The position numbers were made by a program, and so were the translations under genes. 32,492 nt of DNA from Wenyingzhuangia sp. 2_MG-2023 (GTDB lineage Bacteria > Bacteroidota > Bacteroidia > Flavobacteriales > Flavobacteriaceae): the NCBI RefSeq assembly GCF_030548295.1, contig NZ_JAUOSB010000024.1:1-32492 (forward strand), written 5' to 3'. Within the stretch, counting starts at the first letter, position 1. Each line of letters starts with the position of its first letter. The notes under the pieces are model-generated. The model worked only from the letters and a program-made list of their open reading frames with translations, did not search any database and was not told the DNA's origin. Of this stretch, positions 1 to 32,492 are shown one piece after another.

Positions 1-498
1 ACGGATAAAGGACATGCATACTTAGCATTAGTAACAGATGCTTATTCTAAGCAAATTATGGGATATAAGATAGATAACAATATGAAGACAGAACTCTGCT
101 TAGATGCGCTTAAAATGGCTATTAAAAACAGAAAGTATCCCAAGCAAAAAATCATTCATCACTCGGATAGAGGAATACAATACTGTAATACTACTTACAC
201 AAAATTTGCTGAAGATAATGGAATAACAATGAGCATGACAGAACAATATGATCCTTACGAAAATGCAATTGCTGAAAGAATTAACAGAACTTTAAAATAT
301 GAATATGGTCTAAAACATATCATAAAAAATCTTAAATTAGCAAAAACGATGACCAAAAAGGCTATCGATATTTATAACAATCTTCGTCCACATTGTAGTC
401 TTGATTTATGCACTCCAAAACACGTGCACTTAAATCAAAATATTAACTACAAATCGTATCGAAGAAATAAAATCAATCTGGAATTATTAACCTTTTAA
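1..498 (+). CDS. IS3-family transposase (OrfB), 3' part
   Basis: The reading frame is open from base 1, so the gene enters from the left and only about 165 C-terminal residues are present. The rve integrase core of IS3/IS150-type transposases is visible: the strand motif YLALVTDAYSKQIMGY, the second catalytic Asp in HHSDRGIQYCN, and the catalytic Glu in NAIAERINRTLKYEY. The first Asp of the DDE triad (normally in a W..DITY motif) should lie just outside the window. The C-terminus (IYNNLRPHCSLDLCTPKHV) fits the family's Y.....RPH..L...TP ending, so this end looks intact. The enzyme would cut and join the ends of its own element. A short OrfA should sit upstream, beyond the window. Whether the element is complete or active cannot be judged. 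Confidence 0.9.
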   Translation, partial: TDKGHAYLALVTDAYSKQIMGYKIDNNMKTELCLDALKMAIKNRKYPKQKIIHHSDRGIQYCNTTYTKFAEDNGITMSMTEQYDPYENAIAERINRTLKYEYGLKHIIKNLKLAKTMTKKAIDIYNNLRPHCSLDLCTPKHVHLNQNINYKSYRRNKINLELLTF

Positions 499-510
499 AA
501 CATCAAAAAA

Positions 511-535
511 GGTCAACCTATTTCAGGACGATACA
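511..535. mobile_element. Right terminal inverted repeat of the IS3-family element
   Basis: Just after the transposase stop lies GGTCAACCTATTTCAGGACG followed by ATACA. On the opposite strand this reads TGTATCGTCCTGAAATAGGT, a typical IS3-family end starting 5'-TGT. The outer tip is therefore placed at base 535. The left repeat is outside the window, so the pairing and the target-site duplication cannot be checked here. Bases 536-538 (AAA) are the best guess for the start of a 3-4 bp target duplication. Confidence 0.65.
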
Positions 536-556
536 AAATTCTTGAAAAATAAAATA

Positions 557-997
557 ATGATAGAAATTTTAATATATGGAGAAAATGGAAATTACTTAAA
601 AATCAATACTCAAAAGATTTTTAATTTCCCTGAAACAACATGTCCATTTGGTGGATACGACACAGAAAGTTCAATCGAAATTAAAGCATCAAGTTACAAT
701 GTTAAAGGACTAGTTTGGATTTCAACAGGAGATTTATATTTCTTTTATGAAAAATTGAAGCAGTGTTATGAAAATTTAAAAGGGGAAGCTCAATTAAGCT
801 CGTATGAGAATAATTTAGTTTCGGTTTTAACATTTGACAAATTCGGAAAAGCTACTTTAAAAGGAAAATTTATTGAAAAACATCACGAAAATAATTTACT
901 TGAATTTGAAATAATAAGTGACCAATCATATATTAAATCAACAATTTTACAGCTTGAGAAAATGATTGAAATTTACGGAGATAATACTGGAGTCTAA
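557..997 (+). CDS. WapI-like immunity protein, no visible toxin partner
   Basis: This is a 146-residue acidic, soluble protein without a signal peptide. Its layout resembles the WapI-type immunity family: an N-terminal strand pair (MIEILIYGENGNYLKI), a central GDLYFFYEKLKQCYENLKGE helix, then L-S-YENNLVSVL and GKATLKGKF strands and a final FEIISDQSYI plus amphipathic helix. Family members neutralise a cognate contact-dependent or secreted nuclease toxin in the cytoplasm. The ATG at 557 is preferred to an in-frame TTG at 542 because it gives the usual short N-terminus. The insertion-sequence tip lies only 21 bp upstream, so any former toxin gene is on the far side of the element or lost. The family call comes from pattern similarity and is moderate. 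Confidence 0.55.
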   Translation: MIEILIYGENGNYLKINTQKIFNFPETTCPFGGYDTESSIEIKASSYNVKGLVWISTGDLYFFYEKLKQCYENLKGEAQLSSYENNLVSVLTFDKFGKATLKGKFIEKHHENNLLEFEIISDQSYIKSTILQLEKMIEIYGDNTGV

Positions 998-1146
998 AAA
1001 AAATCTACAATCCCTGATTTATTATGAAAATAAAATTACTACAGCCAACACAACCTAAACTTAATACATATTTTTAGTGCTTTCTCAAAGTTTTGTTCTT
1101 GTTCACTTTATCTGTATAATTTTTTTTATAAACAAATACACAAACC

Positions 1147-1185
1147 AAAACCTCCCATTAGCAACTCTAATGGGAGGTTTTTATA
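1147..1185 (+). terminator. Strong hairpin terminator, possibly bidirectional
   Basis: Bases 1147-1161 (AAAACCTCCCATTAG) pair perfectly with 1167-1181 around the five-base loop CAACT. The GC core is CCTCCC/GGGAGG, and runs of A before and T after the stem give a U tract on either strand. It lies about 150 bp after the immunity gene and 100 bp before the Nudix gene, so it probably ends transcription from the left and isolates the Nudix gene. Confidence 0.8.
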
Positions 1186-1284
1186 TACATACAACACTAC
1201 AAAAATTATAATTTCTCTGTTATTCATAAAAATCAACTAGCACAAAGAATTCTTATATTTACTTTAGATTATAAAACACAACAG

Positions 1285-1767
1285 ATGAAAAGACTTCCTG
1301 AAAAAATATATACAGAAGTGGTTAAAAACACTCCTTTGATCTCTATAGATTTAATTATAGAAGATACCATGGGCAATATATTATTAGGCTATCGCTTAAA
1401 CAACCCTGCAAAACATACTTGGTTTGTTCCTGGGGGTATCATTAGAAAAAATGAAGCATTTGTAGAAGCTTTCCAACGCATTGCAATAGCAGAATTGGGA
1501 TTTTCTATCAACCTGACAGAAGCTACTTATGTAGGGTTGTATGAACACCTGTATTCCACAAACTTTGCAGATACCGATGATTTTGGAACTCATTATATTG
1601 TAAATGCATTTCATATAAAAATAAAACAAAAAAACACAGCTCTACCCAAAGCACAACATTCAGAATATTGGTGGGCTAGTAAAGAAGAACTAGTAGCACA
1701 TAAAGACGTTCATACAAACACTAAAAACTACTTTAACGGACATGCTCCTTTTAGTAACTATCAATAA
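1285..1767 (+). CDS. gmm: Nudix hydrolase, GDP-mannose mannosyl hydrolase type
   Basis: The predicted role is hydrolysis of GDP-mannose (or GDP-glucose) to GDP and the sugar, which limits nucleotide-sugar supply for glycan synthesis. The 160-residue protein has the Gmm layout: TPLISIDLIIE near residue 16, WFVPGG at 46-51, and an altered Nudix box (residues 50-73) ending QRIAIAELGF instead of the standard REUXEEXGU. Loss of the usual Glu in that box, together with the downstream TDDFGTHYIV motif, is characteristic of Gmm/WcaH enzymes as opposed to MutT-type ones. No GDP-mannose synthesis genes lie nearby, so the gene stands alone after a strong terminator. The regulator downstream begins 27 bp later and may be co-transcribed. 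Subfamily assignment is good; the exact sugar preference is inference. Confidence 0.82.
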   Translation: MKRLPEKIYTEVVKNTPLISIDLIIEDTMGNILLGYRLNNPAKHTWFVPGGIIRKNEAFVEAFQRIAIAELGFSINLTEATYVGLYEHLYSTNFADTDDFGTHYIVNAFHIKIKQKNTALPKAQHSEYWWASKEELVAHKDVHTNTKNYFNGHAPFSNYQ

Positions 1768-1794
1768 AAAAGAATTTTAGCGAAACCCAAATCC

Positions 1795-2394
1795 ATGCAA
1801 AACACTTCCGAAATTTATTTGTTACAACTCAAAACATCCATGAATGCGTATGCTCCGCTATCTCTAAAAACTTGGGAGCAAATAGTAGAAATGGCTACGT
1901 TTCAATTTCTTAAAAAAGGAGATATTTTAATAAATGCTGGGCAAACTGCTAAAAACATCCATTTTATTTGTGAGGGAATTTTACGCTCTTTTATTACCGA
2001 TGAACAAGGAAGTTCGTATTCTAAAAATATTTTTCTAGAAAAAAGTTTTGCAGCCACTAAGGTATCGTTGTTACTAAACGCTCCCTCCTATTTTACCATA
2101 GAAGCGTTGGAAGATTGTACACTCATCAACCTAAATTTTAAAAAATACAAACAACTCATTGCTCAAAATTCAGACCTGAAAGATTTTTACATTGCTTACA
2201 TAGAACGCAATTGGATTGTTGAAAAAGAACAAAGAGAAATTTCTTTGGTGATGGAAAATGCGAGTGAACGCTACCAAAAATTATTGAACCAACATCCTAG
2301 TATAGACAAACGTGTTTCACAACAACACATTGCTTCTCACTTAGGTATTACACCCACACAGTTAAGCAGAATTAGAAAAGCTCTAAAAAAATAG
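1795..2394 (+). CDS. Crp/Fnr-family transcriptional regulator (first copy)
   Basis: This 199-residue protein has an N-terminal cyclic-nucleotide-binding-type beta-roll (about 25-125, with KKGDILINAGQ and a FICEGILRSF strand) and a C-terminal helix-turn-helix of Crp type (HIASHLGITPTQLSRIRKAL, ending at about residue 197). The roll has no clear cAMP phosphate-binding signature and there is no N-terminal Cys cluster of the FNR iron-sulphur type, so the signal it senses is unknown. The HTH matches the second regulator at 3779-4363 in position and sequence. It sits 27 bp after the Nudix gene and about 50 bp before the YdcZ-GNAT pair, which it may regulate. A later in-frame ATG at 1837 is possible, but the longer start gives the normal family length. 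Confidence 0.88.
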   Translation: MQNTSEIYLLQLKTSMNAYAPLSLKTWEQIVEMATFQFLKKGDILINAGQTAKNIHFICEGILRSFITDEQGSSYSKNIFLEKSFAATKVSLLLNAPSYFTIEALEDCTLINLNFKKYKQLIAQNSDLKDFYIAYIERNWIVEKEQREISLVMENASERYQKLLNQHPSIDKRVSQQHIASHLGITPTQLSRIRKALKK

Positions 2395-2447
2395 CAAAAT
2401 CAACATATGTACATGCAAGGTTTGTTTTATTGGTTCAACTTTGCTGC

Positions 2448-2897
2448 ATGAATCAATACACATTATCTATACTGGCTTTTACAGGAGGCATTTTTTTAGC
2501 AGCTCAAGGAGGTTTGAATGCACATTTAGGTGTGCTATTAAAAAATCCTTTATTGGCATCAGTGGTCGCTTTTTTTATTAGTTGTTTGTTTGCGCTTTTA
2601 TTTGTTTTGGTAAGCGTAAAAAACTATCCAACCACACAGCAACTTCAACAAATTCCTTTCTACTTATGGTTTACAGGAGGACTTTTTAGTGTGCTAGGCA
2701 TTGGTTTGTATTATTACACCATTCCTAAATTAGGAGTAGCCACCATGATTTCTTTTGGTTTGTGCGGACAAATACTTTTTGCTGTAATTGCAGGTCACTT
2801 TGGCTGGTTAAATTTACCCACCGAACCCATTACGGTAAAAAAAATGATAGGTGTATTGGCAATGATTAGTGGAATTTTTATCATCAATTGGAAATGA
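2448..2897 (+). CDS. YdcZ/DUF606-family small DMT transporter
   Basis: This 149-residue integral membrane protein has five hydrophobic helices. It starts with MNQYTLSILAFTGGIFLAAQ, where the GG..LAAQGGLNAHLG motif is typical of the YdcZ (DUF606) branch of drug/metabolite transporters, and it later shows FSVLGIGLYYYTIPKLG and FGLCGQILFAVIAGHFGWLN. Members are half-size relatives of EamA transporters and may act as dimers; their substrates are largely unknown. The ATG at 2448 is chosen over an in-frame TTG at 2430. Its stop codon overlaps the start of the next gene (ATGA), which implies translational coupling to the acetyltransferase. Confidence 0.82.
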   Translation: MNQYTLSILAFTGGIFLAAQGGLNAHLGVLLKNPLLASVVAFFISCLFALLFVLVSVKNYPTTQQLQQIPFYLWFTGGLFSVLGIGLYYYTIPKLGVATMISFGLCGQILFAVIAGHFGWLNLPTEPITVKKMIGVLAMISGIFIINWK

Positions 2898-3640
2898 AAA
2901 CAACAACAAAAAACAGTACCAAGAACATTCAAAATTTAACTTCTCTGTGGAAAACAGTCGGAAATATTTTTAACGTCTATTCAAAAACATCAGAGTTTGA
3001 GTTCTGTGAAATTCAACATTCTGAATGGCCAAATAGAATTTGGGGAGTACCAAACATCACTCAAAATGTTTTAGAAAGCATTCAACAAAAAATAGCCACA
3101 ACCAACGCAACCATTACCTTGCCTATTTGGAATGAGCTAAATACCAAACAAAAAATACTTTTAGAACACAATGGCTTTGCTTTTATTTTTGAACAGATAG
3201 GAATGTCTTTAGTACCCAATCAACCTTTAAAAACAAACGGAAGCATTCTACTAAAACAAGTAACTAATTTGAACGAAGCTGAATTGTGGTCAACCCTATT
3301 TAAAGAATCTTTTGGCTATGCAATTAGTACAGAAACCATTGTAAAAACCTGTAAAAGTATTTGTTACTACTTGGCTTATGACAAGAATACAGCCGTAGGA
3401 ACCGCCATTACACACACCACAAATAAAGTTGTTGGAATCCATTCTGTAGGAATTCCCCCAGCTATGAGAAGAAAAGGGTATGCAGCAGAAATCATGAAAT
3501 TGTTGATCAACACATCTCTAGAAAACAATGCAGAACTCATCACATTACAAGCTTCCAACATGGGAAAAAACATCTACCTAAAACTAGGTTTTAAAGAAGA
3601 GTTTGTTATTAAAAATTATCGATGGATACAACAATCATAA
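2894..3640 (+). CDS. GNAT-family N-acetyltransferase
   Basis: The protein has 248 residues. The C-terminal half carries the GNAT acetyl-CoA fold: VVGIHSVGIPPAMRRKGYAA holds the R-x-x-G-x-A pyrophosphate-binding loop, followed by helix EIMKLLINTSL and the motif-B-like LQASNMGKNIYLKLGFKEE. The N-terminal half (about residues 1-115) is a family-specific extension that could be a degenerate second GNAT half or a substrate-recognition region. The start ATG at 2894 overlaps the TGA of the YdcZ gene by four bases, so the two products are probably made together. Acceptor substrate unknown. Confidence 0.82.
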   Translation: MKTTTKNSTKNIQNLTSLWKTVGNIFNVYSKTSEFEFCEIQHSEWPNRIWGVPNITQNVLESIQQKIATTNATITLPIWNELNTKQKILLEHNGFAFIFEQIGMSLVPNQPLKTNGSILLKQVTNLNEAELWSTLFKESFGYAISTETIVKTCKSICYYLAYDKNTAVGTAITHTTNKVVGIHSVGIPPAMRRKGYAAEIMKLLINTSLENNAELITLQASNMGKNIYLKLGFKEEFVIKNYRWIQQS

Positions 3641-3778
3641 ATGGGTTTTCTTAAATAAAATCATCAAAAAAAAGTATAATTACGGCTTTAAATTTTCAAA
3701 AACAAAGGAAAAATTTGCACGCACTAACTAAATTTAATCCTTAATTTTAAACTCTCATTCAAACATGCTATACAGTGT

Positions 3779-4363
3779 ATGAGTATCAAAAAAACTACCT
3801 TATCTATCCTTTTTAAAGACCTTACATTTACCGATGAAGAGCAGGATTTAATTGCTTCTAAATTTGAACTTCGAAAATTAAAAAAAGGAGAAATTCTATT
3901 GCATGCAAACGATGTGGTTTACCATCAATACTATGTTTGTAATGGATGTTTACGAACCTATTCCGTAGACAAAATGGGGAAAGAACACACTTTGCAATTT
4001 GCCATTAAAGATTGGTGGATTAGCGATTATACAGCATTTTTCACCAGTACTCAAGCCATTGTGAGTATTGAGTGCATTCAAGAAGCTACCATTTACAAAG
4101 TATCTAGAGAAAACATGGAAGTTTTGTTTGATAAAATTCCTAAACTAGAAAGCTTTTTTAGAAGGAAAATGGAAAAAAGTTTTGCCAATTTTCAAAAACG
4201 AATCTTGGGCAGTTTGTCCATGTCTGCACAAGAAAGATACAATGCCTTTTTAAACAAATATCCCGATATTGAGCAAAGTGTAAAAAACTATCATATAGCT
4301 TCTTACTTAGGAATTACTACCGAAAGTTTGAGTAGAATTAGAAAGAAAATTTCAAAATCTTAA
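3779..4363 (+). CDS. Crp/Fnr-family transcriptional regulator (second copy)
   Basis: This 194-residue protein has the same design as the first regulator: a beta-roll (KKGEILLHANDVVYHQYYV, residues about 35-53, and CNGCLRTYSVDKMGKEH) and a C-terminal HTH (YHIASYLGITTESLSRIRKKI). Flavobacterial Crp-like proteins of this size often control neighbouring redox or detoxification genes and do not respond to cAMP; that is family knowledge, not shown here. It precedes the DJ-1-like lipoprotein by 79 bp, a gap that contains a promoter-like element, so it may regulate that gene in trans or sit in a separate unit. The two regulators share clear similarity along their length, which suggests a paralogous pair. 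Confidence 0.88.
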   Translation: MSIKKTTLSILFKDLTFTDEEQDLIASKFELRKLKKGEILLHANDVVYHQYYVCNGCLRTYSVDKMGKEHTLQFAIKDWWISDYTAFFTSTQAIVSIECIQEATIYKVSRENMEVLFDKIPKLESFFRRKMEKSFANFQKRILGSLSMSAQERYNAFLNKYPDIEQSVKNYHIASYLGITTESLSRIRKKISKS

Positions 4364-4403
4364 TTTATTATCCTACATCAATTTTCACACATAAATCTCC
4401 ACA

Positions 4404-4411
4404 TACCTTTG
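4404..4411 (+). promoter_or_regulatory. Putative -7 element (TACCTTTG) for the DJ-1 gene
   Basis: TACCTTTG is a perfect match to the Bacteroidota -7 consensus TAnnTTTG and lies 31 bp before the DJ-1 start codon. A weak -33-like TTTTC lies 17 bp upstream. This would separate transcription of the DJ-1 gene from that of the second Crp/Fnr gene. Confidence 0.45.
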
Positions 4412-4442
4412 CTTCAATTATTAGAAATAAAACCTTAAAATT

Positions 4443-5222
4443 ATGAACAACTTATTTGTAGCTATTGCAGTAGTTATTGGACTTACATCTTGCAACCACA
4501 AAACAGAAAAGAAACAAACTAAAGAAACAGCTACCATACAAACAAAACAAGTATTATTTGTATTAACTAGTCATGATAAACTAGGAAATACTGGAGAAAA
4601 AACTGGTTTTTGGATTGAAGAATTTGCGGCTCCCTATTATTTATTAAAAGACAAAGGAGTACAAATTACGTTGGCATCTCCAAAAGGTGGGCAACCTCCT
4701 ATTGACCCTAAAAGTGCTTTGTCAGATTTTGAAACACCAGCTACCATAAGATTTAATGAGGATAAAGAAACTCAAAACATTTTATCAAAAACCGTTAGGT
4801 TAGAAAGCGTAAATCAAGCAGATTTTGATGCTGTTTTCTATCCTGGTGGACATGGACCATTGTGGGATTTGTCTGAAGATAAAAACTCTATTGCGTTGAT
4901 TGAGTCTTTTTACAACAACAACAAACCTGTAGCAGCTGTTTGTCATGCTCCAGCAATTTTTAAACACACCAAAAACACAAACGGAACACCTTTGGTTACA
5001 GGAAAAAAAGTTACAGGATTTTCTAACACCGAAGAAGCTGCAGTACAATTAACAGATGTAGTTCCATTTTTGGTAGAAGATATGCTAACAGAAAATGGTG
5101 GTGTTTACACCAAAGGTAACGACTGGACTTCTTATGCAATAGAAGATGGATTGTTAATTACAGGACAAAACCCAGCCTCTTCAGAAAAAGTTGCAGAATT
5201 ATTGTTCAAAAAATTGAACTAA
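4443..5222 (+). CDS. DJ-1/PfpI superfamily lipoprotein
   Basis: The 259-residue protein begins with a lipoprotein signal whose lipobox LTSC ends at Cys17, so it should be anchored in the cell envelope. The mature part is a DJ-1/PfpI domain of the Hsp31-like, YDR533C-like type: TGFWIEEFAAPYYLLKDKG (Glu59/60), ASPKGGQPPIDPKS, YPGGHGPLWDL, and the nucleophile elbow PVAAVCHAPAIF with Cys167 followed by His168. Relatives include glyoxalase III and protein-repair hydrolases acting against methylglyoxal damage; which activity applies cannot be read from sequence. The lipoprotein anchor is a notable addition, since most relatives are cytosolic. It is followed by a hairpin terminator. Confidence 0.87.
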   Translation: MNNLFVAIAVVIGLTSCNHKTEKKQTKETATIQTKQVLFVLTSHDKLGNTGEKTGFWIEEFAAPYYLLKDKGVQITLASPKGGQPPIDPKSALSDFETPATIRFNEDKETQNILSKTVRLESVNQADFDAVFYPGGHGPLWDLSEDKNSIALIESFYNNNKPVAAVCHAPAIFKHTKNTNGTPLVTGKKVTGFSNTEEAAVQLTDVVPFLVEDMLTENGGVYTKGNDWTSYAIEDGLLITGQNPASSEKVAELLFKKLN

Positions 5223-5254
5223 AAACGTCTCTCTATTCTAAATACAATGCTTAG

Positions 5255-5295
5255 CAAAGGCTGTTTGAAATTTATGTTCAGACAGCCTTTGTTCT
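5255..5295 (+). terminator. Hairpin terminator after the DJ-1 gene
   Basis: CAAAGGCTGTTTGAA at 5255-5269 pairs with 5277-5291 (15 bp, one G-U) around the loop ATTTATG. The downstream T tract is short (TTTGTTCTG), so this is a good hairpin with a weak tail. It lies 33 bp after the DJ-1 stop codon. Confidence 0.7.
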
Positions 5296-5450
5296 GTAAA
5301 ATAACATTCATTTTTAAGGATGTGTAACAAAACATCAAATAAAATTGTACTTTGCCTTTGTTGTGATTTAAAAAATTACATCTTAAAATCATTTTAAAAC
5401 ACAACCTCTTTCTCTAATAAATTATTGATTTTTCAACTACTTTTCCACAT

Positions 5451-6338
5451 ATGAATTTAATATTACCTCTTATACTAATTGTAACTATTTATAGTGTTTG
5501 GTCGTTTAGAAAGCAAAAAAAAAAAGCCGTGTGGCAACTTCCTAAAGAACCTTTTTCTCAAGATTGGAAAAACATCCTAATAAAATATGTGAGCTTTTAC
5601 AAAGCACTTTCTAAAACAGAAAAAACAAGATTTGAATTTAAGATTCAAGAATTTTTACTCAACTGTAGAATTACAGGCATCAGCACCACAGTAGACGATA
5701 CAGACAAAATTCTTGTTGCTGCCAGTGCTATCATTCCTATTTTTGCTTTTGACGATTGGAAATACACCAACATTAATGAAGTTTTGGTGTACCCAAATAG
5801 CTTTAATAAAAATTTTGAAACCGAAGGTCCTGACAGAAATATTCTAGGTTTGGTAGGAAATGGCTATATGGAAGGCAAAATGATTTTGTCCAAACTGGCT
5901 CTAAAACGTGGATTTGAAAACGAAACCGATAAAAAAAATACAGCCATTCACGAATTTGTTCATTTGATTGACAAATCTGATGGCACTATTGATGGCATTC
6001 CGTCTTTATTGCTAGAAAAACAATACACCATTCCGTGGATTGATCTTATCAATAAAAAAATTAAAGAAATCTACGATGGAACATCTGACATCAATCCTTA
6101 TGGAGGAACCAACAATGCTGAATTTTTTTCTGTAGCCAGTGAGTATTTTTTTGAACAACCCCAATTGCTACAAAGAAAACACCCTGAATTGTATGAAATT
6201 CTAGAAAGTATATTTCATCAAAAAATGTCTTCTAGAAAATTAATGCAAAAGAATACACAAATCCGTAGAAATGCTCCTTGTCCTTGCAATAGTGGAAAAA
6301 AATTTAAAAAGTGTTGTGGAAGTTCACATTATGCATAA
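5451..6338 (+). CDS. MtfA-like zinc peptidase (M90) with C-terminal SEC-C motif
   Basis: This 295-residue protein has an N-terminal membrane anchor (MNLILPLILIVTIYSVW) and an MtfA/M90 domain with the gluzincin motif HEFVH (167-171) followed by LIDKSDGTIDG. The acidic third-ligand region is at FSVASEYFFEQP (about 226-237). The C-terminus (273-290) is a SEC-C zinc motif, RNAPCPCNSGKKFKKCC, as found at the end of SecA. E. coli MtfA is a cytosolic protease that binds the repressor Mlc; here the anchor puts the catalytic domain at the inner membrane. The SEC-C module may bind zinc or ribosomes/SecB-type partners. It stands alone, between a hairpin terminator and the msr operon. The peptidase call is firm; the substrate is unknown. 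Confidence 0.87.
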   Translation: MNLILPLILIVTIYSVWSFRKQKKKAVWQLPKEPFSQDWKNILIKYVSFYKALSKTEKTRFEFKIQEFLLNCRITGISTTVDDTDKILVAASAIIPIFAFDDWKYTNINEVLVYPNSFNKNFETEGPDRNILGLVGNGYMEGKMILSKLALKRGFENETDKKNTAIHEFVHLIDKSDGTIDGIPSLLLEKQYTIPWIDLINKKIKEIYDGTSDINPYGGTNNAEFFSVASEYFFEQPQLLQRKHPELYEILESIFHQKMSSRKLMQKNTQIRRNAPCPCNSGKKFKKCCGSSHYA

Positions 6339-6523
6339 ATCAGTTTTATTCTATAAAATTTAAAATATCCAAACCATGTTTCAAATATGTTTCTGAATTG
6401 CTTTTTTTAGAATCATCATTCTATCATTTACAAAAGTACAATTTGTGCTTTTTACAATATAAAAGCCTATAAAACTATTCTATTTTTCTTTGCAATTTCT
6501 AAAAATACTTCATCCAATCGCTT

Positions 6524-6553
6524 TTTGATACTGTAAGATTTTGCTTACTTTTA
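6524..6553 (+). promoter_or_regulatory. Putative promoter of the msrB-msrA-GNAT-selO operon
   Basis: TTTG at 6524-6527 and TACTTTTA at 6546-6553 (one mismatch to TAnnTTTG) are separated by 18 bp, close to the expected Bacteroidota -33/-7 spacing. Transcription would begin roughly 20 nt before the msrB start at 6580. Confidence 0.4.
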
Positions 6554-6579
6554 CTACTAATACACAAAACAATTCCCAT

Positions 6580-7020
6580 ATGCTTACTTGGAAAGATATA
6601 ATGAACTTTACCGTTTATGGAAACTTAACTCCAGAAAACAGAGTAGAAAAAACAGAATCTGAATGGAAAGAAATTCTGACACCAATACAATTCAACATCA
6701 CTCGCTTGTCGGGTACAGAAATGCCACATACAGGAGAATTTTGTTCTAGTCACGAAGCTGGAATTTACAACTGTCTTTGTTGCGGAAGTGAACTGTTTGA
6801 CTCCACTATTAAATTTGAATCTGGTACCGGATGGCCAAGTTTTACACAGCCTGTAAAAGACAACGCTATCAAATACCTAAACGACGATTCTCGTGGTAGA
6901 TCTAGAGTAGAAATACAATGCAATGTGTGTGACAGTCATTTGGGACACGTATTTCCTGATGGACCAGAACCAAGTGGTTTGCGTTATTGCGTAAACTCTG
7001 AATCTTTAATCAAAAAATAA
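6580..7020 (+). CDS. msrB: Peptide-methionine (R)-S-oxide reductase MsrB
   Basis: MsrB reduces the R form of methionine sulfoxide in proteins back to methionine, using thioredoxin. The 146-residue protein has both zinc-binding CxxC pairs (Cys65/Cys68 and Cys114/Cys117), the substrate pocket GTGWPSF (Trp86) and the catalytic Cys137 in GLRYCVNS. HLGHVFPDGP is also present. The ATG at 6580 (MLTWKDIM...) is preferred to an upstream in-frame TTG at 6541 because MLTWKD is the usual start of this subfamily. There is no signal peptide, so it acts in the cytoplasm. It is the first gene of a tight four-gene run, with one base between its stop and msrA. Confidence 0.95.
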   Translation: MLTWKDIMNFTVYGNLTPENRVEKTESEWKEILTPIQFNITRLSGTEMPHTGEFCSSHEAGIYNCLCCGSELFDSTIKFESGTGWPSFTQPVKDNAIKYLNDDSRGRSRVEIQCNVCDSHLGHVFPDGPEPSGLRYCVNSESLIKK

Positions 7021-7021
7021 A

Positions 7022-7561
7022 ATGGCCAAATTAGAACAAGCAACATTAGGAGCAGGATGTTTTTGGTGTGTAGAGGCTTTTTTTAACGAAGTGAAAGGAG
7101 TTGTAAAAGCCATTTCTGGTTATAGCGGAGGTAGTGTACCCGGAACCCCAACCTACAAAGAAGTATGTTCTGGTTTGACAGGTCACGCAGAAGTGATTCG
7201 CCTAGAATTTGATGCAGAAATTACTTCTTACGAAGAAATTTTATTTCTATTTTTCACCGCTCACAATCCAACCACGCTCAATCAACAAGGTGCAGACAAA
7301 GGAACACAATACCGTTCTGTAATTTTTTATCACAACGATTTTCAAAAAACAGTTGCAGAACAGGTGACACAAAATGTACAGCAATATTTTGACGATCCTA
7401 TTGTTACCGAAATCAGTCCTTTAATCAATTATTTTGATGCCGAAGACTACCATCAAGATTATTACAAACAAAATCCAGAACAGGGATATTGTGCCATGGT
7501 TGTAGCTCCTAAATTGAACAAATTGAGAAAACTACACGCAGCACAATTAAAAGAATTTTAA
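7022..7561 (+). CDS. msrA: Peptide-methionine (S)-S-oxide reductase MsrA
   Basis: MsrA repairs the S epimer of methionine sulfoxide and so complements MsrB. The 179-residue protein shows the GCFWCVEAFF active site (nucleophile Cys13), the GYSGG motif, the HAEVIRLEFDAE strand, FFTAHNPTTLNQQGADKGTQ and the YFDAEDYHQDYY substrate-binding region. It is a separate polypeptide here; in many bacteria MsrA and MsrB are fused. The start lies one base after the msrB stop, and the next gene starts two bases after its own stop. Cytosolic. Confidence 0.95.
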   Translation: MAKLEQATLGAGCFWCVEAFFNEVKGVVKAISGYSGGSVPGTPTYKEVCSGLTGHAEVIRLEFDAEITSYEEILFLFFTAHNPTTLNQQGADKGTQYRSVIFYHNDFQKTVAEQVTQNVQQYFDDPIVTEISPLINYFDAEDYHQDYYKQNPEQGYCAMVVAPKLNKLRKLHAAQLKEF

Positions 7562-7563
7562 TT

Positions 7564-7833
7564 GTGGAAATAGAACATCAAAAAGAACAAAACAGGTTTA
7601 TTTTAAACGTGAATGGTGCCATTGCAAAAGTAGACTACGTTCTTAAAAACAATAAAATGTACCTTACCTATTCCGAAGTTCCCAATGCATTACGCGGTCA
7701 GGGAATTGGAAAACAATTGGTAGAAAAAACGTTTGAAAAACTAACCGAAGAAGGTTACAAAGCTGTTGCTGTTTGTAGTTATGTAAAATTGATTGCACAA
7801 CGAAGCGAAAAATGGAAATCCATCATTTCCTAA
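7564..7833 (+). CDS. Small GNAT-like (YjdJ/Gtn-type) acetyltransferase
   Basis: This 89-residue protein fits the minimal GNAT family (YjdJ-like, N-acetyltransferase PF14542 type). It has a first strand pair (NRFILNVNGAIAKVDYVL), then TYSEVPNALRGQGIGKQLVEK carrying the acetyl-CoA loop RGQGIG at about residues 46-51, and a final AVAVCSYVKLIAQRSEKW strand and helix. The start is GTG at 7564; no ATG is available. It is embedded between msrA and selO (gaps of 2 and 10 bp), so it is co-expressed with the redox-repair genes. The acceptor is unknown in the whole family. Confidence 0.8.
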   Translation: MEIEHQKEQNRFILNVNGAIAKVDYVLKNNKMYLTYSEVPNALRGQGIGKQLVEKTFEKLTEEGYKAVAVCSYVKLIAQRSEKWKSIIS

Positions 7834-7843
7834 AAAAGAATAC

Positions 7844-9385
7844 ATGAAATTAAATATTCAGAATACCTTTACCAGTGAATTGCCTGCGGATAGCAACCCT
7901 AACAACTTTACCCGTCAGGTAGACAATGCTTGTTATTCACTAGCTACTCCCATCAACACCAAAGCACCAAAATTGTTGCATGCAAACAAAGAGGTGGCCA
8001 AACAGTTGGGTTTTGAAGAAAAAGATTTAAAAACTCAAGAATTTTTAAATTTAGTAACTGGGAATCAAATATATCCTAACACGGCACCTTATGCCATGTG
8101 TTATGGTGGACATCAGTTTGGAAACTGGGCTGGTCAATTAGGTGATGGTAGAGCAATTAATTTATTTCAAGTACAAACAGATGCTTCTTACACTTTACAA
8201 CTAAAAGGAGCAGGAAAAACACCTTATTCTAGAACTGCAGATGGTTTGGCTGTATTGCGTTCGTCAGTTCGCGAATATTTATGTGCTGAAGCTATGCATC
8301 ATTTGGGAGTGCCTACTACCCGATCTTTATCTTTGTCTCTTTCTGGAGATCAAGTGTTAAGAGACATGCTTTACAATGGAAATGCTACATACGAACCTGG
8401 AGCTATTGTTGCTAGAGTATCCGAAAGTTTTATCCGTTTTGGTAGTTTTCAAATTTTTGCTTCTAGAAATGACAAAGCTACTTTAGGAGCATTGATGAAT
8501 TACACCATTCGCCATTATTTTCCTCATTTAACAGAAAATGACAAAGACAGTTATGCGCAATTGTTTCAAGAAGTTGTAAATGCTACCGTCAAAATGATTG
8601 TGCATTGGCAACGTGTAGGTTTTGTACATGGAGTTATGAACACGGACAACATGTCTATTTTAGGACAAACTATAGATTACGGTCCTTATGGTTGGTTGGA
8701 CAATTACGATCCTGATTGGACACCCAATACTACAGACAGCCAAAATAGACGTTACCGATATGGACAACAACCCAATATTGGATTGTGGAACTTGTACCAG
8801 CTGGCAAATACGTTTTATACATTGACAGAAGATGCAAAACCTTTAGAAGAAGCATTGGCTAGCTACAAAACACAGTTTGAAACACAAAATTTAGAAATGA
8901 TGTGTGCTAAAATAGGAATTCAACATCCCAACAAACAAGATGCTATTTTGATTCAGTCTTTAGAAACCAATCTAAAACGAGTAGAAACAGACATGACTCT
9001 TTTTTTTAGATTGTTAGCTACAGCATCTCAAATAGAAGATTGTTTAGAGGCTTTTTACATTCCTGAAGAATTGAAAGGAGAAACGTTAACAGAATGGCAA
9101 GTTTGGTTTGAGCAATACCAACAAAGATTGATACAGGAAAACATTCCTAAAGAAGAGATAATTGAAAAAATGAATGCAGTCAATCCTAAATATGTACTGA
9201 GAAACTACATGTCTCAATTGGCTATTGATGCTGCTGAAGAAAGTGATTACAGTTTGATAGATGAATTGTATACTTTGCTACAAAATCCATATGATGAACA
9301 ACCAGAACTCCAAAAGTGGTTTGCCAAAAGACCTGATTGGGCAAAAAATAAAGTAGGTTGCTCTATGTTGAGTTGTAGTTCATAA
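7844..9385 (+). CDS. selO: Protein adenylyltransferase SelO (YdiU family)
   Basis: SelO is a pseudokinase-fold enzyme that transfers AMP from ATP to Ser/Thr/Tyr of target proteins and is linked to oxidative-stress responses. The 513-residue protein has all the family marks: GQLGDGRA (97-104), LQLKGAGKTPYSRTADG with the nucleotide-binding Lys near 121, SSVREYLCAEA, HGVMNTDNMSILG (262-274) and the metal-binding DYGP (Asp278). The C-terminus ends SMLSCSS, the Cys version of the tail where animal SELO has selenocysteine. The ATG at 7844 gives the normal family length; an earlier in-frame start would overlap the upstream gene. It ends the msrB-msrA-GNAT-selO run, which supports a shared redox role. 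Confidence 0.95.
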   Translation: MKLNIQNTFTSELPADSNPNNFTRQVDNACYSLATPINTKAPKLLHANKEVAKQLGFEEKDLKTQEFLNLVTGNQIYPNTAPYAMCYGGHQFGNWAGQLGDGRAINLFQVQTDASYTLQLKGAGKTPYSRTADGLAVLRSSVREYLCAEAMHHLGVPTTRSLSLSLSGDQVLRDMLYNGNATYEPGAIVARVSESFIRFGSFQIFASRNDKATLGALMNYTIRHYFPHLTENDKDSYAQLFQEVVNATVKMIVHWQRVGFVHGVMNTDNMSILGQTIDYGPYGWLDNYDPDWTPNTTDSQNRRYRYGQQPNIGLWNLYQLANTFYTLTEDAKPLEEALASYKTQFETQNLEMMCAKIGIQHPNKQDAILIQSLETNLKRVETDMTLFFRLLATASQIEDCLEAFYIPEELKGETLTEWQVWFEQYQQRLIQENIPKEEIIEKMNAVNPKYVLRNYMSQLAIDAAEESDYSLIDELYTLLQNPYDEQPELQKWFAKRPDWAKNKVGCSMLSCSS

Positions 9386-9977
9386 AAAAGTTTCTAAATC
9401 AGAAAGTATAAAACTGAGCAACAAATTAAAGATCAAAATAAAATTTAATTTAATTTAAAAAATATACTTCCTAACGTTAATTGCTTAAAACCTACATACA
9501 ACTGAACTGTTCTTTCTTTTTTGCATGGTGATTTTATCCTCACATAGAAACCATCTCCATTTATTTTGGTAGGAAAACATGAGTACTAATTTAATTTTGA
9601 AAGGAATAGTTCCTGCTACACACCTCAACTCTTTTAAAAACAATTCAGAAAAAAACTCTCAAAACCATTCATTACGCAAGTATTGTCGTTTATCACCTTA
9701 AATTCCTCAACAAAACAGTAGTTGTACTAATACAAATTAATTATTTTGTAGAACAAATATTGAACCTAAATTAAAAACACTTTTAAATCAATCTTAAGAA
9801 CCACATCTAAAAACAAACCAAACCAATCAAATACAGATAGTTAACAACAAAAAAACACCTAGTAATCATATGTGTCTTATATATAACGATACGTTGTTCA
9901 TAAACACATCTCTTTCTGACTATTTTTATGGTATTCACTAATTAATTCACAAAAAATTAACCAAAAACCATTTAAAA
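9386..9977. other. 592-bp AT-rich gap without a recognisable gene
   Basis: No terminator hairpin, RNA gene or mobile element was recognised. One 40-codon open frame (9579-9701) exists but shows no conserved features. The last 100 bp probably carry the promoter and leader of the secreted protein at 9978, but no clear TAnnTTTG element was found. Confidence 0.5.
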
Positions 9978-10700
9978 ATGAAGAAAATTAACTCTTTTAT
10001 CAAATGCACCATTGCAACAATTGTCTTAGCACTTACTTTCTCTAACGCATCTGCACAAGACAAAGTTGCTTTTGTTGAAAAAGTAACTAGCGTTCCAAGT
10101 CAAAAAGCTTTGACTTTTGAAATAAGCTATAACGCAGAAAAGGATAGAGAAATCAATTTAGAATTAAAGAATGTCTCTACAAACAAATGGGTTGCAGGAC
10201 AGCTTAAAAAAGTAAAAAAAGGAGAAGGAACAATTTCAATGACTATCAAATCTAAAAAGGGTTTTGAAAAAAGTAGTGATTATGTTTTAACTGTTTCAAT
10301 AAGACCAAAAGGTTCTACATGGAAAGAAACGATCAATAAGCAAGCTATAAAACCTTTTACAATTGGTTCTGGTGTAAAAACTTTAGACGATAGTGTTTCT
10401 TTTGTAAACCAACCAAATTCTATCAACGGAGGAAAATCTGTTTCTTTTGAAGTTGAATATTCTGCTAAAGAAAATAGAGAAATTAATATTGAAATTAAAG
10501 ATCCTAAAACAAACAAATGGATTGCAGGATCTACTAAAAAAGTAGAAAAAGGTACAGGTACAGTTAAAATAACAGCTTGGAGTAAAGATGGAATTCCACA
10601 AGGAGAAGGAAAACAAATTATATTGTCTATAAGACCTGTTGGAAGTACTTGGAAAGAAATCATTAACAAAGAAGTGGTAAAGCCAGTAAGCATAAAATAA
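9978..10700 (+). CDS. Secreted protein with two copies of a beta-sandwich-like domain
   Basis: This 240-residue protein has a Sec signal peptide (residues 1-26, cut after FSNASA) and two similar domains at about 28-129 and 137-240. Shared landmarks are VAFVEK/VSFVNQ, LTFEISYNAEKDREINLELK against VSFEVEYSAKENREINIEIK, NKWVAG/NKWIAG, KKGEGTI/EKGTGTV, SIRPKGSTWKETIN/SIRPVGSTWKEIIN and KPFTI/KPVSI. The alternation of short strands suggests a beta-sandwich. Modules with this kind of strand pattern and conserved Trp also occur as accessory domains in Bacteroidota surface enzymes, so carbohydrate binding is a reasonable guess, not a finding. There is no catalytic motif, lipobox or type IX sorting domain, so it should be periplasmic. 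It is flanked by a 592-bp gap and a terminator, so it is monocistronic. Confidence 0.75.
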   Translation: MKKINSFIKCTIATIVLALTFSNASAQDKVAFVEKVTSVPSQKALTFEISYNAEKDREINLELKNVSTNKWVAGQLKKVKKGEGTISMTIKSKKGFEKSSDYVLTVSIRPKGSTWKETINKQAIKPFTIGSGVKTLDDSVSFVNQPNSINGGKSVSFEVEYSAKENREINIEIKDPKTNKWIAGSTKKVEKGTGTVKITAWSKDGIPQGEGKQIILSIRPVGSTWKEIINKEVVKPVSIK

Positions 10701-10721
10701 TCGTTTGATTTATTTTTTATA

Positions 10722-10760
10722 AAAAGAGTTGATTTTCTATTGAGAATCAGCTCTTTTTTT
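10722..10760 (+). terminator. Hairpin terminator with T tail
   Basis: AAAAGAGTTGATTTTC at 10722-10737 pairs with 10742-10757 over 16 bp (two G-U pairs) around a four-base loop, ending in a run of seven T. It terminates the two-domain secreted protein gene. Confidence 0.8.
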
Positions 10761-10773
10761 GTGTTCAATTTGA

Positions 10774-10781
10774 TAAATTTG
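10774..10781 (+). promoter_or_regulatory. Putative -7 element (TAAATTTG) very close to the start codon
   Basis: TAAATTTG is a perfect TAnnTTTG match ending only 4 bp before the ATG at 10786. If used, the mRNA would be leaderless or nearly so. No well-spaced -33 TTTG is present; the nearest TTTG (10758-10761) is only 12 bp upstream. Confidence 0.35.
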
Positions 10782-10785
10782 GTGT

Positions 10786-11712
10786 ATGACAAAAATCGGC
10801 TTAGGTCTTGCTGCTTTGGGAAGACCAGAATACATCAATTTTAAAGAAGATTCACAAATAGATAAAAGTGAAATTGCTTTCAAACAAAATGCATTGGCTA
10901 TGCTACAAACAGCCTACAACCTTGGTATTCGTTATTTTGATACTGCTCCGTCTTACGGAAAAGGGGAAGCATTTTTAAAAGAATGGCAAGATTCTACTCA
11001 ATACAAAGACACTCAATTAGCTACCAAATGGGGATATACTTATGTTGCCAATTGGAAATTAGGATACAAAGGTGCCCACGAAATAAAGGAACATAGTATT
11101 GAAAAACTGTTAGAACAATGGGAAACATCCGAAGAAATGTTACCTGCACTAAAAGTCTATCAAATTCATTCTGCTACCTTAGAAAGTGGAGTATTGGAAA
11201 ACAGCAAAGTATTAAAAAAACTAGCTCAAATTAAACAAGAAACTGGCTTGTCTATTGGTTTGACAACAAGCGGTCCTAACCAAAGCACTATTTTACAAGA
11301 AGCTTCGGAAATTAAAATCAATCAACAATATTTATTTGATGTTTTTCAAGTTACGTACAATGTATTGGAACAAAGTACTTTTGAAACTTTGACAAATTTA
11401 ATTCAATTGGGTAAAAAAATTGTCATCAAAGAAGGGGTTGCTAATGGAGTTATTTTTAAAAACTGTCCTCCTCTTCTGAATGATTTAGCAGACAAATACA
11501 ATGTAGGTATTGATGCCATTGCGCTTAGATTTATCATAGATACTTTACAGCCGTTTGTAGTACTAAGTGGAGCTTTTTCTAAAGATCAACTGACAGACAA
11601 TTTAAAAGCCTTACAACTAGAACTAACACCCAACGAAATTATTTCTTTAAAAACATTAGGTACAAAACCTGAAAATTATTGGGCCAACCGAAAATCTTTA
11701 GCTTGGAACTAA
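10786..11712 (+). CDS. Aldo/keto reductase family oxidoreductase
   Basis: This 308-residue TIM-barrel protein would use NADP(H) to reduce carbonyls or oxidise alcohols. The catalytic tetrad is visible: Asp52 and Tyr57 in FDTAPSYG, Lys81 in ATKWGY and His128 in VYQIHSAT. The later SKDQLTDNLKALQLELTPNEI segment is the usual C-terminal cofactor-binding region. The N-terminal IGLGLAALGRP motif is typical of the D-threo-aldose dehydrogenase-like branch. It lies 30 bp before a methyltransferase gene on the same strand, so the two may be co-transcribed, but they have no obvious shared pathway. Substrate unknown. Confidence 0.87.
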   Translation: MTKIGLGLAALGRPEYINFKEDSQIDKSEIAFKQNALAMLQTAYNLGIRYFDTAPSYGKGEAFLKEWQDSTQYKDTQLATKWGYTYVANWKLGYKGAHEIKEHSIEKLLEQWETSEEMLPALKVYQIHSATLESGVLENSKVLKKLAQIKQETGLSIGLTTSGPNQSTILQEASEIKINQQYLFDVFQVTYNVLEQSTFETLTNLIQLGKKIVIKEGVANGVIFKNCPPLLNDLADKYNVGIDAIALRFIIDTLQPFVVLSGAFSKDQLTDNLKALQLELTPNEIISLKTLGTKPENYWANRKSLAWN

Positions 11713-11742
11713 ACTATATTTTAAAGACTTCTTACCAATCTC

Positions 11743-12564
11743 ATGAAAAAAAAAGATTTAATAAGTAGAGACATAGATGTCTTTTACACCAAAGCCTCTG
11801 AAGAAACCCGACTAGAAAAAGGAATGGGAATTTTTGAGTTTGAACGCATCAAAGAACTTATTCTAAAATATATTGCTAAACCCAATGCTAAAATCATTGA
11901 TGTAGGTGGCGGTACTGGTAAATATTCCGAATGGCTAGCCAAACAAGGTCATGAAGTATACATGGTAGAGCCTGTAGAAAAACACTTAAAAATTGCTCAA
12001 AAAAGAGCAGACAAACTAAAAAATAAATTTGCAGTTATAGCAGGCGAAGCACAACATTTAGATTTTAAAAACAATTTTGCTGACTTGGTAATCATACACG
12101 GTCCTCTTTATCATTTGCAAAAAAAAGAAGATCGTTTGGAGGCTATTGCAGAAGCCAAAAGAGTCTTAAAGAAAGATGGAATTATTTTAGGTTTTGCCAT
12201 CAATCACGCAGCTTCTACAATTGTAGGTTTGCTTCAGGGATTGATTCATAAAAAACCTTTTTTTGATATGTGTAAAGAAGAACTAACTACTGGAATTCAT
12301 TTGCCACCTAATGAATATCCGTGGTTGTTGGCAGAAGCATATTATCACAAACCGACTGAATTAAAACAAGAATTTTTAAGTCAAGATCTACAATTGATAA
12401 ATCTAGTTGCTGTAGAAGGAATTACTTGGTTAGACAAAGATTATTTTGCAAATATGTTGCACAAAAAAAATCAAAAAAACTTGGCAGAACTCACTAAAAT
12501 CACTGAGAACAACGAAGAATTATTAGCCTTTAGCCCACACATGATGTTGGTGGCAAAAAAATAG
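11743..12564 (+). CDS. Class I SAM-dependent methyltransferase
   Basis: This 273-residue cytosolic protein has the Rossmann-like SAM-binding motif I IIDVGGGTGKYSEWLAKQG (51-69), an acidic loop MVEPVEKHL, motif AEAQ-like AGEAQHLDFKNNFADLVIIHGPLYHL, and the post-motif VLKKDGIILGF. It fits the Methyltransf_11/25 group, which includes small-molecule and quinone methylases. The last 90 residues are family-specific. It is the last gene of the plus-strand block and is followed by a bidirectional terminator. The acceptor cannot be predicted. Confidence 0.87.
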   Translation: MKKKDLISRDIDVFYTKASEETRLEKGMGIFEFERIKELILKYIAKPNAKIIDVGGGTGKYSEWLAKQGHEVYMVEPVEKHLKIAQKRADKLKNKFAVIAGEAQHLDFKNNFADLVIIHGPLYHLQKKEDRLEAIAEAKRVLKKDGIILGFAINHAASTIVGLLQGLIHKKPFFDMCKEELTTGIHLPPNEYPWLLAEAYYHKPTELKQEFLSQDLQLINLVAVEGITWLDKDYFANMLHKKNQKNLAELTKITENNEELLAFSPHMMLVAKK

Positions 12565-12660
12565 ATGGAAGCCCGTCTCCATAAATTACGCTTTAAATAC
12601 TAAGTAAAAACAATTTTTTTTTGATCTCTATTTGGAAAAAATAAAACTTCTAAATATAAA

Positions 12661-12695
12661 AAAACTGTCTAAAAAAGAAATCTTTAGACAGTTTT
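12661..12695. terminator. Bidirectional terminator between convergent genes
   Basis: AAAACTGTCTAAA (12661-12673) pairs perfectly with 12683-12695 around a nine-base loop. A-rich and T-rich flanks serve both strands. It separates the methyltransferase (plus) from the zinc-ribbon gene (minus). Confidence 0.8.
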
Positions 12696-12736
12696 CAAAA
12701 AAATACTGAATGAAACCATTACTTATTTGAATTTTA

Positions 12737-13078
12737 TTATTCATTCTTTTTCCAAATTTCTTTTGGATAATGATTTGCAACAAATTCATCATAAGCATCC
12801 ATACTCGCAAGCATGTTTTTGTAATCAACTAAAGTTGTAACCTCTGTCTCTTTAGGCACTTCTGTTGTTTGCTCTAATGCTACTTTTTCTTTCTGATTAG
12901 AGATCTCATTATTTTTTTCATTTCCTCTTGTATTTACCGAATTACAAACTAGACAAACACTAGAGCTAATCTCACTGACGACTGTGGTAAACCCACAAGA
13001 TTGGCAAACATATCTTTCCACATTCATCTCATGAAAATACGCTTCAAAAAAAGCTTTTCTTTTTTTAATTCTTTCCAT
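12737..13078 (-). CDS. Small zinc-ribbon protein of unknown function
   Basis: This 113-residue protein starts with a basic segment (MERIKKRKAFFEAY). It then has two CxxC pairs (Cys25/Cys28 in YVCQSCGF and Cys42/Cys45 in VCLVCNS) 13 residues apart, the spacing of a zinc ribbon or rubredoxin-like knuckle. The rest is a charged, low-complexity linker (EKNNEISNQKEKVALEQTTE) and a C-terminal helix (DYKNMLASMDAYDEFVANHY). There is no signal peptide or membrane segment. Such architecture suggests a nucleic-acid or protein adaptor, but no family was recognised. It stands alone between a terminator and a 326-bp gap. Confidence 0.65.
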   Translation of the reverse strand: MERIKKRKAFFEAYFHEMNVERYVCQSCGFTTVVSEISSSVCLVCNSVNTRGNEKNNEISNQKEKVALEQTTEVPKETEVTTLVDYKNMLASMDAYDEFVANHYPKEIWKKNE

Positions 13079-13404
13079 TTTTTTGTTTTAAAATTAAAAA
13101 ATCCCATGCTAACTATATTAATATTAAGACTACATATGTTAATTTCCTAATATTTTTAAGTCTTATTTTTGAAAATAGACACAAATCAACCCTTGTACGG
13201 ATAATTATCAACTACACAAATTATCGATTTATATTCCTAAACCCAAAAAAGAACTCTTAAATTTTAATAAATCAACACATTACAAAACAATCTTATTTTT
13301 AACAAGATTACAGTCTCGCTACGCAGCCAATCTGCATAGTTTCATTTTTTATTGGATTATAAATAAAAAGAATATTGGAAAGTCCAAATTGTTAGTATCA
13401 AACG
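13079..13404. other. 326-bp AT-rich gap without a gene
   Basis: Two weak inverted repeats were seen: AATCTT/AAGATT at 13289-13294 and 13304-13309, and TAAGACT/AGTCTTA arms about 27 bp apart near 13125-13165. The first could end transcription of the HupE-like gene, but its stem is short. The promoter of the zinc-ribbon gene should be here; no clear -7 element was identified. Confidence 0.45.
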
Positions 13405-13977
13405 TTAAAAAAACAAAAGCTTAATTACAAACAATGTTACTATTCCATTAACACACCACAGGACAAAAGTTCTATTTATAGAAATTTTATTTGAAATAAA
13501 AATAAAACTTAAAAACAGCAAAACAATTAACAATTGAGCAATTTCAATCCCAACATTAAAACCAAAAAGAGGAACTAATATTGAATCCTCTTCAAAAAGC
13601 ATCATTCTTAAATAATTAGAAAAACCTAAACCATGAATCAAGCCAAAAACCAATAAAACCCCGTAAGTAAAAAGACTAGATTGTTGTTGTTTTGTTTTTA
13701 AAAACAAACATTTAAAATTGTAAAGACAAGAAATCATAATGGTAATAGGAATCAACGTTTCTACCAAACCGGAATTTATGCGAACAATATTAAACCCCGA
13801 AAGAACAAGTGTTATGCAATGACCAACTGTAAAAACCGTAACAACTCCTAATAACTTTCTCCAGTCTTTAAACGTGTAAAACAAACTAAAAGAGATAATA
13901 AAACACAAATGATCTAGACCGTTGATGTCTAAAATATGAGAAATCCCTTGATTTGTATAAAACAGAAAATCATTCAT
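13405..13977 (-). CDS. HupE/UreJ-family membrane protein
   Basis: This 190-residue protein has about six membrane helices. Its histidine-bearing motifs identify the HupE/UreJ (UreJ_2) family: GLDHLCFIISF (about 20-30), FTVGHCITLVLSG and FGLIHGLGFSNYL, plus FNVGIEIAQLLIV. Characterised relatives move nickel or cobalt across the inner membrane for hydrogenase or urease. Neither enzyme is encoded here, and the Bacteroidota branch lacks proven substrates. It overlaps the DUF6702 gene by 8 nt and is translated after it. A role in metal or small-cation handling together with DUF6702 is inference. Confidence 0.85.
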   Translation of the reverse strand: MNDFLFYTNQGISHILDINGLDHLCFIISFSLFYTFKDWRKLLGVVTVFTVGHCITLVLSGFNIVRINSGLVETLIPITIMISCLYNFKCLFLKTKQQQSSLFTYGVLLVFGLIHGLGFSNYLRMMLFEEDSILVPLFGFNVGIEIAQLLIVLLFLSFIFISNKISINRTFVLWCVNGIVTLFVIKLLFF

Positions 13978-14470
13978 AAAAGTCTCTTTTTTTTTGCCTC
14001 AAATTAAATCGATTTTCTTTTCCGTTGTATTTGAGATGATTTACTTGATTAGAAAACACCTCAAAAAACAAGGTGTTGTACAATTCAAATGATTTTTTTT
14101 CATCAAACCTTTTTTCTGATTTACAAGTTACAATCAACACCTTATGGTCTTCATCAAATGATGTTTCTATTATTTTAAACTCTATTTTTTCATCCTTTTG
14201 ACGTACGTATAGGTTTGAGTTTAAATACCTCTGTAAACATTGTATTCCATTGGTTTCTTTGGACGAAAAATCGACATTTACCAAGCGATATTTGTTTTTT
14301 ATTTGCTCCGTAAGATCGTCTAAAAAAAACTTGGTTGTAATTTCAGCATGATGATCTTCTGTTAGTATCATTTTACTAAAAGTCATTTTTAAAGGATGAT
14401 ATGCTGCCTGTGTACTGACTCCAGAAATAACTAAGAGCAGTGCTATTACTATTTTTAAAAACAATTTCAT
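13970..14470 (-). CDS. DUF6702-family exported protein
   Basis: This 166-residue protein has an N-terminal signal peptide (MKLFLKIVIALLLVISGVSTQA) with cleavage near residue 22. The mature part starts AYHPLKMTFSKMIL, typical of DUF6702, and continues with LTEDHHAEITTKFFLDDL. It is basic at the end (RFNLRQKKRDFYE) and has no lipobox, so it should be periplasmic. Its stop overlaps the start of the HupE/UreJ-like gene, which implies coupled production of a periplasmic and a membrane partner. The role of DUF6702 is not known. Confidence 0.8.
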   Translation of the reverse strand: MKLFLKIVIALLLVISGVSTQAAYHPLKMTFSKMILTEDHHAEITTKFFLDDLTEQIKNKYRLVNVDFSSKETNGIQCLQRYLNSNLYVRQKDEKIEFKIIETSFDEDHKVLIVTCKSEKRFDEKKSFELYNTLFFEVFSNQVNHLKYNGKENRFNLRQKKRDFYE

Positions 14471-14488
14471 TGTATACTTTTTTAATAA

Positions 14489-14524
14489 AGAACCTCTCTT
14501 TTAAATAGTTAAAAGAGAGGTTCT
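14489..14524 (-). terminator. Perfect 16-bp hairpin between phosphatase and DUF6702 genes
   Basis: AGAACCTCTCTTTTAA (14489-14504) pairs perfectly with 14509-14524 around a four-base loop ATAG. On the minus strand the stem is followed by TTTATT, so it should end transcription of the phosphatase gene. It falls within the 75-bp gap before DUF6702, leaving little room for a separate promoter, so DUF6702-HupE may depend on read-through. Confidence 0.75.
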
Positions 14525-14545
14525 AAAATTATGTGTATTTCAGTG

Positions 14546-17500
14546 CTACTTTAACAAAAGTTTTAATGTAGTTACTGTTCCCTCTGTATAAACATTTACA
14601 ACGTACATACCTCTATCCATAGATTTTAAATAAATAGTTGTTGTTGTTTGGTTGATTTGTTTTTGTGTTTTTACCAACTGCCCATTCATGTTATACACTT
14701 CTACCTTTTCAATTTCTGAAGCAGCTTTTACATAAGCAATCCCTAATGATGGATTTGGATAAATAACTATTTTATTATCATCAGATTTAATTTCTTTTAC
14801 ACCTAAAGTATCTTCTATTTTAAAATAAAATCTATCAGAAATTTCATTGTATCCATCATTTTCAAACAGCGCTAAGTAATAATCCCCTTCTGAATTTACC
14901 CCAGCCAAAGTAACACTTCCCGTAACTAAATTACTACCATCTACGTATTTCCAAGTCGTAGAATTTACGTCTCCAGGAGTTTGTCCTTCTGCATAAACAC
15001 CTATCCAGTCTTTAGAATTTCCAGGCCCATTGCTGTAATTCACCACCAAAGCATCACCAGAAACTACACTGGTAACATTCATGGTAGCGGTAGGTTTTAC
15101 ATTTTCTATAAAACTAACACGATTTGAAATTTCTTCTCCCGTTGTCTGGTCTATAACTACTGCAAAATAAGTCCCTCCTGTTTTTGGCAATACATTCTCA
15201 TCACCCAAAGCCCCCTCAGCACCATTTATCACAACATCTCCGTTTACAAGATCTTTCAAACTTATATACGTTACAAATGCATCTGTTGCAGGGTTGTTTC
15301 CATTTTCAAACACAGCTAAATAATCTTCATTATCACCAGAACCATCTGCAATGGTAAATGTTAAAGCTTCTCCAATAAAATTGTCAGATTGTAAAATACT
15401 TATAGTAACTACTTTATTTCCAACTTGGAACTTTGTTCGGTTTCCAACTTCATTGTAAGAGCTTTCTGTGTGATAAACTGCATAATACAACCCTTCTTCA
15501 AACTTTCCAAAATTGAACGTTTTAAGATCACTTACAACTTCCATTTTTGCTAACAACTTGTTAGAACTTGGTTCATCTCCATTGGCATAAATACCAATCC
15601 AATCTTGTACATCAGACAAACCTCCATCAGTTAGCGTTACCACCACATCATCTTCTTCTGAAAAAACTTCTTTTGTTGGTTCTAATATTGGAGTTCCTCT
15701 TACTACAAAAGAAACTCTATCTCCTAGTTCATTGTATCCATCATTTTCAAAAATACCAGCAAAATATTCTCCACCGTTAGACAATTCAAAAGTTCTCAAT
15801 CCATTTGCTTCTCCATCAATGTACTGGTACTTCTGAGAGGTAACACTTCTAGGGTTTTGTCCATTTTTATAGATTCCAATCCAATCTTTTGTATTACCTG
15901 GTGCATTTACAAAATTGATATCAAAATTCTCTCCTTCATTTACAATCTTACGATCCATGTAAATAGCAGCACTCTTTGTAATGGTAATAGGAATTGCATT
16001 TGAAACCTGCGTGTAACTATCGTTGGTAAACATTGCCAAGTAATAAGAACCTTCTAACGGCAATTGATTTGCCCCACCATGACTAAAATCTTTTCCTGTA
16101 ATGGTTGTGGTTCCTGTTGTCAATCCTCCAAAATACTTGTAAGTCCATAAATTATCTGTTCCGGCAGGTTTTCCATCATTTACAATAACTCCAATGTAAT
16201 CTTTTTCAATACCAGGACCATCTTTAAAAGCAATTGTAATAGGTTCTCCTTCAGAAAACGTGGTTTTAGACGTTGTTAATTCTGCAATTTGCTCACCTAC
16301 TTGAAAAGCAATTTGCTCTCCTGCCGTTAAATCACTTCCTTTTACATGGTAAACTGCAAAATAATAAGCATTTGAAAGTCCACTAAATGTTAAATTCTGT
16401 GTACTTGTATCAACATTCAAACGTTTCACTTCGTTACCATCTCCTATTTCACTTCCCATCTTGTAAATCCCAACCCAATCGTTATCATTGTTTGGATGGT
16501 TGGTAAAACTAATTGTTACATCTTCTCCTTCGTTATATTTTGTTTTATCCGATGTCAATTCTGGAATTTTTCCAACCCAAAAAGTAACACGTTTTACAAT
16601 TTCTTCATATCCATCATTGATGAAAAAGGATGCATAATAAATTCCGCTTTCAGACAATTTAAATGTTTTTACTCCACTTACACTTCCATTAACATATTGG
16701 TAAGCTGTAGACCCATTGGTTCCTGGCTCATTTCCTTCTTTGTAAACTCCAATCCAATCTTTGCTACCTCCTTTTCCATTGATAAACGTTATATCAATGT
16801 TTTCATTGGTTTCAAAAGAAGATTTCTCCAAATAAATTAATGGAGTACCATCCGTACTTCCTTCTACAGTAAAAGAAATTGCATCAGACCAAGGACTCCA
16901 ACCTAAATTGGCATCTCTATGTCTTACACGGGTATAATAGGTTCCATTGCTTAAAAAATATTCTGGAATGGTGTAATTTAAAATTCCATTACCTAAACCA
17001 ATATTCACAGTTGCATCTGTAGTAACACCGGGACCATAATAATTATCTACATGTCTAAAAGAATCTATATCGATAATTGAAAAATCACTTGTAGAAGCTA
17101 CTTGAAACTGCGTAGAATTTAAAACCTCTGACGTTGATGTTTGGTATTCTGAACTATTTAACGTGTAAGGTAAGTTGATTGTGCCTACAATAGGATTGGT
17201 AATTTCTGGTTTTTCAGGAGTTGCTACTTCTCTTTTGTAAGTAAACTCATCTAACAATTCATTGTCTTTAGATGTTGTCAAGCTACCAATAGTGTACGAC
17301 TTTACGTTCATTTCATTTGTAACATTGTTGATTTCTATAAATTGATAAGCAAAATCTGACCATGTACCTTGTGTTTCCTCTCTATCATCTTCATTACTAC
17401 TGTCTCCCCAATATTGAGGCCATGCAGTACCACCTGAAATGATATGGTAACTATTGTGATTTTTAAACTGTCCACGAGCATACAAATGGTGATGTCCTGC

Positions 17501-18490
17501 CATGTGCAACACATATTTATCTGTAGTATGTAATTTTGGCAATGCACTGTTTGCAAACCAAGATGAATAATCGTTTGAATATTGTTCTGCTTCATAAGGA
17601 CGATGACCAATAGAAATAATCCATTTTACCTTGTCATCTGTCTTAGCATAATTTACAACACTCTGCAACCAATTTTCCTGTGTTGTATTGGTCAATTCAG
17701 AATCTACAACCAAAAACAAGACATTTGCCATCTGATACGCATAATAACGTTCTGTTCCAGAATTGATTCCTCCATAAGACCAATCGTCGTCTAAAATAAA
17801 GTGATCATAATACGCTTGCATAGCACCATTTTGATACGATCCACCATAAGTTTCATGATTACCAACCGCAGTAATTAAAGGTAAATCTGGAGTAATTGGG
17901 CTTGTTTTTTGGAAGTGAATTTCTTCATAATGTTGAAGTTTCCCCAAATCTACTTGATCTCCATCATTCATAATCAAGTTAAAATTATCTGCCAAAGGCG
18001 TTCCATACAAAGCTTCTGCTTTTGCTTTTGCAGCCAAAACCAATTCGTTGTATTTGTAGTAAGGAGCTCCATCGTAATTTAATATTTGATGATCACCTAA
18101 AGCAATAAATCGCAAAACACCACTATCATCTCCCAATGCTGGAGGTGTTTTAAAGTAATGAATTTCAGAAGTGTCTGTTTCTCCACTACTTGCCTTGTAG
18201 TAGTAACCTGTATCAGGACTTAAACCTTCTAATTTTACTGTATGGTAGTGGTAAGGTGTTGAGTAATCCGAATCTTTGGGCTCTAAATCTTCGGTAACTC
18301 CCAAAGCTTTCTGAGCTAAGTTTGTAGACTCTGTTCCGTAAACAACTTCAGGATTATTTCCGTTGTCCGTTTTCCAATTCACATAAATAGAATTGGGTTT
18401 TGCAGCCTGTAAATAGGGCTTAATTGTTTGCGCACAGCCTATACCTATAAAAAGTAAAAAGGCAGCACAAAAAAGTACTAGTTTCTTCAT
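14546..18490 (-). CDS. Giant secreted purple-acid-phosphatase-like metallophosphoesterase with T9SS sorting domain
   Basis: This 1314-residue protein would hydrolyse phosphate esters outside the cell. It has a signal peptide (1-20) and a purple-acid-phosphatase N-terminal Fn3-like domain (about 22-116). A calcineurin-like domain (about 125-400) has all metal motifs: GDH (132-134), GD (177-178), GNHE (210-213), GHRP (295-298) and GHHH (332-335). An Fn3-like domain (about 424-543) ends in TRVRHRDANLGWSPWSD. Seven DWIGIY-type domains follow, at about 550-640, 641-732, 733-839, 840-931, 932-1024, 1025-1130 and 1131-1227. The end is a type A type IX sorting domain (1228-1314, IVIYPNPSLG... and RGMYVVNVYTEG), which targets it to the surface or medium. 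The substrate is unknown; phosphate scavenging is likely. No Pho-like site was recognised upstream. Confidence 0.9.
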   Translation of the reverse strand: MKKLVLFCAAFLLFIGIGCAQTIKPYLQAAKPNSIYVNWKTDNGNNPEVVYGTESTNLAQKALGVTEDLEPKDSDYSTPYHYHTVKLEGLSPDTGYYYKASSGETDTSEIHYFKTPPALGDDSGVLRFIALGDHQILNYDGAPYYKYNELVLAAKAKAEALYGTPLADNFNLIMNDGDQVDLGKLQHYEEIHFQKTSPITPDLPLITAVGNHETYGGSYQNGAMQAYYDHFILDDDWSYGGINSGTERYYAYQMANVLFLVVDSELTNTTQENWLQSVVNYAKTDDKVKWIISIGHRPYEAEQYSNDYSSWFANSALPKLHTTDKYVLHMAGHHHLYARGQFKNHNSYHIISGGTAWPQYWGDSSNEDDREETQGTWSDFAYQFIEINNVTNEMNVKSYTIGSLTTSKDNELLDEFTYKREVATPEKPEITNPIVGTINLPYTLNSSEYQTSTSEVLNSTQFQVASTSDFSIIDIDSFRHVDNYYGPGVTTDATVNIGLGNGILNYTIPEYFLSNGTYYTRVRHRDANLGWSPWSDAISFTVEGSTDGTPLIYLEKSSFETNENIDITFINGKGGSKDWIGVYKEGNEPGTNGSTAYQYVNGSVSGVKTFKLSESGIYYASFFINDGYEEIVKRVTFWVGKIPELTSDKTKYNEGEDVTISFTNHPNNDNDWVGIYKMGSEIGDGNEVKRLNVDTSTQNLTFSGLSNAYYFAVYHVKGSDLTAGEQIAFQVGEQIAELTTSKTTFSEGEPITIAFKDGPGIEKDYIGVIVNDGKPAGTDNLWTYKYFGGLTTGTTTITGKDFSHGGANQLPLEGSYYLAMFTNDSYTQVSNAIPITITKSAAIYMDRKIVNEGENFDINFVNAPGNTKDWIGIYKNGQNPRSVTSQKYQYIDGEANGLRTFELSNGGEYFAGIFENDGYNELGDRVSFVVRGTPILEPTKEVFSEEDDVVVTLTDGGLSDVQDWIGIYANGDEPSSNKLLAKMEVVSDLKTFNFGKFEEGLYYAVYHTESSYNEVGNRTKFQVGNKVVTISILQSDNFIGEALTFTIADGSGDNEDYLAVFENGNNPATDAFVTYISLKDLVNGDVVINGAEGALGDENVLPKTGGTYFAVVIDQTTGEEISNRVSFIENVKPTATMNVTSVVSGDALVVNYSNGPGNSKDWIGVYAEGQTPGDVNSTTWKYVDGSNLVTGSVTLAGVNSEGDYYLALFENDGYNEISDRFYFKIEDTLGVKEIKSDDNKIVIYPNPSLGIAYVKAASEIEKVEVYNMNGQLVKTQKQINQTTTTIYLKSMDRGMYVVNVYTEGTVTTLKLLLK
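14810..16843 (-). repeat. Seven tandem DWIGIY-type domains in A-B-C-A-B-C-A order
   Basis: These domains are residues 550-1227 of the phosphatase. Each is about 90-107 residues long and has a (D)W(I/V)G(I/V)Y core (DYIGVI and DYLAVF in the C types). A types (1, 4, 7) end like FENDGYNE. B types (2, 5) share YYAVYH/YYFAVYH. C types (3, 6) are longer, with an insertion ending in LP.(E/T)G.YYLAMF-like sequence. The three-domain unit repeats every 290-292 residues. Confidence 0.85.
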
Positions 18491-18514
18491 GAATGGGTGG
18501 GTTTAGTTTCGCCA

Positions 18515-18522
18515 CAAAACTA
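18515..18522 (-). promoter_or_regulatory. Putative -7 element (TAGTTTTG) for the phosphatase gene
   Basis: On the minus strand TAGTTTTG matches TAnnTTTG exactly and ends 24 bp before the start codon. No TTTG at the proper -33 distance was found, so the call rests on the -7 element and its position. Confidence 0.4.
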
Positions 18523-18650
18523 CCCTCTCCAAACTGCAAGTATATATCCTTATTCTTAAATCAACATGATATGATTCTTAGCTAAAGGTTATGAAATTTA
18601 TAATATTGTTAATTCTATCATATTACATAAGGGTTTTTAATATAACATTT

Positions 18651-19013
18651 TTACCTTGAGTAATTTTTGAACATATAAATCCAAATCATTTTGGACATTC
18701 TGATATTGAAAAAAGTAAGCAACACAATCACCAAAGCAATGATTGGAATCACTCTTAGATCCAATGCTTTTTCAAAAAAAGGTCTTGTTAAGAAGTAGGT
18801 ACACAAAGCTTCGGCAACAGTCAATCCGTAACTTACATACATTGCTCCTATAAAAAAACCAGGTTCTTTTTGGTACTTAGAATGACAATGGTCACAACTC
18901 ACTTGCATTTTAGGGAATTGTATTGAAAACAAATTATTTGATTTTTCAAACACTCTTCCTTTGTGACAATGTGGACATTCGTTGTTCAACATTTGTTTGA
19001 TAGACTTAAACAT
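18651..19013 (-). CDS. DUF983-family membrane protein with zinc-binding CxxC pairs
   Basis: This 120-residue protein begins with a cytoplasmic zinc-ribbon-like part: Cys13/Cys16 in CPHCHKGRVF and Cys40/Cys43 in CDHCHSKY. Two or three membrane helices follow, from about residue 52 (PGFFIGAMYVSYGLTVAEAL) and from about 88 (VIPIIALVIVLLTFFNI). This layout is diagnostic of DUF983, a widespread small membrane family of unknown function. It is divergent from the AraC regulator across a 92-bp gap. Confidence 0.85.
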   Translation of the reverse strand: MFKSIKQMLNNECPHCHKGRVFEKSNNLFSIQFPKMQVSCDHCHSKYQKEPGFFIGAMYVSYGLTVAEALCTYFLTRPFFEKALDLRVIPIIALVIVLLTFFNIRMSKMIWIYMFKNYSR

Positions 19014-19030
19014 ATAACTACTATTTTTAA

Positions 19031-19038
19031 CAAAATTA
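19031..19038 (-). promoter_or_regulatory. Putative -7 element (TAATTTTG) for the DUF983 gene
   Basis: On the minus strand TAATTTTG is an exact TAnnTTTG match, 17 bp before the DUF983 start codon. A -33 element was not recognised. Confidence 0.4.
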
Positions 19039-19105
19039 AGACATCAAACTCCTCTTTATTTTCTATATAATCCCTTATTTTGTTACAATAAAGACATTGA
19101 TACTT

Positions 19106-19978
19106 ATGAAGGATTTTCCTGTTTACGACATTCAGAAATTTAACTGTAACATTTCAAAAAATGATTTGTACATCAATACTTTTAAAATCCATTTGGTTTC
19201 GCATAGTTTTATTGAAAACTCACATCGACATAATTTTTATTTATTGGTGGTCTTTACGCACGGCAATGGAACACATCAAATAGATTTGAACACCTATTCT
19301 ATTGAACCACGAAGTGTTTTTGTTATTCAACCTGGACAGGCACATCATTGGAAACTATCCAAAGATATTGAAGGATATATTGTTTTTTTTACACAAGAAA
19401 TTTACAACCTATATTTTGGAACTAAAAAAATTGAAGAATATCCTTTTTACAGCTCCACAACTAGTACTCCAAAAATTCTCTTAAACGAAAATGAATGGTT
19501 GGATTTGGAACCTTATTTTCAAAAATTGATTCAAGAAAACTTACGCAAAAAATCTAGAAAAAAAGACAAAATATTGAATCTTTTAGATTTGATTCATATT
19601 GAACTCTCTAGAAATTATTTATCCGAAAACGCTCACAATTTTCAATCTTACAATCATAAAATAGAGCTTTTTAATGATTTGTTAGACAAGCATTACAAAA
19701 CTCAAAAAGCTCCTTCTTTTTATGCCTCCAAAATGAACATCACGTTGAAACATTTGAACAGAATTTGCAAGGAAACCCTCAACAAGACTGTAACGGAATT
19801 GATTGCTCAAAGAATAATCTTAGAGAGTAAAAGAATGCTCACTTTTAGTCCAAAAACAATTAGCGAAGTGGCAGAATCATTGGGTTATTATAATTATTCC
19901 TACTTTACCAAAGTCTTTACAAAACATACAGGACTGAGTCCTACAAAATTCAGAAAAAATCTAGGAACAATCCATTAA
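19106..19978 (+). CDS. AraC-family transcriptional regulator
   Basis: This 290-residue protein has an N-terminal cupin-type sensing domain (about 25-110, with SHRHNFYLLVVFTHGNGTHQ and RSVFVIQPGQAHHW). The C-terminal double helix-turn-helix (about 190-285) includes FYASKMNITLKHLNRICKET and the second-HTH signature ISEVAESLGYYNYSYFTKVF, then HTGLSPTKFRK. The cupin strands suggest a small effector such as a sugar or aromatic compound, but nothing nearby identifies it. The ATG at 19106 is preferred to an in-frame TTG at 19097. It is divergent from DUF983 and convergent with the copper island, 27 bp from its last gene. Regulation of DUF983 is possible. Confidence 0.88.
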   Translation: MKDFPVYDIQKFNCNISKNDLYINTFKIHLVSHSFIENSHRHNFYLLVVFTHGNGTHQIDLNTYSIEPRSVFVIQPGQAHHWKLSKDIEGYIVFFTQEIYNLYFGTKKIEEYPFYSSTTSTPKILLNENEWLDLEPYFQKLIQENLRKKSRKKDKILNLLDLIHIELSRNYLSENAHNFQSYNHKIELFNDLLDKHYKTQKAPSFYASKMNITLKHLNRICKETLNKTVTELIAQRIILESKRMLTFSPKTISEVAESLGYYNYSYFTKVFTKHTGLSPTKFRKNLGTIH

Positions 19979-20005
19979 TATTCAATCTACAAAAAAATAT
20001 TGTTC

Positions 20006-20401
20006 TTATTTCCCCATCTCCATTTCATGATCGTACTGACAACAACCTGGCAACTCTGTATAAGCCTCTCCACTTGCTGTTACTTTTTCGGTATCGTAAC
20101 CCGATGCTGCAATGGCATTATGAATGGCGATTTCATTGGTTATTGTTGGGTCTAAAACCACTTCTATTTTCTTTTCATTTACATCCCAATTTGCACTAGC
20201 TATCCCCTCTACTCCGTTTACAGCTTTCTCAATGGTTTGTTTACACATGGCACAATTTCCTCGTACGCCAAAATTTAATGTTGCCAATTCTCCATGCTGA
20301 GATACTGTACTTGTAACTTTTTTTTCTGATTTAACTCCTTCTTTACAGCCTGCTAAAGCTAAAATGGCAACTACTGCAATACTTAAAATTCCTTTTTTCA
20401 T
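20006..20401 (-). CDS. Heavy-metal-associated (HMA) domain lipoprotein
   Basis: This 131-residue protein has a lipoprotein signal with lipobox LAGC (Cys19) and an HMA ferredoxin-like domain (about 40-112). Its metal-binding pair is Cys50/Cys53 (GNCAMCKQTIEKAVNGVEGI), in place of the usual MTCxxC. The C-terminus has a further Cys pair and acidic/His residues (LPGCCQYDHEMEMGK), which could also bind copper. It should be anchored in the envelope and could pass or buffer Cu(+) next to the CusB-type adaptor, whose gene is 15 bp upstream. It is the last gene of the copper island. Confidence 0.85.
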   Translation of the reverse strand: MKKGILSIAVVAILALAGCKEGVKSEKKVTSTVSQHGELATLNFGVRGNCAMCKQTIEKAVNGVEGIASANWDVNEKKIEVVLDPTITNEIAIHNAIAASGYDTEKVTASGEAYTELPGCCQYDHEMEMGK

Positions 20402-20416
20402 TGTTTCTATATTTTA

Positions 20417-22189
20417 CTATTTGCTTTCTATAACTGCTTGTATTTCTCCACAATTTGGCATTTTTGTTCCTAAATATGGATTTTTAATTCCTTCATAAGC
20501 ACTCAACCAATAAGCTCCTTTGTTACCGTCAGACATTGGACAGAATTGCTGGAATACTTTTTCATTAATTCCAAAGACTTCAACTGCTTTTGTCAAATGT
20601 ATAGACAAACCTCTGAATGACATTCTTTGTTCCTCAATATTTTCTGTAGTAGAAATAGAATGTGTTGCTATTTTTATTTTTCTCATCAATAACATCCATT
20701 CTGTCTGTAAACTTGCCTTTTTTAACAATTTTATGTTTATATGATCCAATTTTCCCAACAAAGTTTTAGCCTCTTTATGTGCTGTTTTGGCATCGTCTAC
20801 CACCAAAGCATCTTTCAATTTGATGTAGGAATGATATACCTTGTTTAACTGATTTTTAAACGTTTCTGACACATTCAGATTCATCAACTCATTAGTCATT
20901 TTTTCAGCATCTGTATCCATTTCTGTTGTCATCTCCATATATCCTGTCGTTGTTTTTCTTATTTTTTGATTCATCATCGACTTTTTCCCTTGCAATTGAG
21001 CAGCTGCATCTACAGTAAAAGTTCCTTTTGTAACAACCTCATCGCCGATAGAAAGTCCATGTAATACCTCATAAGAACTTCCCTTTTTAACACCCAAAAC
21101 TATTTCTCTCATTTCAAAAACAGGTTCCTCCAATTTTGCTTTCACATACACTACCGATCGTTTCCCTGTCCACAAAACTGCCGTAGCAGGAATTAAGAAT
21201 GATGTTTGATCATGCGCTAATTCACTTTCAAAATTCCCTTCAACAAACATTCCTGGTTTTAAAATTCCTTCAGTATTTTTTAACACAGCTCTTAATTTTA
21301 CTGTTCGTGTTTTTAAGTCTAACACAGGATCTATAAAATCTACTTTTGCCTCAAAATAAGTATGGGCAACAGCGTTTGTTTTTACGTTTATTTTTTGTCC
21401 CTTCTTAAACAGATGGATTTGTTTTTCATACACATCAAAATTTGCCCAAACCGTAGTAAGATTTGCTATTTTCAACAAAGCTTGTCCTTGCTTCACAGCA
21501 TTACCCTCTTCTACTAATTTTTCCAAAACAGTTCCAGAAACCGTTGCATATACATGGAAATTTTCTTTTACCTTTTTTGTAGTTTCTATTTCATGGATTT
21601 GATTTTCGGAAAGTTTCCACAATTTCAACTTGTTTCTAACAGCATTGTACAATGCAGGTTGTGACTTTTTTAAAGCCGATGCCGTAATTAACTCCTGTTG
21701 TGCAGCATACAATTCTGGTGAATATATGGTCGCTAGCAACTGTCCTTTCTGTATTTTTTCGCCTGTAGCATTTACATTCAAGCGCTCAATTCTCCCTGAA
21801 AAATAACTAACCTGAACTGTATTGGTTTCTTCATTTTCAACAATTTTCCCAGATAACTTTATGTTGTTATCCGCATCAATTCCATCACCAACAACCGTTG
21901 TTTCTATGTTTGCCAAGGCCATTGCATTTTTACTAAGGCTAAATTGATCAACAGACAAACCCTCTGTACCCATGTCCGCTGGAATCAAATCCATACCACA
22001 AATAGGACAATCACCAGGTTCTGTTTTTATTATTTGTGGATGCATAGCACAGGTCCACAAGTGCTCCTTTTCTACAAATTTATCATGATCTTGCTTTGTT
22101 TCTTTTTTAGATTGCTCTCCTCCCATCAACCATCCTCCTAAAAGAAAACCGAAGACTAAGAGAACTACATAAATACTGTATTTTTTCAT
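20417..22189 (-). CDS. cusB: CusB-type RND efflux adaptor with HMBD and DUF3347 domains
   Basis: This 590-residue periplasmic adaptor would link the CusA-type pump to the outer-membrane channel. It has an N-terminal membrane anchor (1-22). A heavy-metal-binding domain follows (44-70) with the pair CAMHP...CPICGMDL. The HlyD-like barrel-sandwich body (about 88-400) shows YFSGRIERLNVNATGEKIQKGQ and FHVYATVSGTVLEKLVEEGN. The C-terminal DUF3347 domain (438-590) contains FCPMSDGNKGAYWLSAYEGI and MPNCGE. The same DUF3347 domain forms the separate lipoprotein at 25375-25938. It starts four bases after the CopA stop. Carrying HMBD at one end and DUF3347 at the other is a Bacteroidota-type design. The symbol follows the family. 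Confidence 0.9.
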   Translation of the reverse strand: MKKYSIYVVLLVFGFLLGGWLMGGEQSKKETKQDHDKFVEKEHLWTCAMHPQIIKTEPGDCPICGMDLIPADMGTEGLSVDQFSLSKNAMALANIETTVVGDGIDADNNIKLSGKIVENEETNTVQVSYFSGRIERLNVNATGEKIQKGQLLATIYSPELYAAQQELITASALKKSQPALYNAVRNKLKLWKLSENQIHEIETTKKVKENFHVYATVSGTVLEKLVEEGNAVKQGQALLKIANLTTVWANFDVYEKQIHLFKKGQKINVKTNAVAHTYFEAKVDFIDPVLDLKTRTVKLRAVLKNTEGILKPGMFVEGNFESELAHDQTSFLIPATAVLWTGKRSVVYVKAKLEEPVFEMREIVLGVKKGSSYEVLHGLSIGDEVVTKGTFTVDAAAQLQGKKSMMNQKIRKTTTGYMEMTTEMDTDAEKMTNELMNLNVSETFKNQLNKVYHSYIKLKDALVVDDAKTAHKEAKTLLGKLDHINIKLLKKASLQTEWMLLMRKIKIATHSISTTENIEEQRMSFRGLSIHLTKAVEVFGINEKVFQQFCPMSDGNKGAYWLSAYEGIKNPYLGTKMPNCGEIQAVIESK

Positions 22190-22193
22190 TTCG

Positions 22194-24689
22194 TTATATT
22201 TTAACCTTCTTCAATCTTAACGCATTTGCAATAACAGAAACTGAACTAAAACTCATGGCCAAAGCAGCAATCATTGGGGAGAGCAACAAACCAAATACAG
22301 GATACAAAATTCCCGCAGCAATAGGCACTCCAAAAACGTTGTAGACAAATGCAAAAAACAGGTTTTGTTTGATGTTTTTCACAACGTTATGACTTAAGTT
22401 TTTAGCTTTTAAAATACCTTGTAAATCTCCTTTTACCAACGTAATAACTGCACTTTCTATAGCAACCCCAGTACCTGTTCCCATAGCAATTCCAATATCC
22501 GATTGTGCCAAAGCGGGTGCATCGTTGATACCGTCTCCAGCCATGGCTACAATCTTACCTTCTTTTTGTAATTTTTCAATTTCATTCAACTTGTCATCGG
22601 GTAAACACTCTGCTTTGTAATGTGTTAAACTCAACTGTTTTGCAACCGCTTTCGCCGTGTTTTTATTGTCTCCTGTAAGCATGATAACTTCTACACCAGC
22701 ACGTTGAAGTTCATCAATTGCTTTTTGACTTGTTTTTTTAATCGCATCAAAAATAGTTACATATCCTACCACACTATCTGCAACAGCAATATAAGAAACT
22801 GTTTTACCTTGGTCCTGTTCAGCTAGTACCTTTTCAGATACTTTTTGTGGAATAGTAATGGAAAGTTCATCTAATAATTTTCTATTTCCTAAAGCTATTT
22901 TTTTAGTTTTTACAGTTCCTACAATACCTTTACCAGCAATGGTCTCAAAATTGTTTACGGTTGCAATTGTGCTCTTTTTTAATTTTCCATAATTGACAAT
23001 TGCCGTTGCCAAAGGATGCTCACTGTGTTGATTCAAAGAGCTAATATAAGCCACCAAATCAGACGTTTCTATAGCTGCTACTGCGACTACTTTTTCTACA
23101 GAGGGTTTTCCTTCAGTAACCGTTCCTGTTTTGTCTACAATTAAAACATCTATCTTATCCATTCTTTCCAAAGCTTCCGCATTTTTAATCAATACTCCAG
23201 ATTGTGCTCCTTTTCCTATTCCCACCATTACAGACATTGGAGTTGCCAGTCCCAAAGCGCATGGACAAGCTATAATTAAAACCGCAATGGCATTTACAAA
23301 AGCATAAACATAAGCAGGTTCCGGCCCATAAACAGCCCAAACAACAAACGTAATTAAAGAAACAATCAACACTGTTGGTACAAAATATTTAGCTATTTTA
23401 TCTGCTAATTTTTGAATAGGAGCTTTAGATCTACTCGCGTTGTTTACCATCTGTATGATTTGAGAAAGTAAAGTTTCTGATCCTACTTTTTCTGCTTTCA
23501 TTACAAATGATTGGTTTCCATTTATGGTTCCTGAACTCACTTTGTCTGTTACCTTTTTAGTTACTGGAATGGGCTCTCCTGTAATCATCGACTCATCTAC
23601 GCTGCTCTGTCCTTTTTCTACACTTCCGTCAACTGGAATTTTTTCACCTGGTTTGACACGTAACAAATCTCCTTCTTTAATTTTGTCGATAGCAATTATT
23701 TTGTCTTCTCCATTTTCTACCAAAGTTGCCGTAGCAGGAACTAATTTTAACAATTCCTTTATCGCTCCACTCGTCTGACTGTGTGCTTTTGCCTCTAACA
23801 ATTGCCCCAACAATACCAATGTTAAAATAACCGTTGTAGCTTCAAAATAAACAAACACATTTCCTCCTTCAGTTTTAAATTCTTGAGGAAATATTTGTGG
23901 AAATAACAAAGCAGTAACACTAAAAATCCACGCAATACCCGATCCTATTCCAATCAATGTAAACATGTTTAGATTTCTTGTTTTAAAAGAAGTCCATGCA
24001 CGTTTAAAAAACATAGCTGTTGCATAAAAAAGCACGGGAATTGACAACCCTAACTGAATCCAATTCCATATTTTTTGATCTAAAACAGTATACAACGGAT
24101 TGTTTGGAATCATTTCTGACATGGCTATTAAAAAAATAGGGAACGTAAACCCAACAGCTATCCAAAATTTGTTTAATAGTTTTCGATAAGTCTTTTCCTC
24201 CTCAGAAACATCTGCTTTCATTGGAACCAAATCCATTCCACAAATAGAACAAGATCCCGGATCTTCTTCTACAATTTCAGGATGCATAGGGCACGTCCAT
24301 TCATTTGATGACGTTGAATCCATGTTTTGTTCCTCCACCAAATCCATTCCACAAACAGGACAATCCCCTGCTTTCTCATACGTTTTATCACCTTCGCAAT
24401 GCATAGGACAATAAAACACACCTGTTCCCTTTCCTTTTGATTTTTCTTCTTTTTTGGGTTTAGAATGATGATGCTTCTTGTCTTTATAAATTTCATACCT
24501 ATCCCCATTTTTTTGCAACGCTTCTTGAAATCTTTCCAAAGGAATATGTGCATCCATTTCTATAGATGCCTCTGCCTTTTCTAAATCAACCTTTGCAGCA
24601 ACAACACCGGTTACTTTATTCAATATTTCTTCTACGTGTCCACGACAACCATTACAAGTCATTCCGTGTATGTGATAAGTATGTTTCAT
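22194..24689 (-). CDS. copA: Cu(+)-exporting P1B-1 ATPase CopA with HMA and two HMBD domains
   Basis: CopA pumps cytosolic Cu(+) across the inner membrane at the cost of ATP. The 831-residue protein has an HMA domain with GMTCNGC (9-15), a His/Lys-rich linker ([10 protein letters not shown]), two HMBD domains (92-118 and 131-155) with CPMH...[16 protein letters not shown], then eight membrane helices. Catalytic marks are the actuator TGEP (370-373), CPC (475-477), the phosphorylated DKTGT (Asp519), the SEHP His-Pro motif (557-559), and GDGINDAP from 718. The YN of helix 7 and MSFSSVSV of helix 8 mark the Cu(+) class. The ATG at 24689 ([12 protein letters not shown]) is preferred to an earlier frame start because the HMA domain begins there. 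The adaptor gene follows after 4 bp. Confidence 0.94.
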
Positions 24690-24712
24690 GTTTCTCGTAT
24701 TTGATGATACTC

Positions 24713-24720
24713 CAAAAATA
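24713..24720 (-). promoter_or_regulatory. Putative internal -7 element (TATTTTTG) for copA
   Basis: On the minus strand TATTTTTG matches TAnnTTTG exactly and ends 23 bp before the copA ATG, inside the 73-bp gap after the regulator gene. It could give copA-cusB-HMA a separate transcript. No well-spaced -33 element is evident. Confidence 0.35.
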
Positions 24721-24762
24721 GAAATTAGCACGAGTCTTTATTTGTACAATTAGGATGAATGC

Positions 24763-25320
24763 TTACACAATTTGGTCTCTTGATTTTCTATCCCATTTTC
24801 TCAAATCTTTAAATTGAGTCATAGAGATTCCTGTTGTATTTTTAAATTGTTTTGCCAAATGACTGCTTGTTTTATAATTCAAACTATACGCTATTTCCGA
24901 AAAATTTAATTGCCCTAACTGAATCAGTTCTTTAACTTTTTCAACTTTTAAATTAATGATATATTTTTCTATTGTAATACCTTCAGACTTGCTGAATATT
25001 TTACTTAATGCCGAAAATGTCTTTCCTAATTCAGTGGACAGAAATACAGAAATTCCTTCTGTATCATTTTCTTCTATTTTCTGAATGATTTTTGTTTTGA
25101 TTTGTTCAATTAGAGAATCTAACTCTCCTTTTATAAGCTCAAACCCATTCTTTTTTAATGCTTGTTCAAGTTGTTTGTAATCTCTAAACTCATTCCCTTC
25201 AATCCTTACTTCTCCGAGTTCTACCTGTTTAATCTCATACCCATTTTCTTCGAGTATTTGTTGAACAATGGTTTTGCAACGATCACAAACCATATTTTTG
25301 ATGTGAAGTATTTCACTCAT
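24763..25320 (-). CDS. One-component regulator: HMA-like domain plus AraC helix-turn-helix
   Basis: This 185-residue protein begins with an HMA-like fold (about 1-65) that has a single pair Cys12/Cys15 in KNMVCDRCKTIV. A short linker follows, then an AraC-type double HTH (about 100-172) with EYIINLKVEKVKELIQLG-like helices and the signature FSEIAYSLNYKTSSHLAKQF...GISMTQFK. There is no cupin domain, so the Cys pair is the obvious metal-sensing site. It lies inside the copper island, between the DUF3347 lipoprotein and CopA, and is its likely regulator. The ATG at 25320 is preferred to an upstream in-frame TTG (25341). Whether it activates or represses is unknown. Confidence 0.85.
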   Translation of the reverse strand: MSEILHIKNMVCDRCKTIVQQILEENGYEIKQVELGEVRIEGNEFRDYKQLEQALKKNGFELIKGELDSLIEQIKTKIIQKIEENDTEGISVFLSTELGKTFSALSKIFSKSEGITIEKYIINLKVEKVKELIQLGQLNFSEIAYSLNYKTSSHLAKQFKNTTGISMTQFKDLRKWDRKSRDQIV

Positions 25321-25374
25321 TATTTCTATTGAATTTTGCAATAAGTTATTTTAACATTTACGTAGCAACTTTTT

Positions 25375-25938
25375 TTAGTTGATTTGTTTCTTCACAGCAC
25401 CACAAGTCATCATTTTTGCTCCAAAATAAGGATTTTTAATGTCCTTAACTTCACTAAACCAATATGCTCCTTTAAACTCATTTGCCATAGGACAAAAATC
25501 TTGATACAAAGTTTTGCTAGTTCCTAAAAGTGCTATCAAATCACTAATATCTGATGTTAAATCTATAAAATGCTCTCTTTGGTGTGCTATTTCGCTTGTG
25601 GAAATATGTACTGCGTGCTCTTTGGCACTATTGTAAATCTTCATGTATTTTTCATGAGTATTTCCGTCCAATTGTTTCATGTCAAATTCCGTAAAAGCGG
25701 TGTTTAACTGATTGGCTCCTTTGGTTACAGCTTCTTTATCGTCTGCCACCAAACCATTTTTAAGCTGAAGATATGCCTCAATAATTTGAGTTGTTTCCTT
25801 GTTTTCAGAATGGGTAGTTTCAATAGATTTGTTATTTTCTACTGTTGTATGATGTTCTTCTTTTTTGTTGTCCTTACAAGACGTTAAGCTTAAAAAACTC
25901 ATTGCTAAAATTGCGAATGTGATTGTTGATTTTCTCAT
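25375..25938 (-). CDS. DUF3347-domain lipoprotein
   Basis: This 187-residue protein has a lipoprotein signal with lipobox LTSC (Cys21), a His/Glu/Lys-rich linker (KKEEHHTTVENN) and one DUF3347 domain (about 48-187). The conserved FCPMANEFKGAYWFSEVKDI and MMTCG segments match those at the C-terminus of the CusB-type adaptor (FCPMSDGNKGAYW and MPNCG). The Cys-Pro-Met and Met-x-x-Cys groups are plausible Cu(+) ligands. The product should be envelope-anchored, where it could buffer or deliver copper to the adaptor. It starts 11 bp after the TolC-type gene. The copper-binding idea is inferred from residues and context. Confidence 0.85.
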   Translation of the reverse strand: MRKSTITFAILAMSFLSLTSCKDNKKEEHHTTVENNKSIETTHSENKETTQIIEAYLQLKNGLVADDKEAVTKGANQLNTAFTEFDMKQLDGNTHEKYMKIYNSAKEHAVHISTSEIAHQREHFIDLTSDISDLIALLGTSKTLYQDFCPMANEFKGAYWFSEVKDIKNPYFGAKMMTCGAVKKQIN

Positions 25939-25949
25939 TTTTATTTGTT

Positions 25950-27263
25950 TTATTTTTGAATTAAATAATTGATTATAACTGTTTGTATATAAAAACTTTT
26001 TATAGATGCTACTTGTTGTAACTGAAACTTTAATTTCAGTTCTTGAACGTCTAAAACCTCCTTAAAGTCTACACGATTTGTTTCGTAACTTTTCATTAAA
26101 ATAGTTTCGGCATGCACTGCTTGTTCTAAATTTTTTAATTGAGTTTCATAATTTATTTTTGCAGAAATCCGATCTCGAATCGCTTTTTCCAAACGTGACT
26201 CAAGTGCATTGGATCGTTCTTTTTTTTGCATTTTAATTTCCTTTTCTTGCAATTCATTTTGTTTTGTTTTTGACTTGTATTTTTTATTAAAAATAGGGAT
26301 AGATACCGCCAACATAGGCATCAAAACATCTTTTCCATTGTCTACAAAACTCATCTCTGGTCGTTTTTCAATATTGATATAATCAATCCCAAAACCAATC
26401 AAAGGACTACTTTCTTTTTGATTCAACAATTCAGATTGCTCTACAGACTCATACAATTTATCGTATTTTAACAATTCTGGATGCAATGCCAATTTTTCAA
26501 CCTTAAGTTCTTCTAACTCTTTTGGAATTGTCAACTTACTCATGACTTGAATTTCTATTTCACTATCTCTATTTAACAACTTGTTAAAACTCGCCTGCTC
26601 AGCCAAAAATTGTTGTTTCAAAACTTTTTCCAATTGCTCCAATTCATTTTTTCTCATTTGCAAACGCAACACATCTACCACTGTAGCTTTTCCAACTTCT
26701 ACAGCATTTAATGCTAAAGTTTCGTAGGTTTTTAACAATTCGCTATTCTCTATCAACACTATTTGTTGGGCTTTGTTTGCATACAAATTGTAATACGATT
26801 GAGAGATAGATGCCATCAACTTTCTTCTGGCAATTACAATATCTTGGTATTTTGTATCTGCCAAAGAACTGACATAATTCTCTCTAGAAGTTATGGTTCC
26901 AAACCAAGGTAGCATTTGTTTTGCAGAAACTTTAAAACGCTGTGCTCCCGTTCTAGTTTCTGGTTGAAGCACAAAATATCCCAAACCAAATTCTGTATTG
27001 GGAAGCGTATTTACTTCATGTATCTTTTCTTTGGCAATTCCATATTGCAGTGCAATTTTTTGGATTGCAGGATTGTTTTTCAAACCTAAATGGATGTACT
27101 CATTTAAACTTTGAGCTTTTACATTTTGAAAAGTCATCAAAAAAAACAGTAGCAATACACTAGAAACTAGAGAAAAGAATTCCAAATGCTGCTCCACATA
27201 TGTCGTTTTAAACTTTGGATTTGTACTATTTGATTGTATCATCTTGTTTCTTTTAAACTTCAT
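25950..27263 (-). CDS. TolC/CusC-type outer-membrane efflux protein
   Basis: This protein (about 437 residues) would form the trimeric outer-membrane channel of the copper RND pump. A hydrophobic signal (SLVSSVLLLFFLMTFQNVKA) is followed by SLNEYIHLGLKNNPAIQKIA, the usual start of an OEP repeat. Two long coiled-coil helical stretches follow, with heptad-like EQLEKVLKQQF and the mirrored second half containing MPMLAVSIPIFNKKYKSK. The ATG at 27263 overlaps the cusA-type gene by 11 bp; an alternative ATG at 27242 would give a 10-bp gap, and the signal peptide fits either. The DUF3347 lipoprotein starts 11 bp later. There is no lipobox, unlike E. coli CusC. Confidence 0.88.
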   Translation of the reverse strand: MKFKRNKMIQSNSTNPKFKTTYVEQHLEFFSLVSSVLLLFFLMTFQNVKAQSLNEYIHLGLKNNPAIQKIALQYGIAKEKIHEVNTLPNTEFGLGYFVLQPETRTGAQRFKVSAKQMLPWFGTITSRENYVSSLADTKYQDIVIARRKLMASISQSYYNLYANKAQQIVLIENSELLKTYETLALNAVEVGKATVVDVLRLQMRKNELEQLEKVLKQQFLAEQASFNKLLNRDSEIEIQVMSKLTIPKELEELKVEKLALHPELLKYDKLYESVEQSELLNQKESSPLIGFGIDYINIEKRPEMSFVDNGKDVLMPMLAVSIPIFNKKYKSKTKQNELQEKEIKMQKKERSNALESRLEKAIRDRISAKINYETQLKNLEQAVHAETILMKSYETNRVDFKEVLDVQELKLKFQLQQVASIKSFYIQTVIINYLIQK

Positions 27264-30200
27264 TATTAGACTCCAATACATTCTTTTTTATTTCCACTTC
27301 TTTTTTCCAGCTAAACAGAACGGGAACTAAAAAATAAGAAGTAATGTCAATTACCATTCCCCCAAAAATGGGTATTGCCATCGGAATCATGATATCACTC
27401 CCTTTTCCTGTTGAAGTTAAAACGGGAAGCAAAGCCAGAACAGTAGTTACTGTTGTCATCAAACAAGGCCTGATTCTTTTTCCAGCAGCTTCTAATGTAG
27501 CCTTACGAATTGCTTTTGTGTCTACAGGAATTTCTTTGTCAAAAGTTCGTGTAAGATAAGTTGCCATAACCACTCCATCGTCTGTGGCAATTCCAAACAA
27601 AGCAATAAATCCAACCCAAACGGCAACACTTAAATTGATGGTTTGCAGGTTGAACAACGTTCTTAAATTTTCTCCAAAAAGACTAAAATTTAAAAACCAT
27701 TCTTGACCATACAACCAAATCATGATAAAACCACCTGCAAACGCAACTGATATACCCGTAAAAACCATTAAAGTGGTAGACACAGATTTGAACTGAAAAT
27801 ACAGAATTAAGAAAATAATCATCAATGCCAATGGCACCACAACGGATAGTGTTTTTTCTGCCCGTAACTGATTTTCATAAGTACCTGTAAATTGGTAATT
27901 GATTCCTTTGGGTACTGCCAAATCCCCAGATTCAATTTTTTGAAGAATCAATTCTTGTGCATTTTCTACTACATTTACTTCTGCAAAACCGTCTAATTTA
28001 TCAAACAAAACATAGCCTATTAAAAAAGTGTCCTCACTTTTAATAACCTGAGGTCCTTGTTCATATCTAATTGTAGCCAATTCACTCAATGGAACAGAAT
28101 TTCCATCTCCAACAGGAACATAAATACGATTTAAATCTTCTGGATTGCTACGCAATTCTCTAGGATATCTAACACGCATACCATAACGCTCCCTCCCCTC
28201 TACTGTTTGAGTAAGAACCATACCACCAACCGCAACTTTTAATGTGTTTTGAACGTCTTCTACAGAAATACCATAACGTGCTATTTTTTGACGATCCAAA
28301 TCAATCAACAAATAGGGTTTTCCGACAATTCTATCAGCAAAAACAGCTTCCGATTTTACTCCTTCAGCTTCTTTTAAAATTTTCTCTAACTGAAGTCCAA
28401 ATCTTTCTATTTGTTTTAAATCTTGTCCTTTTATTTTTATCCCCATAGGAGCACGCATCCCTGTTTGCAACATTACCAAACGAGTTTCAATGGGTTGTAA
28501 TTTGGGTGCCGATGTAATACCTGGCAATTTAGTTACCCTAATAATTTCTTTCCAAATATCATTCGAACTTTTTATTTGAGGTCTCCAATTTCGGTAAAAC
28601 GCTCCTTCTTCATCCTCAATCAACTGTGAATTTAATACGTTTGTTTCCAAATCATTTGTGGTTATTTTTTGATCAGAAAACACACTCAACCTTTCACTTC
28701 CATCATAAGCTAATTTTCCGTCTTTTAAAACAAAAACACCTTGCTTATTTACCTTATAACACTGACGTATTCCCTTAGTATTCAACATGTATTCTGGTTT
28801 GTATTGAATCATGTTTTCATACATAGACAACGGAGCAGGATCTAATGCAGATTCAGTTCTTCCTGCCTTACCAACAACCGTTTTTATTTCTGGAATACTT
28901 GCAACTGCCATGTCTAGTTGCTGCAAGACTCTCTTATTTTCTTCTACTCCAGCATGAGGCATAGATGTAGGCATCAATAAAAATGAACCTTCATTCAAAG
29001 AAGGCATAAATTCTTTTTCTGTATTTTTCATAATAACAAAACCACAGATAGTTATGGTAGCAGGAATGATGATAAACAACCACTTATGATCTAATGCCCA
29101 TTGCAAAATTTGAAGATAATAATATTGAAAAACTTTGAAAACACCTAGAAACCCAAAACAGATGGTTGCAACAAAAACAAGATTGATCAAAATACTTTTA
29201 TCAACTCCCAAAGGCCTCCAGTAGGTTGCCAAAAGAACTACAATTGCAAAAGTAGACACCACAATATTCATCACATTTCTAGACAAACAAACCCGAAAAG
29301 AGAACACTGAAAAGCTTACTTCTTCTTTTTTTAAATAGCAACTTGCTAGAGCTATCGAACCAAAAATCACTAAAACCAAACCTAGCCAATAGCCATAAAA
29401 TAAGGCTAAAAATCCAGTAAAAATTAAAAGAGCATTTGATAAATATTGAACTTTTTTCTGAAAAGTTCTTTTTCTAAAAATCATGGCTGCAAATGGTGGA
29501 ATGATGAACAACGAAATGATTAATGCAGCAATCAATGCAAAGGTTTTTGTAAAAGCCAAGGGCCTGAATAGTTTTCCTTCAGAGCCAATCATGGTAAATA
29601 CGGGCACAAAACTAATAATGGTTGTCATTACTGCGGTAACAATAGCTCCTGAAACTTCTGATGTTGCCTTGTAAACAATACGATCCATACTACGTTTTGA
29701 GTTTTGTGGATCTACTACCAAATCTGTCTTGTTATTCTTGTTTTCCTTTAGTTGATCACGGGCTTCATCCAAATGTCTAATGATGTTTTCTGATAGAATG
29801 ACACCAACATCTACCATGGTTCCAATGGCTATTGCAATTCCAGACAAAGCCACAATATTGGCATCTACATTAAAAAATTTCATTGCAATAAAAACCATCA
29901 ATACCGCAACAGGTAGCAATCCTGAAATCAATACAGAAGCTCTCAAATTAAACACCATTACAATAATGACCAAAATGGTAATTAATATTTCCAAAACCAA
30001 TGCTTCATTTAGAGTTCCCAAGGTTTCTTGAATCAATTCGGTTCTATCATAAAAAGGAACAATAGTTATTTGAGAAATACGACCATCTTTTAATGTTTTG
30101 GTAGGAAGTCCCGCTTTTAGTTCCTTTATCTTAGTTTTTACATTGTTGATGACTTCCATTGGATTGGCTCCATATCTAGCCACTACAACTCCCCCAACGA

Positions 30201-31098
30201 CCTCTGCTCCTTCTTTATCTAAAAGACCTCTTCGTGCAGCAGGTCCAAGTGAAACTTTAGCTATATCTTTCAATTTGACAGCAACGTATTCTTTAGAAGA
30301 AACCACTGAATTTTCAATATCTTCTATGGATTTTACATAACCTAAACCACGAACAAGGTATTCAACTTTGTTCATTTCAATAGTTTGAGCACCAATATCT
30401 TTGTTACTTTCTTTTACCGCTTTTACTACATCTTGTAACTGAATGTGGTACTGTCTCATCAACTCAGGATCTACATCTATTTGATATTCTTTTACATATC
30501 CTCCAATAGATGCAACTTCTGAAACACCACTTGCAGCAGAAAGTGCATATTTCACATAATAATCTTGAATGCTTCTTAACTCTTGTAAATCCCAGCCTCC
30601 TGTAACATTTCCTTTGGCATCACGTCCTTCTAAAGTATACCAAAATATTTGCCCCAACCCTGTTGCATCAGGTCCTAAAGAAGGTTTTACTCCATCTGGA
30701 AGTAAACTGCCAGGCAACGAATTTAATTTTTCAAGAATGCGACTTCTGCTCCAATAAAACTCTATGTCCTCTTCAAAAATGATGTAAATACTAGAAAAAC
30801 CAAACATAGATGAACTACGAATTGTTTTTACACCTGGTATTCCCAATAATGAAGTTGTTAATGGATACGTAATTTGATCTTCTAGATCTTGAGGAGAACG
30901 TCCGTCCCATTTGGTAAATACAATTTGTTGATTTTCTCCAATATCTGGAATAGCATCTACAGCTACAGGATTGCTAGGCAAGAATCCCAATTCCCAATTG
31001 AATGGAGAATTTACAGCTCCCCATCCTACAAATAGAATAAAAAGTAAAATAGAAACCAGTTTGTTTTCTATGAAGAATTTGATGCTTTTATTCAACAT
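27253..31098 (-). CDS. cusA: CusA-type heavy-metal RND efflux pump, long form
   Basis: This inner-membrane proton-driven pump (1281 residues) belongs to the HME-RND class and exports Cu(+)/Ag(+). The start FNWELGFLPSNPVAVDAIPDIGENQQ is followed by GRSPQDLEDQITYPL. Three methionines align with the E. coli CusA copper triad (Met573, 623, 672): Met709 in FLLMPTSMP, Met759 in APLSMYENM and Met876 in RLVMLQTGM. The proton-relay Asp is Asp430 in GTMVDVGVILSEN. E. coli CusA has about 1047 residues; the extra length comes mainly from about three added membrane helices (about 553-660) and a longer periplasmic loop (about 771-835). The TolC-type gene overlaps its end; the HYC_CC_PP gene lies 107 bp upstream. 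Confidence 0.93.
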   Translation of the reverse strand: MLNKSIKFFIENKLVSILLFILFVGWGAVNSPFNWELGFLPSNPVAVDAIPDIGENQQIVFTKWDGRSPQDLEDQITYPLTTSLLGIPGVKTIRSSSMFGFSSIYIIFEEDIEFYWSRSRILEKLNSLPGSLLPDGVKPSLGPDATGLGQIFWYTLEGRDAKGNVTGGWDLQELRSIQDYYVKYALSAASGVSEVASIGGYVKEYQIDVDPELMRQYHIQLQDVVKAVKESNKDIGAQTIEMNKVEYLVRGLGYVKSIEDIENSVVSSKEYVAVKLKDIAKVSLGPAARRGLLDKEGAEVVGGVVVARYGANPMEVINNVKTKIKELKAGLPTKTLKDGRISQITIVPFYDRTELIQETLGTLNEALVLEILITILVIIVMVFNLRASVLISGLLPVAVLMVFIAMKFFNVDANIVALSGIAIAIGTMVDVGVILSENIIRHLDEARDQLKENKNNKTDLVVDPQNSKRSMDRIVYKATSEVSGAIVTAVMTTIISFVPVFTMIGSEGKLFRPLAFTKTFALIAALIISLFIIPPFAAMIFRKRTFQKKVQYLSNALLIFTGFLALFYGYWLGLVLVIFGSIALASCYLKKEEVSFSVFSFRVCLSRNVMNIVVSTFAIVVLLATYWRPLGVDKSILINLVFVATICFGFLGVFKVFQYYYLQILQWALDHKWLFIIIPATITICGFVIMKNTEKEFMPSLNEGSFLLMPTSMPHAGVEENKRVLQQLDMAVASIPEIKTVVGKAGRTESALDPAPLSMYENMIQYKPEYMLNTKGIRQCYKVNKQGVFVLKDGKLAYDGSERLSVFSDQKITTNDLETNVLNSQLIEDEEGAFYRNWRPQIKSSNDIWKEIIRVTKLPGITSAPKLQPIETRLVMLQTGMRAPMGIKIKGQDLKQIERFGLQLEKILKEAEGVKSEAVFADRIVGKPYLLIDLDRQKIARYGISVEDVQNTLKVAVGGMVLTQTVEGRERYGMRVRYPRELRSNPEDLNRIYVPVGDGNSVPLSELATIRYEQGPQVIKSEDTFLIGYVLFDKLDGFAEVNVVENAQELILQKIESGDLAVPKGINYQFTGTYENQLRAEKTLSVVVPLALMIIFLILYFQFKSVSTTLMVFTGISVAFAGGFIMIWLYGQEWFLNFSLFGENLRTLFNLQTINLSVAVWVGFIALFGIATDDGVVMATYLTRTFDKEIPVDTKAIRKATLEAAGKRIRPCLMTTVTTVLALLPVLTSTGKGSDIMIPMAIPIFGGMVIDITSYFLVPVLFSWKKEVEIKKNVLESNNEV

Positions 31099-31205
31099 TA
31101 TATTGATTTTAAAACGATTAAATATTGTGTATTCCTAAAACAAAGAATACTACGAAACATCCCACAACATCAATTCGTTACAGGATCTAAAATCTACGAT
31201 TTAAA

Positions 31206-31625
31206 TCAAATTAGGTAAGACTCGTCTAGCTTGTATATTCGCTTTGTGACAAGTGGAATTTTATACTCTTGGTAAAGTACTTTTTCTTTAGTTACCCCTA
31301 CAAAAAGTTGCATGTAAGTATATGCAAAAGAAGCTATAAAAAGTTGCTTGTTTAGTTGTAATTCATGTAAAGATTGTTGCAATTCACTATTCCCATCAAC
31401 CAAAATCTGTTGATCATTACAACATCCTTTTTCCGAAAAAACACAAATTTCATTTTTTGATGTTTCTTTGGTCATTTCCATTCCACAACTCTTTGCTTTG
31501 TGAAAAACCGAAGTATCCATCAACATGTCTCCACAAAAATGCATATCAACAGTAAATGACATTGTAGAAAATAAAACTACAAATGCCATCAACAAAGATG
31601 TTATTTTATGGAAGATACTTTTCAT
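31206..31625 (-). CDS. HYC_CC_PP-family Cys-rich exported protein
   Basis: This 139-residue protein has an N-terminal signal (MKSIFHKITSLLMAFVVLFS). A Cys- and Met-rich segment follows: DMHFCGDMLMDTSVF, SCGMEMTKE, EICVFSEKGCCNDQQ, with Cys at 31, 47, 61, 68 and 69. This is the pattern behind the family name. Family members occur beside copper-efflux genes in Bacteroidota and probably bind metal in the periplasm, though none is characterised to my knowledge. The ATG at 31625 is chosen over an in-frame TTG at 31634. It is the first gene of the copper island. The second half (SFAYTYMQLFVGVTKEKVLY) has a short hydrophobic stretch that may be a second anchor. Confidence 0.82.
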   Translation of the reverse strand: MKSIFHKITSLLMAFVVLFSTMSFTVDMHFCGDMLMDTSVFHKAKSCGMEMTKETSKNEICVFSEKGCCNDQQILVDGNSELQQSLHELQLNKQLFIASFAYTYMQLFVGVTKEKVLYQEYKIPLVTKRIYKLDESYLI

Positions 31626-31631
31626 AGAGTA

Positions 31632-31639
31632 CAAATTTA
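31632..31639 (-). promoter_or_regulatory. Putative -7 element (TAAATTTG) of the copper island
   Basis: On the minus strand TAAATTTG matches TAnnTTTG exactly, only 6 bp before the ATG at 31625. Use of this element would give an almost leaderless transcript for the whole island. No -33 TTTG at standard distance was found. Confidence 0.4.
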
Positions 31640-31711
31640 CGAAAAAAACAAAGCTTTCATAAATATCAAACTGACTTTTTAGAATTAAAAGTTGTTATGG
31701 TATTAAAAAAG

Positions 31712-31776
31712 TGAGTAAAATTTACACACACCTTTATGGGATTACACACATTTTACTCAAATAATTCTGAGTAAAA
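31712..31776. promoter_or_regulatory. Three TGAGTAAAA boxes in alternating orientation (operator candidate)
   Basis: TGAGTAAAAT (31712-31721) is the exact inverse of ATTTTACTCA (31750-31759). The latter is in turn inverse to TGAGTAAAA (31768-31776) with an eight-base loop. ACACACA tracts flank the first two boxes inside. They lie in the gap between the divergent copper island and PepSY-like genes and could be sites for a dimeric regulator, or the two arms of competing hairpins. Confidence 0.45.
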
Positions 31777-31907
31777 AAACGCCCACAAAACCACAAACAA
31801 CTGATAAAGAGATAACTAAGACAAAATCTTTCATTACTCACACCTACTGGCATGTTTCTTTCTTTATAGTAATTGTAAATAATTACAAACCTTAAAACAT
31901 TTATATC

Positions 31908-32216
31908 ATGAAAAAAATCATCCTATCTGTAGCAATTTTAGCAAGTGGAGTTTCAACTTTTGCATTCGCTAACAACGTTTTACCTGTTCAATCAATCAAC
32001 ATCGTTATGAACGAAGAATTCACTGAAATATCTGTTGAAGAATTGCCTGAAGCTGTAAAAGCCGCTGTTAAAAAAGACTTTGAAACTGCAACCATTGCCA
32101 AAGCTTACACAAACGGTAGCGAGCAATACAAATTAGAATTGACCATTGACGGAAGTACAAACATTGCTTATGTAGACAAAGATGGAAACTGGTTGAAAGA
32201 AGATGCTATCAAATAA
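31908..32216 (+). CDS. Small secreted PepSY-like protein, copy 1
   Basis: This 102-residue protein has a signal peptide (MKKIILSVAILASGVSTFAFA). A mature PepSY-like domain follows: FTEISVEELPEAVKAAVKKDF, ETATIAKAYTNGSEQYKLEL and STNIAYVDKDGNWLKED. Domains of this kind (putative beta-lactamase-inhibitor-like or PepSY-like) in Bacteroidota are small periplasmic proteins of unknown role, often in multiple copies. A second, nearly identical gene begins 61 bp downstream. A short inverted repeat (TTGTAA/TTACAA, 31873-31888) sits 20 bp upstream. The location next to the copper island suggests shared stress conditions, but nothing in the protein (no Cys, one Met in the mature part) suggests copper binding. 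Confidence 0.82.
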   Translation: MKKIILSVAILASGVSTFAFANNVLPVQSINIVMNEEFTEISVEELPEAVKAAVKKDFETATIAKAYTNGSEQYKLELTIDGSTNIAYVDKDGNWLKEDAIK

Positions 32217-32277
32217 TCTTTCCAAGAAAAATTAACAAATCAAAACAAACAATTACAAACATTAAAATATTTATATC

Positions 32278-32492
32278 ATGAAAAAAATCATCCTATCTGT
32301 AGCAATTTTAGCAAGTGGAGTTTCAACTTTTGCATTCGCTAACAACATTTTACCTGTTCAAACAATCAACATCGTTATGAACGAAGAATTCACTGAAATA
32401 TCTGTTGAAGAATTACCTGAAGCTGTAAAAGCCGCTGTTAAAAAAGACTTTGAAACTGCAACCATTGCCAAAGCTTACACAAACGGTAGCGA
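32278..32492 (+). CDS. Small secreted PepSY-like protein, copy 2 (cut by window end)
   Basis: The 71 residues seen are identical to copy 1 except for Val to Ile (AFANNIL) and Ser to Thr (QTIN). At DNA level the two copies differ at only a few positions, including the silent TTG/TTA in LPEA. The signal peptide and start of the PepSY-like domain are present; the C-terminus lies beyond the window. The two starts are 370 bp apart and the 20 bases before the ATG are also shared, so the unit duplicated includes the leader. More copies may follow. Confidence 0.82.
   Translation, partial: MKKIILSVAILASGVSTFAFANNILPVQTINIVMNEEFTEISVEELPEAVKAAVKKDFETATIAKAYTNGS

Follow-up and report, generated by a model that had tools for sequence, protein, structure and literature searches.

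A duplicated three-domain cassette as the probable origin of the seven-domain arm of a PAP-like metallophosphoesterase from Wenyingzhuangia

The window, the whole stretch of 32,492 nucleotides analysed from Wenyingzhuangia sp. 2_MG-2023, contains a gene (14546..18490, -) for a protein of 1314 aa in which a PAP-type metallophosphoesterase is followed by a seven-domain arm and a T9SS tail. The N-terminus resembles a signal peptide by eye, and residues 20–547 (16850..18433, -) comprise the PAP N-terminal domain (Pfam, residues 27–115), the catalytic domain and an Fn3-like domain, the last of these placed from the structural model and by eye. The array spans residues 548–1226 (14813-16849, -) and consists of seven domains of 92–107 aa each, here named D1 to D7. 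Residues 1243–1314 (14549..14764, -) match the type A T9SS C-terminal sorting domain (TIGR04183, 51.7 bits, cut-off 23), so that the arm stands between the enzyme and the type IX tail, as an earlier note on this DNA had proposed. These signals suggest that the phosphoesterase is secreted as a T9SS type A substrate, and because of its tail it is probably located at the cell surface. Tails of the TIGR04183 type were matched 56 times in the Wenyingzhuangia genome. A second T9SS-tailed protein of the same genome (G000:C183:3880-5391, +, a frame of 1140 aa) matched the catalytic part with an E-value of 1.1e-17 and gave no match to the array.

The PAP N-terminal domain was identified with Pfam (PF16656) at 52.4 bits, against a cut-off of 30, and a Pfam scan of the catalytic region gave no match to a catalytic domain. 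Alignment of the catalytic region to a solved plant PAP was weak by sequence and better by profile. The best fold match of the enzyme model was wheat purple acid phytase (6giz, E 1.2e-19), and the five best PDB fold matches all represented one plant PAP; a model of the enzyme together with D1–D3 had a pLDDT of 82.8 and a pTM of 0.72. For the structure alignments redundancy was reduced first, leaving 36 of the 122 candidate relatives, and the residues D133, D178, N211, H212, H296, H333 and H335 were invariant in 37/37 aligned cassette proteins, that of Wenyingzhuangia included. All of these except H212 belong to the five-motif set which we take to be the PAP metal ligands other than tyrosine. 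The tyrosine of the PAP motif GDxxY is also a metal ligand and the source of the purple colour, and is present in the plant PAPs PPD1 (3zk4) and wheat phytase, which share the PAP fold with the protein described here. The equivalent position in Wenyingzhuangia is occupied by Asp181 (GDQVD; codon starting 17950, -), as it is by Asp in all 37 aligned proteins, and because Asp181 replaces the tyrosine ligand the enzyme is called PAP-like rather than a purple acid phosphatase. The fold and the active-site residues are consistent with the Wenyingzhuangia protein being a phosphatase.

The first block of the array consists of D1 (type A, residues 548–640, 16571..16849), D2 (type B, residues 641–732, 16295..16570) and D3 (type C with a long insertion, residues 733–839, 15974..16294), and the second block of D4 (type A, residues 840–931, 15698..15973), D5 (type B on a long branch, residues 932–1024, 15419..15697) and D6 (type C, residues 1025–1130, 15101..15418). 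The array ends with D7 (residues 1131–1226, 14813..15100), an A-type domain that lies outside the D1/D4 group; all seven are encoded on the (-) strand. These assignments were made from the domain alignment, the 49-domain tree and profile typing, with a count of conserved positions added for D6 and pair scores for D7. The earlier note had described seven DWIGIY domains, of which the number holds and the motif holds in part. DWIG-type motifs were found at residues 578, 671, 764, 869, 963, 1056 and 1161, in the order DWIGV, DWVGI, DYIGV, DWIGI, DWIGI, DYLAV and DWIGV, so that two of the seven (DYIGV and DYLAV) lack the DW pair. The features said to distinguish the types were confirmed: domains of the same type start 291–292 residues apart, the first, fourth and seventh domains have a common ending (FINDGYEE in D1, FENDGYNE in D4 and D7), D2 and D5 share an AVYH strand, and D3 and D6 share the long insertion.

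Domains of the Wenyingzhuangia array that lie three places apart (lag 3) had a mean normalised similarity of 0.323, compared with 0.161 for lag 1 and 0.178 for lag 2. When all 105 possible groupings of seven domains into sets of three, two and two were ranked by mean within-group similarity, the grouping 1-4-7/2-5/3-6 ranked first both in Wenyingzhuangia and in Tamlana agarivorans. The T. agarivorans protein (L031) is 68% identical to that of Wenyingzhuangia over 1317 columns, and as the two are orthologues their rankings are not independent events. Since the orthologue carries the same seven-domain array, an assembly artefact was ruled out as the origin of the repeat.

Relatives were collected from a genome collection, of which 80 of 114 were kept (69 of the 80 titled Chryseobacterium), and from sampled genomes in searches that overlap each other and count the genome studied here. 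Matches were obtained in 4/99 sampled relatives, 44/395 genomes of the order and 12/395 of the phylum. The whole protein was matched in 31/299 genomes of the family, where three matches, the Wenyingzhuangia protein included, reach into the arm and the others end by about residue 565. None of six other genomes of the genus gave an array match, and one of them has an arm-less relative of 533 aa. A total of 104 distinct cassette proteins were obtained as loci, the order-wide search having yielded loci for part of its matches. Ninety-nine of these carry a single A-B-C cassette of three domains, three have four domains (Hahella L032 and L033 and the Opitutales MAG L034) and two, from Wenyingzhuangia and T. 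agarivorans, have seven. The three-domain proteins are mostly from Chryseobacterium, with others from Flavobacterium cerinum, Pedobacter, further Bacteroidota and one Verrucomicrobia MAG. Proteins from Chryseobacterium, F. cerinum and genome G568 (L112) have the same enzyme part and the same A-B-C order as the Wenyingzhuangia protein, but are about 910–945 aa long and lack both the second block and D7; an end resembling a T9SS tail was seen by eye in the single-cassette proteins L002, L003, L112 and L113. The L112 protein (932 aa, 56–57% identical) has one cassette with the same insertion in its C domain. Among 72,556 plasmid records only one matched, by a single domain, and spread of the cassette by plasmids was set aside; no PHROGs phage family matched at E up to 0.01.

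The 99 three-domain proteins served to train profiles for types A, B and C, from their first, second and third domains respectively, so that labels came from domain position and predictions from sequence. The Wenyingzhuangia domains were typed A, B, C, A, B, C, A (7/7) with margins of 18, 45, 41, 23, 15, 19 and 15 bits, and those of T. agarivorans likewise (7/7). The same typing was obtained from 98 training proteins with the closest relative removed, from 13 without Chryseobacterium, and from five taken as outside the order, one of which (L035) is an unplaced Bacteroidetes MAG. In a leave-one-out control, 39/39 domains were typed correctly (13 proteins, the fourteenth being a duplicate). In the three proteins with four domains, domains one to three were typed A, B, C (9/9); type A was not supported by the profiles for the fourth domains of the Hahella and Opitutales proteins, and their designation as A was dropped. 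An A-B-C profile of 284 positions, which includes block 1 of Wenyingzhuangia and T. agarivorans, matched block 2 in register over positions 3–281. The A-B-C-A-B-C-A pattern described in the earlier note is thus above chance in both orthologues, by the grouping rank and by the typing.

A tree built from only the seven domains was weak, recovering B (83/95) and neither A nor C, so that domains of relatives had to be added. The resulting tree of 59 domains placed B (90/96) and C (95/94) each on one side of a branch, with A as the remainder; the expectation of three clades was therefore borne out for B and C but not for A, which is not one clade. A second tree of 49 domains was built by dropping L053, L006, L033, L107 and L009 from the 16 proteins as near-duplicates or members of the same genus and adding L112 and L113, with the Hahella third-domain rows trimmed to 96 residues, as also in the count of conserved positions; here C was supported at 98/93 and B only at 74/95. 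Both trees, the 59-domain tree given first, recovered D1+D4 (97/84 and 90/81) and D2+D5 (98/93 and 100/95) as sisters and placed D3 and D6 inside the C clade (95/94 and 98/93). The array therefore has the marks of a multi-domain super-repeat, a similarity peak at lag 3 and block-wise sisters D1+D4 and D2+D5, with D3+D6 not recovered as sisters; a D3+D6 clade was not rejected (AU p 0.075), nor was a D1+D4+D7 clade, which had no support in the tree (p 0.144). In the 49-domain tree each Wenyingzhuangia domain pairs with its T. agarivorans orthologue (99–100), which places the duplication before the split of the two species. A tree in which neighbouring domains pair, named beforehand as the result that would speak against the pattern, was not obtained. 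Among the five neighbour clades tested, D1+D2 (p 0.016), D2+D3 (0.0018), D3+D4 (9e-8) and D4+D5 (0.0014) were rejected and D5+D6 was not (p 0.16), and neighbour pairing was discarded as the origin of the array in those four.

The trees and the relatives together agree with the block duplication of a three-domain unit claimed in the earlier note, the trimer being carried once by 99 of the 104 proteins. We assign a probability of roughly 0.7 to the anatomy given above and to the block duplication of an old A-B-C cassette. In the lineage of Wenyingzhuangia and T. agarivorans the sequences show a head-to-tail duplication of about 875 bases coding for A-B-C, which perhaps arose by unequal recombination inside the gene. 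Growth by single domains, with the likeness at lag 3 due to chance or convergence, would fit the missing A and C groups of the seven-domain tree and the surviving D5+D6 clade, but is made very improbable by the 1/105 grouping, the larger trees, the clade tests, the profile typing with its control and the insertion common to D3, D6 and the L112 C domain. The best single non-orthologous match of D5 is D1 rather than a B domain. The block duplication probably took place after the split from the single-cassette relative L112, which adjoins Wenyingzhuangia and L031 in a quick catalytic tree (98 SH-aLRT, with a long-branch warning for this group). There is a small chance that it predates this split and that L112 lost a block, returning to one cassette. 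This would account for D6 scoring 169 against the L112 C domain and only 118 and 113 against D3 of T. agarivorans and its own D3, and for D3 lying outside the group of D6 and the L112 C domain (91/91, 49-domain tree). However, in the same tree the L112 B domain falls outside D2+D5 (94/81 with L112) and D1+D4 stay together, while D6 is a long branch for which union with D3 was not rejected.

The single A that closes the array was taken in the earlier note to belong to this expansion, and D7 does type as A, but it falls outside D1+D4 in both trees and so may not be a truncated third block. After its orthologue, Wenyingzhuangia D7 scores best against the first domains of L035 (227), L034 (214) and Hahella (211), and the best matches of D4 are D1 of both species. 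Other enzymes also bear a lone A-type domain, so that D7 at the C-terminal end probably derives from an older or separate event. An arrangement A-[B-C-A]-[B-C-A] was also considered, which would have arisen from an A-B-C-A ancestor by duplication of B-C-A, or from three blocks by loss of the last B-C, with D7 as a direct copy of D4. It draws on the typing of D7 as A by 14.6 bits, a D4–D7 identity of 40%, a D4+D7 clade that was not rejected (p 0.311) and the existence of relatives with four domains; T. agarivorans D7, which after its orthologue scores best against the fourth domain of L034 (213), gives 192 against its own D4, about as much as against several first domains from other genera. We regard it as unlikely, because D1+D4 group without D7, the first domains of L035, L034 and Hahella outscore D1 and D4 as partners of Wenyingzhuangia D7, and the fourth domains of the Hahella and Opitutales proteins are not clearly of type A.

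The two blocks have diverged to different extents. Conserved positions were taken as those shared by 90% or more of 15 reference cassettes; of these, block 1 retains 12/13 in A, 13/20 in B and 19/21 in C, and block 2 retains 11/13, 13/20 and 11/21 respectively, in both species. Branch lengths in the 49-domain tree are 1.01 for D5 and 1.39 for D6, compared with 0.37 for D2 and 0.40 for D3, and the TNDSY motif is gone from D6. Block 1 stayed nearer to the ancestor, and block 2 changed rapidly in B and above all in C; the change in D6 is explained equally well by relaxed constraint and by a new contact. A working idea, suggested by the recruiting SKICH domain of INPP5K and the overhanging domain of PPD1, both described below, is that the cassette serves for recognition and spacing and would keep the enzyme close to phosphorylated material at the cell surface or beyond it. 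A second copy would then add reach from the tail, and the altered C domain might make another contact. The recognition role is put forward tentatively. Somewhat less probable is an inert spacer in which length alone matters and no domain binds, although the arm does stand between the enzyme and the T9SS tail and D5 and D6 diverged freely. The position-specific identity of A, B and C is kept across phyla, 14 diverse cassettes share 34 invariant columns, a degree of conservation that a spacer would hardly seem to require, and related domains occur on other phosphoesterases, all of which argue against a purely passive arm.

The arm is probably a string of Ig-like domains of a SKICH- or fn3_PAP-like type, and the domain family was examined with Pfam. 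SKICH (PF17751) matched the whole protein at 48.2 bits against a cut-off of 23.4, the best single domain, D2, reaching 20.8 bits, below the cut-off, and it matched the whole arms of L112, L003 and L032 at 37–39 bits. The Pfam entry for the Fn3-like domain from Purple Acid Phosphatase (fn3_PAP, PF17808) also matched the arm, with 34.6 bits for the whole protein against a cut-off of 33, 12–13 bits each for D1, D2 and D7, and no match for the other four domains. Profile searches reached the SKICH chains of CALCOCO2 and TAX1BP1 at E 0.04–0.3, ranked below Elongin-C chains. The model of the arm is nearly all strands (mean pLDDT 88.5, pTM 0.54), and its best 50 PDB matches by Foldseek were Ig-like arrays and large multi-domain proteins with an rmsd of at least 24.5 Å, with no SKICH structure among them. 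The whole-arm Pfam scores and the weak profile matches, which stand below Elongin-C, hint at homology to eukaryotic SKICH domains.

Related DWIG domains were also found on other proteins. In L198 (1168-2544, -) and L199 (351-1715, +) an Exo_endo_phos domain is followed by one A-type DWIG domain, the order seen in INPP5K, and the profiles favour A above B for this terminal domain, with margins of 28 and 25 bits. The group that holds these two genomes (g58) is probably Chryseobacterium, because its locus L009 and C. defluvii L053 have identical cassettes. A plasmid record of Eleftheria terrae (L197, 1317-3938, +) encodes a phosphocholine-specific phospholipase C. The DWIG domain near its C-terminus does not type clearly as either A or B, and the end of the protein weakly resembles a dockerin, with a score under the Pfam cut-off. 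Three consecutive DWIG genes lie in a Verrucomicrobia MAG (L091, 1855-7206, +), encoding a protein of 248 aa with two such domains, one of 602 aa with one, and a PAP-like protein with three. A FecR-domain protein (L178) bears a related domain too, and together with the two Verrucomicrobia MAG proteins besides the PAP-like one it indicates that the partner is not always a phosphoesterase. Speculatively, the DWIG/SKICH-like domain could be an old bacterial accessory module of phosphoesterases, present on three unrelated catalytic families (PAP-like, endonuclease/exonuclease/phosphatase and phospholipase C), which in the PAP-like line was frozen as A-B-C, a recognition unit that changes and is copied as a whole; INPP5K and other SKICH phosphatases of eukaryotes, like the extra domain of PPD1, would then be later uses. 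We consider this wider history less likely than not.

The catalytic fold of INPP5K and CIL-1 differs from the PAP fold, and these proteins have one SKICH domain and are not secreted, whereas the protein described here has seven domains and a T9SS tail. As in the whole-arm SKICH match found here, the phosphatase comes first and the SKICH domain follows, and according to the portion of the source available the SKICH domain after the 5-phosphatase is needed for recruitment to the ER, the plasma membrane and other sites (PMC8507493). The extra Ig-like domain of PPD1 is described, in the text accessible, as overhanging the active site with a proposed role in DNA selection (PMC4062093); it is single and N-terminal there, while the array in Wenyingzhuangia is C-terminal. 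Repeat arrays that grow by more than one domain at once are already known, nebulin adding seven and fibronectin 3 mostly four (PMC1553488, available part), and the A-B-C array is explained by its relatives. The super-repeats treated in that part are mainly eukaryotic, whereas the present one lies in a bacterial enzyme, has a unit of three domains and has unduplicated relatives at hand. It is a clean bacterial case: the array can be seen both before and after its duplication, and so can the different courses that the copies then took. In the literature searched, as far as the excerpts extend, nothing on point was found on bacterial SKICH domains or on such arrays, and the same literature contained no paper on SKICH together with a phosphoesterase. 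The results suggest that SKICH-like domains, known from the sources as excerpted mainly in animal autophagy receptors and lipid phosphatases, recur with bacterial phosphoesterases, and the A-B-C cassette is a testable unit for asking what such domains bind.

The genes downstream of the enzyme may be concerned with metal. The next gene encodes a DUF6702 protein (13970..14470, -; PF20420, 3.5e-17), a neighbour also present in L031 and L112, and overlaps by 8 bases with a conserved gene for a HupE/UreJ_2 membrane protein (13405..13977, -; PF13795, 3.7e-43). The order PAP-like gene, DUF6702, HupE/UreJ_2 on one strand is found in Wenyingzhuangia, L031 and L112, and in Hahella L032 and L033 a HupE/UreJ_2 protein of 410–416 aa lies one gene further on (PAP-x-HupE). 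HupE occurs within 2.5 kb of 3/73 cassette proteins with at least 2 kb of downstream sequence (L031, L032 and L033), so that among the loci compared the metal link is limited to two lineages; the addition of Wenyingzhuangia and L112, which have shorter downstream sequence, brings the HupE-linked cassette proteins to five. In the part of PMC12537917 available, the DUF6702 family has a metal-sequestering member, one DUF6702 protein is a tight binder of Ni, Co and Cu, and the term nickel permease is used for HupE/UreJ-2 domains. Both families of that metal-capture system are direct neighbours here too, but the DUF6702 neighbours named in the accessible text are an M1 peptidase and HAD rather than a PAP-like enzyme (PMC12537917). 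The DUF6702 and HupE/UreJ genes could handle metal, possibly for the PAP-like enzyme. The enzyme gene is separated from DUF6702 by a hairpin of 16 pairs at 14471-14545 (-), with a folding energy of -22.6 kcal/mol (z -6.6 relative to shuffled sequences), which speaks against one transcript; promoter and terminator scans performed no better than on shuffles, and this hairpin was not among their calls. Elsewhere in the window a heavy-metal efflux cluster (20006-31098, -) encodes an HMA protein, a CusB-like HlyD protein with DUF3347, a P-type ATPase, an AraC regulator, a second DUF3347 protein, an OEP protein and an AcrB-type transporter.
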